Shown piece by piece: positions 1 to 64,000 of a stretch of 64,000 bases of DNA. The notes under the pieces are model-generated. The model was not told the DNA's origin. It saw only the letters and a program-made list of their open reading frames with translations, and searched no databases. How positions within the stretch are numbered: the stretch's first letter is position 1; every line of letters begins with the position of its first letter. This DNA comes from Lachnospiraceae bacterium (GTDB lineage Bacteria; Bacillota; Clostridia; Lachnospirales; Lachnospiraceae), in the NCBI GenBank assembly GCA_017940415.1, contig JAGAYR010000009.1, positions 62,001 through 126,000 on the forward strand. Reading direction: 5' to 3'. A program made the translations under genes and the position numbers.

Positions 1-2
1 GC

Positions 3-347
3 GGCGGAAGAGTCATCAACACCTGCAATAAATCCGAGGACTATATCGGATACAGCACCAAGTTCGGCGATGCTGCCGGCGACATGTCCATCCTTGCGGG
101 CTTTACCGTAGAAGAAGTTCTTCAGATGGGAGAGTACCTCGGTCTTCCCGAGCATCTCGTTCACAAGACACCTTCAGACGGACTTAGCGGAATGAGCGAT
201 GAAGATAAGATCGGCTTTACCTATAAGGTACTGGATAAATACATCGCTACCGGAGAGTGCGAGGATCCGGACATCAAGGCCAAGATTGACCGCATGCACG
301 TTATGAATCTTCATAAACTGGAGCTTATGCCCCATTACGAACCTTAA
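3..347 (+). CDS. nadE: NAD synthetase, C-terminal part (truncated by window edge)
   Basis: The reading frame is open from base 3 and ends at a TAA at 345-347, so only the last ~114 residues are present. They carry the tail signature of ammonia-dependent NAD+ synthetase: a GYSTKFGDAAGD segment followed by a GLPEHLVHKTPSDGL segment and a DE-x-x-IGFTYKVLD helix. The enzyme amidates nicotinic acid adenine dinucleotide to NAD+ in the cytoplasm using ATP. The family identification is from these motifs; the N-terminal ATP-binding loop lies outside the window. A strong hairpin terminator follows directly, so the gene ends its transcript. Confidence 0.85.
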   Translation, partial: GGRVINTCNKSEDYIGYSTKFGDAAGDMSILAGFTVEEVLQMGEYLGLPEHLVHKTPSDGLSGMSDEDKIGFTYKVLDKYIATGECEDPDIKAKIDRMHVMNLHKLELMPHYEP

Positions 348-355
348 TAACAGCT

Positions 356-412
356 GGGGACGCTTCATTTGATGACAAAAATGAAGCGTCCCCACTGTCA
401 TATATATTTTTT
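356..412 (+). terminator. Rho-independent terminator after nadE
   Basis: A 14-bp perfect stem (356-369 with 380-393, arm GGGGACGCTTCATT) is followed by a T-rich tract. It separates nadE from the GH115 transcript. Confidence 0.85.
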
Positions 413-423
413 GTGTGGTAGAA

Positions 424-449
424 TAACTATGTAAACGCTTACATAGTTA
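424..449. promoter_or_regulatory. LacI-type operator upstream of the GH115 gene
   Basis: An inverted repeat with 11-bp perfect arms (TAACTATGTAA and TTACATAGTTA) flanks a 4-nt centre ACGC. The core TGTAAACGCTTACA has the shape of LacI/GalR-family or CRE-type operators. A possible -10 (TAGAAT, 419-424) touches its left edge, so binding there would repress. No LacI-family regulator gene lies in the window. Confidence 0.7.
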
Positions 450-480
450 TTTTTATTTCAGATCAAAAGGGGTATGAAAT

Positions 481-3420
481 ATGAATTTTAACATTAATAA
501 AGATTCGGTCATAGTTATCGACGGAAACGACTGGCCCGGAGTGGCACGTGTAGCAGGCAAGGTGGCGGGGGACTTTAAACTTGTCTTCGGATCGGGCAAA
601 GATGCAGAGACGGTTTCTTTTGCCGGAGATGTAAATTCTCTTGCGGGCAAGATCGTTGCAGGATGCATCGGAAAGTCTGCAATCATCGATGCTCTTGAAA
701 AGGACGGTCTTATCGACCTTTCACAGGTTCGCGGCAAGAACGAGGTATATCTCTTCACCGTTGTGGAGATCTCAGGTCAGCCCACACTTGTAATCGCAGG
801 AAGCGACAAGAGAGGAACCATCTATGGTCTGTTCCATATCTCGGATCTTATGGAAGTGAGTCCCTGGGTATGGTTTGCTGATGTATCTCCTGCCAAGAAA
901 GAAAGCGTTGTGGTTTCCGATAAAGATATCCTCGTCAGCAAGGAGCCTTCGGTTAAGTACAGAGGCTTTTTCATAAATGATGAGTGGCCTTCATACGGCA
1001 ACTGGACTACCGATAATTTCGGCGGATTCAATGCCCGGATGTACGATCATGTATTCGAACTTCTCCTTCGTATGAAGGGAAATTATATGTGGCCCGCAAT
1101 GTGGTCTTCATGCTTTTCCGATGACGGTCCCGGAATTGAGAATGCAAGACTTGCCGATGAATACGGTGTTGTAATGGGAACCTCACACCATGAGCCTTGT
1201 ATGAGACAGGGTGAAGAGTTCTCACATGTAAAAGGTCCCGATTCAATCTATGGAAATGACTGGAACTTCAACAGAAACAGAGAAGGTCTTATCAATTTCT
1301 GGAGAGACGGTCTTAAGAGAAATGCACCTTTTGAAGATATCGTGACCGTAGGTATGAGAGGCGAAGCAGATTCCGAGATGCTCGGAAGAGAATGCACGAC
1401 TCTCGATAATATCAATTACCTTAAGGACGTTATCACAACCCAGCAGAAGCTTATCGAAGAAGTACACGGAGATAAGGCTTCCGAGATTAAGAAAGTATTT
1501 GCGGTTTATAAAGAGGTAGAGAAATTCTATTACGGCGATGAAGAAAATGAAGGCCTTAGAACCTGGGAAGGTCTCGACGGAACCATCATTCTTCTGTCCG
1601 ATGACAACCACGGAAATATGAGACTGCTTCCTCCCGCATGTGACAGAGACCATAACGGCGGTTTCGGTATGTATTATCATCTGGATTACCATGGCGGTCC
1701 CGTGTCCTTTGAGTGGGTAAATTCCAGCTATATCGCCACTGTTGCCGAGCAGATGGGTCAGGCTTATGAGTGCGGAGTAAAGGATCTCTGGATCGTAAAT
1801 GTGGGTGACATCAAGCCTGTTGAGTTCCCTCTCAACTACTTCATGGATCTTGCTTATGATTATGATAAGTGGAGCACAGAATATCCCGAGTACACCAAGG
1901 CATGGGCTGAAAAGCAGTTCGGAAAAGCAGGAAAAGAGAGTGTTTCCGAAGCGGTTAACCTCCTTGAGGATTATACCCGCATCAATTCCGTAAGACGTCC
2001 CGAGACTATTTCTCACTTTTCTTACAGTCCGGTTTATTTTGACGAAGGAAGAAAGATGCTTGCAAAGGCAGGCAGAGTTATTGCTCAGGCCGATGCAGCA
2101 TTTGAGAAGTTTAAGGGAACCGATTTGGAAGATGCTTTCTTCCAGCTGGTTTATTTCCCTGCAAAGGCTTCAATGAACCTTCTTACCATGCTGCTTTACA
2201 GCGGGCTTAATAAGGTTCTTGCAAAGGCCGGATGTCCCTCAGCGAATTATTTTGCCGAAGGTATCAAGCAGTGTTATGCACTTGACCGCGAACTGGAAAA
2301 AGAATATAACGCTCTGGGCGGCGGCAAGTGGAAAGGCATGATGCTTTCAGAGCACATCGGATTTATTAATTGGAACGAAGAAGAGCACATGGTTCCCACC
2401 AGGGAATATGTGATCCCTTATGAAAATGACAGAGTATGTGTCAGTGTAACCGGAAGCGCTAAGTTCACCATGGGTGGTGACTGGACGAAAAAAGAACTTC
2501 TTGTTTACGATCTTCTTATCCCGGGAAGCAAGGGCGAGATCAGAGCAGAGAACTGCTGTGGTAAGGATGCTGAGTGGAAGGCAGAGGCAGACTGTGACTG
2601 GATTGTTCTTTCAGAAACCGCGGGCAAGTTAAAGGGTGCTGCGGATGAGAATAACTTAAGCGCAGACGGTCCCGACTCAAGCGTGGTTTATATCACGGTT
2701 ACTGCAGATGCAGATAAGCTTCATGCGGCTTGCGCCGGCAAAGAAACCGCAGCAGGTTACGTTAATTTCTCATCAGGCAGAAACAAGACTAAGATCAAGG
2801 TTGTTGCAAGAGACTTTACCGAGGAAGAATTAAAAGCATCTCACTACGTTCCTGTTCTTCCCGAAGATGTAGCTGTTCCTGCAGAAGGAATCTCACTTTG
2901 CTGTGCGATCGAAGCTGCGGATTTTGAAAAGATCAATTCCGGCAAAGAGTGCGACTTCAGAGTATATGCGCCTTACGGAAAGTATGAGAGCGGTCTCAGA
3001 GTTTATCCCACCGACGGTGGAAACAAGGATCCCAAAGATATGCCGAGCGCGGATTACAGCTTCTATTTACCTGAGAGCGGTGAATGTGAGATAATACTTT
3101 CTGAGGCTCCCGGAGGACCTGTTTTCAAGGAGACACTTTCATCACTTGCACTTGCCGTAAACGGCGGTGAAATCGTGAAGGTTCCCATGGTAAATGCCGA
3201 TTATAAGGCAGGTGAAAACAGCAGCGCAGAGTGGTGTAATGTGGCTCTTGTCCATGAGAAGGTTAAGTCAGTCAAGGTAAACGGCGTTAAGGGTAAGAAT
3301 ACTCTTACGGTTTACGGATATGAACCCGGCGCAGTTCTTATGAGAATGGTTATAAGAAGTGCAAGAGGTAATATGACGGATTCCTTCTTCGGCCCTGTTC
3401 CGGGATTTGTTTTAAGCTAA
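481..3420 (+). CDS. GH115 xylan alpha-1,2-glucuronidase
   Basis: This 979-residue protein matches glycoside hydrolase family 115. After an N-terminal domain (~1-150) the catalytic barrel begins near residue 157 with VKYRGFFINDEWPS, followed by KGNYMWPAMW (~199), the highly characteristic MGTSHHEP (~232) and NHGNMRLLP (~375). C-terminal accessory domains make up the rest. Family members remove (4-O-methyl)glucuronic acid from xylan side chains. No signal peptide is visible, so action on imported aldouronic oligosaccharides in the cytoplasm is inferred. The start follows AAAAGGGG. Transcription is probably controlled by the palindromic operator at 424-449. ppaC follows 29 nt downstream. Confidence 0.88.
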   Translation: MNFNINKDSVIVIDGNDWPGVARVAGKVAGDFKLVFGSGKDAETVSFAGDVNSLAGKIVAGCIGKSAIIDALEKDGLIDLSQVRGKNEVYLFTVVEISGQPTLVIAGSDKRGTIYGLFHISDLMEVSPWVWFADVSPAKKESVVVSDKDILVSKEPSVKYRGFFINDEWPSYGNWTTDNFGGFNARMYDHVFELLLRMKGNYMWPAMWSSCFSDDGPGIENARLADEYGVVMGTSHHEPCMRQGEEFSHVKGPDSIYGNDWNFNRNREGLINFWRDGLKRNAPFEDIVTVGMRGEADSEMLGRECTTLDNINYLKDVITTQQKLIEEVHGDKASEIKKVFAVYKEVEKFYYGDEENEGLRTWEGLDGTIILLSDDNHGNMRLLPPACDRDHNGGFGMYYHLDYHGGPVSFEWVNSSYIATVAEQMGQAYECGVKDLWIVNVGDIKPVEFPLNYFMDLAYDYDKWSTEYPEYTKAWAEKQFGKAGKESVSEAVNLLEDYTRINSVRRPETISHFSYSPVYFDEGRKMLAKAGRVIAQADAAFEKFKGTDLEDAFFQLVYFPAKASMNLLTMLLYSGLNKVLAKAGCPSANYFAEGIKQCYALDRELEKEYNALGGGKWKGMMLSEHIGFINWNEEEHMVPTREYVIPYENDRVCVSVTGSAKFTMGGDWTKKELLVYDLLIPGSKGEIRAENCCGKDAEWKAEADCDWIVLSETAGKLKGAADENNLSADGPDSSVVYITVTADADKLHAACAGKETAAGYVNFSSGRNKTKIKVVARDFTEEELKASHYVPVLPEDVAVPAEGISLCCAIEAADFEKINSGKECDFRVYAPYGKYESGLRVYPTDGGNKDPKDMPSADYSFYLPESGECEIILSEAPGGPVFKETLSSLALAVNGGEIVKVPMVNADYKAGENSSAEWCNVALVHEKVKSVKVNGVKGKNTLTVYGYEPGAVLMRMVIRSARGNMTDSFFGPVPGFVLS

Positions 3421-3449
3421 ACAGATCAAGAAACGAAAAGAGGATTTCC

Positions 3450-5105
3450 ATGCAGGCAGATCAGTCACGTCCTATTTACGTCATCGGTCATAAGAATCCC
3501 GATACGGATGCAATATGTTCCGCAATCGGATACGCAGATCTTAAGAGACGTCTGACAGGCGGAGATTACAGAGCGGTCAGATGCGGTCATCTTAATGACG
3601 AAACGAAATTTGTTCTGTCCAAATTCGGAGTGAAGGCTCCCGATTATGTCAAAGATATCAGAACCCAGGTAATGGATATGGATATCAAGAGACTTCCGGG
3701 CGCATCACCTCTGATGTCACTCAAGAAAGCATGGAAAGTGATGCAGGATGCGGAGGTGGTTACTCTTTGCATCACAGAGGGTAAGACTCTGAAAGGTCTG
3801 ATCACTCTCGGAGACATCGTTGAATCCTACATGGATACGGACGATGCGGGAATACTCGCATTATCCAAAACTCCTTATTCAAATATAGTTGAAACTCTCG
3901 AAGGAACACTGGTTGCGGGTGAGGAAGAAGGCGTTGTCGAGCGCGGCAAAGTCGTCGTATCCCAAATCGGGGCAGCAGGCGTTTCAAACGGCGATATCGT
4001 TATTTTGCCGGACGGAACCGAAGATGCCGCAGAGTGCCTTGCAGCCGGTGCATCCTGTCTTATTACATGTTCGGGAACAAGACCCGATGATGAAGTCAGA
4101 AATGCCGCTTCCGACAAAGGAGTACGCATCATCGTCACCAAGTACGATGCCTTCTCGGTATCGAGGCTTGTGGATCAGGCTATTCCCGTCGTTCATTTCA
4201 TGAAGTCTCAGGATCTCGTTACTTTCAAAATGACGGATTATGTGGATGATGTGAGACCTGTCATGGCCTCAGCTCACCACAGATATTTCCCCGTGCTCGA
4301 TGAAAAAGGTGAATACGTGGGAATGATCTCCAGAAGAAACCTTCTCGGTGCCAAGAAAAAGCAGGTCATTCTAATGGATCATAACGAGAAGAATCAGGCA
4401 GTAACGGGAATTGATTCCGCATCTATTCTGGAGATCATCGATCATCACAGATTAAGTGCGGTTGAGACAATCTCTCCCGTATTTTTCAGAAACCAGCCTT
4501 TAGGTTCCGCATCAACGATCGTTTATCTGATGTATAAGGAAGCGCATGTTGAAGTAAAACCCGAGATTGCGGGTTTGTTATGTGCTGCGATCCTTTCCGA
4601 TACTTTGATATACAAGAGTCCCACCTGCACGGATACGGACATTCAGTGCGGCAATGAGCTTGCACGTATTGCAGGTATTCTTCAGGATGAGTTTGCGCGA
4701 GAGATGTTCAAGGCCGGAAGCGACTTTGAGCATAAAGCGGGCGAAGAACTTCTCAAGAGAGATTTCAAGAAGTTTACCATAGAAGGATATTCCGTCGGTA
4801 TTTCTCAGGTTAATGCCATGATGAAAGAAGAGACGGAGATTGCCGAGGCAAAGGCCAAAGAATCCATCAAAGCATTCCTTGCCAAAGAAAAACTTGATAT
4901 GGCGTTTTTCATGGTGACGCTTATTCCTTCCGAATCCTCCGTAGTGGTCTGGGCGGGAGAGGGCGCAAAGGAAGTCGTTAAGTCGGGATTCCAGGCAGAT
5001 ATATCCGATGGTGACGAAAGAGTATTCCTGAGCGGAATAGTATCGAGAAAACAGCAATTCCTTCCTGCCGTTGTTGAAGGTATTTCTGTGCTGTCTCAGG
5101 GATGA
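3450..5105 (+). CDS. ppaC: Manganese-dependent inorganic pyrophosphatase with CBS-DRTGG regulatory insert
   Basis: This is a family II (DHH superfamily) pyrophosphatase of 551 residues. The N-terminal metal site is seen as GHKNPDTDAICSAIGYA (residues ~13-29). A CBS domain, a DRTGG-type domain and a second CBS domain follow, then the catalytic core resumes with MDHNEKNQA and EIIDHHR, ending in a DHHA2 domain. The length matches the clostridial regulated type rather than the ~310-residue simple enzyme. It hydrolyses pyrophosphate in the cytoplasm; in the family, adenine nucleotides binding to the CBS pair tune activity. It begins 29 nt after the GH115 gene, so may be read through from it. Confidence 0.92.
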   Translation: MQADQSRPIYVIGHKNPDTDAICSAIGYADLKRRLTGGDYRAVRCGHLNDETKFVLSKFGVKAPDYVKDIRTQVMDMDIKRLPGASPLMSLKKAWKVMQDAEVVTLCITEGKTLKGLITLGDIVESYMDTDDAGILALSKTPYSNIVETLEGTLVAGEEEGVVERGKVVVSQIGAAGVSNGDIVILPDGTEDAAECLAAGASCLITCSGTRPDDEVRNAASDKGVRIIVTKYDAFSVSRLVDQAIPVVHFMKSQDLVTFKMTDYVDDVRPVMASAHHRYFPVLDEKGEYVGMISRRNLLGAKKKQVILMDHNEKNQAVTGIDSASILEIIDHHRLSAVETISPVFFRNQPLGSASTIVYLMYKEAHVEVKPEIAGLLCAAILSDTLIYKSPTCTDTDIQCGNELARIAGILQDEFAREMFKAGSDFEHKAGEELLKRDFKKFTIEGYSVGISQVNAMMKEETEIAEAKAKESIKAFLAKEKLDMAFFMVTLIPSESSVVVWAGEGAKEVVKSGFQADISDGDERVFLSGIVSRKQQFLPAVVEGISVLSQG

Positions 5106-5121
5106 TGCGGGAGTTTAAAAA

Positions 5122-6447
5122 GTGCAAAAGTTTCTGAAGTTTTCCAATGCGGTCATATGCATTTTCGGACTTGTAATATTTTCATATCTGACATTTCATT
5201 CCATGCGGTCCACATGGTTCATGGTTCCCGCACCCGGAATGGAAATTCCACTCAGTAAGAATGATTCGGTTTTGATCAACATTCTTTCTTTGGTTATTTT
5301 CGTACTTGCTCTCAACTTACTGACTCTCTTTTTCCGTAAAAAGAATACGAAGGTCAGTGACAGGATATGCAAGATTCTGCTGCTGTTATCTTTTTCTTTT
5401 CAGCTTGTTATGGGAATGCTTTATGTATTCTCCGCAGACAGGGTTCCCGGCGGAGATCAGGCAGATATCTATAACGGAGTATTGTCGTTCATGAGCGGAG
5501 ATTACAGCTCGCTCCTTCCGGAAAATTATCTTGGAAGAAATCCCCAGCAGCTGGGACAGGTCTTTTTGATCGAAACGATCCTTTCTGTTTTCAAGGGCAG
5601 TGATTATCACCTTTTTCAGGCTTTGATCGTACTCATGAGTGCGGGAAGTGTTCTTGCCATATGGGCTGTCATCAGAGAGCTTACCGGTAACAAGGCTATG
5701 GCTCTCGCCGGTGCGGTGCTTGCAGGTTTTAATCCCGTTACCGTCTATTACAGCGCATGGGTATACGGAGACATCCCCAGTATATTCTTCATGCTTATGG
5801 CTTCGCTTATGCTTTTGAAGTATTCGAAGCGTAAGAAGTTTTCTTATCTCATGGCGTGTACTTTTTTTGCCGTCATGGGTTATATGGTCAGGAAAAATAC
5901 TCTGATCTTTCTGCTGGCAATATTTATTATCAGTTTGATCAAGGGTATGGCGGATAAAGACTTGAAGCTGATCATCGGCGGAGTATGTGCGCTTGTGATC
6001 CCCATGCTGATCTTCGGAATGATCCGTTCGGGATATGAGAAGGCATCGGGAATTCCCCGCTGTGACGGAACGCCTGCGGCCAGCTTTCTTTATATAGGAA
6101 TATCCGAAAACGGCGGCAAGTGCGGATGGTTTTATAAATTGCCCAATGAGTATTTCGAAGCGGGATGTGATCCTGAGAAAGCCTCCGAAGTACTTATGGA
6201 AAAGGTAAAGATCCGTTTTGATCAGATGGTACATTCACCCGGATATATCCCTGCTTTTTACGGATATAAGATTTTATCCCAGTGGAATGAGCCGCTGTAT
6301 CAGTCGGTATTTTATAATCATCCTCATGATGATGTTCCCTGCTTCCATAAAAGGTTATTACATGTTATTGGTGATGTTTCCCGGTATGAGAAAAAAAGAT
6401 TGATATCCCTGAGTTTTTTCTTTGGGATTTCCGTGCAATTGTGGTAA
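5122..6447 (+). CDS. Polytopic membrane glycosyltransferase-like protein, C-terminus possibly lost
   Basis: The 441-residue protein starts at a GTG 16 nt after ppaC and contains many hydrophobic helices. A loop containing DRVPGGDQADIYNGV and a helix pair around NPVTVYYSAWVYGD resemble lipid-linked-sugar (GT39/ArnT-type) glycosyltransferases; this is an inference from overall pattern. The last ~45 residues after EPLYQSVFYN look unlike a membrane protein, whereas the +1 frame over 6310-6400 reads as a hydrophobic segment (IIILMMMFPASIKGYYMLLV). The 3' end also overlaps the tRNA-Leu promoter. A frameshift or truncation is therefore likely. Confidence 0.55.
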   Translation: MQKFLKFSNAVICIFGLVIFSYLTFHSMRSTWFMVPAPGMEIPLSKNDSVLINILSLVIFVLALNLLTLFFRKKNTKVSDRICKILLLLSFSFQLVMGMLYVFSADRVPGGDQADIYNGVLSFMSGDYSSLLPENYLGRNPQQLGQVFLIETILSVFKGSDYHLFQALIVLMSAGSVLAIWAVIRELTGNKAMALAGAVLAGFNPVTVYYSAWVYGDIPSIFFMLMASLMLLKYSKRKKFSYLMACTFFAVMGYMVRKNTLIFLLAIFIISLIKGMADKDLKLIIGGVCALVIPMLIFGMIRSGYEKASGIPRCDGTPAASFLYIGISENGGKCGWFYKLPNEYFEAGCDPEKASEVLMEKVKIRFDQMVHSPGYIPAFYGYKILSQWNEPLYQSVFYNHPHDDVPCFHKRLLHVIGDVSRYEKKRLISLSFFFGISVQLW

Positions 6448-6450
6448 TAT
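6422..6450 (+). promoter_or_regulatory. Probable tRNA-Leu promoter
   Basis: TTGGGA (6422-6427), a 17-nt spacer and TAATAT (6445-6450) lie 33 nt upstream of tRNA-Leu and overlap the end of the preceding ORF. Confidence 0.55.
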
Positions 6451-6482
6451 CATGAGGTGGCTTAAATGCTGCATTCATATTC

Positions 6483-6562
6483 GCGGATGTGATGGAATTG
6501 GTAGACATGCAAGATTTAGGTTCTTGTGCGCAAGCGTGTGGGTTCGAGTCCCTTCATCCGCA
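6483..6562 (+). tRNA. tRNA-Leu (TAG)
   Basis: The acceptor arms GCGGATG and CATCCGC pair perfectly. The anticodon loop TTTAGGT in a CAAGA/TCTTG stem gives anticodon TAG, reading CUN leucine codons. A long variable arm (TGCGCAAGCG) is present as expected for class II leucine tRNAs. CCA is not encoded. Confidence 0.93.
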
Positions 6563-6567
6563 TAATA

Positions 6568-6594
6568 AAACGTCTCGTTATGAGACGTTTTTTT
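6568..6594. terminator. Terminator after tRNA-Leu, probably bidirectional
   Basis: A 9-bp perfect stem AAACGTCTC/GAGACGTTT with a 5-nt loop is followed by T's. The leading A run lets it also end the minus-strand channel gene. Confidence 0.8.
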
Positions 6595-6617
6595 TATGCG
6601 GATGAAGGGCGGGCGAA

Positions 6618-7601
6618 TCAATCAGTTCTTCTACATACTAAGATGTCACCTGACTTAAGTATGATGTTTCGTGTGGGTACCGAGTTGACTCCGTCTCTTA
6701 TCAGTACAAGGATATCGATGTCATCTTTGTCTTCCAGATATCCGATGTTTTTATTTACATAGGGCATATCGGGATTGACTGTGATGGTGATTAGTCCGGC
6801 TCTTTCTTCTCCCTTTCCCTGATTTCTTCTGACGGCTGTATATTTCTCAACAAAACCTGCGGAGATAATACCGGTAGGAATTGCCACAACCGCCATGGCA
6901 AGGAAATCAATGAAGACTCCGATGGTTTTACCGATCAGGGTTATGGGATAAACGTCTCCGTATCCTACGGTGAATATTGTTGTTGCTGCCCACCAGAGAC
7001 CGGAGAGGGCGTTGGGGAAAGCATCAGGCTGAACTTCATGTTCTACGGAATACATGCACAGACTGGATGAGAGCATGAGTATCAGGATGATCAGAACCGA
7101 GGACATAATCTGATCTATTCTTTCTTTGAATACCGAGAGGATAACGTGGAAAGAATCGTATGTTGAATTGATCTTGAACAGTCTCAGGATTCTTGCGACT
7201 CTCAGCAGTCTGAATACCACAAATCCCGACAGATAGTAGAAGGGAAGTATGGTGAGGAGCTCGATGATTCCGTCAAGGCTTGTCACAAATTTCCATACCG
7301 CTTTTGCTTTGGTTTCTCCGGGATACAGGTAATCCGCAGTGATAATCCTCAGGAAGTATTCGATCATAAAGAATATGATGCTGATCACATCCAGAAAATC
7401 AAACACGCCCTTCATGAAAGAGAGCTGTTCGAAGGATTCAAGTATCAGAGATAGGATGTTTAGGATGACTATGGTGATGAGTAGTGCATCAAATAAAAAG
7501 CTTGGCAGGTCTGATCTGCTTCCTATCTGAATTATCTCAAAGATTCTTTTTCTTCCGGAAGACTTGATGGTTTGTTTTTTCTTATTGTTCTTTGAACTCA
7601 T
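6618..7601 (-). CDS. Voltage-gated potassium channel protein
   Basis: This 327-residue integral membrane protein has six transmembrane segments (~35-240). A voltage-sensor-like S4 carries regularly spaced arginines (R131, R134, R137, R140 in FRLLRVARILRLFK). A pore loop has the potassium selectivity filter TVGYGD at residues 211-216. The cytoplasmic tail (~250-327) ends in a small beta-rich segment (NIILKSGDILVC) like TrkA-C/RCK ligand domains. It would conduct potassium across the cytoplasmic membrane, with gating by voltage and perhaps a tail ligand. The start is preceded by GAAAGGAAACAA. It is transcribed alone, opposite to its neighbours. Confidence 0.9.
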   Translation of the reverse strand: MSSKNNKKKQTIKSSGRKRIFEIIQIGSRSDLPSFLFDALLITIVILNILSLILESFEQLSFMKGVFDFLDVISIIFFMIEYFLRIITADYLYPGETKAKAVWKFVTSLDGIIELLTILPFYYLSGFVVFRLLRVARILRLFKINSTYDSFHVILSVFKERIDQIMSSVLIILILMLSSSLCMYSVEHEVQPDAFPNALSGLWWAATTIFTVGYGDVYPITLIGKTIGVFIDFLAMAVVAIPTGIISAGFVEKYTAVRRNQGKGEERAGLITITVNPDMPYVNKNIGYLEDKDDIDILVLIRDGVNSVPTRNIILKSGDILVCRRTD

Positions 7602-7917
7602 TTGTTTCCTTTCGCATCCCGTGTTCGGATACGTTTTATATTTCTGAAAAAATATTACCTTCCGTAGGTATTAATGTCAAAAAAGTTTAATAAAATCCCG
7701 AAGCCGATTTTTCGCGGAAATAGTGGATTTTTTACCATTTCGGAAACGAAAAAACTGATATTCCGTTTCTGCATTCGTCAAAATTCATAAAAAAAAATCA
7801 AAAAAACGTTTTCTTTTTGAAAGATATGTGATATATTCGTGATTGTAAAGGCGTGAAAACGTTTTTCTGAAATTGAAACTAACCAACACGCCGAAAACGG
7901 AAACGGAGGATTAAATT
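7602..7917 (+). promoter_or_regulatory. Intergenic control region with two LacI-like operators
   Basis: No gene is visible in these 316 bases. They hold two copies of the palindrome AAAACGTTTT at 7803-7812 and 7856-7865, with centres 53 bp apart. Such pairs suit a LacI-family regulator acting on the sugar transporter downstream. An AT-rich stretch between them (GATATATTCG) probably contains the -10 element, but no convincing -35 is seen. Confidence 0.55.
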
Positions 7918-9129
7918 ATGAAAAGAAAGTTACTTAGTCTTGCTCTCAGTGCAGGACTCGTAGCAAGCTCCCTCACTTCACTTGCAGGATGCGGTAAGGC
8001 AACGGGAGAGATCAAGATCTGGGTTGCAGAGAATGTTGTTGAGTTTACCAAGACTCAGGTTGCAGCATTCCAGCAGGCAAACCCCGAGTACTCTGGATAT
8101 ACCATCATCGTTGAGCCCGTTGGTGAAGGCGATGCAGCTACCAACATGGTTACCGACGTTGAAGCAGGTGCTGATATCTACGGATTCCCTCAGGATCAGC
8201 TTTCCCGTCTCGTAGCAGCTCAGGCAATCACTCCCATCGGAGAAGCTGATTCAGCATGGGTAGCAGAGCAGAACGATGCAGGTGCTGTAGGAGCAGCTAA
8301 GGTCGGCGATGTCACCTACGCTTATCCCATCACCTCTGATAACGGATATTTCCTTTACTATGACAGCTCTGTAATCTCTGATCCTTCAACTCTTGAAGGA
8401 ATCGTTGCAGATTGCGAGAAGGCAGGAAAGAGCTTCTACATGGAGATCAACTCAGGTTGGTATCAGCCCGCTTTCTTCTTCGGAGACAACGGATGTACCC
8501 TTACCTATGATACCGATTCTACCGGTGCTTTCACTGCATGTAATTCCAACTATGCATCTGACGCAGGCGTTGTTGCTCTTAAGAACATCATCGCTCTTCA
8601 CAAGTCACCTGCATTCGTAAACGGATCATCCATCAGCAATGCTACCAACGTTGGTGCGATCGTTGACGGAACCTGGGATTCAGGCGCAGCTAAGGATCTC
8701 TTCGGAGACAACTACGCAGCAGCTAAGCTTCCTACCGTAGGCGGCGTTCAGCTTTCAGGATTCGGCGGATTCAAGCTTCTTGGTGTTAAGCCTCAGACCG
8801 ACAAGGACAGACTTGAGGCATGCAAGGCTATCGCTAAGTTCCTCTCTTCCGCAGAAGTTCAGCTTGCACGTTATGATGAAGTAGGCTGGGGACCTTCCAA
8901 TCTTACCGCTCAGGCTTCTGACAAGGTTTCTTCCGACGCAGCTCTTTCAGCACTCGGACAGCAGCTTGCATTTACCATTCCTCAGGGCCAGTATCCCTCC
9001 GATTATTGGTCACTTGCTACCGCACTCGGCGACAGCATCCTTGCAGGAGATTATGATAATGCCAGCGATGCAGAGCTCTTACAGGTTCTTCAGGATTTCC
9101 AGGATACCTGCAACAGTTACGCTCAGTAA
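7918..9129 (+). CDS. Sugar ABC transporter substrate-binding lipoprotein (galacto-oligosaccharide type)
   Basis: The 403-residue protein starts after AACGGAGGATTAAATT. An N-terminal lipoprotein signal ends at lipobox LAGC (Cys25), so it is anchored outside the membrane. The mature part has the fold of MalE-like family 1 binding proteins (EIKIWVAENVVEFTK, DIYGFPQDQLSRLV, and the repeated TWDSGAAKDLFGDNY/KLPTVGG pattern). It delivers an oligosaccharide to the two permeases that follow. The endo-galactanase after the permeases points to beta-1,4-galacto-oligosaccharides, as in ganS-type systems; this is inferred from context. No ATPase gene is present, so a shared MsmX/UgpC-type ATPase is likely. 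Confidence 0.87.
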   Translation: MKRKLLSLALSAGLVASSLTSLAGCGKATGEIKIWVAENVVEFTKTQVAAFQQANPEYSGYTIIVEPVGEGDAATNMVTDVEAGADIYGFPQDQLSRLVAAQAITPIGEADSAWVAEQNDAGAVGAAKVGDVTYAYPITSDNGYFLYYDSSVISDPSTLEGIVADCEKAGKSFYMEINSGWYQPAFFFGDNGCTLTYDTDSTGAFTACNSNYASDAGVVALKNIIALHKSPAFVNGSSISNATNVGAIVDGTWDSGAAKDLFGDNYAAAKLPTVGGVQLSGFGGFKLLGVKPQTDKDRLEACKAIAKFLSSAEVQLARYDEVGWGPSNLTAQASDKVSSDAALSALGQQLAFTIPQGQYPSDYWSLATALGDSILAGDYDNASDAELLQVLQDFQDTCNSYAQ

Positions 9130-9184
9130 TATTTAAAGCGAAGCTGACCCGTAACATTATGTACGATAGGCTTTAAAGTTAACG

Positions 9185-9222
9185 GGGCAGGGAACCGAAC
9201 CGTACGGCTCCCTGCCCTTTTT
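9185..9222 (+). terminator. Partial terminator between binding protein and permease genes
   Basis: The 9-bp stem GGGCAGGGA/TCCCTGCCC is followed by TTTTT. Its place inside the operon suggests attenuation, which would make more binding protein than permease. Confidence 0.75.
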
Positions 9223-9259
9223 GTAAAAATGGGTAATTTATTCCGGGAGGGATTAACCT

Positions 9260-10651
9260 ATGGATATGAATAGGACAAAAAGGAATGTGAATGCCTTTGG
9301 AATGTATTTCACCAGGCATTTGCGTTTGGTAGGAAATGCCATAAAACACAGCACCATTGCGGCAAAGATCTCCATGGTGATATTTGGCTTTGCTCATTTT
9401 CTCAGACTGCAGTTTCTGAGGGGCGTTGCTCTTCTTGCGGGCGAAGTCGGACTTTTATATGTTATTTTCGGATTCGGGTGGCAGTATCTGAGTAAGATGG
9501 GCACACTCGGAACATCGATGGGAGGCTATAATCCCGACGGAACGATTTCCTACGGCGATAACAGCTTCTTCATTCTCCTGTATGGTATCTTGGCCGTACT
9601 TGCGATATTTGCGCTCATAGTACTGTGGTGCATAAATATCGTAGATAATTACAATTGTGAGAAGAAACTTTCTGAGGGAAGAACACTTCCCAGAAATATC
9701 GATGACTGGAGAAATCTTTTCGATAAGAATTTCGCCCAGACCATTCTCACCATTCCCGTACTCGGAATATTTGTATTTACGGTCATTCCCATCATTTTCA
9801 TGATCTGTATCGCATTCACCAATTACGATAAGGATCACACACCCCCTGCAGCACTGTTCACATGGGTGGGACTAGAGAACTTCAAGAAGATCTTTGACTT
9901 CGGAGGAATGGGACTGGGATCCACATTCTTCAGAGTTCTCGGATGGACACTTATCTGGGCTTTGTTTGCAACATTCCTTAACTATTTCCTGGGAATGGCT
10001 GTAGCGATACTTATTAATCGCAAAGGTATCAAATTCAAGAGATTATGGAGAACCATTCTTGTCACGACGATTGCGGTTCCCCAGATCGTAAGCCTTCTTT
10101 ACATCGGAAAACTTTTTGCTGCTGACGGTCTTATCAATCTGTTCCTCAAGAATCAGGGACTTATCACCAACCCGATTCCTTTCTGGACCAACGCAAATTA
10201 TGCAAGAGTACTTATTATAATCATCAACCTCTGGGTAGGTATTCCTTACATGATGCTCATTGCAACCGGTCTTTTGCTCAATATCCCTGCCGATCTTTAT
10301 GAATCAGCAAGAATCGACGGAGCAAGTGCCTTCCAGATGTTCAGGAAGATCACCCTTCCTTACATGATGTTCGTAACCGGTCCTTTCCTTCTTACGAGCT
10401 ACATCGGTAACCTCAACAACTTCAACGTTATCTACCTGCTCAACAGCGGACAGCCCAAGAGCATGTCGCTGGTAAACGGTGCTGGTTCCACGGACCTTCT
10501 TGTTACCTGGCTGTATACGGTCACAGTTACCAATAATGACTACAAGACCGCAGCCGTCATCGGTATCATGGTATTCCTTGTTACGTCTGTCATTTCACTG
10601 ATCGTATACGGCATGTTGCCTTCGATTAAGAATGAGGAGGGCTTCCAATAA
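9260..10651 (+). CDS. Sugar ABC transporter permease, MalF/GanP type
   Basis: The 463-residue inner-membrane protein is longer than most such permeases because of an N-terminal extension with extra membrane helices, as in MalF/GanP. The ATPase-contacting EAA loop is visible as ESARIDGASAFQMF near residue 347. It forms the translocation pore with the next gene product. Start ATG 9260 has GGGAGGGATTAACCT upstream. Its stop TAA shares one base with the start of the following permease gene, which indicates translational coupling. Confidence 0.9.
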   Translation: MDMNRTKRNVNAFGMYFTRHLRLVGNAIKHSTIAAKISMVIFGFAHFLRLQFLRGVALLAGEVGLLYVIFGFGWQYLSKMGTLGTSMGGYNPDGTISYGDNSFFILLYGILAVLAIFALIVLWCINIVDNYNCEKKLSEGRTLPRNIDDWRNLFDKNFAQTILTIPVLGIFVFTVIPIIFMICIAFTNYDKDHTPPAALFTWVGLENFKKIFDFGGMGLGSTFFRVLGWTLIWALFATFLNYFLGMAVAILINRKGIKFKRLWRTILVTTIAVPQIVSLLYIGKLFAADGLINLFLKNQGLITNPIPFWTNANYARVLIIIINLWVGIPYMMLIATGLLLNIPADLYESARIDGASAFQMFRKITLPYMMFVTGPFLLTSYIGNLNNFNVIYLLNSGQPKSMSLVNGAGSTDLLVTWLYTVTVTNNDYKTAAVIGIMVFLVTSVISLIVYGMLPSIKNEEGFQ

Positions 10652-11505
10652 TGATGAGCAGAAAACAAAAAATAGGAAATGCATTAGCATACATTGTACT
10701 TGTGATCATAAGCTTTATATGGCTTTTCCCCTTTGTAGGACTTGTGCTTCAATCATTCAGATCCTACAAGCTTGAACCCGGCGGAATGGTCGGATATCTG
10801 GTGCCCAAGCATTTTTCACTGGATTCATATATCTATCTCTTCAGCGGAGAGAGCCAGTTCCCTAAGTGGTATATGAATACCATGATCATTGCCCTTTGCG
10901 TATCCGCAGGTGTAACCGTAATTTCCATATGCGTTGCGTATGCACTTTCCAGATTCAGATTCCCCGGAAGACAGTTCCTTATGAAGACCTGGCTTGTTCT
11001 GGGAATGTTCCCCGGATTCCTTACCATGATCTGTCTGTATTTCCTTCTTAAGATCATGGGCCTTACCCAGGCAGGCGCTATCCCCGGACTGATCCTTGTC
11101 GGAGTTGCAAGCTCGGGTATGAGTTATTACGTAAGTAAGGGTTATTTTGATACCATTCCCTTATCACTTGATGAAGCAGCACGTATCGACGGAGCTTCAA
11201 GAGCACAGATCATGTTCCACATGATCCTTCCTCTTTCAAAGCCCGTCATCATCTACACCGCCCTTGTTGCATTCATGGGTCCCTGGTGTGATTACATCTT
11301 TGCTTCATACATTGCGTTCGGACACAGTGCAAGTTACAACGTTGCAATCGCGCTTCGTAACTGGGTTTGGACCAATGACTATCAGGGCTTCTTTACAAGA
11401 TTCTGTGCAGCCGGAATCATCGTTGCGGTTCCCGTAACCGTACTGTTCATGTTCCTTCAGAAGTACTATGTCGAAGGAATTACCGGCGGTGCAGTTAAAG
11501 GCTGA
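10651..11505 (+). CDS. Sugar ABC transporter permease, MalG/GanQ type
   Basis: This is a 284-residue membrane protein with six predicted helices and the EAA loop DEAARIDGASRAQIMF near residue 174. It is the second pore subunit of the oligosaccharide importer. Two ATG codons in tandem (10651, 10654) follow GAGGAGGGCTTCC; either could be the start. A terminator follows at 11554-11586, then the galactanase gene. Confidence 0.9.
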   Translation: MMSRKQKIGNALAYIVLVIISFIWLFPFVGLVLQSFRSYKLEPGGMVGYLVPKHFSLDSYIYLFSGESQFPKWYMNTMIIALCVSAGVTVISICVAYALSRFRFPGRQFLMKTWLVLGMFPGFLTMICLYFLLKIMGLTQAGAIPGLILVGVASSGMSYYVSKGYFDTIPLSLDEAARIDGASRAQIMFHMILPLSKPVIIYTALVAFMGPWCDYIFASYIAFGHSASYNVAIALRNWVWTNDYQGFFTRFCAAGIIVAVPVTVLFMFLQKYYVEGITGGAVKG

Positions 11506-11553
11506 TATATTCTTACATCCTGACCTCCCGGAAGAGATGTGAGAGTAGATAAT

Positions 11554-11586
11554 AAGACCGTACGTATCTGCGTGCGGTCTTATTTT
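11554..11586 (+). terminator. Terminator after permease gene
   Basis: The 11-bp stem (AAGACCGTACG with CGTGCGGTCTT, one G-T pair) is followed by ATTTTT. Confidence 0.8.
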
Positions 11587-11602
11587 TAAATAAGGGGTAT
11601 TT

Positions 11603-13648
11603 ATGAAAAAGAAAACATTATCGTCCGTCCTTGCCGCAGCACTGATCATTTCATCCGTGCTCTCTTTGTCGGGGTGCGGCAATGACAACACAACTCCGGT
11701 CTGCGCGGATATGCTGAATACAGCGGACAGAGAGATCTCCGTGTCTGTCGCTAAGATTGATAACCTGCCGTCTGATTTCCTCATGGGGGCCGATGTCAGT
11801 TCATACCTGGCCATAGATAAGAGCGGAGGAAAATACTACGATTATGACGGCAAAGAACTGGATATGGACGGTTTCTTTACGCTGCTTAAGACAAGCGGAC
11901 TGGACATTGTAAGATTCAGAGTCTGGAACGATCCTTATGATGAGAAGGGAAGAGGATACGGCGGAGGCAACTGTGACACGGATGCGGCTGTTACCATGGG
12001 TACAAGCGCAACTAAGGCCGGTCTTCAGATTATGATAGATTTTCACTATTCCGATTTCTGGGCCGATCCCAACAAGCAGATGACTCCCAAGGCGTGGCAG
12101 GCCATGTCCGATTCCGAAAAAGAAAGCGCATTGGAAAGCTATACAAGAGAGTCACTTCTTAAACTCAAAGATGCGGGAGTGAATGTAACAATCGTATCCA
12201 TCGGAAATGAAACCGATAACGGAATGAGCGGTGGGACAGGATGGGCGGAGAAATGTGCTCTATACAGTGCGGGAAGCAGAGCCGTAAGAGAAGTGTTCCC
12301 GGATGCACTTGTTGCAATCCATTATTCCAATCCGGAGCATGACTACGTAAAATATGCTCAGTATCTTACCGATTACAAAGTAGATTACGATATCTTCGGA
12401 ACTTCCTATTATCCTTACTGGCACGGAACCCTTGAGAATCTTACTTCCGTTATGAAAGAAATAGCTGATATCACCGGAAAGCGTGTGATGGTTCTTGAGA
12501 CTTCATGGGCATATACCCTTGAAGACGGAGACGGCAACGGTAACACTGTTTCTCATGAAGAAAACTCCGACGATCCTTATTACAGCTTCAGCGTCCAGGG
12601 ACAGGCAGATGAAATCTCATCCGTAACTCAGGCTATAGCCGATGTGGGCGATGCGGCACTCGGATGTCTGTATTGGGAACCTGCATGGATCCCTGTTAAA
12701 TACTACAATCCCACCGGACGTGATGCAGCCAAGATTCTTGAATCCAATAAAAAGGCATGGGAGAAGTACGGCTCGGGCTGGGCATCAAGTTATGCATCCG
12801 CATATGATCCCGAAGATGCGGGAGTGTATTACGGCGGAAGTGCAGTGGACAATCAGGCGCTGTTTGATTTTGGCGGACATGCATTGGACTCTCTTAATAC
12901 CTTCAGATACATGAGAGAGGGCCATGAAGCCGAGGAACTTACTTTATCCCAGATAATCCTGCCTGCACCCATTTCATTCGAATATGGGGAGGATATACAC
13001 GATTATCTGCCCATGACGGTAAGAGGAGAGCTGGATAACAAACAGCGAATTACTTTTAACGTTGAGTGGGATGAGGAAGAGCTTGCATCCTTTACGGGTG
13101 TGGGCGAATACACCGCTCACTGTACCATTATCGATGAGATACCGGGCGGTGACGGAACTCCGAGAAAGGTAATGCTGAAGGTAAACATCCTTCCGGAGAA
13201 TCTTCTCGTAAACGGAGACATGGAAAGCGGTGATGCGACCGGATGGACCATAAGTGATCCTATGGCCGGCATTACAACGGATGATCCTTACAGAGGAAGT
13301 TACTCACTTCATTTCTGGAGCGAAGGTCAGGTTTCTTTTACCGCTTCGCAAAATATAACCGCAGACAAAGACGGTGAGCTGGTATTTTCTATGAAGGCCC
13401 AGGGCGGTGACATGGGTGACGGTCATGTGGTCAAAGCGGTTGTTACAAATGAAACCACAGGAGTCTCCGCGGAAGGAAGCGTAACCCTTGCGGGATGGCA
13501 GAAGTGGCAGGAAACGGGATCGATTTCGGATGCGGGAATTGCGGCGCTTTCTGTAAGTGCGGGAGACAAGGTGACCTTTGAAATAGTTGTTTCCGGTTCT
13601 GCCGGAGGCTGGGGCACCATAGATGATGTCTTTCTGTCATATCAATAA
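11603..13648 (+). CDS. Secreted GH53 arabinogalactan endo-beta-1,4-galactanase
   Basis: The 681-residue lipoprotein has a signal ending at LSGC (Cys25). The GH53 barrel (~55-400) begins with FLMGADVSSYLA and shows the family acid/base in IGNETDNG (Glu203) and the nucleophile in VLETSWAY (Glu299). An Ig-like linker (~440-535) follows. The C-terminal ~140 residues (NGDMESGDATGWT to DDVFLSYQ) form a jelly-roll carbohydrate-binding module of the CBM61 kind often attached to GH53. It cleaves galactan side chains of pectin outside the cell, supplying the importer encoded just upstream. Start ATG follows AAGGGG. Confidence 0.9.
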   Translation: MKKKTLSSVLAAALIISSVLSLSGCGNDNTTPVCADMLNTADREISVSVAKIDNLPSDFLMGADVSSYLAIDKSGGKYYDYDGKELDMDGFFTLLKTSGLDIVRFRVWNDPYDEKGRGYGGGNCDTDAAVTMGTSATKAGLQIMIDFHYSDFWADPNKQMTPKAWQAMSDSEKESALESYTRESLLKLKDAGVNVTIVSIGNETDNGMSGGTGWAEKCALYSAGSRAVREVFPDALVAIHYSNPEHDYVKYAQYLTDYKVDYDIFGTSYYPYWHGTLENLTSVMKEIADITGKRVMVLETSWAYTLEDGDGNGNTVSHEENSDDPYYSFSVQGQADEISSVTQAIADVGDAALGCLYWEPAWIPVKYYNPTGRDAAKILESNKKAWEKYGSGWASSYASAYDPEDAGVYYGGSAVDNQALFDFGGHALDSLNTFRYMREGHEAEELTLSQIILPAPISFEYGEDIHDYLPMTVRGELDNKQRITFNVEWDEEELASFTGVGEYTAHCTIIDEIPGGDGTPRKVMLKVNILPENLLVNGDMESGDATGWTISDPMAGITTDDPYRGSYSLHFWSEGQVSFTASQNITADKDGELVFSMKAQGGDMGDGHVVKAVVTNETTGVSAEGSVTLAGWQKWQETGSISDAGIAALSVSAGDKVTFEIVVSGSAGGWGTIDDVFLSYQ

Positions 13649-13659
13649 ATCCAAGTAAC

Positions 13660-13696
13660 AAAACAAGGCGGCTTTTGAAGCCGTCTTGTTTTTTAT
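13660..13696 (+). terminator. Terminator after galactanase gene
   Basis: The 15-bp stem (13660-13674 with 13678-13692, G-T wobbles) with a 3-nt loop is followed by T's. Confidence 0.85.
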
Positions 13697-13785
13697 TTTG
13701 AGCCTATATGATATTATGTATACAATGTGTCAGTGGCAGTGCCGAGTTTGAGCGGACTGTTACAGGTACAAAGGGAGGTATATAA

Positions 13786-13965
13786 ATGTTTATTCTGCTG
13801 ATTATTGTCATTCTTCTTGCTATTATCTGGATATTGCTCAAGCTTCTCGGAGCGGCTATCAAGCTTCCGTTTAAGATCCTTGGCGTGCTTCTGAGTCAGC
13901 CTTTTTCAACCATATTCTGGATAATTGTTATTTTGTATATTGTTTATTATGTGATCGGTCACTGA
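13786..13965 (+). CDS. Small membrane protein (59 aa)
   Basis: ATG follows the strong ribosome site AAGGGAGGTATATAA. The peptide has two hydrophobic helices, FILLIIVILLAIIWILL at the N-terminus and STIFWIIVILYIVYYVIG at the C-terminus, joined by a short LGAAIKLPFKILG loop. It ends 16 nt before the DUF5684-like gene, so the two probably form one transcript. Function is unknown; no family is recognised. Confidence 0.65.
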   Translation: MFILLIIVILLAIIWILLKLLGAAIKLPFKILGVLLSQPFSTIFWIIVILYIVYYVIGH

Positions 13966-13981
13966 TAAGGGAGAAATGTAA

Positions 13982-14917
13982 ATGAGCAGTTATGACGGTT
14001 ACTTGGATGTACTGGAAAATATAGAAGATATGATGAGGGCATATCAGGGCCTGTCGGCTTTTTCGAATCTTGTAAGGCTGACTTTCTTTATTCTCACCAT
14101 AATCGGCTTGTGGAATATGTATATCAAAGCAGGTGAGCCCGGATGGGCAGCACTTATTCCTTTTTACAGGACTTATGTGCTCTATAAGATCTCCGATATG
14201 AAGAAGCTGTTTTGGCTTCATCTCGGATGTATCATTGCGTCCATGGTTGTTTTCATATTCACATTTGTCAGCTTCTGGTCGCTGTTCATAAGCTCTATTT
14301 CCGGTGGTTTTTCCGAGAGTGACGTAATGACATGGCTGAGCGGTATGTTTGTGGCGTGGTTTGTGGTGATGGTCTGTGCCATCATCAGTCTTGTGCTCAG
14401 GATCATGAATGTGATAAAGCTTACCGGTGTATTTAACCTGAGCGGAGGATATGCGGTAGGTCTCTTTTTCCTGCCTGCCATTTTCTATATGATCCTCGGT
14501 TTATCCAAGAATATTTATTATAAGAACCGCAGACCCGGAATGAACGGATTTAACGGACAGAGCGGATATGCGGGGGATCCTTATGCAAATAATTATGCAC
14601 AGAATCCCTATCAGCAGAACAATTATCAACAGAATACATATCAGCAGGCGCCTTATCAGCAGAACAATTATCAACAGAATACATATCAGCAGGCACCTTA
14701 TCAGCAAAACACATATCAGCAGAATCCTTATGCTCAGAATCCTTACATGCAGAATGATTATGCGCAGAATAATAATTCTCAGGATGCTCAGGCTAAATAT
14801 GACAGTTATCAGTCATCCCAGACTGCTCAGGGACAGGCTCAGAATCCTTATGCATCACCTGACAGACAGGAAGTTTGGAATACGATTTACGACGATGACA
14901 AAAACAATCTTAATTGA
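13982..14917 (+). CDS. DUF5684-like membrane protein with Q/N/Y-rich tail
   Basis: Residues ~25-180 contain several transmembrane helices and the WAALIPFYRTYVLYKIS motif seen in DUF5684-type small membrane proteins, sometimes found near signal peptidases. From ~195 the protein becomes a low-complexity tail of NPYQQNNYQQNTYQQAP repeats (about 90 residues) made of Gln, Asn, Tyr and Pro. At DNA level a 45-bp unit is perfectly duplicated apart from one base (14609-14653, 14654-14698). Such tails are predicted to be disordered and cytoplasmic. Role unknown. Confidence 0.7.
   Translation: MSSYDGYLDVLENIEDMMRAYQGLSAFSNLVRLTFFILTIIGLWNMYIKAGEPGWAALIPFYRTYVLYKISDMKKLFWLHLGCIIASMVVFIFTFVSFWSLFISSISGGFSESDVMTWLSGMFVAWFVVMVCAIISLVLRIMNVIKLTGVFNLSGGYAVGLFFLPAIFYMILGLSKNIYYKNRRPGMNGFNGQSGYAGDPYANNYAQNPYQQNNYQQNTYQQAPYQQNNYQQNTYQQAPYQQNTYQQNPYAQNPYMQNDYAQNNNSQDAQAKYDSYQSSQTAQGQAQNPYASPDRQEVWNTIYDDDKNNLN
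14609..14698 (+). repeat. Two 45-bp tandem repeats in the Q/N/Y tail
   Basis: Units 14609-14653 and 14654-14698 differ at one base (GCGCCT versus GCACCT). They encode YQQNNYQQNTYQQAP twice and would be prone to slippage. Confidence 0.9.
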
Positions 14918-14940
14918 TTGAAAAATTCCTTATTTTTTCC

Positions 14941-14969
14941 TTGACATGAGGAATCATTTTGGATAATAT
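14941..14969 (+). promoter_or_regulatory. tRNA cluster promoter
   Basis: Consensus TTGACA (14941-14946), a 17-nt spacer and TAATAT (14964-14969) lie 20 nt upstream of tRNA-Arg. Confidence 0.85.
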
Positions 14970-14989
14970 AATCGTTGTCTGTTTTGTGT

Positions 14990-15063
<74 letters not shown>

Positions 15064-15068
15064 TTCAT

Positions 15069-15143
15069 GGTGGGTGTAGCACAGTTGGTTAGCGCGTCAG
15101 ATTGTGGTTCTGAAGGTCGAGGGTTCGAGTCCCTCTACCCACC
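15069..15143 (+). tRNA. tRNA-His (GTG)
   Basis: The extra 5' G (15069) pairs with the discriminator C, as is normal for histidine tRNA. Acceptor GTGGGTG/TACCCAC. Anticodon loop TTGTGGT gives GTG. Confidence 0.93.
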
Positions 15144-15146
15144 CTC

Positions 15147-15166
15147 ACGCCAACAGGCGTTTTTTT
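15147..15166 (+). terminator. Short terminator inside the tRNA cluster
   Basis: The 5-bp stem ACGCC/GGCGT with loop AACA is followed by a run of seven T's. It is weak, so read-through to the Gln and Lys tRNAs is possible. Confidence 0.55.
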
Positions 15167-15199
15167 ATGACTGCAGGTTGCCTGTTTCGGACCGGCCGT

Positions 15200-15271
15200 A
15201 GGGCTATCGCCAAGCGGTAAGGCACAGCACTTTGACTGCTGCACTCGTGGGTTCGAATCCCGCTAGCCCTG
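15200..15271 (+). tRNA. tRNA-Gln (TTG)
   Basis: Acceptor AGGGCTA/TAGCCCT. The anticodon loop CTTTGAC in a CAGCA/TGCTG stem gives TTG. Confidence 0.93.
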
Positions 15272-15276
15272 TATAT

Positions 15277-15349
15277 GAGACACTAGCTCAGTCGGTAGAG
15301 CACTTGACTTTTAATCAAGTTGTCGAGGGTTCGATTCCCTCGTGTCTCA
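15277..15349 (+). tRNA. tRNA-Lys (TTT), prophage attachment gene
   Basis: Acceptor GAGACAC/GTGTCTC. The anticodon loop CTTTTAA in a CTTGA/TCAAG stem gives TTT. The part from 15306 onward is duplicated at 49556-49600, so the gene was reconstituted by phage DNA on integration and remains intact. Confidence 0.95.
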
Positions 15350-15350
15350 C
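15306..15350 (+). repeat. attL
   Basis: A 45-bp sequence identical to 49556-49600. It covers the anticodon arm to the 3' end of tRNA-Lys. Confidence 0.93.
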
Positions 15351-15357
15351 TAAAGCG

Positions 15358-15404
15358 AAAAACGCTGCAAATCCAGTAATTTCAAGGGTTTGCAGCGTTT
15401 TTCT
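15358..15404 (+). terminator. Terminator after tRNA-Lys, inside the prophage end
   Basis: The 14-bp stem AAAAACGCTGCAAA/TTTGCAGCGTTTTT replaces the original tRNA terminator, which is now displaced to 49613. Confidence 0.85.
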
Positions 15405-15452
15405 TTTCACTGAAAAAGTAATTCTAAGTAGTTAAAAGTAACTAAAAGTAAA

Positions 15453-15509
15453 TGTAAGCAACGTGTAAGCAAGGGGGTCTATGACCAAGATGTAAGCAAA
15501 TTGTAAGCA
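15453..15509 (+). repeat. Probable integrase arm-type binding repeats, left arm
   Basis: TGTAAGCA occurs four times, at 15453, 15464, 15491 and 15502, in two closely spaced pairs. The same octamer occurs at 49497 on the right arm, with the near match TGTAATCA at 49508. Tyrosine integrases with an N-terminal arm-binding domain bind such direct repeats; the assignment is inferred. Confidence 0.6.
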
Positions 15510-15594
15510 AATTCGACCATTTTGTTCTATTGTGATATAATATTTCATCATGTTGGATCTCTATAGATAAAAGCAGATTATCGAGGTATAAGAT

Positions 15595-16518
15595 ATGCCT
15601 AATTGGGGTGAGGTACTTGCAGAATTACAGGGGATGAAGATTGAAAATCCCCTTGATACATTGCGCCATAAATATCTTGGGATAATGAATAAATATACCG
15701 GAAGGAATGTTATTGCTTATTATTCAGGATTTCTCCAGAAACCGGCATCAAATACATCAATAGACGATAACGACAAAAACGCTTTAATGCAGGCGGTTTA
15801 TGGGTTAGATAAGAGCAAAGGATTGGATCTTATACTTCATACTCCTGGAGGAAACACCGCGGCTACGGAATCTATTGTCAATTATTTGCATTCGATGTTC
15901 GGAAAAGATATTAGGGCTTTTATTCCTCAAATGGCAATGTCTGGTGGCACTATGATTGCTTTGGCCTGTAAGGAGATAATCATGGGAAAACAGTCGAATA
16001 TAGGACCAATTGATCCTCAGTACGGTGGCGCATCCTGCGCTGGAGTTATAGAAGAATTCAATAAGGCTATAGATGAGATTGCAAAGAAGCCTTCTTCTGT
16101 TATGCTTTGGCAGACAATCATTTCGAAATATCACCCTACTTTTTTGGGAGATTGTCAAAAGGCCATAGATTGGTCCGAAAAAATGGTTAAGACATGGCTT
16201 GTTGGTAATATGTTTGATGGGGAGCTTGATGCCGACCAAAAAGCAGAAAATATTGTAAGCCAACTGGGGAGTCATATTGTTACTAGCACCCACTCACGGC
16301 ATATTCATATTGATGAGTGCAAAAATATGGGAATAAAAGTAAAAGAGTTGGAGAATCTGGATAAAAGAAATCTTGAAGGTTGTAAAGATTTACAAGATTG
16401 TGTTTTGACCATTCACCATTCATATATGCATACCTTTTCAAATTCCACAGCAGTAAAGATAGTTGAGAATCATAATGGAAATGCTATGATAATGAATTCG
16501 GCACAGATAAAGGCCTGA
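15595..16518 (+). CDS. ClpP/SppA-fold serine protease (SDH-protease-like) cargo protein
   Basis: The 307-residue soluble protein has the crotonase-like fold of SppA/SDH proteases. It shows LDLILHTPGGNTAATESIV (oxyanion region, ~80-98), FIPQMAMSGGTMIALAC with the expected nucleophile Ser (~120), and GPIDPQYGG. No signal peptide or membrane helix is seen. It lies between attL and the integrase, on the opposite strand to integrase, where phages often carry accessory genes. Codon use is more AT-rich than the flanking chromosome. A role in lysogenic conversion or phage defence is possible but is only inferred from position. A 66-residue ORF follows. Confidence 0.75.
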   Translation: MPNWGEVLAELQGMKIENPLDTLRHKYLGIMNKYTGRNVIAYYSGFLQKPASNTSIDDNDKNALMQAVYGLDKSKGLDLILHTPGGNTAATESIVNYLHSMFGKDIRAFIPQMAMSGGTMIALACKEIIMGKQSNIGPIDPQYGGASCAGVIEEFNKAIDEIAKKPSSVMLWQTIISKYHPTFLGDCQKAIDWSEKMVKTWLVGNMFDGELDADQKAENIVSQLGSHIVTSTHSRHIHIDECKNMGIKVKELENLDKRNLEGCKDLQDCVLTIHHSYMHTFSNSTAVKIVENHNGNAMIMNSAQIKA

Positions 16519-16534
16519 TTGGGAGAGAAATGCA

Positions 16535-16735
16535 ATGAAAGATTATGATCAGATCTATAAAGATTTAGGAATTGCGATTGTTCCACTTAGTGACAATTAT
16601 GATCCGGAAATATATGGTCGCGAATTGATGAGAGGCCTGAACAGCAATGAAGAGATTTCTTATTCCTCGGCAACAAATTATGCACCCAAGACGTTGCTTA
16701 CAGAAAAAGAAGATAGCAAATTAACCTTTGTATAA
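16535..16735 (+). CDS. Small hypothetical protein paired with the cargo protease
   Basis: The 66-residue ORF starts 16 nt after the protease gene behind GGGAGAGAAATGCA. It is acidic, without membrane segments or recognised motifs. The tight spacing and shared terminator indicate co-transcription, so it may be a partner or substrate of the protease. Confidence 0.6.
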   Translation: MKDYDQIYKDLGIAIVPLSDNYDPEIYGRELMRGLNSNEEISYSSATNYAPKTLLTEKEDSKLTFV

Positions 16736-16744
16736 ATAGATAGT

Positions 16745-16775
16745 AAACGGTCAGGCTTTAAGCTTGACCGTTTTT
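16745..16775. terminator. Bidirectional terminator between cargo genes and integrase
   Basis: The stem AAACGGTCAGGCT/AGCTTGACCGTTT (one G-T) has a 3-nt loop and A/T tracts on both sides. It separates convergent genes. Confidence 0.8.
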
Positions 16776-17913
16776 ATAATTTTAAAGCATTAGATATAGC
16801 CCCGGCAGCGTCCTCTTTTTCTTCCTTGATATGAGAATACACATCAAGAACCATCTTTTCGGAATCACCCAAGATCTTGGCAATCTTCTTTGTAGAAATA
16901 GCCGGGATCTGATAACACAGCTCTGTGCAGAAGTTGTGCCTGAATATATGGGCTGTCAGGTCGGTTATCTGCTTTTCTGATTTATTCTTTTTGGCATTCG
17001 GATTGTACCCGATGGCAATATTAAGGGATGTGATTATACTTTCCCACATTCTTCTGTACGCTGTAGCGGTCATGATAGCCCCGTCCCGGGTTTTGAAGAG
17101 ATAATCATCACATTTATCCACATATGTTCTTATTTCGACAATAAGAGCGTCTGAGAGGGGAATTTCCCTAAAACCATTAGCGGATTTGGGAGAATACTTA
17201 ATAGAGGACCCGGATAACAGGAACTGAACATCCTTACTGATCGAAACCACTTTTTTCTCAAAATCAAAGTCCTCCCGCATTAATGCCAGAGCTTCCCCAC
17301 GTCTGACACCTGTGTAGAACAGGATCTTTATAAAGGCATTTTTCTTATCATCAAGCCGGACTTTTTTGATGGCTTGCTTCTCAAGGTCCGTAAGTGGCCT
17401 TTTTTCTTTCTTTTTATATGCCGGCAGTGAAACATCCTCCAATATATCTTCGAGTGCGTTCTTGGGCAGATAATGCTCCCTCACGGCACTTTTGATGATC
17501 TGCCTGAATGTAAGGTCTATGATCTGACAGGTTCGGGGTTTCCCTGAATTGGCATTAATGAGCTGTTGGAGATGTCTGTGCTTTATATCCTGCAGTAAAA
17601 CGTTCTGAAATGAACTGAAATGACGTCTGATGCATCCCTCATACATTTCTCTTGTCTGAGGCGCTCTGGAGCTTTTGGAAGTATTTACCCATTGCATAGC
17701 ATAGTCATAGAATGATATATTGCCGGCCAGAGTGGCTCCATTTGATTCGATGGCAGTCTTAAGCTGCCGGATCTTTTCCTCCAGGTCTTTAGATGACTTC
17801 TTTGAACTTACCCATTTTCTGTGCTTGGAACCGTCTGCATTGTACGTTCCATCCCAGGCAAGGGTGTACCATTCTTTCCTTTCTTCGTTGTAAGTATACT
17901 TAGCTTTAGCCAT
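16774..17913 (-). CDS. int: Phage tyrosine integrase
   Basis: The 379-residue recombinase has an N-terminal arm-binding domain (~1-50), a SAM-like core-binding domain (~60-165) and a catalytic domain. Catalytic residues visible are Arg204 in TGVRRGEAL, His322 and Arg325 in HIFRHNFCT, and Tyr359 in DVYSHI. The usual LGH is LGD (residues 348-350), a tolerated variation in some family members. It inserts the phage into tRNA-Lys. The start has TGAGG 8 nt upstream. Confidence 0.95.
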   Translation of the reverse strand: MAKAKYTYNEERKEWYTLAWDGTYNADGSKHRKWVSSKKSSKDLEEKIRQLKTAIESNGATLAGNISFYDYAMQWVNTSKSSRAPQTREMYEGCIRRHFSSFQNVLLQDIKHRHLQQLINANSGKPRTCQIIDLTFRQIIKSAVREHYLPKNALEDILEDVSLPAYKKKEKRPLTDLEKQAIKKVRLDDKKNAFIKILFYTGVRRGEALALMREDFDFEKKVVSISKDVQFLLSGSSIKYSPKSANGFREIPLSDALIVEIRTYVDKCDDYLFKTRDGAIMTATAYRRMWESIITSLNIAIGYNPNAKKNKSEKQITDLTAHIFRHNFCTELCYQIPAISTKKIAKILGDSEKMVLDVYSHIKEEKEDAAGAISNALKL

Positions 17914-17992
17914 AACGATACCTCATTGAGAAAAATAGAGAATTAAGATAGAATATGTTCGTTGCCGCCTCCGACAATGGCAAAGGAAGGAG

Positions 17993-18109
17993 GTGAGTGC
18001 TATAGAGCTTATTGTGAGTTTTTTAATTTCTGTTGTGGCAAGCATAGTCGCCTACTATGTATGCAAATGGTTGGACAGAGATGACCAAGGCAACCAGCCT
18101 GAGGATTAA
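17993..18109 (+). CDS. Small single-helix membrane peptide, start uncertain
   Basis: The open frame encodes ELIVSFLISVVASIVAYY followed by a basic/aromatic CKWLDRDDQGN tail. This resembles short membrane peptides found next to integrase or repressor genes in Firmicute elements, some suspected type I toxins. The strong ribosome site AAGGAAGGAGG overlaps the first GTG (17993). The best-spaced codon is ATA at 18002, where relatives would be expected to have ATG; another in-frame GTG is at 18014. So translation may be impaired or non-canonical. A strong terminator follows. It is divergent from integrase. Confidence 0.5.
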   Translation: MSAIELIVSFLISVVASIVAYYVCKWLDRDDQGNQPED

Positions 18110-18133
18110 GCCACCTCGCAAAAACGGAATAGA

Positions 18134-18169
18134 AAACCCCGGAGACTGCCATCTCCGGGGTTTCGTTTT
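18134..18169 (+). terminator. Strong terminator after the small peptide gene
   Basis: The 12-bp perfect stem AAACCCCGGAGA/TCTCCGGGGTTT has loop CTGCCA and is followed by CGTTTTG. Confidence 0.85.
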
Positions 18170-18251
18170 GCTATAGACATTATTGTGAGTTCAATTAACT
18201 TTCGCCTACAAGCAATCTACCATATCCCGGAACCTAAATCAATATTTTTTT

Positions 18252-18277
18252 AGTTCGCAGGAGTTCGTAGCAGTTCA
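18252..18277. repeat. Three AGTTC repeats phased every 10 bp
   Basis: AGTTC begins at 18252, 18262 and 18272, with a fourth at 18291, between integrase and the repressor gene. The one-turn spacing suggests a cooperative DNA-binding site. Protein unknown. Confidence 0.4.
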
Positions 18278-18298
18278 TAACCGTTTATATAGTTCATT

Positions 18299-18655
18299 TT
18301 ATCCTGCAGATGCAGCAGTTTCTTTTTCCTCGATCTTAAGAATCCTGCGAACCATTTCTTTATCAACAGAATCCGCATCATCATACGCCCTAGCAACTAT
18401 GAGGGCCTCTTCAGAGAGAATCCCATCAGTGGCAGCAGGAGTAGGGTCTATTAAATCAGACTTCTTAACATGGAAGTAATCAGCAAGCTTTTGAATTTTC
18501 CCCATACGAGGGAGTGCAATACCCTGACACCATGTATTAAAGGTTTGAGGCGATACTCCAATTGCGTCGGCAACTTCTTTTTGAGTTTTCCGGCGTTCAT
18601 TTAAAAGGTTATTAAGATTGTTTGAAAAAATGCTGTTCTGTGTAGGTATAGCCAT
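18299..18655 (-). CDS. CI-like XRE-family repressor
   Basis: The 118-residue protein has an N-terminal helix-turn-helix (QKEVADAIGVSPQTFNTWCQG) and a short acidic C-terminal region (~70-118) for oligomerisation. The start chosen (MAIPTQ) has GAGGG 8 nt upstream; an 11-residue upstream extension is possible but lacks a site. It is divergent from the Cro-like gene across the switch region, so it is the likely lysogeny repressor. It is short and has no peptidase domain, so induction would not use LexA-type self-cleavage. Confidence 0.8.
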   Translation of the reverse strand: MAIPTQNSIFSNNLNNLLNERRKTQKEVADAIGVSPQTFNTWCQGIALPRMGKIQKLADYFHVKKSDLIDPTPAATDGILSEEALIVARAYDDADSVDKEMVRRILKIEEKETAASAG

Positions 18656-18738
18656 ATTTATTTCCCTCATTTCGCCTAAATAATACATTATAATTTGAGT
18701 TTATTCAACTAAAAAACAAAATAAATTAGATTTAAGTG

Positions 18739-18767
18739 TTGACATCAAATTAAATTTGATTTATATT
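18739..18767 (+). promoter_or_regulatory. Early promoter with operator in its spacer
   Basis: TTGACA (18739-18744), a 17-nt spacer and TATATT (18762-18767) drive the Cro-like gene. The spacer is nearly filled by the inverted repeat ATCAAAT-TAA-ATTTGAT (18744-18760). Related sequence recurs at 18722-18735 (TAAATTAGATTTA) and at 19016-19035 (ATCAAATTAAATTGGATTTA). Repressor bound here would block RNA polymerase directly. Confidence 0.75.
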
Positions 18768-18813
18768 CATATCAGTTCCACACGAGAAATACCACCCAAA
18801 TAAGGAGGAGTGC

Positions 18814-19026
18814 ATGGAAGGATTACAGATTAGCCTTGCGGCAGCAAGAGTAAACGCTGGATTGACACAGGACGATGTAGCAAGAGAGTTGCATATCAAT
18901 AAGCAGACCATAGTAAACTGGGAAAAAGGAATCAGTGAGCCAAAGATTTCTCAGGGAAAGGCCTTAAGCAAATTGTATTCAATGCCTCTTGACTGCATTA
19001 TTTTTTTGCCCTCAGAATCAAATTAA
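18814..19026 (+). CDS. Cro-like XRE-family regulator
   Basis: The 70-residue protein is essentially one helix-turn-helix domain (AGLTQDDVARELHINKQTIVNWEKG). The start follows AAGGAGGAGTGC. It is first in the rightward early operon and divergent from the repressor. Its own 3' end overlaps a second operator-like sequence. Confidence 0.8.
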   Translation: MEGLQISLAAARVNAGLTQDDVARELHINKQTIVNWEKGISEPKISQGKALSKLYSMPLDCIIFLPSESN

Positions 19027-19035
19027 ATTGGATTT

Positions 19036-19093
19036 AATGGTATTCTACGAATACCATTAGTTCTTTGTACTTGACAGTACAAAGAACTAATGG
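19036..19093 (+). promoter_or_regulatory. Two overlapping, mutually exclusive hairpins in the early leader
   Basis: Hairpin A pairs 19036-19045 with 19049-19058 (10 bp, loop TAC). Hairpin B pairs 19054-19070 with 19077-19093 (17 bp perfect, loop TTGACA). They share 19054-19058, so cannot form fully at the same time. No T tract follows. The arrangement suggests a riboregulatory switch or protein-binding RNA between cro and the next gene. Confidence 0.6.
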
Positions 19094-19127
19094 CCCTTAC
19101 TTGGCCAAATTATGAAAGGAGGCACAC

Positions 19128-19325
19128 ATGGAATACCCCAAGGAAGTGATGAGAATGACAGAACTTAGGAAGATGGGCTTTCCACAGGACTGGTTACTGT
19201 CAATATTCAGGATGCGCGGACAGAAGATCGCCTGGAAGAGTGGTCCGAAACCCAACAGTCCGATCATGTTCGATACGAAGGAACTTGAAAAATTCAGACG
19301 CGCATCATGCGTTGCTGAACGGTGA
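19128..19325 (+). CDS. Small Xis/AlpA-like DNA-binding protein
   Basis: The 65-residue protein starts after GAAAGGAGGCACAC. The MTELRKMGFPQDWLLSIFR helix pair and the KPNSPIMFDTKELEKFRR end are typical of small winged-helix excisionase-like proteins widespread in Firmicute phages. Could be excisionase or an early regulator; the distance from attP does not decide it. Confidence 0.6.
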   Translation: MEYPKEVMRMTELRKMGFPQDWLLSIFRMRGQKIAWKSGPKPNSPIMFDTKELEKFRRASCVAER

Positions 19326-19326
19326 A

Positions 19327-19342
19327 GTTGCACCGGTGCAAC
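19327..19342. repeat. 16-bp perfect palindrome, copy 1
   Basis: GTTGCACCGGTGCAAC, just upstream of the ribosome site of the SleB-like gene. The same sequence occurs at 24977, 27167 and 33822. Confidence 0.9.
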
Positions 19343-19353
19343 AGGGAGGACAG

Positions 19354-19971
19354 ATGAAACACGCAGCATTTATCCTGGCAACACTCTTATTAGCTGCAGC
19401 GACCATAGCAGCAGGCGTAGGTTCTTACAGATCGCATGATTATCACCTTCAGACCATGCCTCACGATACACCGATGATCATTTGTGAGATTGTGGAGCCC
19501 CCGGCTTTAGAAGAAACGGTTCGGGATATCGAAGAACCGGTACAGGAAGACGAACATAAGGAACAGTTTATTCCACCGGATCTTCCTATGATCAGAGAAG
19601 ACACGTTCGTGAATCTGACTTATGAAGAGCAGGATCTGCTCGTTAGTGTGGCTATGGCAGAGGCGGAAGGTGAGGACTCGGTTGGGAAGACTCTTGTGAT
19701 GATCACAGTACTGAACAGGACACAGGAATATTCCGCTCCTGTAGGAGAGATCATTTATGCCAAGAGCCAGTTTTGTACTTCAAGAATGGGAATACAGCCC
19801 GGCGAGGACTGCTACGAAGCTCTTGGAATGGTCCTTGACGGATGGAATGAATCCTACATTGAAGGAGATTGGGATCATACCAAAAAGATCCTGTGGTTCA
19901 GCGCAGACGGATATCCGCCGTATGGTGAGCCCTTATTCAGATATGGCGGACATTATTTCAGCGGAATATGA
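19354..19971 (+). CDS. SleB/CwlJ-like cell wall hydrolase
   Basis: The 205-residue protein has an N-terminal membrane anchor or signal (FILATLLLAAATIAAGVG), a Pro/Glu-rich linker (~45-85) and a Hydrolase_2 domain (~90-205). The domain starts with EEQDLLVSVAMAEAEGED and contains GKTLVMITVLNRTQ, the SleB signature. The family cuts peptidoglycan glycan strands. The start is set by AGGGAGGACAG. Its early-module position suggests a role other than lysis, which the GH25 enzyme provides. Confidence 0.8.
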   Translation: MKHAAFILATLLLAAATIAAGVGSYRSHDYHLQTMPHDTPMIICEIVEPPALEETVRDIEEPVQEDEHKEQFIPPDLPMIREDTFVNLTYEEQDLLVSVAMAEAEGEDSVGKTLVMITVLNRTQEYSAPVGEIIYAKSQFCTSRMGIQPGEDCYEALGMVLDGWNESYIEGDWDHTKKILWFSADGYPPYGEPLFRYGGHYFSGI

Positions 19972-19981
19972 GGAGAAAAAT

Positions 19982-20302
19982 ATGAAAGTTTACCTAAGCG
20001 GCCCCATTACGGGCACAGAGGATTACAGAGACCGCTTTGCTCATTGTGAGAGCAGACTCAGGAGGGAGTGGAGCGGAAACAGGAATGGAGAACTGGAAGT
20101 TGTCAATCCCGCCAAACTGGAACACATCATTCCAAAGTCGGCTTCATATGAAGAAATCATGAAAATCTGTTTTGACCTGCTCCAGATGTGCGATGGGATC
20201 ATGATGATGCCGGGATGGAAGGATTCAAGAGGATGTAACCAGGAATATGGCTTTGCGAGAGCCCTTAGAAAGGAGATCTACGAATGGGAAGAGTGGTTTT
20301 AA
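19982..20302 (+). CDS. DUF4406 nucleoside deoxyribosyltransferase-like protein
   Basis: The 106-residue protein begins MKVYLSGPITGTEDY, the glycine/proline loop of DUF4406, and contains CDGIMMMPGWKDSRGCNQEYGFA, which matches the nucleoside 2-deoxyribosyltransferase fold. It may act on nucleotides during phage replication. Start ATG follows AGGAGAAAAAT. It overlaps the next gene by 19 nt. Confidence 0.8.
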   Translation: MKVYLSGPITGTEDYRDRFAHCESRLRREWSGNRNGELEVVNPAKLEHIIPKSASYEEIMKICFDLLQMCDGIMMMPGWKDSRGCNQEYGFARALRKEIYEWEEWF

Positions 20303-20586
20303 GTGATTATCTGGCATTAAGGCAGGGCCCGGACATTATCCACATCAAGAGCAAGGAAGACGGGAGCACCCTGTTCCTCGGATTCTATGGGATGCTAAGA
20401 GACCGCGAAGAGCTGGTTATAAAGAATTTCTTCACCAGATACGTAAAAAGTGAGCATGTGACACTTGAGACCAGGCACAAGCTATGGAAGGAAAAGGGGC
20501 TTATGGCTCCCCTGCTCCCTGAGGCTTTGCCCGAGTATGAGTTCAAGGATATGCAGCAGAAGCTCATCTATGAGATTGAAATATAA
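20284..20586 (+). CDS. Hypothetical early phage protein
   Basis: The 100-residue protein starts inside the end of the DUF4406 gene behind AAAGGAGATCTACGA. It is soluble, with no recognised motif. Coupled translation with its upstream neighbour is likely. Transcription stops soon after, at the structured region 20592-20707. Confidence 0.6.
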   Translation: MGRVVLSDYLALRQGPDIIHIKSKEDGSTLFLGFYGMLRDREELVIKNFFTRYVKSEHVTLETRHKLWKEKGLMAPLLPEALPEYEFKDMQQKLIYEIEI

Positions 20587-20591
20587 GAAAA

Positions 20592-20659
20592 GGACCGGTT
20601 GCAGCCGGTCCAGATTCTCGAGGTCGTTATACAATTGTTCTATCACAAATAGTATAACG
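20592..20659 (+). promoter_or_regulatory. Structured intergenic region (two hairpins)
   Basis: GGACCGG/CCGGTCC (20592-20611) is followed by CGTTATAC/GTATAACG (20625-20659, 19-nt loop). With the terminator after them they form a three-hairpin leader before the replication gene. Confidence 0.5.
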
Positions 20660-20666
20660 CCCTCAG

Positions 20667-20707
20667 CTCAAAAAGTAAAGAAAAATCGAAGCTTTTTGAG
20701 TTTTTTT
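20667..20707 (+). terminator. Terminator before the replication gene
   Basis: The 9-bp stem CTCAAAAAG/CTTTTTGAG has a 16-nt A-rich loop and is followed by seven T's. Confidence 0.75.
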
Positions 20708-20754
20708 ATTCCTTGTTAAGGATATTAAACTTACGACAATCTGGAGGGTGATCT

Positions 20755-21591
20755 TTGTACACGAAAGTAACCTATGACCTTGGAGAGGTCAGAGAGATCC
20801 AAAAATATTACCCGGCAAACTATGGAGCTCCGGGATGTCCCCGAAAGGAAAAGAGAAAAAAGACTCCCGAGGAGATAAAGAAGCAGAATGAGACGAATAA
20901 GGTCCGAAAGGTTCAGAGGCTTATCCTTGCGAACTTCACTGAGGGAGATATCCACCTGAATCTGACCTATAGAAAAGACCTCAGACCGGACACACTTGAA
21001 GAGGCGGTTGCCCAAAGGGCGAAGTTTCTCAGAGATCTGAAGAGGGCATACAGGAGAGCAGGCCCCGACCTCAAATATATTGGTGTCACAGAGATCGGGT
21101 CCAGAGGAGCGGTTCATCATCATATTGTGATCAATAATCCGGATGAGCTGAATGTCATGAAGGTGATCCAAAAGATCTGGCCATACGGTCAACAGTATCA
21201 GACCCCGTTATACGAAGAAGGCGAGTATGAGCAGCTCTCCTCATATCTGATGAAGGATGAGACCAAGGAGGAGATCACCGGGACTTCATATACCAGCTCC
21301 AGGAATCTTATAAGGCCCGAACCGGTGAGAGAGAAGATCCTGCATAAGAGGTGGCGGGATCCTCCGAAAGTTCCAAAAGGGTGGGAAATGATCAAGGACA
21401 CATTGTTCAACGGGGTCAATCCTGTGACGGGATATCCATATCAACGCTATATGCTCAGGAGAATACATGAGAGTCAACATATACATGTATCAGACGATAC
21501 GCGGAGGAAGAAAACAACAGGGGTACGGGATATTCGTGCTGGAAGCGGACATGAAGGAGAGTGTTACGAAGACCCTCCGGATAAGGTTTGA
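20755..21591 (+). CDS. HUH-type replication initiator (G2P/Rep-like)
   Basis: The 278-residue protein starts at TTG behind GGAGGGTGATC. Its core reads HLNLTYRKDLRP (~63), then GAVHHHIVINN with the His cluster 121-123 that forms the HUH metal site of rolling-circle replication endonucleases. The catalytic Tyr cannot be assigned securely. It would nick the origin to start phage replication. No helicase, primase or SSB is recognisable nearby. The C-terminal end overlaps the next gene by 125 nt, so the last ~40 residues may be non-essential or the result of a frameshift. Confidence 0.7.
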   Translation: MYTKVTYDLGEVREIQKYYPANYGAPGCPRKEKRKKTPEEIKKQNETNKVRKVQRLILANFTEGDIHLNLTYRKDLRPDTLEEAVAQRAKFLRDLKRAYRRAGPDLKYIGVTEIGSRGAVHHHIVINNPDELNVMKVIQKIWPYGQQYQTPLYEEGEYEQLSSYLMKDETKEEITGTSYTSSRNLIRPEPVREKILHKRWRDPPKVPKGWEMIKDTLFNGVNPVTGYPYQRYMLRRIHESQHIHVSDDTRRKKTTGVRDIRAGSGHEGECYEDPPDKV

Positions 21592-21886
21592 CGGTGCGAG
21601 CGAGAATGAAGCGAGTCTTAAGACGTTATATACCGCTCTCAGCCGTATCACAGCCCCCTGTGAAATATATCTGTATACAGAGTCCGTATGGTTATCCACA
21701 TGCCTGACAGAGTGGTTGCCGAAGTGGAGATTGAACGAGTATTTATCAGCAAAAAACGAAAAAGTCGCATTTTCAGGCATTTGGCAAAAATTGGGCAATA
21801 TGCTTGAAACACAGAATCTATGCGTGTTCTGCGGAACTGACCATCCATATCGCGAGTGGCTGAGAAAAAACGCTAAACCCGCATAA
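21467..21886 (+). CDS. RNase H-like protein
   Basis: The 139-residue protein begins after AGGAGAATAC. The strand pattern GYGIFVLEADM and CEIYLYTESVWLSTCLTEWLPKW, followed by SGIWQKLGNML, resembles RNase HI in order and spacing. Some acidic catalytic positions are not obvious, so activity is uncertain. It overlaps the rep gene by 125 nt. It might remove RNA primers or R-loops in replication. Confidence 0.55.
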   Translation: MRVNIYMYQTIRGGRKQQGYGIFVLEADMKESVTKTLRIRFDGASENEASLKTLYTALSRITAPCEIYLYTESVWLSTCLTEWLPKWRLNEYLSAKNEKVAFSGIWQKLGNMLETQNLCVFCGTDHPYREWLRKNAKPA

Positions 21887-21923
21887 AGATTCATTCAAAG
21901 TGGTTATGAAAGGAGTATGAGGT

Positions 21924-22427
21924 ATGTTCGAAAAATATGGTGAATTTGAGTCATTTATTGCTATTAATGAGGCGGCAAAGAATCAGCTTGCGGAGGGAGA
22001 CCTTGATGCAGTAAGAGAAATAGCTGCAGAGAACGGTCTTGATCCTATGGATGCGGAGGATTTCATAGCAGGAGACCTCAAAGAACTTTGTAATGCCCTG
22101 TCCGCTGCTCTCGGGAAGCTCCAGGTCGAATCAAAGGATCTCGGTATCAGAGCCCTTATGAATGACTGGGTGTCCTACATAGAAGGACTGTGCACCGAAA
22201 ACGGAGAATTTGCCCTTGCGGTCAGAAAAAAGGAAAAGTCGCTTGCCGGAGCTATCGGGGTGATCCTTAAGGAAAGCTGGCAGGTCATGTTTGATGTTGA
22301 TGACAGGATCATAGAAGCTGCCGGTATTAAGAATAAAAACTCACAGATCAGATTCGGAATCCCCGAAGAAGCCCGTGTCAGGGAGCTTATAAGAGATTAT
22401 TACCTCGGAAAAGAGGTGAGAACATGA
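21924..22427 (+). CDS. Hypothetical helical protein preceding PcfJ-like gene
   Basis: The 167-residue, mainly helical, acidic protein starts behind GAAAGGAGTATGAGGT. No motif is recognised. Its stop overlaps the start of the PcfJ-like gene by 4 nt. In other elements PcfJ follows PcfK, so this gene occupies the pcfK position, but similarity cannot be claimed by eye. Confidence 0.6.
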   Translation: MFEKYGEFESFIAINEAAKNQLAEGDLDAVREIAAENGLDPMDAEDFIAGDLKELCNALSAALGKLQVESKDLGIRALMNDWVSYIEGLCTENGEFALAVRKKEKSLAGAIGVILKESWQVMFDVDDRIIEAAGIKNKNSQIRFGIPEEARVRELIRDYYLGKEVRT

Positions 22428-24076
22428 CGGATGAGGAGAAAAAGACCCTGTTGGGATCCACCCCGGAACTTACAGAGGACTTCAAGGAATGGCTGATATC
22501 GCTCTTTGATGATCATCATATTTCATTTTACTGGAGGCCCGCCGGAGAGATCTTGGTCGAGTGCTGTCATTGCGGATGTCGTGAGTACTTTAAGCCCGGA
22601 AAGACAACAAAGGATCCCCTGATAAGAGCGTGGGGAGACAGACCGAAGCCTCAGAAAGGGGGAAAGTATTTCTGCCCGAACTGCGGGATTGAAACTAAGC
22701 TCTATCCCGGAAAGAACAGAAAATGGCCGATAAACGAAACCATGTCCGGATGGTATGGCCAGAAGACAAAGGATGGAGGGTATGTCCTGAGATACTTCGA
22801 GCCTACGTTATCATCTTACCCTGTCGGGAGCATTTACGAAGATGAATCCTCGTATGAGGTGATTACCCAGGGCGAAAAGATGCGGATCTACTTCCCGGTA
22901 GGCATGAAAAAGAAGCATTACAAGCTTTATCACCACAACGACTGCCTTTTTTATCATAATTCATCACGATATTACGTCGCATCGGAGTGGAATACTTCAT
23001 CATGTTTTAACACGATGTCCTATTGGTACAGCGGCCCTGCAAAAGGCGAGATATATCCGGAGACTTACGAAAACATGAAGGGTACTCGCTTGGAATACAG
23101 CTTAAGTGAGGATGTGATGGATAAGGAACCGTTTGGGAGCATCACATTGGCAGATTGGCAGCAGGCGTACATAGATAATGCGTATTTTGAGACTCTGTAC
23201 AAACTTGGCTTGTATGTAGTGATCGAACACATCATGAGAAGAGGCCCGAAGAGCTGCGGGATGAATTACCGGGCAAAGACGGTATGGAGATATCTGAACA
23301 TATCCCGTCAAAGACTCAAAGACCTCACAAATCACCCCCAAATGGACTATCTGGACGTATACAGAGCGGAACTAAAGCTTGGGGAACACTGGGATGATCA
23401 GATCATAGAGGCTTTATCGAACGGATTCAGCGTAGAAGACATTGAGTACATCAGGCAGTTCACTACATTGAAGAAGTTCGCCAATTATTTCATGAAGTTC
23501 AAAAAATCATATAACCTGCACGGCTTGCATGTTACATATTTGGACTACCTGAAAATGACCGAACGCTGCGGATACGATATGACAGGCTCCATAAACATTT
23601 TTCCGAGGGATCTGGTCGGAGCTCATGACAGCAGGGTCGACGAAACCCATAAGACCCAGGCTGAGAAGCGCAAAAAAGAAGCCGAGCAGAGATTCAAAGC
23701 CATCAGGAACAGATTCAAGAAGGCTGATGCGGTTTATCACTACGAAGAGGGCACACTGCTAATAAGGCCCGCTAAGAACGCCTCAGAGATTGTCGACGAG
23801 GGAAGGATCCTCCATCACTGCGTAGGTGGAGACAATTACTTACAGTCCCACGCGGAGCGTAAGACAATAATCTGCTTCCTTAGGCGGAAAAAGAATCCGG
23901 ACAAGCCTTATATCACGGTCGAGATCAATCCGGATGGAGAGATAGAACAGTGGTATGGCATCCATGATTCAAAGCCCAGCGAAAAGAAAATAAACAGGTG
24001 GCTGGATAAATATACTAAGACCCTTGATCTGAAGAAGCTTCGGAGAGAGGCGAGGGTAACGCCAAAGGCGGGATAA
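22424..24076 (+). CDS. PcfJ-like protein with two zinc knuckles
   Basis: The 550-residue protein has N-terminal CHCGC (~47) and CPNC (~79) zinc-binding pairs, a long middle, and a C-terminal PcfJ domain with EGRILHHCVGGDNYL, TIICFLRRKKNPDKPYITVEI and WYGIHDSKPSE. PcfJ was first described in enterococcal conjugative plasmids and is common in phages and ICEs; its biochemical role is unknown. ATGA overlap with the preceding gene shows coupling. Confidence 0.8.
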   Translation: MTDEEKKTLLGSTPELTEDFKEWLISLFDDHHISFYWRPAGEILVECCHCGCREYFKPGKTTKDPLIRAWGDRPKPQKGGKYFCPNCGIETKLYPGKNRKWPINETMSGWYGQKTKDGGYVLRYFEPTLSSYPVGSIYEDESSYEVITQGEKMRIYFPVGMKKKHYKLYHHNDCLFYHNSSRYYVASEWNTSSCFNTMSYWYSGPAKGEIYPETYENMKGTRLEYSLSEDVMDKEPFGSITLADWQQAYIDNAYFETLYKLGLYVVIEHIMRRGPKSCGMNYRAKTVWRYLNISRQRLKDLTNHPQMDYLDVYRAELKLGEHWDDQIIEALSNGFSVEDIEYIRQFTTLKKFANYFMKFKKSYNLHGLHVTYLDYLKMTERCGYDMTGSINIFPRDLVGAHDSRVDETHKTQAEKRKKEAEQRFKAIRNRFKKADAVYHYEEGTLLIRPAKNASEIVDEGRILHHCVGGDNYLQSHAERKTIICFLRRKKNPDKPYITVEINPDGEIEQWYGIHDSKPSEKKINRWLDKYTKTLDLKKLRREARVTPKAG

Positions 24077-24085
24077 GGAGAACAA

Positions 24086-25387
24086 ATGGAACAGATCATA
24101 TATCAGAACGGTTACCAGGAATATAAACAGGAGCTCCGCACGGAGCTGGAGAAGACATCCGAAGGCTTTGTTAAGATCGGATACCTTCTCAAAGTTGCCA
24201 GAGATACGGATATACTTAAGGATTCCGGTTATACGGATTATCTTGAATTTGCCCAGGGAGAGTATGGCCTTGATAAATCGATGGTATCAAGATTCATCAG
24301 GATCAATGACAGATTTTCGGAGGAAGGCAATTCAGAGAAACTGCTCGATCAGTACAAGGGATTCGGGTATGCGAAACTTGCTCTTATGCTCACGATCCCA
24401 GAGGTCATAGCAGAAGAGCTTACTCCTGACCTTACAAAATCGGAGATAAAAGAGATCAAAGAGGAGATCGATGAGGAAAAAGCCATAACAGATATTGAAC
24501 ACTTTTCCCAAAATGCCGAGGAAATCATGAATCCTCCTGCAGACTCCATAGTGGTTCAGACTATACGGTCTATCGGCAAAGACTTCCCACGTATATACGT
24601 AAGTATACATCAGCACTGGGCTCATAACATTGTTGAATCCATGAAGAAGCTCTTCATGCCGGTCGAACCTTCGACATATACGACAAGAGTTCCGGGAAAG
24701 GGAAAAGTGATCCTTATAGCCAAGGATTCAGGTATCACGATAACGGAAGTCAGGTCAGAGGAAAAGACCGCAGTCACGTGGGATGAGATCATGGCTGCAT
24801 GGGAAGAGGTGCTGGAATACGGTGAAATGGGAGAGACCGGAGAGGATTCTTGGTCGAAGGTATACGGAGAGCCCTATCCGGAATCGAATGTGTCAGATAC
24901 AAAGGAACCCGAGGCAAAAGAAAACGGAGCAAAGGAACCCACAGAAAAGGCAGCAGGCGTAAAGGATTTATCTAAAGTTGCACCGGTGCAACCAAAGCCC
25001 AAAAAGGTCAATACTGCCAAAACGGAAACTCCGAAGAAAAAAGAGACCGAAAAAACGCAAAAAAATGATGAAAAAATGCCCGAAAACCAAAATGCCGTTC
25101 TGAACGAATCGGAATCAGTAGAATCGGACTTTTCAGAGCCTCAAAATGGCCCCTCCGGAGAAATGGAAACTCCCATAAATACGGGAAAGTTGAAAGAAAA
25201 TGCCAGTTTTACTCGTTCCCGCGGGCTCGACGCCAATACTTTGAGAGGGTATAAAGCAGGCCTTACATCGGACACCAGAGTGGTGGAAAGACTGGTGAGT
25301 GAAAATAATTACAGAGCTGCCAGAACCAAACTTGAAGGCATGCTCAACACCATAAACAGGATAATCGAATCAGAGGAGGAAGCATAA
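24086..25387 (+). CDS. ParB/Noc-like early phage protein with charged linker
   Basis: Residues ~1-140 (EKTSEGFVKIGYLLKVARDT, YGLDKSMVSRFIRINDRFSE, GFGYAKLALMLTIPE) form a helix-turn-helix-rich domain typical of a widespread phage/ICE protein family. A second small domain spans ~155-240. A long Lys/Glu/Pro linker (~265-375) and a helical tail end the protein. DNA binding is inferred from the helix pattern. One palindrome copy (24977-24992) lies in its coding sequence, read as VAPVQ. Confidence 0.6.
   Translation: MEQIIYQNGYQEYKQELRTELEKTSEGFVKIGYLLKVARDTDILKDSGYTDYLEFAQGEYGLDKSMVSRFIRINDRFSEEGNSEKLLDQYKGFGYAKLALMLTIPEVIAEELTPDLTKSEIKEIKEEIDEEKAITDIEHFSQNAEEIMNPPADSIVVQTIRSIGKDFPRIYVSIHQHWAHNIVESMKKLFMPVEPSTYTTRVPGKGKVILIAKDSGITITEVRSEEKTAVTWDEIMAAWEEVLEYGEMGETGEDSWSKVYGEPYPESNVSDTKEPEAKENGAKEPTEKAAGVKDLSKVAPVQPKPKKVNTAKTETPKKKETEKTQKNDEKMPENQNAVLNESESVESDFSEPQNGPSGEMETPINTGKLKENASFTRSRGLDANTLRGYKAGLTSDTRVVERLVSENNYRAARTKLEGMLNTINRIIESEEEA
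24977..24992. repeat. 16-bp perfect palindrome, copy 2 (intragenic)
   Basis: GTTGCACCGGTGCAAC inside the ParB-like gene linker region. Confidence 0.9.
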
Positions 25388-25750
25388 ATGAGATATGAAG
25401 CACCATGTAAGTTCTGCGGGCAGATTCACATTTTTGAAAGTGATGAGGAACTGTCAAAGATCGAACAGATGAAGAGGTCACTTACGATGTGTGACTGTTC
25501 AGCTGCTCAGATCTATAAAAGAATGGAGTCATCAAGACTCAAGGCTCAGGACAATGCGGACGAGCTCCTGAAGGATCACGAGGAGCTCAGAGACGTTATG
25601 AAGTACGCCATTAATCAGATGTCCGAGAGTGGTCTTGTCAGTCTGACTGCGGACAGCGGAAGTGGAATAAAAGCGTCAGTCAAACTCACTCAGAAGGGCA
25701 CCATAAAGCTCACCGTCAAGAAAGAAGCACGTTGGGAGATCGAATCATAA
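25388..25750 (+). CDS. Small zinc-finger-like phage protein
   Basis: The 120-residue protein abuts the previous gene. It has CKFCG near the N-terminus and a CDCS further on (~35), a likely zinc site, then a coiled region and a beta-rich tail. Recurrent in early regions of Firmicute phages next to the upstream gene; function unknown. Confidence 0.6.
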   Translation: MRYEAPCKFCGQIHIFESDEELSKIEQMKRSLTMCDCSAAQIYKRMESSRLKAQDNADELLKDHEELRDVMKYAINQMSESGLVSLTADSGSGIKASVKLTQKGTIKLTVKKEARWEIES

Positions 25751-25761
25751 GGAGAATAATC

Positions 25762-26328
25762 ATGAAGATAATCAGAAAAACAGAAATAGATACAAATATC
25801 CTCGAAGTCGGAGATCAGATGGAGATTGAACTTTCCGGATTAGGAAAATTCACAGCAACTGTTCACAGAGTAACGGATCAGGGAGCACTGATCATCTTTG
25901 ATGACTGTGTAACCGAAAGACCCATGAATGAAGACGATACAAAAGATGGAGGCTTCTGGGACTCGGACCTGTGTAAGTGGATGAATGAGGAACTGATAGA
26001 AGCATTTCCGCAGGAAATCGTACCTGCCATGCATGTATATGAAAATGGTTCCAGGTTAAGGATCCCGACCTATGGAGAAATGTTCGGCCATGATGATTAT
26101 TACTGCAGATTTGAGCACGATAAAGATACCCGGCTTCCTTTGATGGCAGATAGAAAGAACCGGATATGCATGAGCCCCGAAGATGAATATTGCTGGTACT
26201 GGCTTCAGAACAGATATCGCGGTGTGGGCTCCGCGGCGTACTTTGCCTTTGTCACCTCCAGCGGCAATGCGAACCGCTACAACGCTTCCTACTCTTATGG
26301 CGTCCGCCCGGCTTTCGTAATCGAGTGA
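25762..26328 (+). CDS. Second DGR target: lectin-fold (DUF6273-like) variable protein
   Basis: The 188-residue protein starts after AAGGAGAATAATC. Its C-terminal ~36 residues (RGVGSAAYFAF to YGVRPAF) are encoded by a variable repeat matching the template at 46047-46146. The rest (ending in EYCWYWLQNRYRG) has the look of DUF6273/C-type-lectin-fold proteins used as DGR targets. No signal or membrane segment is seen. It lies in the early module between a zinc-finger gene and an HNH gene, not with the tail genes, so it may be an intracellular or lysogeny-expressed variable binder; that role is inferred. Confidence 0.85.
   Translation: MKIIRKTEIDTNILEVGDQMEIELSGLGKFTATVHRVTDQGALIIFDDCVTERPMNEDDTKDGGFWDSDLCKWMNEELIEAFPQEIVPAMHVYENGSRLRIPTYGEMFGHDDYYCRFEHDKDTRLPLMADRKNRICMSPEDEYCWYWLQNRYRGVGSAAYFAFVTSSGNANRYNASYSYGVRPAFVIE
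26218..26317 (+). repeat. DGR variable repeat VR2
   Basis: Aligned to the template at 46047-46146 without gaps. There are 13 differences, all at template adenines (25 adenines in this part), and none at the 75 other positions. Homology stops abruptly on the 5' side at 26218, so VR2 is 18 bp shorter than VR1. It sits at the 3' end of the variable gene. Confidence 0.95.
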
Positions 26329-26336
26329 TCTTTAAT

Positions 26337-26357
26337 CTCCGCCCCTCGTGGGCGGAG
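26337..26357 (+). promoter_or_regulatory. DGR hairpin after VR2
   Basis: An 8-bp stem CTCCGCCC/GGGCGGAG with loop CTCGT begins after a 19-nt gap from VR2. It has the position and size of the hairpin that promotes DGR retrohoming in phage BPP-1. Its 3' arm runs into the ribosome site of the next gene. Confidence 0.85.
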
Positions 26358-26368
26358 GAAGGAAAGAA

Positions 26369-26707
26369 ATGAAATCAGTTATGCATAACAAAGAAGACGG
26401 TACCTGTTACCTGTGTATGATGCTCCATTCTGATTATCAGAGACGGGTCAACCTTGAAGAGCATCACGTTTTCATGGGCCCGAATAAAAAGAACTCGGAG
26501 AGATACGGCATAAAAGTGTATCTCTGTCACGAACATCATACCGGATCAAAGGAAGCTGTCCATGTCAATTATGAGGTCTGCAGAAGGCTTCAGGCAGAAG
26601 GCCAGAAGACATTTGAAATGGCATACCCGAACAAGAGCTTCATAAAGGTATTCGGGAAGAATTATTTAGAGCACACCTCCGAGCAGGAGAGTATATCACG
26701 GAAATAA
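26369..26707 (+). CDS. HNH-like zinc protein (NinG/Rap-type)
   Basis: The 112-residue protein shows CYLC (~14), LEEHHVFMGPNKKNSERYG and VYLCHEHHTGS, a zinc-bound HNH-like arrangement common in phage early regions. It is probably a structure-specific or nicking nuclease in recombination or packaging. The start ATG follows GGAGGAAGGAAAGAA, which partly overlaps the VR2 hairpin. Confidence 0.7.
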   Translation: MKSVMHNKEDGTCYLCMMLHSDYQRRVNLEEHHVFMGPNKKNSERYGIKVYLCHEHHTGSKEAVHVNYEVCRRLQAEGQKTFEMAYPNKSFIKVFGKNYLEHTSEQESISRK

Positions 26708-26746
26708 ACCAGGGCGGTCGGTGCAACCGCCCGGAAAGGAGCAGAA

Positions 26747-26965
26747 GTGAGTGCGAAAGATATTATATGGTATCACGGTGAGGATTATGAGCATCGTGCC
26801 AATGAATATGGGTATACCATCGAACCGATGGCTAAAGAGTTCACCAAGAGATACAAGAGACTTCATAACGCATATATCTTCGGCTGCATGACTTATACAC
26901 AATATCAGAAAGGGCTCAAGGATCTGGAAAAGGATCTTTGCAGGTATGCGGTAAAAAATGAGTGA
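26747..26965 (+). CDS. Small hypothetical phage protein
   Basis: The 72-residue ORF begins with GTG behind AAAGGAGCAGAA. A small hairpin (GGGCGGT/ACCGCCC, 26712-26731), which includes a half-site of the phage palindrome, lies just upstream. It is basic and aromatic with no known motif. It overlaps the next gene by 8 nt. Confidence 0.55.
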   Translation: MSAKDIIWYHGEDYEHRANEYGYTIEPMAKEFTKRYKRLHNAYIFGCMTYTQYQKGLKDLEKDLCRYAVKNE

Positions 26966-27167
26966 GGAGACAATATATGAAGATGTGATAACGGAGCTGT
27001 TCGACGAGATAGAGAAGGCTCAAAAGGATTCCCAGGATCTTATAAGAAATGGCATTAACGGAGAACCGATGACATATTATGCGATGGGACTTCTGAAGGC
27101 TGTAAGGATCGTCAGACAGGAAGTTCAAAAGTCCACGCAAAAGCCCACACAAATGCAGCAGGCGTAG
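26958..27167 (+). CDS. Small hypothetical phage protein
   Basis: The 69-residue helical ORF overlaps its upstream neighbour by 8 nt. No motif is recognised. Its stop codon abuts the third palindrome copy. Confidence 0.55.
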   Translation: MSEETIYEDVITELFDEIEKAQKDSQDLIRNGINGEPMTYYAMGLLKAVRIVRQEVQKSTQKPTQMQQA

Positions 27168-27182
27168 TTGCACCGGTGCAAC
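27167..27182. repeat. 16-bp perfect palindrome, copy 3
   Basis: GTTGCACCGGTGCAAC, 8 nt before the ribosome site of the activator-like gene. Confidence 0.9.
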
Positions 27183-27200
27183 AAACATAAAGGAGGGAAA

Positions 27201-27650
27201 ATGACAGCAAAGGAATATCTTTTACAGGCTGTGAGGATAAGAAGACAGATATATCACATAAAGCTTCGATGTGAAGAGCTGACAGCAAAGCTCGGATATC
27301 ATCCTCTCAGACTTGATAACACCGGAGCAAGCAGAGCCACTCCGGAAGATAAGGTTACCTATACTCTCGCAGAGCTCGGTGATTATGAAAGAGAGTATGA
27401 AGACCAGATCGGTGAACTTAAGAAAAAGCTTGATGAACTGTCAAAAAAAGTAAATCAACTTGATAATACGGAGTATTCTGAAATACTCACATTGCGATAT
27501 CTTACAGAGAACAGAAATAACCCCTCCCGTCTAATGGGATGGGTCCCGATAGCGTATAAAATGGGGCTTCCGAGTGAAGATGCAGCCAAAGCAAAGCACC
27601 GCAGGGCATTAAGAGAATTTGAAAAAAAGTTCTTAAGCGACACTTTGTGA
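27201..27650 (+). CDS. Phage late transcription activator-like protein (DUF1492/RinA/ArpU type)
   Basis: The 149-residue protein starts after AAAGGAGGGAAA. A helical N-terminal region contains a coiled coil (~75-100). The C-terminal part reads EILTLRYL, then VPIAYKMGLPSEDAAKAKHRRALREFEK, the sigma-70 region 4-like helix-turn-helix typical of RinA/ArpU/DUF1492 regulators. It stands last in the early module and just before the packaging genes, where late activators usually lie. Confidence 0.75.
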   Translation: MTAKEYLLQAVRIRRQIYHIKLRCEELTAKLGYHPLRLDNTGASRATPEDKVTYTLAELGDYEREYEDQIGELKKKLDELSKKVNQLDNTEYSEILTLRYLTENRNNPSRLMGWVPIAYKMGLPSEDAAKAKHRRALREFEKKFLSDTL

Positions 27651-27720
27651 CACTTTTTTTCATGTTATTGTGATAAAGGCGGATGATGTGAAGAACGATT
27701 CCTACCTCATACTCATATGG

Positions 27721-27754
27721 AAAGGGCGCTTGTGCGGATGCAGGCGCCTTTTCT
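27721..27754 (+). terminator. Terminator at the early/late boundary
   Basis: The 9-bp stem AAAGGGCGC/GCGCCTTTT (one G-T) has a 14-nt loop and is followed by TTC. Confidence 0.6.
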
Positions 27755-27785
27755 GTGACCTGAATCATGACCGGAGGAAATGACG

Positions 27786-28130
27786 GTGAGTGCAAGTAAC
27801 CCCAGATGGAATAACGGTAACCGTCGCAGAAAATTCCGGGCCCGCTTTAGAGGTATGGATGCACCTTGCGGGATATGCAAGGGAAAGCTTGGTCCGATTC
27901 ATTATGATGAGCCAAGTGATGCAGATCACCCATTATCATTTGTTATAGATGAGAAGATTCCTGTCAGCAGATTTGCTGAGTTTGGTTATGAAAGCCGGGA
28001 GGAATGCGCAGCTGATTGGAGTAATCTTCAAGCAGCTCATTACATTTGCAATCAAAAAAAGAGTAATCGTCTTCCGAGCGACGGAAGGCGGGCTGAACAG
28101 CTTCCAAACATATCGGACGGAGATTGGTAG
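27786..28130 (+). CDS. Phage HNH endonuclease
   Basis: The 114-residue protein begins with GTG (27786), 7 nt from GGAGG; the ATG at 27780 is too close. It has CGICKG (~29), DADHPLSFVIDEKIPVSR and WSNLQAAHYICNQKKSN, the phage HNH signature. In many HK97-type phages an HNH enzyme next to the terminase is needed for cos cleavage and packaging. Confidence 0.85.
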   Translation: MSASNPRWNNGNRRRKFRARFRGMDAPCGICKGKLGPIHYDEPSDADHPLSFVIDEKIPVSRFAEFGYESREECAADWSNLQAAHYICNQKKSNRLPSDGRRAEQLPNISDGDW

Positions 28131-28212
28131 AGGGGTGGGGAGGGACCCCCTGCGGGTGCCCTTGGCGCCTCCTCGCTGGTCCAGCGCCGATTTACACACA
28201 AGGGTAAAAAAT
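28131..28212 (+). other. G-rich gap after the HNH gene, candidate cos region
   Basis: The stretch holds the inverted sequence GGGTGGGGAGGGACCCCCT and then GC-rich DNA, unlike its surroundings. Its site between HNH and terminase genes is where cohesive-end sites occur. The exact cut cannot be read from sequence. Confidence 0.4.
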
Positions 28213-28674
28213 ATGGAGGTCAGAACAAGAAGGAAGGACTTCCAGAGGGTGGCCGACAGGCTGGTCAAAACCCGGAAGTCACTCGAATATATACGGGACA
28301 GCAGTGTGTCATTTGTAGTTCTTGGTTCCGATTCTGAGAAGAAGAGTATGGGTCGGACGGTATTTGGACAGTGTGAAAAGATACCGGACAAGTACAGATG
28401 GATCATTCCATATGACTTTACGATCACCGTGTTTGAACCCAATGTGGAAAGATTCACCAAAAAACAGATCAGGATCCTGCTCCTCCATGAGCTCATGCAT
28501 ATAGGCATAGAGAAGGACGGAAATGAGGAGCGGTACTTCATCAAGCCTCACGATATTGAAGATTTTGAGGAGATCCTTAAGAGATACGGGATGGACTGGG
28601 CAGATGACGAGACTGGAAAAGTTAAAAAATCTCGAAAAAAATCTCGAAGACCTGATGGCAAAAGCAAACAGTAG
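28213..28674 (+). CDS. Putative phage metallopeptidase
   Basis: The 153-residue protein carries a zinc-protease motif HELMH at residues 92-96 within ILLLHELMHIG, as in the PhageMetallopep family. The start MEVRTRR follows AAGGGTAAAAAAT; an upstream extension overlaps the HNH gene and is rejected. The C-terminus is very basic. Members sit beside terminase small subunits; the substrate is unknown. Confidence 0.75.
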   Translation: MEVRTRRKDFQRVADRLVKTRKSLEYIRDSSVSFVVLGSDSEKKSMGRTVFGQCEKIPDKYRWIIPYDFTITVFEPNVERFTKKQIRILLLHELMHIGIEKDGNEERYFIKPHDIEDFEEILKRYGMDWADDETGKVKKSRKKSRRPDGKSKQ

Positions 28675-28828
28675 GACCTTTGCACAGCTGGCCAGACAGT
28701 ATAGAGAGACGATCAAAGAGATAGAGGATATCGAAGGAACCGAAGCCAAAGATGACGAGATTGAAGAAATCCTTCAGCGAAAACAATCTGATGGGACGGC
28801 AAGAACCGTCCGTCCGCATCGCTCCTGA
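28604..28828 (+). CDS. Probable small terminase subunit
   Basis: The 74-residue ORF starts in the end of the metallopeptidase gene and overlaps the large terminase gene. It is helical (RTFAQLARQYRETIKEIEDIEG) and ends in an acidic then basic stretch. Position directly before terL and the pattern suit a short small-terminase protein; assignment is by context. Confidence 0.6.
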   Translation: MTRLEKLKNLEKNLEDLMAKANSRTFAQLARQYRETIKEIEDIEGTEAKDDEIEEILQRKQSDGTARTVRPHRS

Positions 28829-30188
28829 GTATATGAGATCTGACGGGGGAGACGCGGCAAGAATGTTACATGTCGGAGGGCTTATCCTGGATCCGTGGCA
28901 GTCATTGGTACTTGAGGACTGGATGGCTCTGACCCCCGGTAATCTCTGGGCATCAAAAACCTGCGGAGGATCCGTCCCCAGACAGAACGGAAAAACCGGA
29001 ATCGTACAGGGCAGGGCAGAAGCCGGAATGCTCATGTACAACGAACAGGTCATATATACAGCACACTTACAAAAGACTGCAACCGAAACCTTTGAGGAGA
29101 TGGCAGTCTTTTTTGATTCGAATAAGCTGCGGAAGTACGTAAAGGATATTAAGACTGCTCTCGGAAGAGAACAGATCATATTAAAGGATGGTGCAAGGGT
29201 TAAGTTCCTTGCCCGGACCAGGAACGGCGGAAGAGGTCAGCATGGGGACTTGCTTATATTTGATGAAGCCCAGGAGCTGGATGACTCAGCTCAGGCTTCA
29301 TTCATTCCTGCTATATCCGCAAGCCTTAATCCGCAGACTATATATGTTGGAACTCCTCCAGATCCCGAAGCAGAAGGAACCGTATTCAGGAAGATCCGGG
29401 ATAAGGCTATATCAGGAGAAACAAAATCGACTTCCTGGTTTGAATTTTCAGTTCCGGAGATTGGGGATGTTCATGATAAGACAAGATGGGCGGCTACAAA
29501 CCCTGCGATTGGACGAAGGATCCTTCTGAGCACAGTGGAAGGTGAATGTGAACAGCTGGCTCCGGATATATTTGCAAGAGAACGTCTCGGATGGTGGTCT
29601 CCTGTTGTTGAGCACAACGAGGATTATGCAATTCCTGAGGATACGTGGGATAAATGTGTCTCTGAGGAACTTCATCCTGAGGGGAAGAAAGCCTTTGGAG
29701 TGAAATTTTCCCCGGATGGAGCATATGTATGTCTGTGCGGAGCTGTTTTACCCAAAGATGGTAAGGCAAGAATTTCCTTAATAAAGGTTGAGCCCACAGG
29801 AAATGGTCTTGGATGGCTTGCAGAATGGTTGAACGAGAGAAGTTCGGAAGCATCCTGTGTTGTTATAGACGGAAGAAACGGCGTGGATGTTCTTGTGGAA
29901 AAAATATCCGAAAAATGGAGGGTTAAGGGAAGCGTGATCAGACCCTCTGCAAAGGATGTTATAGCAGCTGTGGGGGTTCTTACGAACTCTCTTAATGAAG
30001 AAACCGTAACATGGTACAAAGGACAGGAAGCATTGAGAGAATCGGCGGTCACTTCGGTAAAGAGACCGATTGGTGGCGGCTGGGGATTCGGTGGAGAGAA
30101 CTCTGCTCCGATCGAAGCCTGTTCTTTGGCCTTATGGGGAGCAAAGACTTCCAAAAGAGATCCCAGTAAAAAGATGCGGATCGGATGA
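28752..30188 (+). CDS. terL: Large terminase subunit
   Basis: The 478-residue packaging motor has a Walker A-like VPRQNGKT (75-82), Walker B LLIFDEAQ (167-174) and a C-terminal nuclease domain (~295-470; Asp-containing VVIDGRNGVDVLVE). It drives DNA into procapsids and cuts it. The start at 28752 overlaps the previous gene; MGRQEPS (28791) is an alternative start. Ends 9 nt before the portal gene. Confidence 0.92.
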   Translation: MTRLKKSFSENNLMGRQEPSVRIAPEYMRSDGGDAARMLHVGGLILDPWQSLVLEDWMALTPGNLWASKTCGGSVPRQNGKTGIVQGRAEAGMLMYNEQVIYTAHLQKTATETFEEMAVFFDSNKLRKYVKDIKTALGREQIILKDGARVKFLARTRNGGRGQHGDLLIFDEAQELDDSAQASFIPAISASLNPQTIYVGTPPDPEAEGTVFRKIRDKAISGETKSTSWFEFSVPEIGDVHDKTRWAATNPAIGRRILLSTVEGECEQLAPDIFARERLGWWSPVVEHNEDYAIPEDTWDKCVSEELHPEGKKAFGVKFSPDGAYVCLCGAVLPKDGKARISLIKVEPTGNGLGWLAEWLNERSSEASCVVIDGRNGVDVLVEKISEKWRVKGSVIRPSAKDVIAAVGVLTNSLNEETVTWYKGQEALRESAVTSVKRPIGGGWGFGGENSAPIEACSLALWGAKTSKRDPSKKMRIG

Positions 30189-30197
30189 GGAAAAGAA

Positions 30198-31607
30198 ATG
30201 TTATCTATCTCTATTGACAATATCAAGGGCTTTCCGAATGAGGAGATGGCTAGACTACAGTCTCTTATCTCCACATATAACGCCCATGCGTCCAAAAATG
30301 ATATCAAGAACAGATATTATGAAGGGAAAGTCAGCCTTAATGAGGTTAATCTCGGGATTGCCCTTCCTGATGGGCTGAGCAAACTTGAAATCGGATGTTC
30401 ATGGGGTGCCAAGACTGTAGATGTTCTTGCCGCACGCTCAATGTTTGATGGCTTTGTTGGCATGAACGGTGAAACTGTCGATGAACTTGATGTTATCACG
30501 GAATCGAATCGTCTTATTGATGAATATGCGAAAGCCTGCCGCGATGAACTGAAGTATGGATGTGTATTTGCTACGCTCTCTGATTCTGAAAACGGCGCAA
30601 AGATAAGGTTTCATTCCCCACAGACTGCAGCGGCCGTATGGGATGGCGAAAAAGGACGTATCGCATACGGATTTGCCGTTATCGATACTGCACCGGACAA
30701 TAACACGGAACTATGGTCACCGACTCTGATCAACTACTACACGGATGATTATATATGGGTTCTCCGGAAGTACTTGGGAAGCTTCTGGGAAGCAGAACCG
30801 CATCTTCATAAGATGGGCAGGCCTCTTATGGAGGCTCTGATCTGGAACGCAACCAGCGATAAGCCTTTCGGAAGGTCAAGGATAAAAGAGCCTATAAGAA
30901 GGCTTATCCAGGATTATGTCAGAACTATGGCAAATGCGACGATCGGACTTGAGTTCTCAACTTCTCCACAAAAATATCTTCTCGGAGTTACCGATGAACA
31001 GTTCGATGCGGTTATCAGTAATCGGTTCAGACAGTATGTAGGATCTATTCTTACCGCAACAACGAATCCGGAGACCGGAGAAAAGCCTTCTTTCGGACAG
31101 CTGCAGCAGGGAAGCATCACACCGCATATTGAGAAGCTTCGTGCTCTTGCAACACAGTTCAGTGCAGCTACCGGTTTGACCGTAACGGATACCGGTGTGG
31201 TCAATGATGCAAATCCGACCTCCAGTGATGCGATACTTGCGCAAAGCCAGACACTTGTGGCTACAGCGCAGCAGCTTAATGCATGCAACGGTTCGGCACT
31301 GAAGATCATCGCACTCATGGCATTGGCCATAACCCATAAAGTATCACTCAACGAGCTTTCTGATGAGCAGAAGAACATAATGGCCAGGTTTAAGAATCCG
31401 GCAATGCCTTCTGTAGCAGCAACAGCTGATGCAGCCATTAAGATTGCTTCTGCAAGAAACGGTTTTTCTTCCACAGATGTCTTTCTGGAGATGATCGGAT
31501 TTTCACAGGCCGATATCAGAAGAATCAAGTCTCAGGAGGCTAAAGCAAGAGGATTGGAAATACTTGGAGAATTTGAGACAGAAGATGATTCTTCTGCAGA
31601 AGAATAG
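30198..31607 (+). CDS. Phage portal protein (SPP1 gp6-like)
   Basis: The 469-residue protein starts after GAGGAAAAGAA. Features include an N-terminal clip/stem region, a central PFGRSRIKEPIRRLIQDYVRTM, and an acidic C-terminus. It forms the dodecameric vertex through which DNA passes, and binds the terminase made just upstream. Confidence 0.88.
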   Translation: MLSISIDNIKGFPNEEMARLQSLISTYNAHASKNDIKNRYYEGKVSLNEVNLGIALPDGLSKLEIGCSWGAKTVDVLAARSMFDGFVGMNGETVDELDVITESNRLIDEYAKACRDELKYGCVFATLSDSENGAKIRFHSPQTAAAVWDGEKGRIAYGFAVIDTAPDNNTELWSPTLINYYTDDYIWVLRKYLGSFWEAEPHLHKMGRPLMEALIWNATSDKPFGRSRIKEPIRRLIQDYVRTMANATIGLEFSTSPQKYLLGVTDEQFDAVISNRFRQYVGSILTATTNPETGEKPSFGQLQQGSITPHIEKLRALATQFSAATGLTVTDTGVVNDANPTSSDAILAQSQTLVATAQQLNACNGSALKIIALMALAITHKVSLNELSDEQKNIMARFKNPAMPSVAATADAAIKIASARNGFSSTDVFLEMIGFSQADIRRIKSQEAKARGLEILGEFETEDDSSAEE

Positions 31608-31639
31608 GGCACTCAGCAGATAGGCTTTAATGCTTCATA

Positions 31640-32935
31640 ATGAGAATATCACATCAGACATGGCTCAATTATATAGAGAAGCTTGATGCAATCGATTCAA
31701 AAGCTGCAGATATGATGCAGGAGTGGGTCGAGGCAAATGGACTTGAGGACAGACAGGCTCTTGTGGAATATGCTTATGCGCTTACCACAAAGTACGGTGA
31801 AGCAGCTGCTGCACTTGCATGTGAAATGTATGATGCGACAGCACTTGCATCCGGAGTTACTTTGCCTGCCGCCGTGCCCGCGGAAACTCCTACTATTGAA
31901 GAGGTCGGCAGAGCCGTAAACGGAAGTCTGAGGCATTCTCAGGTTCAGGTCCCTTCTACGGTTTACAGACTGACAAAACAGTCCGCAGCGGATACCACTC
32001 TTCAAAATGCCGCTCGCGATGGAGCACAGTTTGCATGGATACCATATGGAGACACCTGTCCGTTTTGCATTACCCTTGCATCAAGGGGCTGGCAGTATAT
32101 GAGCAAGAAAGCTCTTAAGGGCGGACATGCTGAACATATTCATGCAAATTGCGATTGCCAGTACGGCGTCCGTTTTTCCGAGAAAGACAGCGTTGCTGGT
32201 TACGATCCCAAGGTCTACGAGGATATGTATTACGGAGCTGAAGGCTCAACTCCTCAGGAACGCATCAATTCCATGCGCCGGGTCCAGTATCAACAGAACC
32301 GTGACCACATCAACGAGATGAAACGCGCCGCATATGCGAGAAGAAGGGGTATCGAGGTTGCAGAGGGAGAGAGATTATCTTTATCGAATCGCAATATTGT
32401 TAATATGAATGTTTTAGATGCACCAGGATATGTGGAAAAATTTCAAAATATAACTGGAAACGAAGAAGTCGATAATAAAATCTATGAATATGCCAAGAAG
32501 ATACTCGAACATAGAAATGGGACGGATTATGAAGATCTATATCTGATTGATGGTATAACCGGCTCTCCGATATATCAGTTAAGTACATCTGATGTTCCCC
32601 ATGGAGTAAGGTATAATGAAGAAATCGAAACAGCTATACTGCAAGCTCATAATGACAAAAAAGAAATAATAGCTATTCATAATCATCCAAATGGCCTTCC
32701 GCCTACAATGGATGACGGAGTGTCAGCATATGATCATGGGTATTCGAAAGGTGTTGTTATAGGGCATAATCTGGAAGTATTCACATATACTCCTACAGAT
32801 GCCAGTTATACTAAAGAAGAATGTCAGGAAACACATGATGCTATTAATGGAGTATTGCAGTTTCTTGTTGAACCTGATGACGATATTTGGTATTCTACAC
32901 TTAGAAACTATGGAATGGAGGTGATCCGAAAATGA
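31640..32935 (+). CDS. MuF-type minor head protein with C-terminal JAB/RadC-like domain
   Basis: Residues ~1-235 form a MuF-like minor capsid domain with CPFCITLASRGW and HANCDCQYGV. After ~250 a distinct module (~170 residues) has IIAIHNHPNGLPPTMDDG; His347 and His349 with Asp residues match the JAB/RadC metal motif. The second half is more AT-rich than the first. Some phage MuF proteins carry swappable C-terminal effector or protease domains injected with DNA. A 51-residue ORF overlaps its stop (ATGA), like an immunity or chaperone partner. Confidence 0.75.
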   Translation: MRISHQTWLNYIEKLDAIDSKAADMMQEWVEANGLEDRQALVEYAYALTTKYGEAAAALACEMYDATALASGVTLPAAVPAETPTIEEVGRAVNGSLRHSQVQVPSTVYRLTKQSAADTTLQNAARDGAQFAWIPYGDTCPFCITLASRGWQYMSKKALKGGHAEHIHANCDCQYGVRFSEKDSVAGYDPKVYEDMYYGAEGSTPQERINSMRRVQYQQNRDHINEMKRAAYARRRGIEVAEGERLSLSNRNIVNMNVLDAPGYVEKFQNITGNEEVDNKIYEYAKKILEHRNGTDYEDLYLIDGITGSPIYQLSTSDVPHGVRYNEEIETAILQAHNDKKEIIAIHNHPNGLPPTMDDGVSAYDHGYSKGVVIGHNLEVFTYTPTDASYTKEECQETHDAINGVLQFLVEPDDDIWYSTLRNYGMEVIRK

Positions 32936-33087
32936 ATAAAGTATGTGAATATGACGGATACGTTATTCCTAAATCAATAAAAAAGGAAACCCCCGAAACC
33001 AAGGCCAAATTAGAAGAGGCGTTGAAAAAGTTAGATTTTGTCGTAAAAAAACATCACAAGGCTGATAATATGATAGAAAGAAATTAG
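32932..33087 (+). CDS. Small protein coupled to the MuF gene (51 aa)
   Basis: The ATG overlaps the MuF stop and is preceded by GGAGGTGATCCGAAA. The peptide is Lys-rich and helical (TPETKAKLEEALKKLDFVVKK). It has no known family. The coupling suggests a partner of the MuF C-terminal module. Confidence 0.55.
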   Translation: MNKVCEYDGYVIPKSIKKETPETKAKLEEALKKLDFVVKKHHKADNMIERN

Positions 33088-33102
33088 CGAGGTGTATGCA
33101 CT

Positions 33103-33227
33103 ATGGATGATAAAAAACTTGTGAAGACATCCTTAAGGATGCGGATAATATGAGGAGAAGGCTTCAGGAACAGCTTGATTTTATAGAGTCCCAGAAACTT
33201 TCAAAATCTGAAAATAGTGACAGATAA
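33103..33227 (+). pseudogene. Possible frameshifted small gene
   Basis: ATG 33103 behind GAGG reads MDDKKLVKTSLRMRII and stops. The -1 frame from a run of six A's (33112-33117) continues as CEDILKDADNMRRRLQEQLDF to a TAA at 33225. One missing A, or a -1 slip, would give a ~41-residue helical protein. Confidence 0.4.
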
Positions 33228-33257
33228 AGCACTTACCGATTGTGGCAAGTGCTTTTT
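33228..33257 (+). terminator. Terminator after the MuF unit
   Basis: The 7-bp stem AGCACTT/AAGTGCT is followed by T's. Confidence 0.65.
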
Positions 33258-33271
33258 CATTGGAGAAATAT

Positions 33272-33625
33272 ATGAAAACAAAATATAACATAGGTGATGA
33301 AGTATACTTTAAAGGTATTATAAACGACATACATATAACCCCTTCTGGAAGTGTTATTTATAAGATGAAGGGGCATGACAACGTAGTGTTTTCCGAAGAA
33401 GAGCTTATAAAAACCGACACACCAATAGTCAAAAGGGCATATGTTGGGCTGATTCCGGATACTTCGGAAGTGGATGAAGCAATGGAGAAAGCTGAAAGGA
33501 TTACTGATCTTATAAATGAGGCTATGAAGCTCGCAGACTCCATAGCCAATACAAAATTAAACATTAGAATCAGTAGTGAATTTGATGGCAACGCCACAGA
33601 ACTTGCATGTATCACCACTGAATGA
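33272..33625 (+). CDS. Hypothetical phage protein
   Basis: The 117-residue protein begins MKTKYNIGDEVYF behind GGAGAAATAT. The first half resembles a small SH3-like barrel (GDEVYFKGIINDIHIT); the second is helical. AT-rich. Its last 69 nt overlap a gene on the other strand. Confidence 0.55.
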   Translation: MKTKYNIGDEVYFKGIINDIHITPSGSVIYKMKGHDNVVFSEEELIKTDTPIVKRAYVGLIPDTSEVDEAMEKAERITDLINEAMKLADSIANTKLNIRISSEFDGNATELACITTE

Positions 33626-33751
33626 AACGTGGATTTCCTTCCCACATTCAGGGCAGGTAATATCTAATCCGTTTTTTTCGATGCTTTCAATGGCCATCTG
33701 TTTAATCTTTTCTTCAAGATTAACATTAAAAACTACTTTAGCTTTTGCCAT
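33557..33751 (-). CDS. Small zinc-ribbon protein on the opposite strand
   Basis: The 64-residue protein starts behind an excellent site AAGGAGGTTATATC on the minus strand. It has CPECG and CKFCG knuckles (~37-57) after a helix (NLEEKIKQMAIESIEK). It is transcribed against the late operon and overlaps its convergent neighbour tail to tail. It may be expressed in the lysogen. Confidence 0.7.
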   Translation of the reverse strand: MAKAKVVFNVNLEEKIKQMAIESIEKNGLDITCPECGKEIHVSFSGDTCKFCGVAIKFTTDSNV

Positions 33752-33821
33752 GATATAACCTCCTTTCACAGATTTCAGCCGGCCAGCTGATAAGGAGATT
33801 ATATCATGTGAAAAATGAAAA

Positions 33822-33837
33822 GTTGCACCGGTGCAAC
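33822..33837. repeat. 16-bp perfect palindrome, copy 4 (20 bp here)
   Basis: GTTGCACCGGTGCAAC, extended to a 20-bp perfect palindrome (33820-33839) by AA and TT. It lies between the minus-strand gene promoter area and the terminator at 33866. Confidence 0.9.
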
Positions 33838-33865
33838 TTCCCTACAACATAACATATGATGATCC

Positions 33866-33889
33866 AAGCACCTGAAAAGGTGCTTTTTT
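33866..33889 (+). terminator. Terminator/attenuator before the scaffold gene
   Basis: The 8-bp perfect stem AAGCACCT/AGGTGCTT has loop GAAA and four further T's. It stands 50 nt before the scaffold start, so capsid expression must either begin below it or read through. Confidence 0.8.
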
Positions 33890-33938
33890 CATGCCTACCG
33901 GAGGCTTTCCGGGAATTACTCTTAAGGAGGAGATCGTA

Positions 33939-34421
33939 ATGAGCGATACAAACGCTACTGTAGCCACACAGGAAAACAACCAGTCAGCACCCCGCACCTT
34001 TACCCAGGAGGAAGTCAATGCCATGATCGGCAAGAGACTTTCCGAGGAAAAGAGTAAGTATGCGGATTATGACGAGATCAAAGCAAAGGCCGCTAAGTTC
34101 GACGAGGCAGAAGAGAAGAACAAAACTGAACTTCAGAAAGCCACGGAGCGTGCCAGCGCGCTCGAATCCGAGCTCAATGCAATGAAAAAAGCAGATGAAG
34201 CAAGGATGATGAGAGAAAAAGTAGCTAAAGAAACCGGAGTTCCCTCGAACCTGATCACCGGATCCACTGAGGAAGAATGCAAGACTCAGGCCGAAGCCAT
34301 CAAAGCTTATGCACAACCCGGAGCTTATCCGAGAGTTAAGGACGGAGGCGAACTTTCCAAGAATCAGAATGCTTCGACAACGAAGCAGCAGTTTGCTGAT
34401 TTCATGTCGGGCATCTTATAA
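33939..34421 (+). CDS. Capsid scaffold protein (DUF4355-like)
   Basis: The 160-residue protein starts after AAGGAGGAGATCGTA. It is highly charged and coiled-coil rich (TQEEVNAMIGKRLSEEKSKY, then Lys/Glu helix ~50-110) with a flexible C-terminus, as in DUF4355 scaffolds. It guides assembly of the capsid protein encoded next and is lost on maturation. Confidence 0.8.
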   Translation: MSDTNATVATQENNQSAPRTFTQEEVNAMIGKRLSEEKSKYADYDEIKAKAAKFDEAEEKNKTELQKATERASALESELNAMKKADEARMMREKVAKETGVPSNLITGSTEEECKTQAEAIKAYAQPGAYPRVKDGGELSKNQNASTTKQQFADFMSGIL

Positions 34422-34432
34422 GGAGGAATATT

Positions 34433-35299
34433 ATGTCACAGACTGGTACACCTACCAACAGAACAGCTGTCGATCTCCCCGCTGACGTATCGAAGGAGAT
34501 CCTTGCAAAAGCGCAGGAAAATTCTGCAGTCATGAAACTTGCCCGTAAGATTGCACTCCCCGGAAGAGGCGTTGCGATCAATGTCATCACCTCTGATCCT
34601 GAGGCTGCATGGGTCGGAGAGACTAATGCAAAGCCCGTAAGTAATCCCGGTCTTGCTACCAAGATCATGAGGGGTTATAAGCTCGCAGTCATCGTTCCCT
34701 TCTCTGATGAGTTCAGAAGAGACCTCAGTTCTCTTTACGATGCACTGGTAAGCAGACTTCCTGCGGCACTTGGCAAGAAGTTTGATAATACCGTATTTCA
34801 CGGTGCTGCTCCCGGATCTGACTTTGATACCTTTGCAGCAGTTACTGCACAGAGCCTTGCAACTGATGTTTATCAGGGACTCGTAGCAGCTGACACCGAT
34901 ATCGCATCTCACGGCGGAATCACCAATGGTTATGTTATCTCCGCACAGGGAAAAGGAATCCTGCTCGGAGCAACTGATCAGAACAAGAGACCTCTTTTCA
35001 TCAACTCCGTTGCCGAGGGAGCTATCCCTATGATCCTCGGATCCAAGACTGAGTACAGCAAGGCTGCATTCAAGGCAGGAACTCCTGCAGTGATCGGATA
35101 CGCCGGTGACTGGACTCAGGCAATGTATGGAACCGTTGAGGGAATCAAGGTATCCATCGCAGATCAGGCAACTCTTAAGGTTGATGCAGATACAGAGATC
35201 AATCTCTTCCAGCAGAATATGTTTGCAGTGCGTGCAGAAATGGAAGTCGGATTCCGCGCCGATACCACATGCTTCAACGCACTTACTGCTACTGTATGA
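34433..35299 (+). CDS. Major capsid protein, HK97 fold
   Basis: The 288-residue protein starts behind AAGGAGGAATATT. The segments AWVGETNAKPVSNP, AVIVPFSDEFRRD and ALGKKFDNTVFHG are typical of HK97-type major capsid proteins, followed by a VISAQGKGILLG strand. The scaffold is separate. Its TGA overlaps the start of the next gene. Confidence 0.88.
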   Translation: MSQTGTPTNRTAVDLPADVSKEILAKAQENSAVMKLARKIALPGRGVAINVITSDPEAAWVGETNAKPVSNPGLATKIMRGYKLAVIVPFSDEFRRDLSSLYDALVSRLPAALGKKFDNTVFHGAAPGSDFDTFAAVTAQSLATDVYQGLVAADTDIASHGGITNGYVISAQGKGILLGATDQNKRPLFINSVAEGAIPMILGSKTEYSKAAFKAGTPAVIGYAGDWTQAMYGTVEGIKVSIADQATLKVDADTEINLFQQNMFAVRAEMEVGFRADTTCFNALTATV

Positions 35300-35544
35300 T
35301 CAGAATGATCAATAAGCTCACCAATACGGAAATGTGGGTTGCGGAAAACCGCGTAGAAGAATACAAGGCGGCAGGCCACAAGCTTGCCGCTTCTTCCGAT
35401 GTGGTTCCCACTGTAGAGGCAGAGCAGGAAGAAGTAATCTCCGAAGCGGATGAAGCTCCTGAAGAAGTGACAATTTCAGAAGATGATCCCGAGGAGTTCA
35501 AAGAAGAAAAGAAAGACACCAAGAAATCTACCAAGAAGAAGTGA
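35296..35544 (+). CDS. Small head-region protein with charged tail
   Basis: The 82-residue ORF overlaps the capsid stop by ATGA. It begins with a short beta motif (MINKLTNTEMWVAENRVEEYKAAGH) common after capsid genes; the second half is an acidic then lysine-rich tail. Possibly a head decoration or head-tail protein. Confidence 0.6.
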   Translation: MIRMINKLTNTEMWVAENRVEEYKAAGHKLAASSDVVPTVEAEQEEVISEADEAPEEVTISEDDPEEFKEEKKDTKKSTKKK

Positions 35545-35551
35545 GATTACC

Positions 35552-35929
35552 ATGGCATACGCAACTTACGAAGATATACAAAAGAGAACGGGCCGAACTT
35601 TTACGAATACGGAGATAGAAATCTGTGATTCGCTTCTTGACAGAGCGGCTTTGCTTATCGATGCATATAACGATTCGGCGTCTGCAGATATCAAGAAATC
35701 TGTGTCTGTAGAATCTGTTACCAGAGCTATGACCGTTTCATCGGATGTCCCGATGGGGGCATCGCAGGGATCCATGTCAGCACTGGGCTATTCTCAGTCA
35801 TGGACCATGCAATCCGGCGGTGCTGTCGGAGATGTGTATCTGGCCAAATCTGACAAAAAGCTGCTTGGAACTGGGAGAAATATCGGCGCAAGTAACCCGC
35901 TTTCTTTTATAACAAGGGGGAGCGTATGA
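35552..35929 (+). CDS. Head-tail connector, Gp19/Gp15/Gp42 family
   Basis: The 125-residue protein begins MAYATYEDIQKRTGR and contains a helical CDSLLDRAALLIDAYN segment, matching phage Gp19/Gp15/Gp42 adaptor proteins, which join the portal to the neck. No strong ribosome site is seen, so coupling to the gene 8 nt upstream is likely. Confidence 0.75.
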   Translation: MAYATYEDIQKRTGRTFTNTEIEICDSLLDRAALLIDAYNDSASADIKKSVSVESVTRAMTVSSDVPMGASQGSMSALGYSQSWTMQSGGAVGDVYLAKSDKKLLGTGRNIGASNPLSFITRGSV

Positions 35930-36282
35930 CTGGGATCACTGTAACACTTGAGGTTAATACTTTAACCGGGTATAACGCGCTGGGGGAACCTGTATATGAG
36001 TCGTCTCCGGTGAATGTCAGCGATGTCCTGGTGGGAGAACCATCAACAGATGATATCACCAATATGATGACCATGTATGGAAAAAGGATAGCCTATACCA
36101 TGGCAATCCCCAAAGGCGATGATCACATCTGGGAAGATACTTATGTTACTTTACCCGCACCGTTTCAGGGCAGGTATCATACTATCGGAATACCCACAGC
36201 CGGAATAGAAGCAAATATCCCTTTAAGGTGGAACAAGAAGGTGCACATTGAACGGATCGAAGGTAAAAGTCAAATTGAATAG
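35926..36282 (+). CDS. Head closure/stopper-like protein
   Basis: The 118-residue beta-rich protein overlaps the connector gene by ATGA. The pattern (TYVTLPAPFQGRYHTIG) and position suit a minor head or neck stopper protein. Confidence 0.65.
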   Translation: MTGITVTLEVNTLTGYNALGEPVYESSPVNVSDVLVGEPSTDDITNMMTMYGKRIAYTMAIPKGDDHIWEDTYVTLPAPFQGRYHTIGIPTAGIEANIPLRWNKKVHIERIEGKSQIE

Positions 36283-36454
36283 TGCCGGTATTAAGGAGGT
36301 GCTGAAATCTGATTTTATGATGGATGCACTCAAAGCTGAAGGCACAAAACATGGTGAATTCGAGACAAGCTTTGTCGGGTTCGATCGTTGCCATGTCATT
36401 GTTTATAAGGGAGAGGAAGATGCTGATAGAACAGACAGTCAAGGATTATCTTGA
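36248..36454 (+). CDS. Short minor capsid/neck protein
   Basis: The 68-residue ORF starts at TTG 36248 after AAGAAGGTG and overlaps its upstream neighbour by 35 nt. KVKLNSAGIKEVLKSDFMMDAL matches the start of HK97 gp10-like minor capsid proteins, but the length is well below usual. Confidence 0.6.
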   Translation: MNGSKVKVKLNSAGIKEVLKSDFMMDALKAEGTKHGEFETSFVGFDRCHVIVYKGEEDADRTDSQGLS

Positions 36455-36761
36455 TTCGGTGTTTGATAACACCGGCATCAGGGTGTATCCGGAGATTCCG
36501 AAGAATCCTCCGGAAAAGTTTGTGGTCTTCAAACTTATAGACCGCGGACGCGAAAACATGATCAATGAGGTTACCTTCGAATTTTTTTCTTACGGTAATA
36601 ATACTCTTGAAGCAGCAGAAGTTGATGAAAGCCTGAGAAATGCCATGGATAACATTGTGACCATCAATGATATCTCATGTCATTACGGCGGCGGGAACAA
36701 CAGTCCTGATACAACGCTTAAAAGATATCGTTATCGCAGCTATTACAATCTGTATTATTAA
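36420..36761 (+). CDS. Tail completion/terminator protein
   Basis: The 113-residue protein starts at ATG behind GGAGAGGAAG. TVKDYLDSVFDNTGIRVYPEIPKNP followed by a beta core is typical of phage tail terminator proteins just before the tail tube gene. Confidence 0.7.
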   Translation: MLIEQTVKDYLDSVFDNTGIRVYPEIPKNPPEKFVVFKLIDRGRENMINEVTFEFFSYGNNTLEAAEVDESLRNAMDNIVTINDISCHYGGGNNSPDTTLKRYRYRSYYNLYY

Positions 36762-36772
36762 GGAGGCATAAA

Positions 36773-37324
36773 ATGAACGATGCTACAAATGTAACAACCG
36801 GCAAGCCTAAAGTTAGCGGTGCCGTACATTTTGCACCTCTCGGAACAACCCTTCCTACCGATGCGACCACAGCACTTGATCCCGCATTCGTAGACCTCGG
36901 CTATGTTTCCGCAGATGGTCTTACTAACAACAACTCCCCCGAGAGCGATACTGTTAAGGCTTGGGGCGGTGACACCGTCCTGAACCTTCAGACCGACAGA
37001 CCTGACACTTTCGCACTCACCCTCATCGAAGCCATGAATCAGAACGTTTTGAAGGCTGTTTATGGCGAAACCAACGTTACTGTTGACACTAACGGCAACG
37101 TAAGCATTTCGGCAACCGCTGAGGATATGCCCTCTGGTGCTTGGGTGTTTGACATGATCCTGAAGGGCGGCAGAGCAAAGAGAATCGTTGTTCCCAACGG
37201 AACAATCTCTGAACTTGGTGAGATCACTTACAAGGACGATGAAGCAGTCGGCTACAACATCACGATTACCGATGTTCCTGATTCTTCGGGAGTGTACCAC
37301 TATGAGTATATAGCAGCAGCCTAG
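36773..37324 (+). CDS. Major tail tube protein
   Basis: The 183-residue beta-rich protein lies between tail completion and tail chaperone genes. KPKVSGAVHFAPLGTTLPTDAT and an aspartate-rich middle match siphovirus tail tube proteins. Start follows AAGGAGGCATAAA. Confidence 0.85.
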   Translation: MNDATNVTTGKPKVSGAVHFAPLGTTLPTDATTALDPAFVDLGYVSADGLTNNNSPESDTVKAWGGDTVLNLQTDRPDTFALTLIEAMNQNVLKAVYGETNVTVDTNGNVSISATAEDMPSGAWVFDMILKGGRAKRIVVPNGTISELGEITYKDDEAVGYNITITDVPDSSGVYHYEYIAAA

Positions 37325-37366
37325 GCATCAAATAATGATCCTCAGGAGCCGTGATAAGGAGAGATT

Positions 37367-37639
37367 ATGCAGGGAAAAACAAAAAGCGGATTTGAATACG
37401 ATGTAGATGATCGCATATTGAAGGACTGGCGTTTCACACTTGCTTTGACCAAGTGCCAGAAGGGTGAGGGGCTTGAAAAGCTCCAGGGAGCTCAGGATGT
37501 GATCGAGCTCATGCTTGGGAAAAAGGGAGCGGAACAGTTTATCACTCACATTGCGGAGCAGCATGACGGATATGCGGACTCGGAAGTTGTACTCAGTGAA
37601 GTAAAGGAGATCTTTGAAAGTAAGATCCCAAAAAACTGA
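37367..37639 (+). CDS. Tail assembly chaperone, short (G) form
   Basis: The 90-residue helical protein (DRILKDWRFTLALTKCQ) starts behind GATAAGGAGAGATT. It ends CCA-AAA-AAC-TGA, with a -1 slippery heptamer just before the stop. A fraction of ribosomes should shift to make a ~218-residue fusion with the next frame. Both forms help assemble the tail around the tape measure. Confidence 0.85.
   Translation: MQGKTKSGFEYDVDDRILKDWRFTLALTKCQKGEGLEKLQGAQDVIELMLGKKGAEQFITHIAEQHDGYADSEVVLSEVKEIFESKIPKN
37630..37636 (+). promoter_or_regulatory. Programmed -1 frameshift site
   Basis: A-AAA-AAC in correct phase (codons AAA 37631, AAC 37634), directly before TGA. The -1 frame is open from here into the ORF starting at 37657. 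Confidence 0.85.
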
Positions 37640-38022
37640 TATTCCTCGCACACTGTTTGTCTGTGTGTGAGGATGAGCTTATTTGTGACTTTGCAGAAGT
37701 TTATCATGTTCTCAACATATATGAACTGCCGCCAAAACAGGCGGCAGTTCTTTGTATGGGACTAAGGAATGACTCAAGAGTAAAAATGCATCTTTCAGGC
37801 TCAAAGCTGACTCTTGAACAGATGCTGTATGCACGCATGGCAGATGAACTTGCATTCCTAAGCTGGGCAAAGACAAAAGACGGTCAGAAGAACCGGAATC
37901 GTCCGGAATCAATATTAAAAGCACTTATATCAGATAAGTCAGATGATACAGTTTCTTTCCTGACTACCGAAGATTTTGATAATGAATGGGAGAAAATAGT
38001 CCATGGCAAATACGATAGGTGA
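37636..38022 (+). CDS. Tail assembly chaperone, frameshift extension (T part, Gp15-like)
   Basis: The -1 frame continues LIFLAHCLSVCEDELICDFAEVY and ends after ~128 codons. A stand-alone start would need TTG 37657, which has no ribosome site, so expression as the G-T fusion is far more likely. Content resembles Gp15/DUF5361-like chaperones. It overlaps the tape measure gene by 20 nt. Confidence 0.8.
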   Translation: MIFLAHCLSVCEDELICDFAEVYHVLNIYELPPKQAAVLCMGLRNDSRVKMHLSGSKLTLEQMLYARMADELAFLSWAKTKDGQKNRNRPESILKALISDKSDDTVSFLTTEDFDNEWEKIVHGKYDR

Positions 38023-40051
38023 AGCATATCTGCAGATCAGGCCTTCCATGGAAGGGATCCAGGGCGAGATACAGGAGGCAATGGGGGAGGCCGGTGAAAA
38101 GGGATCCAGCTCTTTCGGCTCTATGTTCGCAAAAGGTCTCGGAGCAGTATCTGCAGCAGCTGTAACGGCAGTTACTGTGGCAGCAAAAGAGGTCACGGAC
38201 CTTACAAAGGCGGCAGTATCTTCATTTGCAGATTACGAACAGCTCACCGGTGGTGTGGAAACACTTTTTGGAACAGGTGGTGCGGGTCTTGAAGAATATG
38301 CACAGAGCCTTGGCGTGACTGCATCGCAGGCAGCGGAACAGTATGCTAATCTCCAGAGAGCTCAGGAAACCGTAATGAATAATGCTGATATAGCATTCAG
38401 AACGGCGGGACTTTCTGCAAATGACTACATGGAGACAGTAACCTCATTCTCGGCATCCCTTCTTCAGTCTACTGCAGGCGATACAATGCTCGCAGCGGAG
38501 ATAGCAGATCAGGCTATCATCGATATGGCCGATAATGCTAACAAGATGGGAACATCCATGGAATCCATACAGAATGCATATCAGGGCTTTGCAAAGCAGA
38601 ATTATACAATGCTCGACAATCTGAAGCTCGGTTACGGCGGCACCAAGGAGGAGATGGAGAGGCTCCTTGCCGATGCGTCGGCATTGTCCGGCGTTGAATA
38701 CGACATGAGTAACCTTGCGGATGTTTATAATGCTATTCATGTTATCCAGGAAGAAATGGGAATAGCCGGAACAACCGCCAAGGAAGCTGAAGGAACTATA
38801 TCCGGTTCACTTGGGATGGTCAGTGCAGCCTGGACCAATCTCGTCACAGGACTTGCAAATCCCGATGCGGATCTCGGATCACTTATAGATGATCTTGTCA
38901 GTTCCGGTTCTACGGCCATTCAGAATCTTGTTCCCACGATATCGCATGCACTGACCGGAATCGGGCAGGCGATTACACAGATTGCACCGATCATTGTTGC
39001 GGAACTTCCGGGATTAGTGCAGACTCTTGTGCCTTCATTGGTTGAATCCGCTATAGCACTTGTGAATGCACTTGTAGCGGCTGCTCCGGATATACTGGCG
39101 GTCCTGGTCGAACAGATTCCTTCAATGATGGATCTTATCATAAATACGATACTCTCATTGTTACCGATGTTACTTGATATCGCATTGCAGATTATATTGG
39201 CGCTTGCGGATGGGCTTATTCAGAATCTTCCCACCCTGATCCCTGCTGTTGTGGGAGTGATCATGACTATGGTTGAAAAACTCACTGAGCCTGATACACT
39301 TGTACAGCTCATCAATGCCGCACTTCAGCTGATCATAGCTCTTGCCGAAGGCCTTCTTGCAGCTGTTCCCGAACTGCTTGGAAAAGTCCCCATCATACTT
39401 GGTAATCTTGTAGAAGCAATCATTAAGGCTGCACCTGCTCTGGCTCAGGCTGCCCTCGAACTTGTTCTTACACTTGCAGCGGGAATAGTTGAATCTCTTG
39501 CAAAGCTTAACGAAAAAGGCAAAGAGATGATCGATGCGGTTAAAGATGGATTTTGGGAAAAGATCGAAGCTGCGAAGACCTGGGGCAAGGATATGATACA
39601 AAATTTCATAGATGGAATTCTGGCTAAATGGGAGAACCTAAAGAATACAGTCAAGGATCTTGCTAATTCAATAAAGAGTCTTCTCGGGTTCTCGGAGCCT
39701 GAAGAGGGCCCACTTTCCAATTTCCATACATTTGCACCGGATATGATGGAATTGTTTGCAACCGGAATAAGGCAGAATGTGGGACTGGTGACAGATGCTC
39801 TCGGAACTATGACCGGAAGTATAGCATCAGAGTTTTCTTCTCCACAGATACAATCCAATAATTATTCCGCGGTAAATACCTTGTCTTCGGAAGGAAACCT
39901 ATATGATCTCCTTTCAAGATATCTTCCTATTATTGCTGAGGGAGGCAGCGGCAGCATTGAAATATCAGCTGATGCGAATGGATTATTCAATGTTGTTAGG
40001 AAACAGAATCAGGATTATATAAGGCGGACCGGGCAGAGTGCTTTTGTGTGA
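38003..40051 (+). CDS. Tail tape measure protein
   Basis: The 682-residue protein has an N-terminal helical segment (MANTIGEAYLQIRPSMEGIQ), Ala/Gly-rich repeats, a conserved TMP block (YEQLTGGVETLFG, AYQGFAKQNYTMLDNLKLGYGGTKEEM), and long hydrophobic helices (~310-520). It sets tail length; at this size the tail should be fairly short. Confidence 0.92.
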   Translation: MANTIGEAYLQIRPSMEGIQGEIQEAMGEAGEKGSSSFGSMFAKGLGAVSAAAVTAVTVAAKEVTDLTKAAVSSFADYEQLTGGVETLFGTGGAGLEEYAQSLGVTASQAAEQYANLQRAQETVMNNADIAFRTAGLSANDYMETVTSFSASLLQSTAGDTMLAAEIADQAIIDMADNANKMGTSMESIQNAYQGFAKQNYTMLDNLKLGYGGTKEEMERLLADASALSGVEYDMSNLADVYNAIHVIQEEMGIAGTTAKEAEGTISGSLGMVSAAWTNLVTGLANPDADLGSLIDDLVSSGSTAIQNLVPTISHALTGIGQAITQIAPIIVAELPGLVQTLVPSLVESAIALVNALVAAAPDILAVLVEQIPSMMDLIINTILSLLPMLLDIALQIILALADGLIQNLPTLIPAVVGVIMTMVEKLTEPDTLVQLINAALQLIIALAEGLLAAVPELLGKVPIILGNLVEAIIKAAPALAQAALELVLTLAAGIVESLAKLNEKGKEMIDAVKDGFWEKIEAAKTWGKDMIQNFIDGILAKWENLKNTVKDLANSIKSLLGFSEPEEGPLSNFHTFAPDMMELFATGIRQNVGLVTDALGTMTGSIASEFSSPQIQSNNYSAVNTLSSEGNLYDLLSRYLPIIAEGGSGSIEISADANGLFNVVRKQNQDYIRRTGQSAFV

Positions 40052-40059
40052 GGTGAAAA

Positions 40060-40425
40060 ATGTTCATTATAGGTGAAACAGATTATTCGGATCACGTTAT
40101 TGCAGGATCATATAAGGTCAATAATGTCCCGGTGACGGAGGACTGGACTGATGCAGCAGGCGTAATACACAGGCAGAAGATTCGCGACAAGATCATTGGA
40201 ACTTTTGACATGTGGTTCAGAACCAAAAATGAATACAATTTGTTTTTGGAATGTATATCTCAGAACCGGCAGCCGAATCTGACATGTTCGGTTACCGTTG
40301 AAGTCAATAACGCAGGTGATTCATATACAGGAGATTTCTTCATAAATCATGAGACGGTACGAAACCGTGACGGAGCTTGGAAGGATTATATGGAAGTATT
40401 CACCGTGAATATCGAGCAGGCATAG
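40060..40425 (+). CDS. Tail tip-associated protein
   Basis: The 121-residue beta-rich protein (ETDYSDHVIAGSYKVNNVPVTEDWTDA) lies between tape measure and hub-like genes, the usual place of small distal tail proteins. No precise family is claimed. Confidence 0.6.
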   Translation: MFIIGETDYSDHVIAGSYKVNNVPVTEDWTDAAGVIHRQKIRDKIIGTFDMWFRTKNEYNLFLECISQNRQPNLTCSVTVEVNNAGDSYTGDFFINHETVRNRDGAWKDYMEVFTVNIEQA

Positions 40426-40426
40426 G

Positions 40427-42187
40427 ATGATTATTGTAACTGAAGAAACAAAAAAAGCATACAGCAGCTCTTCAATAAAACATTTGACTGTAACATTCCC
40501 TGAGCTGGATCTTACGCTTAGGGATAACGAGATCATATATGAAAGTTTTTCACTGGAGGAAGGTATAGAGGAAAAGGAATGTCTTACATTCACAGGATGT
40601 CTTTCTTCACAGTTATCTTTCCAATGTATGGGAATTACTTTGGATCTCAGAGGAAGATACGTTGAAGCTGTTATCATTGCTGATTCAACGGATCCGATAT
40701 CTCTCTTCCATGGATATGTTGAATCACAGAAGATCATGGATTATTACTATGGAAAATGTGAGATAGTTGCCTATGATATTTTATATTCCAAGGGACAGAC
40801 TGACATTGCCGCTTGGTATAAATCCTTGAGTTTTCCGATATCTGTTAAAGATTATCGTGACAGCTTGTTTTCGTATCTGGGGATAGATGTAAGGGAAGCT
40901 GCTCTCGTAAATGATCATATCGTATTCGACAAGCAGTACTCGCCCGCGTCAATGAAAGCACTGGATTCGATCCGGGCAATATGCCAGATAAACGGTGTAT
41001 TCGGAATTGTGAACAGGAACGGTGAATTTGAGTTCCGAAGTATTGAACCGATCGATACGGAAGGCACATATGATGAAGTAGAGTTTTATAAGAAACTGGA
41101 TTATCAACGTTATACAGTCCAAGCCATTGGAAGAGTTATTGTAAGACAAAGTTCTTCCGATGAAGGAGCTTCTTATGGCGATGGAGGAAATATTTATGTT
41201 GTTCAGGGGAATATGTTTACCCTTAACCTCGAAGAAGAATTGTTATCAGAGATTGCTGAGAACATCTACCAGAAGGTACAGGGTATTACATATACTCCAT
41301 ACACGGGTGTGAGCTATTCAATGCCCTGGATAGAATCCGGAGATATTGTTAAATATCGCATATATGATCCCTCTTCCGGAACATATTTTACAGCTTTCGT
41401 ATACGTCTTCTCCAGATATATAAAAGGGATCCAGGTCCTGATGGATACCTTCAAGGCCGAGGGAAACGAATTTCAGAATGTTTTCATATCAGATCTCAGC
41501 GTTCAGATTACTACGATACAGAATCAGATAGAAGCAATACAAGGAAAGCTGGAGTCAATACAGCTTAAATTCCTGATGTTTTATAATATGAGCGCTGTTG
41601 ATATTGGAGATGGAGCAACTGTTGCTGTTGCTAATACCAGATTTGCGGTATCACAAAGTGGTCAGGTCTATTTTGAAATGGAGTATCTTATTGAATGCTC
41701 TACTACGGAAATTATTGAAAATAACGTCATCGTAAATAATGATCTTCAGGTAAGTGTTTTATTTGAATATGACGGAGAAATCATCGATATTCGAAAACCC
41801 AAAGAAACATATCAGGATGGGGAGCATATACTTCATTGTTATTACGTCCTTAACGTAGATAATACAACCACACATACCTGGAAGATTTGGTTAAATTGTG
41901 TCGGCGGAAGCGTTCATATAAATATACTTGAAGCGCAAAATACGATCCTTGGTCTGAACATTGTGGGCAATACGGCATGGGACGGAACTATTGATGTAGA
42001 TGATACGATGAATGCAGTTCCATTAACGATAGCGTTAGTTTCTGAGATTCTTGACACAGTAGTTATTTCATTAACCAATCCGGTCTTGATTAACGGAAAT
42101 GAATCGATTGATGGAATAGAAGTGCTAAGGACAGATGTGGCAGGCATAACGGAAAATATTGAAATAGAAGAAACCGAGGAGAATTGA
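40427..42187 (+). CDS. Phage tail hub/baseplate protein
   Basis: The 586-residue protein, one base after its neighbour, has an N-terminal region resembling phage tail hub folds (LRDNEIIYESFSLEEG, SLFHGYVESQKIM). A coiled segment (~360-385, QITTIQNQIEAIQGKLESIQ) precedes a beta-sandwich C-terminal domain. Likely the distal tail/hub that carries the fibres. Confidence 0.7.
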   Translation: MIIVTEETKKAYSSSSIKHLTVTFPELDLTLRDNEIIYESFSLEEGIEEKECLTFTGCLSSQLSFQCMGITLDLRGRYVEAVIIADSTDPISLFHGYVESQKIMDYYYGKCEIVAYDILYSKGQTDIAAWYKSLSFPISVKDYRDSLFSYLGIDVREAALVNDHIVFDKQYSPASMKALDSIRAICQINGVFGIVNRNGEFEFRSIEPIDTEGTYDEVEFYKKLDYQRYTVQAIGRVIVRQSSSDEGASYGDGGNIYVVQGNMFTLNLEEELLSEIAENIYQKVQGITYTPYTGVSYSMPWIESGDIVKYRIYDPSSGTYFTAFVYVFSRYIKGIQVLMDTFKAEGNEFQNVFISDLSVQITTIQNQIEAIQGKLESIQLKFLMFYNMSAVDIGDGATVAVANTRFAVSQSGQVYFEMEYLIECSTTEIIENNVIVNNDLQVSVLFEYDGEIIDIRKPKETYQDGEHILHCYYVLNVDNTTTHTWKIWLNCVGGSVHINILEAQNTILGLNIVGNTAWDGTIDVDDTMNAVPLTIALVSEILDTVVISLTNPVLINGNESIDGIEVLRTDVAGITENIEIEETEEN

Positions 42188-42188
42188 G

Positions 42189-43622
42189 ATGGTTGAAATA
42201 ATAAAAGCCGTAAAGCAGAGCAAACCTCATATTGATGCGATCCATGGTCATACAATTATCGAGTTAAAAAATATCAAAAACGGAAACCGTGAGCGTATAG
42301 AAAGCGACAATATCGTTACAGATGGCGCGGAGAGTTTACTAAGACAGTTGGGGCCTTCATTAACCGTGGGTTTCGCCGGATATTCAATAGAAGGAGCTCA
42401 GGTTCCCTTATGGGCATATTTATTTGGCGGATTATTGCTATTCGATAAAACTGTCCCCACGGATCCGACACCTTCCAGGTTTATGCCTGTCGGAACGAAG
42501 ATGACAGGAAATGGCTCATACAAAATACATAATTCCACTGAAACAACAGAAATGGGCTCATATAATTTCAATGAATCAGAGGAGAATCAGTATTCAGTTA
42601 AACAGGTGTATGATTTTTCTACCCAGCAGGCAAACGGAGAGATAAATTCCGTGTGTCTGACTTCATTCCTTGGGGGATATGCGGGGTATGGAAATGGAAC
42701 CAGTGAGATATCCCGATATGATAAACTCGCAAGGACCAATATGTTCGGGAATCCGAGAGGTTTATCCGGTGTAAGTGGTACCGATTATTCTTATATCAGT
42801 GTTGGATATTACAATAATAGAGGCTTTAGGATTGTTCTTGACACTGTAAGCGGAAACAGAATAGCAAAGGTTTCTGAGTATGGATGTTCGATTGAGGAAT
42901 TTTCGGCATTCAACGAACGTTTTGACAGCGTTATGGGAGCGTCAGCCGAAGTTCATGAAGTTCCTCTTGGAACTACACGGTCAGGAAATATGAAATTCAA
43001 GATTCTTGATGGCAAAGCATACGGCTGTTTCAGTGATTTCGGTGACAAGACAGTTTATATTATAGATCTTTCCACATTCGTCTGTACGCCGCATGTTCTT
43101 ACAGGCACTCCATCTTATAGTGGCTATGGAAGCGGAGAAGGCTTTATTTATTATAAGCCATATGATTTAAACAGTGGATATATGCTTTTTGGAAGTCAGC
43201 TGTATCATATCAATCTTCTTACGGACGAAGCGACGCTTGCTCATTCGTTTGGTGGAAGCGGAAGCCCTAGAGACCGCATCGGAAAGTTTACGGATGGATT
43301 ATTGTTTGTAAAGAGCGATGTAAAGTCCTTCCCGAATACCGGATCTGATACCATGCTCATATACGATCCGTACAACGATACCATTTATCCTACTAACCTT
43401 AATGTCGGCTTGCAATCCTACGCTAATGTTTCAATGGATTATGATGCTACCGCTGACCTGCTCGTTGAAAGAACATTTGGTTCATACTACACAAGCGCCT
43501 GGGATGATTATAGACATTTTCCTCATCCTTGGAGGCTTGCAACTATCAACAACTTGTCAGATACGATCATCAAAACCGCATTGACCACTATGAAAGTAAC
43601 ATATACTCTTACCATGGAGTGA
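42189..43622 (+). CDS. Tail-associated beta-propeller-like protein
   Basis: The 477-residue protein starts with a short conserved N-terminus (ELKNIKNGNRERIESDNIVTDG) that anchors phage tail proteins. The remaining repeats (KFKILDGKAYGCFSDFGDKT, FIYYKPYDLNSGYMLFGSQL, DGLLFVKSD) look like propeller blades. A receptor-binding or adhesin role is inferred. Confidence 0.6.
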   Translation: MVEIIKAVKQSKPHIDAIHGHTIIELKNIKNGNRERIESDNIVTDGAESLLRQLGPSLTVGFAGYSIEGAQVPLWAYLFGGLLLFDKTVPTDPTPSRFMPVGTKMTGNGSYKIHNSTETTEMGSYNFNESEENQYSVKQVYDFSTQQANGEINSVCLTSFLGGYAGYGNGTSEISRYDKLARTNMFGNPRGLSGVSGTDYSYISVGYYNNRGFRIVLDTVSGNRIAKVSEYGCSIEEFSAFNERFDSVMGASAEVHEVPLGTTRSGNMKFKILDGKAYGCFSDFGDKTVYIIDLSTFVCTPHVLTGTPSYSGYGSGEGFIYYKPYDLNSGYMLFGSQLYHINLLTDEATLAHSFGGSGSPRDRIGKFTDGLLFVKSDVKSFPNTGSDTMLIYDPYNDTIYPTNLNVGLQSYANVSMDYDATADLLVERTFGSYYTSAWDDYRHFPHPWRLATINNLSDTIIKTALTTMKVTYTLTME

Positions 43623-43626
43623 CAAA

Positions 43627-44487
43627 ATGAGCATCAGAAAACTTGCATATAATGGATCGAGCAAAATACTGAAAAACTTAGTCTTTGCGGTCAATGCATT
43701 GATTGATGGCGGAGGTGGAGGCGGCTCGGGAGATACTGTATCATGGACGCAGGAACTTGCATCCGGAACCGAGATTGCGAGAATATCCATAAATGGCAAT
43801 TCCCAGAGTGTTTATGCTCCTTCTCCTCCTGTTAAATTATCAGACCTGACGAATGATTCCGGTTTTATCACATCCACGGTATCAAATCTATCAAATTACT
43901 ATAGAAAGACCGAGACATATACTCAGGCCGAAGTCGATTCTCTTATATCAGCGATAGTTACCCTCAATATAGAAGTGGTTCGTGTATTGCCTACAACAGG
44001 CATATCACGGACCACTATTTATCTTGTGCCAAAAGGTACGGTCGGAACAGATGATATTTACGACGAGTATATAAATCTGAACGGTACATCTTCAGGCTGG
44101 GAACATATTGGATCTACTCAGATTGACTTATCAAATTATTACACAAAAACGGAGATCAATGCGCTGCTTGCCGATAAGGCAAACTTCTCCGATATTCCTA
44201 CAGCTGTATCAGAGTTGGCTAACGATTCAGATTATTCCTCTGTACAGTGGTCACAATATCATAATTCCGGAACCAGGATTGCGACAATTAAGATTGATAG
44301 GATTTCCACAGATATATATGTTCCATCCGGAGGGAGCAGTGATTGTGATCCTATCCTGGAAGGAATGGCCAGGGGCAGACTTGATATAGAACCTTTGATC
44401 ATTGATCATGATGGGAATCACATCATAACAAGCGACGGGGATCATATCAAAGCGGAAGTAACCGTTATATTTAACAGAATGGAGTAA
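43627..44487 (+). CDS. Tail fibre protein
   Basis: The 286-residue protein has a glycine run (GGGGGGSG) and tail-fibre repeats of the form LSNYYTKTEINALLADKA (twice, with LSNYYRKTETYTQAEVDSLI), and ends in a small domain. Such repeats form trimeric shafts. It ends 4 nt before the variable lectin gene, so the two products probably assemble together. Confidence 0.75.
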   Translation: MSIRKLAYNGSSKILKNLVFAVNALIDGGGGGGSGDTVSWTQELASGTEIARISINGNSQSVYAPSPPVKLSDLTNDSGFITSTVSNLSNYYRKTETYTQAEVDSLISAIVTLNIEVVRVLPTTGISRTTIYLVPKGTVGTDDIYDEYINLNGTSSGWEHIGSTQIDLSNYYTKTEINALLADKANFSDIPTAVSELANDSDYSSVQWSQYHNSGTRIATIKIDRISTDIYVPSGGSSDCDPILEGMARGRLDIEPLIIDHDGNHIITSDGDHIKAEVTVIFNRME

Positions 44488-44491
44488 CTAT

Positions 44492-45334
44492 ATGGCAGAT
44501 ATAAGAATAACCGATCTGGTTAATACGTCAGAACCTATAGACCTTGAATCACAGTACCTGATGATGGATAACGGAACGATATCACGAAAGGTATCTGCAG
44601 GAAAACTGATCAAGGCATCGTTTCCCCTGAACAGCGGATACAGAAATGGAATATACAGAGGCAAGAATCTTGGCACATCCGTCACTTCTGCACAGTGGGC
44701 TGCAATATCCTCCGGAACCTTTGATGATCTTTTTATCGGAGATTACTGGGTGATAGGTGGTGTTACCTGGAGGATTGCTCATTTTGATTATTGGCTAAAT
44801 TGCGGAGACGTAAACTGTACAACTCATCATGTGGTGATAGTACCGGATTCGAACCTGTATAGTGCGCAAATGAATACCGAAAACGTGACTACGGGAGGAT
44901 ATTATAATTCTGCTATGCGAGGCGGAGCTGATTATCCGACCGGTGGTAATCTGGCAAATGCAAAGACGGCGATCGATAATGCCTTTGGGTCTTCCCATAT
45001 CCTGTCACACAGAGAATTGCTTACAAATGCCACATCAAACGGAAATGCTTCTGGATGGGCATGGTACGATTCAACCGTAGATCTTATGAGTGAAGTTATG
45101 GTATACGGGCATCTTGCCTGGTCTGTCGGTGGAAAAGGATATGAGACCGGAATAGATAAAGAACAGTTGGCACTTTTCAGGCTTGATCACAGCAGGATAT
45201 GTAACCGTGCGTACTGGTGGCTCCGCGGTGTGGGCTCCGCGGCGTACTTTGCCCTTGTCGACTCCTACGGCTTTGCGGCCAACTACAGCGCTTCCTACTC
45301 TCTTGGCGTCCGCCCGGCTTTCGCAATCAAATGA
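44492..45334 (+). CDS. DGR target 1: lectin-fold variable tail protein (Mtd-like)
   Basis: The 280-residue protein begins MADIRITDLVNT, a phage attachment helix-strand module. The C-terminal domain (from ~60) has the DUF6273/C-type-lectin pattern: YWVIGGVTWRIAHFDYWL, HHVVIVPDS, then WWLRGVGSAAYF. The last ~40 residues are encoded by VR1. Variable codons encode Y, Y, L, D, S, Y, F, A, N, Y, S, Y, L. It probably displays changing receptor-binding surfaces at the tail tip. Confidence 0.9.
   Translation: MADIRITDLVNTSEPIDLESQYLMMDNGTISRKVSAGKLIKASFPLNSGYRNGIYRGKNLGTSVTSAQWAAISSGTFDDLFIGDYWVIGGVTWRIAHFDYWLNCGDVNCTTHHVVIVPDSNLYSAQMNTENVTTGGYYNSAMRGGADYPTGGNLANAKTAIDNAFGSSHILSHRELLTNATSNGNASGWAWYDSTVDLMSEVMVYGHLAWSVGGKGYETGIDKEQLALFRLDHSRICNRAYWWLRGVGSAAYFALVDSYGFAANYSASYSLGVRPAFAIK
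45206..45323 (+). repeat. DGR variable repeat VR1
   Basis: Aligned without gaps to the template 46029-46146 (offset 823). There are 18 differences, all at template adenines (27 in total), and none at the 91 other positions. Confidence 0.97.
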
Positions 45335-45342
45335 TCTTTAAT

Positions 45343-45363
45343 CTCCGGGCCTCGTGCCCGGAG
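45343..45363 (+). promoter_or_regulatory. DGR hairpin after VR1
   Basis: An 8-bp stem CTCCGGGC/GCCCGGAG with loop CTCGT, starting after 19 nt exactly as at VR2. The stem differs from the VR2 stem by paired changes that keep it intact. Confidence 0.87.
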
Positions 45364-45389
45364 AAATACTTACGCAGGAGATATGTAAA

Positions 45390-46025
45390 ATGTCAAATGT
45401 TCCACTAAGCCGTCGGAAGAAGTCGAGATTTGAGGCAGAGCATCAGTTTTACCGATTGAGGGATTCTGTAACATTACTTATGCTTCAGGATTTTGGTTTT
45501 TCTCCCGAGAAATATGAAAAGCAGATAGAAAGATACAGGCAGACGCATAATGGCGCTTCTAACGTTGAAGAAGTGGTTGCCAGATGGGAGAAGAAATCAG
45601 ACTCTTTTAGCAGGTGGTTTATTGATAAAGAATGTGATGCAGTCATAAATATTCTCCGGAATATAGAATCGGAGTTCACATTTGGAAATTCCATATATCC
45701 TTCTGATACGCCTGCAAAGATTTTCGAGTATCTTGAGAGAAGAAAACATATTAATGCAGCAATTTCGAATTGTTATATCTTAAAACAGGAATTACAGTAT
45801 ATTATCCGGGTGTTGCCCTTGGATATGAATAAATTCGCAAGATTTTCTGAAATGATTGATCTGCAGATAGTTTTATTTAAGGGCGTTAGACAATCTGATA
45901 ACAGATTCTTAAAAGCAAAGAAAACAGATCCGAAAGATATTATAAAACCTATATCTGAACTCTCTGAATCAGTACTGCTTATCTTAAACCGCTTAGGTTT
46001 TATAGATAAAGAGGGTAGTCTTTGA
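45390..46025 (+). CDS. Avd-like DGR accessory protein
   Basis: The 211-residue helical protein starts behind CAGGAGATATGTAAA. A basic N-terminus (SRRKKSRFEAEHQF) is followed by helices (RLRDSVTLLMLQDFG, RKHINAAISNCYILKQELQYII, DIIKPISELSESVLLIL) resembling the four-helix bundle of Avd, which binds the reverse transcriptase and template RNA. It is longer than the ~125-residue BPP-1 Avd; a central segment (~50-120) seems inserted. It ends 3 nt before the template repeat. Confidence 0.75.
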   Translation: MSNVPLSRRKKSRFEAEHQFYRLRDSVTLLMLQDFGFSPEKYEKQIERYRQTHNGASNVEEVVARWEKKSDSFSRWFIDKECDAVINILRNIESEFTFGNSIYPSDTPAKIFEYLERRKHINAAISNCYILKQELQYIIRVLPLDMNKFARFSEMIDLQIVLFKGVRQSDNRFLKAKKTDPKDIIKPISELSESVLLILNRLGFIDKEGSL

Positions 46026-46028
46026 ATA

Positions 46029-46146
46029 CGTGCGAACTGGTGGCTCCGCGGTGTGGGCTCCGCGGCGAACTTTGCCAATGTCAACAACAACGGCAATGCG
46101 AACAACAACAACGCTTCCAACTCTAATGGCGTCCGCCCGGATTTCG
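46029..46146 (+). repeat. DGR template repeat (TR)
   Basis: A 118-bp copy that donates sequence to both variable repeats. It is rich in AAC/AAT codons in the target frame (14 sites), the classical design by which adenine mutagenesis gives many residues but no stop codons. GC-rich ends (GGCGTCCGCCCGG on the right) mark the homology boundary. Confidence 0.96.
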
Positions 46147-46331
46147 GTGATATCTGAATAAGACCTTTACAGGCATGATATCCCACGCGAAAGGAAAGAC
46201 TATCCTTGCGAAAGCTAAATAACAGCACGAAAGTGGGATAGAAGCCTGATCTCTATCCGGCCTATGGTATGTGATTACGATTGCAGCCTGCACGGGTCTT
46301 AACCCGAGAGGGAAGCAGGTGATTTTACAAG
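46147..46331 (+). ncRNA. DGR spacer RNA downstream of TR
   Basis: No ORF is seen in these 185 bases. Several nested pairings can be drawn: ATCCCAC/GTGGGAT (long-range), AAGGA/TCCTT, GGATAG/CTATCC and CCTGC/GCAGG enclosing CGGGT/ACCCG. In phage BPP-1 the matching region primes cDNA synthesis and binds Avd and RT. The structure here is inferred. Confidence 0.65.
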
Positions 46332-47495
46332 ATGGAAATTATAGCAGATATGAATGTGCTATATGATGCGTTTAAAGCATCTATGAAAAGCAGTTCCTGG
46401 AAAGAAGAGCCGCAGAAATTTGAAACGGACTTCTTATCACAGATAGCAATACTGCAGAAAGAATTACTTGAGGGAACCTATCGAACCACACCCGGAACGG
46501 AATTTACTCTTCATGAAAGAGGCAAGATCCGACATATTCACGGTAGCAGAATGAGGGACAGGGTTGTGAGGCATGCGCTGTGCGATCATGTTATCGGTCC
46601 TTCTCTTGAAAGATATCTTATATACAACAACGGAGCATCACAAAAGGGGAAGGGCATAGATTTTGCAAGGAGGATGTTTGAAAGAGATCTTCATAATTTC
46701 TATCTGGAGTACAAAACTAATGACGGCTATGTTGGGTTCATGGACTTTTCTAAATTCTATGATAATATCCGCCATGATCGTATAAAGGAAATGATATGCC
46801 CCAGGATAGACGGATTTTCGGCATCTGTTCTTTCTGAAATAATCGATTCTTTCGCAGTGGATGTATCATTTATGACAGATGAAGAATATTCCGAATGCCT
46901 GGATCATAAATTTAACTCCATTGATTATTATCAGAATATTACTCCGGAAATGAAGACCGGTGATAAATATATGCATAAGTCCGTGGATATAGGAGATCAG
47001 ACATCGCAGAATATTGGGATATTTTTCCCGACTCCGATAGACAACTTTATCACTATAGTCAGAGGACATAGACGCGTCGGCCGATATATGGATGGCATAT
47101 ATATCATTGATAGGGACCGGGAACACATCGAAGAGACCTTTCAAGGCGTAAAGAAAAAGGCATCTGAGCTCGGCATATTTATAAATGAAAAGAAAACTCG
47201 TATCTGCAGATTGTCAGATACGTTTATTTATTTACAATTTAAATATTTCCTTACAGATACGGGCAAGGTTGTAAAGAAGATAAATCCCAAGTCTCTTACG
47301 CGACAAAGAAGAAAGCTTAAGAGCTATAAAAGATTATTCGACAGTAAAAGAATTGCATATGAGTCGATAAAGCAATCATATAAATCCTGGATGGGCAGCT
47401 ATGCAAAATATATGTCCAAAAAGCAGATAAACAATATGAAATCATTATATATTTCGCTTTTTAAGGAGGATCCGAGATGGAAGAATACACATTGA
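46332..47495 (+). CDS. DGR reverse transcriptase with YMDG active-site motif
   Basis: The 387-residue enzyme has RT motif A (FMDFSKFYDNIRHD; Asp138) and the DGR-specific motif IGDQTSQ (220-226, form IGxxxSQ). Motif C reads RYMDGIYII: residues 252-255 are Y-M-D-G where YxDD is expected, a change that one A-to-G transition (GAC to GGC, 47094-47096) would explain. Downstream INEKKTRI and thumb regions are normal. It would copy the template RNA with errors at adenines. Activity of this copy is doubtful. Confidence 0.92.
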   Translation: MEIIADMNVLYDAFKASMKSSSWKEEPQKFETDFLSQIAILQKELLEGTYRTTPGTEFTLHERGKIRHIHGSRMRDRVVRHALCDHVIGPSLERYLIYNNGASQKGKGIDFARRMFERDLHNFYLEYKTNDGYVGFMDFSKFYDNIRHDRIKEMICPRIDGFSASVLSEIIDSFAVDVSFMTDEEYSECLDHKFNSIDYYQNITPEMKTGDKYMHKSVDIGDQTSQNIGIFFPTPIDNFITIVRGHRRVGRYMDGIYIIDRDREHIEETFQGVKKKASELGIFINEKKTRICRLSDTFIYLQFKYFLTDTGKVVKKINPKSLTRQRRKLKSYKRLFDSKRIAYESIKQSYKSWMGSYAKYMSKKQINNMKSLYISLFKEDPRWKNTH

Positions 47496-47800
47496 TACTA
47501 TCCGACGGAAACAGGATAGAACACCTGAGGCTAAATGGCAATAATTACATATCCGAGGCAGAACTTTCGGAGCGGGATTTTGCCGGAAAACTTGAAACCG
47601 TGACGGTAGTTCATGAGACGGATGAACGTGTGATGCACGATGTTGAACTCGTACAGATTGTGAAAGAAAAACTTGAATGGTGGTTTATCCTCAGGGAACT
47701 TACACCGGAAGAAAAGAAACAGCGGGAGATTGAACTCACACTCTTTGATCTGCAGGCTCAGACAGATTACATAGCTATGATGACGGATGTTGAAATGTGA
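47477..47800 (+). CDS. Hypothetical tail-region protein
   Basis: The 107-residue acidic protein overlaps the RT end by 19 nt behind AAGGAGGATCCGAG. A beta-rich half (YTLILSDGNRIEHLRLNGNNYIS) is followed by a helix (LTPEEKKQREIELTLFDLQAQ). Commonly precedes XkdX genes in Firmicute phages. Confidence 0.65.
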   Translation: MEEYTLILSDGNRIEHLRLNGNNYISEAELSERDFAGKLETVTVVHETDERVMHDVELVQIVKEKLEWWFILRELTPEEKKQREIELTLFDLQAQTDYIAMMTDVEM

Positions 47801-47810
47801 AGGAGGATAT

Positions 47811-47972
47811 ATGCACAGCAAGAATTATGAAAAGGTAAAAGCTTATTACGAGCTGTATATTGAGACAGATGGCCGCAAGGGCTGGTCCAAGGAAAAAGTA
47901 ATGAATGCGGTGGAAAAGAACTGGATCACAGAAACGGAATACAGAGAAATAACAGGCGAAGACTATGGTTGA
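47811..47972 (+). CDS. XkdX family protein
   Basis: The 53-residue protein (WSKEKVMNAVEKNWITETEYREITGEDY) matches the small XkdX family encoded between tail fibre and holin genes. Start ATG after AAGGAGGATAT. Function unknown. Confidence 0.8.
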   Translation: MHSKNYEKVKAYYELYIETDGRKGWSKEKVMNAVEKNWITETEYREITGEDYG

Positions 47973-48135
47973 ATATGAAAAACTGATGAATATATGCATC
48001 AGACAGACAGAGATAATAAAACTGCAGAGTGAACTGCTGCGTGATATGGAGTGTGAACTTGGACTGTACTGTCTGATTGATGCTGAAGAAAAGAAAATCA
48101 ACAACCTTGAGAGATTAAGTAAAGAATTAAACTGA
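47965..48135 (+). CDS. Small helical phage protein (56 aa)
   Basis: The ORF overlaps the XkdX stop by 8 nt. It is fully helical with charged heptads (IIKLQSELLRDMECELGLYC), possibly a coiled-coil helper of the lysis genes. No family recognised. Confidence 0.5.
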   Translation: MVEYEKLMNICIRQTEIIKLQSELLRDMECELGLYCLIDAEEKKINNLERLSKELN

Positions 48136-48144
48136 GGAGGCTTC

Positions 48145-48396
48145 ATGGAAACCATTATTTCATCTTGTATAACCGGGATCATAGCGATTATAACCTGTCT
48201 TATCACCCAGGCTTCCGCAAACAAGAAGACGTTAGCTCTGGTTGAGTATAAACTCGACGAACTTCAGAAGAAGGTTGACAAGCATAATAATGTGATCGAA
48301 AGGACGTATAAATTGGAGGAGCTGACTGCTCTTCAGGAGGAAAAGATTAAAGTCGCCAATCATAGGATTGACGATCTTGAGCGAAAGGAGGCTTAA
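48145..48396 (+). CDS. Holin-associated/XhlA-like membrane protein
   Basis: The 83-residue protein has one N-terminal membrane helix (IISSCITGIIAIITCLIT) and a coiled-coil tail, similar in layout to XhlA-type or holin-partner proteins. Start after GAGGAGGCTTC. Directly before the holin. Confidence 0.7.
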   Translation: METIISSCITGIIAIITCLITQASANKKTLALVEYKLDELQKKVDKHNNVIERTYKLEELTALQEEKIKVANHRIDDLERKEA

Positions 48397-48397
48397 T

Positions 48398-48625
48398 ATG
48401 ATTTTATCTGACAAAGTTTACAACGTTCTCAAATGGGTATGCATTATACTCGCGCCCGCACTCATCACGTTTCTGACCACAGTCTTTACCCTACTCGGTA
48501 TCCCGCATGTTGAGATTGTGACCGGGCTCATAGCAGCTGTTGCTACTTTTATCGGAGCTTTGATAGGGGTCAGCACAAAACAGTATAATAAGAAGGAGGC
48601 CGCTGATGCAGAAAGCAGGAATTGA
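48398..48625 (+). CDS. Phage holin (phi LC3-like)
   Basis: The 75-residue protein has two membrane helices (VLKWVCIILAPALITFLTTVF and EIVTGLIAAVATFIGALIGV) and a charged tail, as in LC3-type holins. It would form membrane holes for endolysin release. Start after GAAAGGAGGCTTAAT; it overlaps the lysin gene by 20 nt. Confidence 0.85.
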   Translation: MILSDKVYNVLKWVCIILAPALITFLTTVFTLLGIPHVEIVTGLIAAVATFIGALIGVSTKQYNKKEAADAESRN

Positions 48626-49487
48626 TGTTTCAGCACATCAGGGCGTTATAGATTGGAGCAAGCTGAAGGGAAAGATAGACTTTGCTATCCTGAAAGCGGG
48701 AGGATCCGATTGCGGGAGATATAGGGATTATTATTTTGAAGAGAATTATGCATCTGCCAAGGCCAACGGGATTAAGGTTGGCTGTTATTATTTTATGGGA
48801 AGAGGGTGCACATCCTCCGCTGCCGGAGCAGCTGATGCACAGCATTTTCTCTCGCTGATAAGCGGCAAGGTTTTTGATTATCCCTGCTATGCTGATGTGG
48901 AGGCGCAGATCCCGTCTATGAAGGCGGGTACTACCGATGCTACTCTCACTTTTTGTTCCATAGTTCAAAGCGCGGGCTTTGCTACCGGAGTTTATGCATC
49001 GGATATTTCGGGATTCAAGGATCGTCTTGACCTCACGCGATTAAATGGTCTGGACAAGTGGGTGGCGAGGTATGGTTCGACTCCTAAATATGTAAAAGAA
49101 TACCAGCTCTGGCAGACTTCGAGCTCCGGAAGTGTACCCGGAATAAGCGGAAGATGTGACATGGATCTGTCATACAAAGATTATTCAAATTTCGGAAAAG
49201 AGTCTTATATTCTGAACGGAGTGGATTATTCCGTTGTATTTGATCCGGAATATTATTATAATAAGTACTCGGATCTTGCTGAGGCTTTTGGGAATAATCA
49301 CTCCATGCTCTGGCTACATTTTTGTACTTTTGGAATGATAGAAGGCAGACAGGCCTCGGAAGGTTTCAATGTAACTGCTTATCATAATAGATATGAAGAC
49401 TTGAGAAATGTATACGGAGACAATCTGTCGATGTATTACTGGCACTATTGCTACTTTGGAAAAAATGAAGGAAGAACTGCCGTCTGA
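48606..49487 (+). CDS. GH25 lysozyme endolysin with C-terminal repeats
   Basis: The 293-residue enzyme has a GH25 muramidase domain (~1-195; GIDVSAHQGVIDW, YADVEAQI with catalytic acidic residues, YQLWQTSSSG). The C-terminal half has two ~45-residue repeats (FDPEYYYNKYSDLAEAFG and FNVTAYHNRYEDLRNVYG) that probably bind cell wall. No signal peptide, so holin-dependent. Confidence 0.92.
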   Translation: MQKAGIDVSAHQGVIDWSKLKGKIDFAILKAGGSDCGRYRDYYFEENYASAKANGIKVGCYYFMGRGCTSSAAGAADAQHFLSLISGKVFDYPCYADVEAQIPSMKAGTTDATLTFCSIVQSAGFATGVYASDISGFKDRLDLTRLNGLDKWVARYGSTPKYVKEYQLWQTSSSGSVPGISGRCDMDLSYKDYSNFGKESYILNGVDYSVVFDPEYYYNKYSDLAEAFGNNHSMLWLHFCTFGMIEGRQASEGFNVTAYHNRYEDLRNVYGDNLSMYYWHYCYFGKNEGRTAV

Positions 49488-49496
49488 ATATCTATA

Positions 49497-49515
49497 TGTA
49501 AGCATTTTGTAATCA
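49497..49515 (+). repeat. Right-arm integrase-type repeats
   Basis: TGTAAGCA at 49497-49504 and TGTAATCA at 49508-49515, matching the left-arm repeats. Confidence 0.55.
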
Positions 49516-49555
49516 GAATGTGTTCAAAACCGCATGGTTACGCACATGAACGTGA

Positions 49556-49600
49556 GACTTTTAATCAAGTTGTCGAGGGTTCGATTCCCTCGTGTCTCAC
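49556..49600 (+). repeat. attR
   Basis: A 45-bp copy of the tRNA-Lys 3' end, identical to 15306-15350. The bases before it do not continue the tRNA, so it is a remnant. Confidence 0.93.
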
Positions 49601-49612
49601 TTGAATAATACT

Positions 49613-49645
49613 AAGGAAGTCTGAACATTCGGACTTCCTTTTTTT
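49613..49645 (+). terminator. Original tRNA-Lys terminator
   Basis: The 9-bp stem AAGGAAGTC/GACTTCCTT is followed by seven T's. It lies just beyond attR, separated from its tRNA by the prophage. Confidence 0.8.
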
Positions 49646-49695
49646 ATGGTATTATGTACTTAGTTGTTTATAGAACGGATTAGGAAAGAGTCACC

Positions 49696-51354
49696 ATGAA
49701 TAAAATCAGAGATTTCATTAAAAAGAATTATCGCTTCGATCGCCGTGCTGCTGTTTTTTCGCTGGTCTACGGTTTTCTGGTCGGTCTTTCCTATGTACTC
49801 GGATACCAGCTTGAGAAGATGGGGATGACACTTCCCGGAGTATCGGGTAAGTTTAAGATCTTTATCCTGGCACTTCTTATCATGATTCCCGTCGGATTCA
49901 TTGCTTATTCCGCATTCATGTTCCTTGATAAGTTTTATTCCAACAAGGAAAAAGAAAACAGCAACGCAGGATCTTTAAAAGTATTTTTCATTAGTTTTAT
50001 CGCAATCCTTATCTGCCGTATTCCCGTATTTCTGGCATATTATCCCGCAGCCATGTCTTATGATTTCGGAAGGCAGTATATCGAGGCTATGAAGGGACAT
50101 ATCTGGTTCTATGATTACCAGCCTCTTATTCATACGGAAATAATCAGGATCTTTTATCTGATCGGTCTTAAGATCGGAAGTGTTGAAGCGGGAATGGCAC
50201 TTCTTTGCCTTTTCCAGATTCTTGTTACATCCGCGATACTCGCATATACAATTTCTTTCATGGTAAGAGTTACGGGCAAAACATTTTTGTTCCCCGTATT
50301 TACCGTTCTCTATGCACTTCTCCCCATGCATGAGATCATTTCCGTGATCATGACCAAGGATGTTTTCTTTTCCGCATTCTTCGTGCTTTTCATTTGTCTT
50401 CTTTACGAGAGATCGCTTAAGAAGTCGATACTTCTTGATGTTGCTATAGTTCTCACGGCAATCTTAAACATCACATTCAGGAAGAATTCCGTTTATGCAA
50501 TGGTCTTCCTGATCTTAGGATTCATCATCTATGAGAAAAAAATACGTGAGAAGCTTTTCTCCGTTATCTTAATGATCATCTGCATCGCATCGGGACTTGG
50601 TGCGCACAATGCAATGGTTGTGGGCTTTAACTGCATCAGAGGAGATAACTCCGAGATGTACAGTGTTCCCATGATGCAGCTTATGAGAACATACGAGAAT
50701 CAGAAAGATAACCTTACAGAAGAGCAGTATGCGATGATAAACAAATTGATTCCCCTTGAGGAATCCGGCATCAGTTATTATCCCTATTGCGCCGACTGCG
50801 TTAAGAATTATTCCGGAAGCAGGGACGGTATATGGGATGATGGAGTCGGCAATTTCTTCCCGGAGTGGAAGAGCATCGGACTTGCATATCCCAATGAGTA
50901 CATCGATGCATTCCTTTTCCTGAACAAAGGATACTGGTATCTTCCTGACAGAATGTATGCTGAAGTATTCGGTGTGGGTGCTGAGAACGGCAAGGGACTT
51001 CTTCACACTTATAACTGCACAGCGGGACTTGAAGGCGGTGTGACTGAAACCTGTTATGCACCCGGTGTGAGAAGATATTTTGAGCAGGTCATCAACGAGA
51101 ATGCATTCTTTACATGGCCTTTGTTAAATCAGCTTTTCAGACCCGCATTCTATTTCTGGCTTCTGATCTTTACGGTGTTTGAAGCGCTGCGTAAAAAGAA
51201 CCGCAAGGGATGGCTTCTTCTTATCTATCCCATGTTTTATATGGCTACGCTTTTCTTCGGACCTTTGGTCTACCTGAGATATATGTATCCCATCATCTTA
51301 TCTCTGCCTGTCCTTATGTCCGTGATCATCTTTGAAAAATCCCGTGAAAAATAA
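49696..51354 (+). CDS. Polytopic membrane protein (DUF6020-like glycosyltransferase-type)
   Basis: The 552-residue protein has about 12 hydrophobic helices. A loop after the third or fourth helix (AYYPAAMSYDFGRQYIEAMKG) with an Asp and later YDYQPLIHTEIIR resembles DUF6020 or GT-C-type enzymes. A ~150-residue extracytoplasmic loop (~310-460) precedes the last helices. The substrate is unknown. Start follows GGAAAGAGTCACC. Confidence 0.65.
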   Translation: MNKIRDFIKKNYRFDRRAAVFSLVYGFLVGLSYVLGYQLEKMGMTLPGVSGKFKIFILALLIMIPVGFIAYSAFMFLDKFYSNKEKENSNAGSLKVFFISFIAILICRIPVFLAYYPAAMSYDFGRQYIEAMKGHIWFYDYQPLIHTEIIRIFYLIGLKIGSVEAGMALLCLFQILVTSAILAYTISFMVRVTGKTFLFPVFTVLYALLPMHEIISVIMTKDVFFSAFFVLFICLLYERSLKKSILLDVAIVLTAILNITFRKNSVYAMVFLILGFIIYEKKIREKLFSVILMIICIASGLGAHNAMVVGFNCIRGDNSEMYSVPMMQLMRTYENQKDNLTEEQYAMINKLIPLEESGISYYPYCADCVKNYSGSRDGIWDDGVGNFFPEWKSIGLAYPNEYIDAFLFLNKGYWYLPDRMYAEVFGVGAENGKGLLHTYNCTAGLEGGVTETCYAPGVRRYFEQVINENAFFTWPLLNQLFRPAFYFWLLIFTVFEALRKKNRKGWLLLIYPMFYMATLFFGPLVYLRYMYPIILSLPVLMSVIIFEKSREK

Positions 51355-51364
51355 GAAAAAAATC

Positions 51365-51393
51365 TTGCCTAATCAACGGGCGTAGACTACAAT
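51365..51393 (+). promoter_or_regulatory. malQ promoter
   Basis: TTGCCT (51365-51370), 17-nt spacer, TACAAT (51388-51393). Confidence 0.6.
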
Positions 51394-51431
51394 AGCAAGT
51401 GGAAAACGGTTTCCTTTTTGGGAGAATAATT

Positions 51432-52952
51432 ATGGCAAAACAGGAACACATCAGAAGAGCAGGTATACTTCTTCCGGTTTCGTCACTTCCTTCGGAATAC
51501 GGCATCGGAACATTCGGTAAATCGGCTTACGACTGGATCGATTATCTCAAAGCATCCGGTCAGTCATATTGGCAGATCCTGCCTCTCGGCCCTACCGGTT
51601 ACGGAGATTCTCCTTATCAGAGTTTCTCTACATTCGCAGGCAATCCCTATTTTATCGATCTTAATATCCTCATTGAAGAAGGTCTTATCAGAAAGGCTGA
51701 ATGTGATGCACTTGACTGGGGCGGAAGCGTCAGATATGTGGATTACGAGAAGATGTTCACATCACGCTTTGCCATTCTCAGAAAGGCTTATACAAGGGCT
51801 GTAAAAGCAGGGTTACTTCAGGATAAAGACTTCATGTCATTCTGTAAAAAGAATAAATCCTGGCTGAATGATTATGCCCTTTATATGGCGCTGAAGAATC
51901 ACTTCGGCGGAAAGAGCTTCCTGCTTTGGGACGACGATATCAGACTTCGCGAAAAGAAGGCGATGGAGAAGTACACAAAGCTTCTTGCATCGGATATCGG
52001 ATTCTATATGTTCCAGCAGTATGAATTTGATACTCAGTGGAAGAAGCTTAAAAAGTATGCCAACGATAACGGCATCATGATCATAGGCGATATTCCCATT
52101 TACGTAGCTCCCGACGGAGCGGATACCTGGTCTGAACCCAAGCTTTTCCAGCTTGATGAAAAAGGGTATCCCACGGCGGTTGCGGGATGTCCTCCCGATT
52201 GCTTTACCGAGGACGGACAGCTCTGGGGCAATCCGCTCTATGACTGGGATTATCACAAGAAGACAGGCTACAAGTGGTGGATGAGAAGACTTAAAGCCTG
52301 CTTTGATATGTACGATATCGTAAGAATCGATCATTTCAGAGGATTCTATTCCTATTGGTCAATCCCTTACGGAGATAAGAATGCACGCGGAGGAAAGTGG
52401 GTCAAAGGACCCGGATTCGAATTCTTCGCAGAGATGAGGAAACAGCTTGGCGAAAGACCTGTCATCGCAGAGGATCTCGGATTCCTTACGGACGGTGTTA
52501 TCAAGATGGTCGAGAAGACCGGATTCCCCGGAATGAAGATCGCACAGTTCGGATTCGACCCTTCCGCAAACAGCGAGCATGCTCCTCACAACTATGACAG
52601 AAACTTCGTCGTCTATACCGGAACTCATGACAATGACACCATTCTTCACTGGGCTCTTAACTGTGACAAGAAGACTGCAAAGTATGCCATGAAATATACC
52701 GGCGTCAAGAAGAGAACCGAGCTTCCCGCAGCTGTTATCAGAGAGTGCTTCGCAAGCTGTGCGGATACCTGCATAATCCCCATTCAGGATTATCTCGAAC
52801 TCGACAACGAGGCAAGAACCAACACTCCTTCAACACTCGGAGATAACTGGAAGTGGAGATGCACATACACCGACTGGAGTGAGAAGCTTTCCAAGAGACT
52901 TAACAAACTTGTTAAACTCTACGGAAGAGACAATATGGTAGCACCCAGATAA
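51432..52952 (+). CDS. malQ: 4-alpha-glucanotransferase (GH77)
   Basis: The 506-residue amylomaltase starts at ATG after GGGAGAATAATT; the longer ORF start lacks a site. It has LPVSSLPSEYGIGTFG at the N-terminus, catalytic RIDHFRGFYSYW (nucleophile Asp), AEDLGFLTD (acid/base Glu) and TGTHDNDT. It transfers glucan segments between maltodextrins in glycogen or starch metabolism. Length is standard for bacterial MalQ. Confidence 0.95.
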   Translation: MAKQEHIRRAGILLPVSSLPSEYGIGTFGKSAYDWIDYLKASGQSYWQILPLGPTGYGDSPYQSFSTFAGNPYFIDLNILIEEGLIRKAECDALDWGGSVRYVDYEKMFTSRFAILRKAYTRAVKAGLLQDKDFMSFCKKNKSWLNDYALYMALKNHFGGKSFLLWDDDIRLREKKAMEKYTKLLASDIGFYMFQQYEFDTQWKKLKKYANDNGIMIIGDIPIYVAPDGADTWSEPKLFQLDEKGYPTAVAGCPPDCFTEDGQLWGNPLYDWDYHKKTGYKWWMRRLKACFDMYDIVRIDHFRGFYSYWSIPYGDKNARGGKWVKGPGFEFFAEMRKQLGERPVIAEDLGFLTDGVIKMVEKTGFPGMKIAQFGFDPSANSEHAPHNYDRNFVVYTGTHDNDTILHWALNCDKKTAKYAMKYTGVKKRTELPAAVIRECFASCADTCIIPIQDYLELDNEARTNTPSTLGDNWKWRCTYTDWSEKLSKRLNKLVKLYGRDNMVAPR

Positions 52953-52956
52953 AAAC

Positions 52957-52986
52957 AAATCCCGCAGCACCGGCTGCGGGATTTTT
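52957..52986. terminator. Bidirectional terminator after malQ
   Basis: The 11-bp stem AAATCCCGCAG/CTGCGGGATTT with A and T flanks separates malQ from the convergent CYTH gene. Confidence 0.85.
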
Positions 52987-52988
52987 AT

Positions 52989-53510
52989 TTATGCTTTTTC
53001 TTCGTCATCGTCGAGACTGAAATTCTCGGCCATGGCCATATGAGAGTTATGATACTTGGGCTCATATGTGACATCGCGTCCGAACCACTCGGGAGGCAGG
53101 AAGTTCTGTGCGGCTTCCACACTTCCGAATTCGACTTCTGCAATCATGAGCGGAGCAAAAGGCTTTTCGAACACATCCAGCTCGATGAGAAGAGTGTATT
53201 CATCGGGGGGCTTGGGAGAACCTTCAACCACCTGAGGATGCTCTAGGGGGATGAGGTATCTTTTCTTGGTTATGACATTGCCGTCAGCTTTGGTAAGGAG
53301 ATGGTAATAACCTTCCGATGTGAGTGAGAGATTAGCTTCTTCTCTCTGCATAAGTCCGGATCCTTTGTAAGTGAGAATGAAATCATCATCCTCTCGTCTG
53401 ACTCTTACTACAGGGTTGGTGCACAGGTATGCCTGCTCTATCAAGTGAAACGGATAACTTTCAATATCATCCGGTAATTTATCTATCAAAAACTTTCTTT
53501 CTATTTCCAT
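52989..53510 (-). CDS. CYTH domain protein (triphosphate tunnel metalloenzyme)
   Basis: The 173-residue protein begins with the signature MEIERKFL (ExExK), followed by alternating charged strands (VVRVRREDDDFILTYKG, YTLLIELDVFEK, IAEVEFGS). CYTH proteins bind metal and triphosphates inside an eight-strand tunnel and hydrolyse inorganic triphosphate or related compounds. Last gene of a three-gene minus-strand run. Confidence 0.87.
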   Translation of the reverse strand: MEIERKFLIDKLPDDIESYPFHLIEQAYLCTNPVVRVRREDDDFILTYKGSGLMQREEANLSLTSEGYYHLLTKADGNVITKKRYLIPLEHPQVVEGSPKPPDEYTLLIELDVFEKPFAPLMIAEVEFGSVEAAQNFLPPEWFGRDVTYEPKYHNSHMAMAENFSLDDDEEKA

Positions 53511-53523
53511 TTAATATCCTGCC

Positions 53524-54093
53524 TTATTCGAAGGAAGGCGAGTGATAAACAATTGCCTTCGCGATCTTTTCGGCTTCTTCCCTTCCTGCACATATTCCGA
53601 CTATTGTCAGTGCAAATTCGATTGATGCTCCCATTCCCTGACCGGTGATGATGCCCGAGTCTATCTCGACGGGAGAGTGTGTTACGACTGCGCCGCCTTC
53701 TTCCAGATGTGATTCAAAAGAAGGATGGCTTGTAGCCTTTCTGCCCATGAGGAATCCTCTGTGGGCAAATATGCTGGGCGCTGCACAGATTGCTGCGATG
53801 TATTTTCCGGCACCGTAGAAGTTGCCGATGAGGTCAAGCAGCTCGTCACAAGCCTCAAGATTCTCCGTGCCGACTTTGCCGCCGGGGAGAACCAGCATGG
53901 TATATTCGTCTTTATTTATATCGGCTAAAATCTTGTCTGCCTTTACATTTATTCCGTGGGATCCGTTTACTTCGAGCCTTCCGTTTATCGAAACTGTATC
54001 GATCTCCACGCCGGCACGTCTGACTATGTCTACAACAGTAAGTCCTTCGATCTCTTCAAAACCGTCTGCAAGGAATATAGCTACTTTATTCAT
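53524..54093 (-). CDS. DJ-1/PfpI family protein
   Basis: The ~189-residue protein has the DJ-1 fold with nucleophile Cys in YIAAICAAPSIFA and a Glu in the N-terminal strand (FLADGFEEIEGLT). Family members act as deglycase/chaperone or amidase-like enzymes. The MNKVAIF start (54093) has GGAGG at good distance; an ATG two codons upstream overlaps the DUF4317 stop. Confidence 0.87.
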   Translation of the reverse strand: MNKVAIFLADGFEEIEGLTVVDIVRRAGVEIDTVSINGRLEVNGSHGINVKADKILADINKDEYTMLVLPGGKVGTENLEACDELLDLIGNFYGAGKYIAAICAAPSIFAHRGFLMGRKATSHPSFESHLEEGGAVVTHSPVEIDSGIITGQGMGASIEFALTIVGICAGREEAEKIAKAIVYHSPSFE

Positions 54094-54095
54094 AC

Positions 54096-55229
54096 TCATG
54101 CCTCCGAATCCGATCTTACGTTGATACCGTTGACTACGACTTCTCCGTTCAATTCGATGACCAGACAGTCTTTTCCGTCAACTGACTTTTCGTTAACAAG
54201 GTCTGTTCTGTCGGGTTTTACTTTGATAACCACGTCGGGGGTCTTTACGTCAAAAGATCTTGAGTTGAAGACATTGCTCATCATCAGGGGCTTGTCCTCG
54301 GGAGAGATCTTTTCGTACTTGTCGTTGAAACTTTCCATCTTCTCGTTACTGGTTCCGCCGGCCTCCAGAAGATTTCTGATGTCGTGCTTTTCCATGGTGA
54401 GAGGAAGTAGCTGTTCCTTATTGTCGGCTATCATTCTCGACATTTCTTCGTGAATATTCTTGACGCTGTTGAAGTTGCATTCATCGCCCAGGGTTTCTTC
54501 AACGATGGCTTCAAAGGTTTCCTTCTGGGAAACTGCGCTCATGGGTTCACCTGCTCCGAGCATAAGCTCTATGAACTGCTCGTTTAAGTTCTCGGCATCC
54601 TTGGAATAGTACATTATGGAATGAATGTCCGAGTTACGGTCGTTGAATGCGGGGAAAAGATAACCGAGCATGGGGAGCTTTACGATCCAGTCCCTTTTCC
54701 TGTCGTGGAATTCATTGGTCTTGGAGTCGTAGGAGAGTCCTGCATCTGTCAGATCCACGGGGCAGATGACGGTGAAGATATAGTTGTAGATATCTTCGGA
54801 TGCATCGTCGTTGACGGATCCGTCTCTTGTCTTCTGAGGGATATCATAGACGTCGTGAGCCACCAGTATCAGGTAATTTCCCACATACTCCAGAGAGGAG
54901 ATGATGCGGTTATAGTAATCATCCAGAAGCTCTTCATCCTGAAGTGCCGAGTCCCTGAGCTTTAACAGGAAATCCTGCTGTCCTCCTTCTTTCTCCGCTT
55001 CATTTGTGATATCCAGAGTAAGTGCACTCTTTCCCACGGTTCCCGAAAGTGCTTTTCTGAATATATCGAAATATTTATAAGTCTCTTCCTCGGGAAGGGA
55101 GTTGAATGACTTAACAAATGTAGCTTTCTTATTCTTTTCACCGTCTACATAACAGCCGGCGATCCTTGTTACGGAACAGTTTTTGGGCGTATAGAGCTTC
55201 TTTATCTCGCTCAATTCCGATTTGATCAT
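54096..55229 (-). CDS. DUF4317 family protein
   Basis: The 377-residue protein matches the DUF4317 family of Firmicutes (SELSEIKKLYTPKNCSVTRIAGCYVDGEK at the start; CPVDLTDAGLSYD and LGYLFPAFNDRNSDIHSIMYY in the middle). No catalytic motif is known. It is the first gene of the minus-strand operon and its stop overlaps the start region of the DJ-1 gene. Confidence 0.87.
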   Translation of the reverse strand: MIKSELSEIKKLYTPKNCSVTRIAGCYVDGEKNKKATFVKSFNSLPEEETYKYFDIFRKALSGTVGKSALTLDITNEAEKEGGQQDFLLKLRDSALQDEELLDDYYNRIISSLEYVGNYLILVAHDVYDIPQKTRDGSVNDDASEDIYNYIFTVICPVDLTDAGLSYDSKTNEFHDRKRDWIVKLPMLGYLFPAFNDRNSDIHSIMYYSKDAENLNEQFIELMLGAGEPMSAVSQKETFEAIVEETLGDECNFNSVKNIHEEMSRMIADNKEQLLPLTMEKHDIRNLLEAGGTSNEKMESFNDKYEKISPEDKPLMMSNVFNSRSFDVKTPDVVIKVKPDRTDLVNEKSVDGKDCLVIELNGEVVVNGINVRSDSEA

Positions 55230-55338
55230 GTTAAAACCTCCTGCCTTCCGTTTATAACGGGCAGCCTAAATATTTTACCACATATTTCCTTTTTACGATA
55301 TCGATGGGGGCAAAGCCGTACCGAACATTTTATTAAGG

Positions 55339-55367
55339 TTGAAAAGGCAGGCTTTAATTGTTAAAAT
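55339..55367 (+). promoter_or_regulatory. pyrE promoter
   Basis: TTGAAA (55339-55344), 17-nt spacer, TAAAAT (55362-55367). No riboswitch or PyrR attenuator is evident in the short leader. Confidence 0.65.
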
Positions 55368-55405
55368 GTAATCCGCAAAAAACAAAAGTCATAAGTGAGG
55401 AAGCC

Positions 55406-56083
55406 ATGGAACAGTATAAGCAGGAATTTATCGATTTTATGATCGAGAGTCAGGTTCTCAAATTCGGAGATTTCACTTTGAAGAGCGGCAGAAAGTCACC
55501 TTTCTTCATGAATGCGGGAGCATATGTTACCGGAACCCAGCTCGCAAGGCTCGGAGAGTACTATGCAAAGGCTATTCATGATAATTTCGGGGATGATTTC
55601 GATGTTCTCTTCGGACCCGCATATAAGGGAATCCCTCTCGGAGTGGCAACAGCCATTGCTTATTCAAAACTCTACGGAATCGATGTAAGATATTGTTCCA
55701 ATAGAAAAGAGGTTAAGGATCACGGAGATACCGGAATCCTCCTCGGATCCAAATTAAATGACGGCGACAGGGTCATCATGATCGAGGATGTTACCACTTC
55801 CGGTAAATCCATCGAGGAGACCTATCCCATCATCAAGGCTCAGGCAAATGTTGAGATCAAGGGACTCATCGTATCTCTTAACCGCATGGAAAAGGGACTT
55901 CACTCCGATGGAAGTGCTCTTGACGAGATCAAAGCCACCTATGGATTCGACGCAGCTGCCATCGTAACCATGGCAGAAGTAACCGAATACCTGTACAATA
56001 CCGAGAGACAGGGCAAGGTTTGGATCGACGATGAGCTCAAGAAGGCCATCGACGAGTACTACTCACTTTACGGAGCTAAATAA
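55406..56083 (+). CDS. pyrE: Orotate phosphoribosyltransferase
   Basis: The 225-residue enzyme has LKSGRKSPFFMNAG near the N-terminus, the loop YCSNRKEVKDHGD and the PRPP-binding motif VIMIEDVTTSGKS. It converts orotate and PRPP to OMP in pyrimidine synthesis. The start MEQYKQ follows GTGAGGAAGCC; the longer ORF start is rejected. Length agrees with the clostridial type. Confidence 0.95.
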   Translation: MEQYKQEFIDFMIESQVLKFGDFTLKSGRKSPFFMNAGAYVTGTQLARLGEYYAKAIHDNFGDDFDVLFGPAYKGIPLGVATAIAYSKLYGIDVRYCSNRKEVKDHGDTGILLGSKLNDGDRVIMIEDVTTSGKSIEETYPIIKAQANVEIKGLIVSLNRMEKGLHSDGSALDEIKATYGFDAAAIVTMAEVTEYLYNTERQGKVWIDDELKKAIDEYYSLYGAK

Positions 56084-56107
56084 GAATTAATTCTATAGGA
56101 GCACAAA

Positions 56108-56263
56108 ATGGAAGAAGAAAAGATCTATAAAGTAGTCAGAGCAACCGGCGCATGGGATCTTGCCATCGGCATCGCAACCATCATTCTCGGACTCGGTGCG
56201 GGCATCATGCTTGTAATAAGCGGAGCAAAGCTCCTCTCATCCAGATCCAAGATAATGTTCTAA
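56108..56263 (+). CDS. Small membrane protein (51 aa)
   Basis: ATG follows ATAGGAGCACAAA. It contains one long hydrophobic helix (LAIGIATIILGLGAGIMLVISG) between a charged N-terminus and a basic tail. It is co-transcribed with pyrE (24-nt gap) and followed 3 nt later by another small membrane gene. No family known. Confidence 0.65.
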   Translation: MEEEKIYKVVRATGAWDLAIGIATIILGLGAGIMLVISGAKLLSSRSKIMF

Positions 56264-56266
56264 AAA

Positions 56267-56575
56267 ATGCGCAGATCTTACATGTTTACAAACAGGCGTC
56301 ATCCCTACATGGGGATAATGTCTGCAATATTGGGACTTATCGCCCTGATCTCTCTTTTGTACGGGATCGGAAGCAGTTATCTGCTGGGCGGTGATGTGCC
56401 TATGGGATTCGGAGCGGCAGCCCTTTTGGCTACTCTTTATTCGCTTACGGGATGGTTTATGGGAGTTATGGCAGTAAGACTCCCGGATTGTTTTAAGGTA
56501 ACAAGCATTACAGGGATAATCCTTAATTCCGCAGCATTGATCCTTTCGGGATTTTTGCTTTGGATCCCCACATAG
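56267..56575 (+). CDS. DUF6142-like small membrane protein
   Basis: The 102-residue protein has three hydrophobic helices (GIMSAILGLIALISLLYGIG, AALLATLYSLTGWFMGVMAV, GIILNSAALILSGFLLWI) with the pattern of DUF6142 proteins. It starts 3 nt after its neighbour. Function unknown. Confidence 0.65.
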   Translation: MRRSYMFTNRRHPYMGIMSAILGLIALISLLYGIGSSYLLGGDVPMGFGAAALLATLYSLTGWFMGVMAVRLPDCFKVTSITGIILNSAALILSGFLLWIPT

Positions 56576-56584
56576 TTGTAAACA

Positions 56585-56614
56585 AAAGCTTCGGACTTTG
56601 TTCCGAAGCTTTAA
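56585..56614 (+). terminator. Terminator after the pyrE unit
   Basis: The 11-bp stem AAAGCTTCGGA/TCCGAAGCTTT with a 6-nt loop; T tract short. Confidence 0.6.
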
Positions 56615-56691
56615 TCATGTAAATAAAGGGGTTTCAGTACCAAATATTGTTATTATTTCTTTAAGATATTACTAAATGTAGATTAACAAAC

Positions 56692-56720
56692 TTGCACGAA
56701 TACCCCTTTTTTAGTAAAAT
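56692..56720 (+). promoter_or_regulatory. purE operon promoter
   Basis: TTGCAC (56692-56697), 17-nt spacer, TAAAAT (56715-56720). The leader to purE is short (~40 nt) and shows no purine riboswitch. Confidence 0.65.
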
Positions 56721-56762
56721 ACACATGGTTTTACATTTATAAGGAAAAGACTTAGGAGGAAA

Positions 56763-57302
56763 ATGATGAGTACAGCTAAGAAAAAACCCGCAGCGGTGGT
56801 CGGAATAGTCATGGGCAGTGACTCTGATATGCCCGTAATGGCTAAGGCGGCAGAGATCCTTGATAAGCTGGGGATAGGCTATGAGATGACTATTATCTCA
56901 GCTCACAGAGAGCCGGATGTCTTTTTTGAATATGCATCATCCGCAGAGAAGAAGGGCTTTAAGGTTATTATCGCAGGTGCCGGAATGGCAGCTCATCTTC
57001 CCGGTATGTGTGCGGCAATCTTCCCCATGCCCGTAATCGGTATTCCCATGCATACCACATCACTGGGCGGAAGAGATTCACTTTATTCCATCGTACAGAT
57101 GCCCAGTGGAATTCCCGTTGCAACCGTTGCGATAAACGGCGGAGCAAATGCGGGACTCCTTGCAGCCAAGATCCTTGCAACATCTGACAAGAAGCTTCTT
57201 GCAAAGCTCAAGAAGTACTCAGCAGATCTTAAGAAGCAGGTTCAGGATAAGGATGCCAAGCTTCAGGAGATCGGATACAAAAAATACCTCGAGAACAAAT
57301 AA
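56763..57302 (+). CDS. purE: N5-carboxyaminoimidazole ribonucleotide mutase
   Basis: The 179-residue enzyme has GIVMGSDSDMPVM and ISAHREPD, the class I PurE substrate-binding loops, and HLPGMCAAIFPMPVIGIP. It makes CAIR in purine synthesis. Start after TTAGGAGGAAA. First gene of a four-gene purine run; no purK accompanies it. Confidence 0.95.
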   Translation: MMSTAKKKPAAVVGIVMGSDSDMPVMAKAAEILDKLGIGYEMTIISAHREPDVFFEYASSAEKKGFKVIIAGAGMAAHLPGMCAAIFPMPVIGIPMHTTSLGGRDSLYSIVQMPSGIPVATVAINGGANAGLLAAKILATSDKKLLAKLKKYSADLKKQVQDKDAKLQEIGYKKYLENK

Positions 57303-57325
57303 TTATTAATATAAAGGTGGACAAA

Positions 57326-58357
57326 ATGGCACTTGATTACAAGTCAGCAGGCGTAGATATCGAAGCAGGTTACAGATCCGTAGAACTCATCAAAAAATGT
57401 GTTAGCGAGACTAACAGACCCGAAGTTATGGGAGGCCTCGGAGGATTCTCCGGAGCATTCTCCGCAGCGGCATTCAAGGGAATGGAAGAGCCCGTACTTC
57501 TCTCCGGAACGGACGGAGTCGGAACCAAACTCAAAGCCGCATTTATTCTTGATAAGCATGACACCATCGGTATCGACTGCGTTGCGATGTGTGTTAACGA
57601 CGTAGCATGTGCGGGCGGTGAGCCTCTCTTTTTCCTGGATTACATCGCATGCGGCAAGAACATCCCCGAGAAGATCGCTGAGATCGTAAAGGGTGTTGCA
57701 GAGGGCTGCAAGATGGCAGAGTGCTCACTTGTAGGCGGTGAGACCGCTGAGCATCCCGGAATGATGCCCGATGAAGAGTACGATATCGCAGGATTCTCCG
57801 TAGGTGTTGTTGACAAGAAAGATCTGATCACCGGCGAGAGCATTAAGCCCGGCGACGTACTTGTAGGAATCGGATCAAGCGGAATCCACTCAAACGGATT
57901 CTCTCTCATCAGAAAAGTATTCGAGATGTCAGAGGAGTCCCTCAAGAAGTATTATGACGAGCTCGGTGAGACTCTCGGCGAAGCTCTTCTTACTCCCACC
58001 AGAATATATGTAAAGGCCCTCAAGGCTCTTAAGAACGGCGGAGTTAAGGTTAAGGGATGCAGCCACATCACCGGCGGCGGATTCTTCGAGAACATTCCCA
58101 GAATGCTTCCCGACGGAACCAATGCAAAGATCGACAAGAACAGCTACGATATTCCTCCCATCTTCGGACTCATTCAGAAGACCGGATCCATCGAGGAGAA
58201 TATGATGTACAGCACTTATAACATGGGACTCGGAATGGTACTTGCTCTTGATCCCGCAGATGCGGACAAGGCCGTAGAGCTCCTTAAAGCTGCCGGAGAG
58301 AAAGCTTACATCGTAGGAAGCGTCATCGCCGGAGAAAAGGGTGTGACCTTATGTTAA
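57326..58357 (+). CDS. purM: Phosphoribosylformylglycinamidine cyclo-ligase (AIR synthase)
   Basis: The 343-residue enzyme has DYKSAGVDIEAGYRSVELIK, GTDGVGTKLK (ATP/Mg site), GIDCVAMCVND, and GGETAEHPGMMP. It closes the imidazole ring using ATP. The start MALDYK follows AAAGGTGGACAAA. Its stop overlaps the purN start. Confidence 0.95.
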   Translation: MALDYKSAGVDIEAGYRSVELIKKCVSETNRPEVMGGLGGFSGAFSAAAFKGMEEPVLLSGTDGVGTKLKAAFILDKHDTIGIDCVAMCVNDVACAGGEPLFFLDYIACGKNIPEKIAEIVKGVAEGCKMAECSLVGGETAEHPGMMPDEEYDIAGFSVGVVDKKDLITGESIKPGDVLVGIGSSGIHSNGFSLIRKVFEMSEESLKKYYDELGETLGEALLTPTRIYVKALKALKNGGVKVKGCSHITGGGFFENIPRMLPDGTNAKIDKNSYDIPPIFGLIQKTGSIEENMMYSTYNMGLGMVLALDPADADKAVELLKAAGEKAYIVGSVIAGEKGVTLC

Positions 58358-58977
58358 GAGTTGTCGTCTGTGTAAGCGGAGGAGGAACAAACCTCCAGGC
58401 AATAATAGACGGAGTTAAAGAGGGTTCCATCACGGGAGCGGAGCTGGTAGGAGTTATCAGTAACAATCCCGGAGTCAAGAGTCTTGAAAGAGCAGCGAAT
58501 GCGGGAATCCCCGCCTTTGTTGTAAGACCCAAGGACTTTGCCGTAAGAGATGATTTCCATAAGGCATTTATGGATAAACTGGCAGAGCTTAAGCCCGATC
58601 TCATCGTACTTGCGGGCTTCCTTGTAAGGATTCCCGAAGAGATGTGCAAGGTTTATCCCGGTAAGATCATCAACATCCATCCTTCACTCATTCCTTCTTT
58701 TTGCGGAGTGGGATACTACGGACTTAAGGTTCACGAGAAGGCACTGGAAAGAGGAGTCAAGATCACCGGAGCTACGGTTCATTTCGTAAACGAGGGTATG
58801 GACGAAGGACCCATCATCGATCAGATACCCGTAAGAGTACTTGAAGGCGACACTCCCGAGGTTCTTCAGAGGAGAGTCATGGAGGAGGCGGAATGGAAGC
58901 TTCTTCCCAAGGCTATAGATGATATTGCGAACGGACGTCTGGTCATGGAAAACGGCCGCGCCGTCAGAAAGGCATGA
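58351..58977 (+). CDS. purN: Phosphoribosylglycinamide formyltransferase
   Basis: The 208-residue enzyme has the N-terminal VCVSGGGTNLQAIID loop and the catalytic Asn-His pair in INIHPSLIPSF with Asp in MDEGPII. It uses 10-formyl-THF to formylate GAR. The ATG overlaps the purM stop codon, so it is translationally coupled. Confidence 0.95.
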   Translation: MLRVVVCVSGGGTNLQAIIDGVKEGSITGAELVGVISNNPGVKSLERAANAGIPAFVVRPKDFAVRDDFHKAFMDKLAELKPDLIVLAGFLVRIPEEMCKVYPGKIINIHPSLIPSFCGVGYYGLKVHEKALERGVKITGATVHFVNEGMDEGPIIDQIPVRVLEGDTPEVLQRRVMEEAEWKLLPKAIDDIANGRLVMENGRAVRKA

Positions 58978-58978
58978 T

Positions 58979-60256
58979 ATGAAAATACTTTTAGTCGGTG
59001 GTGGCGGAAGAGAGCATGCGATTGCTTGTGCAATCTCAAAGAGCCCCAAATGTACCAAGCTTTATTGCGCACCCGGAAATGCAGGAATTGCAGCTATTGC
59101 GGAGTGTGTTCCCATCGGTGTGATGGAATTTGACAAGCTCGTTGCTTTCGCCAAGGAAAAAGAGATCGATTTTGTGGTTGTAGGACCGGACGATCCTCTT
59201 GTAGGCGGAATTGTTGATGAGTTTGAAAATGCGGGCTTCAGAACATTCGGTCCCCGCAAGAACGCAGCTATCCTTGAAGGCAGCAAGGCTTTTTCCAAGG
59301 ATCTGATGAAAAAGTACAACATTCCCACCGCTGCTTACGAAACTTTCGACGATGCCGAGAAGGCTCTCGAATATCTCAGAACAAAGGCAGATTTCCCCAT
59401 CGTTCTGAAGGCTGACGGACTTGCTCTCGGAAAGGGAGTTCTCATCTGTGAAGACCTTGCCCAGGCTGAAGCCGGAGTCAAGGAGATCATGGAGGATAAG
59501 AAGTTCGGAAGCGCAGGTAACAGAATGGTCATTGAGGAGTTCATGACCGGAAGAGAAGTAAGCGTTCTTTCTTTTGTAGACGGTAAGACGGTTAAGATCA
59601 TGTCCTCCGCACAGGATCATAAGAGAGCGGGAGACGGTGATACCGGACTCAATACCGGAGGAATGGGCAATTTCTCACCCAGCCCTTTCTATACCAAAGA
59701 AGTTTCTGATTTTTGCGATAAATACATTTTCCAGCCTACGGTTGATGCAATGGCTGCAGAGGGAAGACCTTTCCACGGAGTAATCTTCTTCGGCCTTATG
59801 CTCACTCCCAAGGGACCCAGGGTTCTCGAATACAATGCAAGATTCGGCGATCCGGAGGCTCAGGTTGTTCTTCCCAGGCTTGAGAATGATATTGTAGATG
59901 TCTTCGAAGCGTGCATTGACGGAAAGCTCGATCAGATCGACCTGAAGTTCTCTGACAATGCCGCAGTATGTGTAGTCCTTGCAAGTGACGGATATCCCGT
60001 TAAATACGAGAAGGGATTCCCCATTGAGGGACTCGATAAATTCGAAGGCAGAGACGATGTATTCTGCTTCCACGCCGGAACCAAGTTCGATGATGCCGGA
60101 AGGATCGTTACCAACGGAGGAAGAGTACTCGGAGTAACCGCACTCGGTGCAGATCTTAAGACAGCACGTAAGAATGCATACGACGCAACAGAGTGGGTAT
60201 CTTTTGAAAATAAGTACATGAGACATGACATCGGCAAAGCAATCGATGAAGCATGA
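58979..60256 (+). CDS. purD: Phosphoribosylamine-glycine ligase
   Basis: The 425-residue ATP-grasp enzyme begins MKILLVGGGGREHAIA and has FVVVGPDDPLVGGI, VLKADGLALGKGVLI and LEYNARFGDPEAQV. It joins glycine to phosphoribosylamine. It starts 1 nt after purN. purH, often found here, is absent from the run. Confidence 0.95.
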   Translation: MKILLVGGGGREHAIACAISKSPKCTKLYCAPGNAGIAAIAECVPIGVMEFDKLVAFAKEKEIDFVVVGPDDPLVGGIVDEFENAGFRTFGPRKNAAILEGSKAFSKDLMKKYNIPTAAYETFDDAEKALEYLRTKADFPIVLKADGLALGKGVLICEDLAQAEAGVKEIMEDKKFGSAGNRMVIEEFMTGREVSVLSFVDGKTVKIMSSAQDHKRAGDGDTGLNTGGMGNFSPSPFYTKEVSDFCDKYIFQPTVDAMAAEGRPFHGVIFFGLMLTPKGPRVLEYNARFGDPEAQVVLPRLENDIVDVFEACIDGKLDQIDLKFSDNAAVCVVLASDGYPVKYEKGFPIEGLDKFEGRDDVFCFHAGTKFDDAGRIVTNGGRVLGVTALGADLKTARKNAYDATEWVSFENKYMRHDIGKAIDEA

Positions 60257-60276
60257 GTTCGGAGGAAAAATTCAAA

Positions 60277-61782
60277 ATGGAAACCAACAACATAAGTAAG
60301 AAAATAAGACAGGCGGCCCTGACAATATTTATCGTCGCAGCAGTTCTTGTCGTATTATTCGGAAAACAGTTTGCTCTTACCGTATTTGCAAGTACCGGTA
60401 AAGTAACTGCCACCACCGCCAATGTAAGATCACAGGCGTCCACTTCATCAGATGCGGTCGCTTCACTTTCAAAGGGCGATACCGTTGAGATCAAGAGCCA
60501 GACCACCGGAACCGACGGCAAGGTTTGGTACGAGATCGTTGTAAATGCAACTACCACCGGTTACATCAGATCAGACCTTGTAGAGATCACCGACGGAACC
60601 ACTCCCACAACTTCCGGAGCGGCAGAGACCACTACAACAACCACTACCACAACTACCACTCCTCCCACCGCAAATGCTGAGGGAATCACACCCGTAGAAC
60701 CTGTCAGCGGAACCACCACCGCAGACGTTAACGTAAGAGCCGATGCATCCACCAACAGTGAGATCGTAGCAAAGGCAAACAACGGACTTACCCTTACCGT
60801 TACCGGAACCAAGCAGGGAACCGACGGAAATACCTGGTATTATCTTTCTTTTACCAAGGACGGAGTAAGCACTACAGGCTACATCAGATCCGATTATGTA
60901 AGGCTTTCCGGAGACCTTAAGGAGCCCTCAACCGAGGAGCCTTCCGAAGAGCAGGTTCCCACCACTACCGAGACCGTTGAGACCACAGTGCAGAAGCATT
61001 GGGATACTCAGGAGCAGGCAGACGGCTGGTTCCTTCTTGATTATGAGCAGGGCAAGCAGTACAACATCAACAACCTTTTCGAGCAGAACTCTCACAACGT
61101 AGAGCTTCTCGAGAAGCAGGAGGGCAAGATCAAGTCCCTCAGAACTATTCTTATCATCGTTGTTCTCGTACTTGTAGCTACCATCGTTGCAGCAATTTTC
61201 TTCTTCATGAAGTGGAAAGATCTCGATGACAGAGCTGCATTCGCTGAAGCTGAAAAAGAAAGAGCAAAGAGAATCGCAGGACACGGAGAGGGAAGAAGAC
61301 CCGAGCGTTCAAGCGAGCGTTCATCCCGTCCCGCACGTGAAGGCGTACGCAGAGAAGCAGCAGGTGAGCGCAGAAGACCCGCAGAGGGCGCTGCAAGAGC
61401 TGAGAGACAGCCTTCCGAAAGACCCGCAAGAGCACAGGGCGGCGAGAGAAGACCTGTTGATGTTCAGAGAGGACAGAGCTCACACACCGTAAGACCTGCA
61501 GACGGTGAGAGAAGAGCCGCAGATCCCGACAGAAGAGCAGCTGAAGCAGACAGAAGAGCTGCAGAGGCAGACAGAAGAGCAGTTGAGCCCGTTCGCGAGG
61601 CTGTAAGAGAGGTTGAGCCCGAAGACGAGGCACCTGTAGAGTATATCGAAAAGAAGCCCCACAGAAGCGCAAGACCTCAGGCTGAGCCTGTTGTTAAGGA
61701 CCATCACAGAAAACAGCTCATCGATGATGACGATGATGAATTTGAATTCGGATTCCTTAACTGGGACGATGACGAGAAATAA
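60277..61782 (+). CDS. Bitopic SH3-domain membrane protein with arginine-rich tail
   Basis: The 501-residue protein starts at METNN after GGAGGAAAAATTCAA. It has an N-terminal membrane helix (AALTIFIVAAVLVVLF), two bacterial SH3 domains (~48-105 and ~150-215, VNVRADASTNSEIVAK) joined by a Thr run, then a second membrane helix (~288-310). A ~170-residue tail rich in Arg, Glu and Ala (ERRAADPDRRAAEADRRAAE) follows, with an acidic C-terminus. The SH3 part should face the wall and the tail the cytoplasm. It may sense or organise the envelope; function unknown. Confidence 0.7.
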   Translation: METNNISKKIRQAALTIFIVAAVLVVLFGKQFALTVFASTGKVTATTANVRSQASTSSDAVASLSKGDTVEIKSQTTGTDGKVWYEIVVNATTTGYIRSDLVEITDGTTPTTSGAAETTTTTTTTTTTPPTANAEGITPVEPVSGTTTADVNVRADASTNSEIVAKANNGLTLTVTGTKQGTDGNTWYYLSFTKDGVSTTGYIRSDYVRLSGDLKEPSTEEPSEEQVPTTTETVETTVQKHWDTQEQADGWFLLDYEQGKQYNINNLFEQNSHNVELLEKQEGKIKSLRTILIIVVLVLVATIVAAIFFFMKWKDLDDRAAFAEAEKERAKRIAGHGEGRRPERSSERSSRPAREGVRREAAGERRRPAEGAARAERQPSERPARAQGGERRPVDVQRGQSSHTVRPADGERRAADPDRRAAEADRRAAEADRRAVEPVREAVREVEPEDEAPVEYIEKKPHRSARPQAEPVVKDHHRKQLIDDDDDEFEFGFLNWDDDEK

Positions 61783-61794
61783 TTGAAAACATAT

Positions 61795-61826
61795 CGGGAG
61801 GGCTTGAAAACCCTCCCGTTTTCTTT
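61795..61826 (+). terminator. Terminator after the SH3 protein gene
   Basis: The 8-bp stem CGGGAGGG/CCCTCCCG is followed by TTTTC. Confidence 0.85.
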
Positions 61827-61858
61827 TCTTAAAAAAGCTTTAAAAACCCGCATAAATA

Positions 61859-61897
61859 TTGACCGAGCGGGGCTCTTTGTTATATCTTATATATAAC
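61859..61897 (+). promoter_or_regulatory. Promoter and operator of the gntR-clpC unit
   Basis: TTGACC (61859-61864), 16-nt spacer, TATATC (61881-61886). An inverted repeat GTTATAT/ATATAAC (61879-61885, 61891-61897) overlaps the -10, fitting autoregulation by the GntR protein. Confidence 0.55.
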
Positions 61898-61938
61898 AGC
61901 ATTTTATCCGCGGTGATGGCACCGGAAAGGAGGAAGAG

Positions 61939-62337
61939 ATGTATATCGAGATAGATTTCAACAGTGATGAAGCTATATATAATCAGCTGTGCGACCAGAT
62001 AATAATGGGAATCGCGGCGGCCAGATTATGCGACGGCGATCCTCTTCCTTCGGTCAGACAGCTTGCTGACGATATCGGTATCAACATGCACACCGTTAAC
62101 AAGGCATATACCGTGCTCAGACAGCAGGGATATGTCAAAGTGGACAGAAGACGCGGTGCGGTAATAAGCGTCGATCCGGGCAAGGTCAATGCGCTGGCCG
62201 AGCTTAAGGAAAGTCTCAGAGTGGATATAGCACGTGCATCCTGCAGGAATATTTCCAGAGAGGATGTACACAAACTAGTAGATCAGATCTTCGAAGAATA
62301 CAGATCGGATCAGTCAGGAGAACAAGGTGGAAGGTAA
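61939..62337 (+). CDS. GntR-family (YtrA-like) regulator
   Basis: The 132-residue protein has a winged helix-turn-helix (LPSVRQLADDIGINMHTVNKAYTVLRQQGYV) and only a short helical C-terminus, as in the YtrA subfamily. Start after AAAGGAGGAAGAG. It probably binds the inverted repeat at its own promoter. Its stop overlaps the clpC start, coupling the two. Confidence 0.87.
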   Translation: MYIEIDFNSDEAIYNQLCDQIIMGIAAARLCDGDPLPSVRQLADDIGINMHTVNKAYTVLRQQGYVKVDRRRGAVISVDPGKVNALAELKESLRVDIARASCRNISREDVHKLVDQIFEEYRSDQSGEQGGR

Positions 62338-64000
62338 TTATTCCGAGAAAGCAAAGATCTCACTTCAGATCGCATCGAAGTGGGCAAGTAAGCTTCACCA
62401 GAGTTATATAGGTTCAGAGCACATCCTTCTTGGACTTGTGCTTAATTCGGACAGTATGGCAGGCAAGGTTCTTGCAGCAAACGGAACGGATCCCGATAAG
62501 CTTACCAACATGATCAGGGATATGATCAGTTTCAATACGGCCCTTGCCATTGAGTCCAAAGAAACTTATTCCCCCAGAGCAAGAGGAATATTGGAAGAGG
62601 CAGCGAGAACTGCCGCGAGATTCGGCCGCGAACTTGTCGGGACCGAACATATTTTGCTGTCTCTTATCAAAGAGGGAGAGAATGTAGCGGTAAGACTTCT
62701 TGCAACCATGGGCATAAATCCCATGAAGGTTTATGCCGATACCCTTGCGGCCATGGGACAGGACCCCAGACTTGCAAGAGAGGACCTGATGCAAAGAGGA
62801 GACGGAGAAGAGGACAAGATGTCCGTTCTCGGTCAGTATTCAAGGGATCTGACCAAACTTGCAGCCGAGGGTAAACTCGATCCCGTTATTGGCAGAAAAG
62901 ACGAGATCAAGAGGATCATCCAGATCCTTTCTAGACGTACCAAGAACAATCCCTGCCTCATCGGTGAACCCGGCGTAGGTAAAACTGCGGTTGTAGAGGG
63001 ACTTGCAATGCTCATCGCATCCGGCGATGCTCCCGACACTGTTAAGAATAAGAGACTTCTTACACTTGATCTTCCCGGAATGGTTGCGGGTTCAAAATAC
63101 CGCGGCGAATTCGAGGAGAGAGTTAAGCGTGTTATCAGAGAGGTTGAGGAAAGCGGAAACATCATTCTTTTCCTCGACGAGATCCATACCCTTATCGGTG
63201 CGGGCGGTGCGGAAGGTTCCATCGATGCTTCCAATATCATGAAGCCTTCACTTGCAAGAGGAGAACTTCAGCTCATCGGTGCAACAACCATCGACGAGTA
63301 TCATAAATATGTTGAGAAAGATGCCGCTCTTGAGAGACGTTTCCAGCCTGTTATGGTTGAGGAACCCTCAGAGGAAGAGACCGTAAGGATCCTTGAAGGC
63401 ATCAAGCATAAATACGAAGATCATCACAATATCGAGATCACATCTGATGCCATCGAAGCGGCCGTAAGATTATCCGCAAGATATATCAACGACAGAAATC
63501 TTCCCGACAAGGCCATTGACCTTATCGACGAAGCTGCTGCAAGTGCGCATCTTAAGAGCCTTGAAGTTCCCGAAAAGCATAAGTCCATTCTCGATGAGAT
63601 CAACAAGATGGACAGACAGATCGAGCTTTCCATCAGAATGGAGGCATTCCTTCAGGCCAGAGAGATCAAGTTAAAACAGGACGAGCTTATCAAGAAATAC
63701 GATAAAGCTCTTAAAAAGAGTGAGGCTAACAAGAATGTCCGCAAGGGCAGCATCGGTGAGGACGACATTGCAAAGGTTGTTGCGATGTGGACCAAGATTC
63801 CCGTTACCAAGCTCAATGAAAAAGAAAGCGACAGACTGCTTAAACTCGAATCAATACTTCACAAGAGAGTAATAGGTCAGGAAGAAGCCATTGAAGGCAT
63901 CTCCAAGGCCATGAGAAGAGGAAGAGTCGGACTTAAGGATCCCAAGAGACCTGTCGGATCATTCCTTTTCCTCGGACCTACCGGTGTAGGTAAGACCGAG
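62327..64000 (+). CDS. clpC: ATP-dependent Clp protease ATP-binding subunit, N-terminal 558 residues
   Basis: The frame is open from GTG 62327 (behind AGGAG) to the window edge. Two Clp-N repeats (~5-140; SEHILLGLVLNSDS and TEHILLSLIKEGEN) precede AAA-1 with Walker A GEPGVGKT (~219) and Walker B FLDEIHT. A middle region follows, and the window ends in the AAA-2 Walker A (GPTGVGKTE). It unfolds proteins for ClpP. The usual ctsR-mcsA-mcsB genes are not upstream; a GntR gene takes their place. Confidence 0.93.
   Translation, partial: MEGNYSEKAKISLQIASKWASKLHQSYIGSEHILLGLVLNSDSMAGKVLAANGTDPDKLTNMIRDMISFNTALAIESKETYSPRARGILEEAARTAARFGRELVGTEHILLSLIKEGENVAVRLLATMGINPMKVYADTLAAMGQDPRLAREDLMQRGDGEEDKMSVLGQYSRDLTKLAAEGKLDPVIGRKDEIKRIIQILSRRTKNNPCLIGEPGVGKTAVVEGLAMLIASGDAPDTVKNKRLLTLDLPGMVAGSKYRGEFEERVKRVIREVEESGNIILFLDEIHTLIGAGGAEGSIDASNIMKPSLARGELQLIGATTIDEYHKYVEKDAALERRFQPVMVEEPSEEETVRILEGIKHKYEDHHNIEITSDAIEAAVRLSARYINDRNLPDKAIDLIDEAAASAHLKSLEVPEKHKSILDEINKMDRQIELSIRMEAFLQAREIKLKQDELIKKYDKALKKSEANKNVRKGSIGEDDIAKVVAMWTKIPVTKLNEKESDRLLKLESILHKRVIGQEEAIEGISKAMRRGRVGLKDPKRPVGSFLFLGPTGVGKTE

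What the first reader, a model, noticed from the sequence alone, without database searches (positions are those of the whole stretch)
26218..26317. Second, remote variable repeat about 20 kb away in the early module
A gene among replication-region genes ends in a 100-bp repeat with 13 adenine-only differences from the template. DGR targets are usually close to the RT or in tail genes. Here one template appears to serve a tail protein and a probably non-virion protein, which could be a diversified intracellular or lysogen-surface factor. VR2 lost the 5' 18 bp of homology, so the two targets have different 5' junctions.
Basis: partly seen in the sequence, partly recalled or inferred. Interest (0 to 1): 0.9.

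Follow-up and report, generated by a model that had tools for sequence, protein, structure and literature searches.

The report
Second diversified gene of prophage retroelement
A prophage's mutation-making retroelement rewrites not only a tail-region protein but also a small protein encoded among its early genes, and otherwise almost identical relatives differ there, so in this phage lineage the second target works; phages with two such targets are already in print.

Summary
VR2 (26218-26317) differs from the TR (46047-46146) at 13 of 100 sites, all among the TR's 25 adenines. It is the 3' end of a 188-aa DUF6273 gene (25762-26328) inside the early gene array of a 34.25-kb prophage flanked by 46-bp repeats at tRNA-Lys.

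Two viral contigs with 18 differences over 14.1 kb have 17 of them in VR2, all at TR adenines. In three lineages 59 of 75 adenine sites vary, against 1 of 200 others. VR2 follows its own phage's TR at 188 of 189 informative cells. VR1 and VR2, but not the TR, are followed by a GC-rich hairpin.

So VR2 is a real second DGR target in this lineage. That it is an intracellular diversified binder is inferred from gene position only. In the window's own copy the RT reads YMDG where 25 of 25 typed relatives read YxDD, so it may now be idle. Distal second targets, DUF6273 ones included, are published; this is a new, well-supported member, with some relatives carrying two early targets.

The parts
15306..15351 (+). 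left att repeat, 3' part of tRNA-Lys(ttt) 15277-15350
   Evidence: 46-bp exact repeat; tRNA
49556..49601 (+). right att repeat; element 34,250 bp
16774..17913 (-). integrase
   Evidence: phrog_1, 2.4e-50
20755..21591 (+). replication initiation protein
   Evidence: phrog_3584 1.3e-54; PF23343 8.5e-17
25762..26328 (+). VR2 target gene, 188 aa, DUF6273; ATG 11 nt after the stop of the gene before it, with AAGGAG ahead
   Evidence: PF19789 5.9e-12; phrog_21980 1.7e-51 over 186 of 188 aa; sequence
26218..26317 (+). VR2
   Evidence: 13 A-only differences from TR
26337..26357 (+). hairpin after VR2: 8-bp GC-rich stem, 5-nt loop CTCGT
   Evidence: (DNA fold z -3.45)
26369..26707 (+). next gene, 112 aa, phrog_7566, unknown function
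   Evidence: 1.8e-28
44492..45334 (+). VR1 target gene, 280 aa, DUF6273 at its C-terminus, at the end of the tail genes
   Evidence: PF19789 2e-5
45206..45323 (+). VR1 (118 bp)
   Evidence: 18 differences, all at TR A
45342..45364 (+). hairpin after VR1: 9-bp stem, 5-nt loop CTCGT
   Evidence: (z -3.61)
45354..46025 (+). accessory-protein candidate between VR1 and TR (ORF bounds; true start may be downstream)
   Evidence: conserved in the same place in related cassettes, 28-90% identity; no similarity to BPP-1 Bbp7
46029..46146 (+). TR
46332..47495 (+). DGR reverse transcriptase, 387 aa; YMDG at the YxDD motif
   Evidence: phrog_1423 4.9e-53; 24% to BPP-1 Brt, E 1e-15

Best explanation
The prophage carries one diversity-generating retroelement with two target genes. 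Shown by sequence: TR copies are written, with changes only at adenines, into VR1 at the 3' end of a tail-region gene and into VR2 at the 3' end of a 188-aa DUF6273 gene in the early array; each target has its own GC-rich hairpin just downstream and the TR has none. Shown in relatives: VR2 is rewritten repeatedly and independently. Inferred: RT plus accessory protein make adenine-mutagenised cDNA from the TR transcript and home it to VR2 in trans, recognised by the shared 3' end and hairpin; the VR2 protein is made early in the lytic cycle, stays in the infected cell (no virion neighbours), and works as a diversifiable binder of something variable met inside the cell, most likely a host defence protein or a competing phage's product (about 50%; receptor binding or another role otherwise). 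In the window's own copy the RT motif is altered, so present activity is doubtful.
For: 13 of 13 differences at A, 75 of 75 other sites kept. Contigs G97/G98: after a divergent 2.6-kb block (41 differences), 18 differences in 14.1 kb, 17 in VR2, all at A. Three lineages: 59 of 75 A sites variable, 1 of 200 others. VR2 keeps its own TR's base at 188 of 189 cells (21 columns, 9 representatives picked from 12 records). Hairpin 4-13 nt after the stop in 35 of 36 genes tested, many of them near-duplicates; stems differ in sequence but pair, loop mostly CTYGT; fold z -3.45 and -3.61 at the VRs, -0.80 at the TR. TR, near VR and distal VR together on 13 of 17 records scanned, plus window and G98. Early position: DNA polymerase before it and helicase after it in Fontainebleau, methyltransferase before and Erf after in Shimadzu; PcfJ-like gene, phrog_15077 gene and HNH-like gene around it here. 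Residues at AAY codons: 0 Pro of 218, Tyr 1.8x, Gly 3.2x over uniform.
Against: No expression, localisation or structure evidence. RT of this copy reads YMDG. VR2 was identical in 9 of 16 close pairs (one pair being the same record twice). Five RT relatives found by RT alone show only one VR, among them a 60-kb contig, so the second target is not obligatory. The hairpin loop is 5 nt, not the 4-nt GRNA of BPP-1. No PADLOC match for the VR2 protein, so nothing direct ties it to defence. No neighbour is constant across the families seen.
Confidence: 0.75

Rival explanations
1. VR2 is a frozen duplicate: a copy made long ago by the DGR or by recombination, no longer rewritten.
For: The window's RT has an altered catalytic motif; 9 of 16 close pairs have identical VR2.
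Against: Adenine-only variation between otherwise identical relatives; VR2 follows its own TR; no non-A change at 75 sites here. It could hold for this copy since the RT change, not for the lineage.
Confidence: 0.08
2. The VR2 protein is a virion component after all (minor decoration or tail-tip protein encoded away from the tail genes), so both targets serve adsorption.
For: Both targets are DUF6273 and their variable residues have spectra that are not clearly different (P 0.056); DUF6273 occurs in proteins described as receptor-binding tentaclins (PMC10743442, passages).
Against: VR1 protein has extra N-terminal sequence that VR2 lacks; VR2 gene sits among early genes in unrelated module orders.
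Confidence: 0.2
3. The VR2 protein acts in the lysogen, as a superinfection-exclusion factor or at the cell surface.
For: The element is an integrated prophage; in three related records the early targets stand next to DUF6353 genes with hydrophobic stretches (reading them as membrane proteins is by eye).
Against: The gene lies in the middle of a + strand array downstream of the cro-like gene, opposite to the repressor, so lysogenic expression is not expected; DUF6353 genes are not its neighbours here.
Confidence: 0.2
4. The hairpins are only RNA elements (terminator or translation control) unrelated to homing.
For: They lie between a stop codon and the next ribosome-binding site.
Against: No T run follows (sequences); the same hairpin follows VR1 and VR2, in different operons, and not the TR; BPP-1 requires such a structure (PMC3240598, abstract and passages).
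Confidence: 0.15

Closest known systems
Faecalibacterium phages Lelie and CP11 (PMC11792537; sections 30 and 31 read, other passages seen)
   Same: One DGR, two variable regions, a large and a small target, both with DUF6273, variation at both regions in CP11 relatives.
   Different: Whether their small target is homologous to this VR2 protein over its length was not tested (sequences not at hand); hairpins, concerted evolution and early-gene position are not discussed in the sections seen.
Quimbyvirus DGR (PMC8008677; passages)
   Same: Two VRs, the second in a gene away from the structural module, taken as non-structural and defence-related.
   Different: Bacteroides phage, RT in three overlapping frames, second target on the opposite strand in a defence island; none of that here.
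Four gut prophage species with a second distal VR (PMC12629997; passages)
   Same: Second VR far from the RT cassette in inducible prophages.
   Different: [quoted passage not shown] here no such neighbour, though Shimadzu fits.
Bordetella phage BPP-1 DGR (PMC3240598, passages; record AY029185)
   Same: RT homologous (24%, E 1e-15), order target - accessory gene - TR - RT, GC-rich hairpin after VR.
   Different: One target (mtd); 4-nt loop; accessory protein and target without detectable sequence similarity to those here.
Acutalibacter phage Fontainebleau and Roseburia phage Shimadzu
   Same: Both hold TR, near VR and a distal VR in an early-region homologue annotated 'hypothetical protein'.
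   Different: 39% and 33% identical proteins; other neighbours. PMC10197239 (passages) names Fontainebleau among 13 induced prophages and, by that term search, does not mention a DGR.

Membership tests
Diversity-generating retroelement (DGR) | TR/VR pair differing only (or nearly) at TR adenines | tested here: met
   VR1 18 of 18 and VR2 13 of 13 differences at A
Diversity-generating retroelement (DGR) | DGR-type reverse transcriptase next to the TR | tested here: met
   phrog_1423 4.9e-53, homologous to Brt, 186 bp after the TR
Diversity-generating retroelement (DGR) | intact YxDD catalytic motif | tested here: not met
   RYMDG in this copy; RY[MT]DD in 25 of 25 loci typed, 4 of 29 loci not typable
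Diversity-generating retroelement (DGR) | repeated adenine-specific rewriting of VR2 | tested here: met
   met in relatives; not testable for this copy
Diversity-generating retroelement (DGR) | accessory protein (Avd) gene | tested here: inconclusive
   conserved ORF in the right place, no similarity to Bbp7
BPP-1-type target hairpin | 7-10 bp GC-rich stem 3' of VR, 4-nt GRNA loop | tested here: not met
   stem of 8-9 bp met at both VRs; loop is 5 nt CTCGT
DUF6273 (PF19789) | Pfam score above the curated cut-off | tested here: met
   VR2 protein 46.2 bits, VR1 protein 24.9, cut-off 23.5
DGR variable protein with C-type lectin fold | C-type lectin fold with variable residues on one face | not testable with these tools
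   structure prediction off; profile against Mtd gave nothing
Two-target phage DGR with a distal VR | second VR outside the RT cassette, from the same TR | tested here: met
Two-target phage DGR with a distal VR | second target next to counter-defence genes | tested here: not met
   no PADLOC match in 6 neighbouring or nearby genes scanned besides the repressor and RT; no methyltransferase among them

The most novel reading that the evidence does not exclude
DUF6273 proteins of the early region form a dedicated class of phage-encoded, cytoplasmic, DGR-diversified binders, a kind of intracellular antibody used against variable host defences or rival phages, kept across phages of several Clostridia families, with some phages (G108, G119, G120) running two early copies beside the tail target.
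Probability: 0.4. Interest if true: 0.85.

Novelty: new member of a known kind. Interest (0 to 1): 0.58.

Why it matters
Diversification of tail proteins is understood as a search for receptors. A second target that is rewritten from the same template but lies among early genes suggests that some phages also diversify a protein acting inside the cell. The family has a host-cultured, inducible member (Fontainebleau in Acutalibacter muris), so what the second protein binds can be tested directly. The records also show that one TR can serve up to three genes.

Tried and rejected
Frozen duplicate: rejected for the lineage, left open for this copy. Chance repeat: rejected. Further VRs in the window or host assembly: none of length. 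Relatives of the TR in 59 genomes of the host's genus, family and order: only the host itself. VR2-protein relatives in 97 such genomes: 3, host included, the other two at 30-31%; L021 and L022 from these gave no A-only repeat. Solved structures for the VR2 family: one match, E 0.045, not significant. Rfam, 24000-48500: none. Plasmids: none. NCBIfam: none for the VR2 protein. Group L067/L069/L072/L073/L077: 23 of 24 A sites but also 16 of 63 other sites vary; its members seem to use different TRs, and I dropped it from the 59/75 and 1/200 count. Of 17 VR2/RT-locus pairs, 11 gave one uninterrupted A-only match of at least 61 non-A sites, 3 were broken by non-A mismatches (L051, L053, L076), 3 gave none (L048, L071, L077: contig cut short or RT on another contig); for L074 and L075 the TR lies on another contig of the assembly. 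L058 (frame cut early) had no hairpin found and L071 was too short, so 35 of 36. First att searches missed the repeat because the region started too far right; one search found it. A search of ORFs hid VR2 genes of G110 and G122 behind long antisense frames; those two maps were not used. Residue spectra are not corrected for relatedness or mutation bias. Literature: searches; none of their listings showed a paper on this early DUF6273 family as such; the main Shimadzu paper (recalled, not held) was not seen.

Full report
What is there. VR2 and the TR match at 87 of 100 sites, and the 13 differences are all at TR adenines; a random placement would do this with probability 7e-10. VR1, 823 bp upstream of the TR, shows 18 of 18 differences at adenines over 118 bp. 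VR1 and VR2 differ from each other at 14 sites, all TR adenines, in the same reading frame. Nothing else of length in the assembly matches the TR.

The element. A 46-bp exact repeat at 15306 and 49556, the left copy being the 3' end of a tRNA-Lys gene, bounds 34,250 bp. Inside are an integrase, a leftward HTH repressor-like gene, a rightward HTH gene, a replication initiator, the VR2 gene, HNH-like genes, terminase, portal, capsid, tail tube, tape measure, the VR1 gene, the accessory candidate, TR, RT and endolysin. The VR2 gene starts 11 nt after the preceding ORF with AAGGAG ahead of its ATG, so it is probably co-transcribed with early genes; no expression data exist here. VR2 and TR are 19.7 kb apart in the prophage and 14.3 kb through the att junction.

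The protein. 188 aa; DUF6273 above Pfam's cut-off; phrog_21980, unknown function, over nearly its whole length. In a relative, DUF6273 covers 142 residues end to end, so I take it to be a single domain. It resembles the VR1 protein only in the last 65 residues.

Is VR2 active? Viral contigs G97 (16,778 bp) and G98 (35,309 bp) carry homologues 60% identical to the VR2 protein. They differ at 59 of 16,779 aligned positions: 41 in a 2.6-kb block near their RT end, then 18 in the remaining 14.1 kb, of which 17 lie in VR2, all at adenines of G98's TR. Family-wide, of 16 pairs with at most 2 differences in about 2.4 kb outside VR2, 7 differ inside it at 11-20 sites and 9 do not at all; the nine come from four clusters, one being the same record twice. 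In three lineages (L008, L052, L014 groups) 59 of 75 adenine sites vary and 1 of 200 others; for the L052 group the TR of a related phage was used, since its own contigs hold none. A fourth group was dropped and is told in Tried and rejected.

Concerted evolution. Across nine representatives, 21 columns are non-A in every TR and differ among TRs. VR2 carries its own phage's TR base in 188 of 189 cells although it lies kilobases away. That is what repeated TR-to-VR2 copying predicts and what an old frozen duplicate does not.

Target hairpin. 4-13 nt after the stop codon there is a GC-rich hairpin with a 5-nt (once 6-nt) loop in 35 of 36 family genes tested, with 0-12 of 200 shuffles reaching it; many genes are near-duplicates. 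In the window the VR1 and VR2 stems differ in sequence by paired changes while the loop CTCGT is kept; no T run follows; the TR has no such hairpin. In BPP-1 a hairpin after VR is required, its stem sequence is free and its loop is not (PMC3240598). The BPP-1 loop is 4 nt GRNA, so this is alike in principle, not identical.

How widespread. Scans gave 31 viral loci and 4 genome loci, and 2 of 50,697 phage records, Fontainebleau and Shimadzu, whichever of three family members was the query. An RT domain was found in 18 of 35 of the records or genomes behind the loci (in some genomes on another contig). Of 17 records scanned for copies, 13 hold TR, a near VR and a distal early VR; the other four are short or partly fetched (G118, G119, G130, G134). 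Fetched parts: 60,000 bases of G108, G110 and G112 each, 40,000 of G114 and G119, 40,000 of 91,930 of G135, the rest whole. Three of the 13 (G122-G124) are nearly the same phage. Because these records were found through the VR2 protein, the figure does not measure how common second targets are; five records found through the RT show only one VR.

Two early targets. G108, G119 and G120 hold two early DUF6273 genes, 2-3 kb apart, both with TR-like VRs; in G108 each is followed by a DUF6353 gene. G119 has no TR or RT on its contig.

The caveat on this copy. The RT reads RYMDG where 25 of 25 typed loci read RY[MT]DD; 4 of 29 loci could not be typed. The second aspartate is part of the catalytic motif (recalled), so activity may be lost or reduced, or the MAG may be wrong here. 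Since 75 of 75 non-A sites still match in both VRs, any loss is recent.

Function. Inferred only. The constant features are early-region position, a variable C-terminus rich in Tyr, Gly and Asn and without Pro (0 of 218), and strict upkeep by the DGR. Neighbours are not constant: DNA polymerase and helicase in Fontainebleau, methyltransferases and Erf in Shimadzu, DUF6353 genes in G108, PcfJ-like and HNH-like genes here. I hold an intracellular binder of a variable partner as most likely (about 50%), with a virion role (20%) and a lysogen role (20%) as rivals.

Prior work. A second, distal VR is in print: Quimbyvirus (PMC8008677, passages), four inducible gut prophages (PMC12629997, passages), and Lelie, Lagaffe_CP and CP11 (PMC11792537, sections 30 and 31). 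The last names DUF6273 in small and large targets. The tentaclin paper (PMC10743442, passages) places DUF6273 in a C-lectin domain. Roux et al. (PMC8144416, passages) state that their survey would miss remote targets. So the kind is known; new here, to judge from the searches listed, are the within-lineage proof of VR2 rewriting, the concerted evolution, the paired hairpins, and the records with two early targets.

Noticed in passing
window 46332-47495: RT reads YMDG at the catalytic YxDD motif; 25 of 25 typed relatives read YxDD. Intact copies exist in relatives.
   Followed up: partly
G108 (L100 5900-6481 and 7870-8418), G119 (L114 8051-8632 and 10240-10788), G120 (17713-18345 and 14799-15389 on the contig): Two early DUF6273 genes, each with a TR-like variable end, so up to three targets for one TR.
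   Followed up: partly
L061 / L087 (G120) and L079 (Fontainebleau): The RT matches in two pieces in different frames, so these copies may be frameshifted or misassembled.
   Followed up: no
G98 reversed 15362-17954: 41 of the 59 differences between G97 and G98 lie in this 2.6-kb block, which looks like a recombined stretch.
   Followed up: no
window 15595-16518: SDH-type ClpP-like serine proteinase gene (PF01972, 5.6e-23) between the left att repeat and the integrase.
   Followed up: no
window 19240-19971: Cell-wall hydrolase domain (PF07486, 5.3e-6; SleB-like) encoded in the early region.
   Followed up: no
genus of the host: 26 of 31 genomes of the genus have DUF6273 matches, several in long proteins; the domain is common in these hosts apart from phages.
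   Followed up: no
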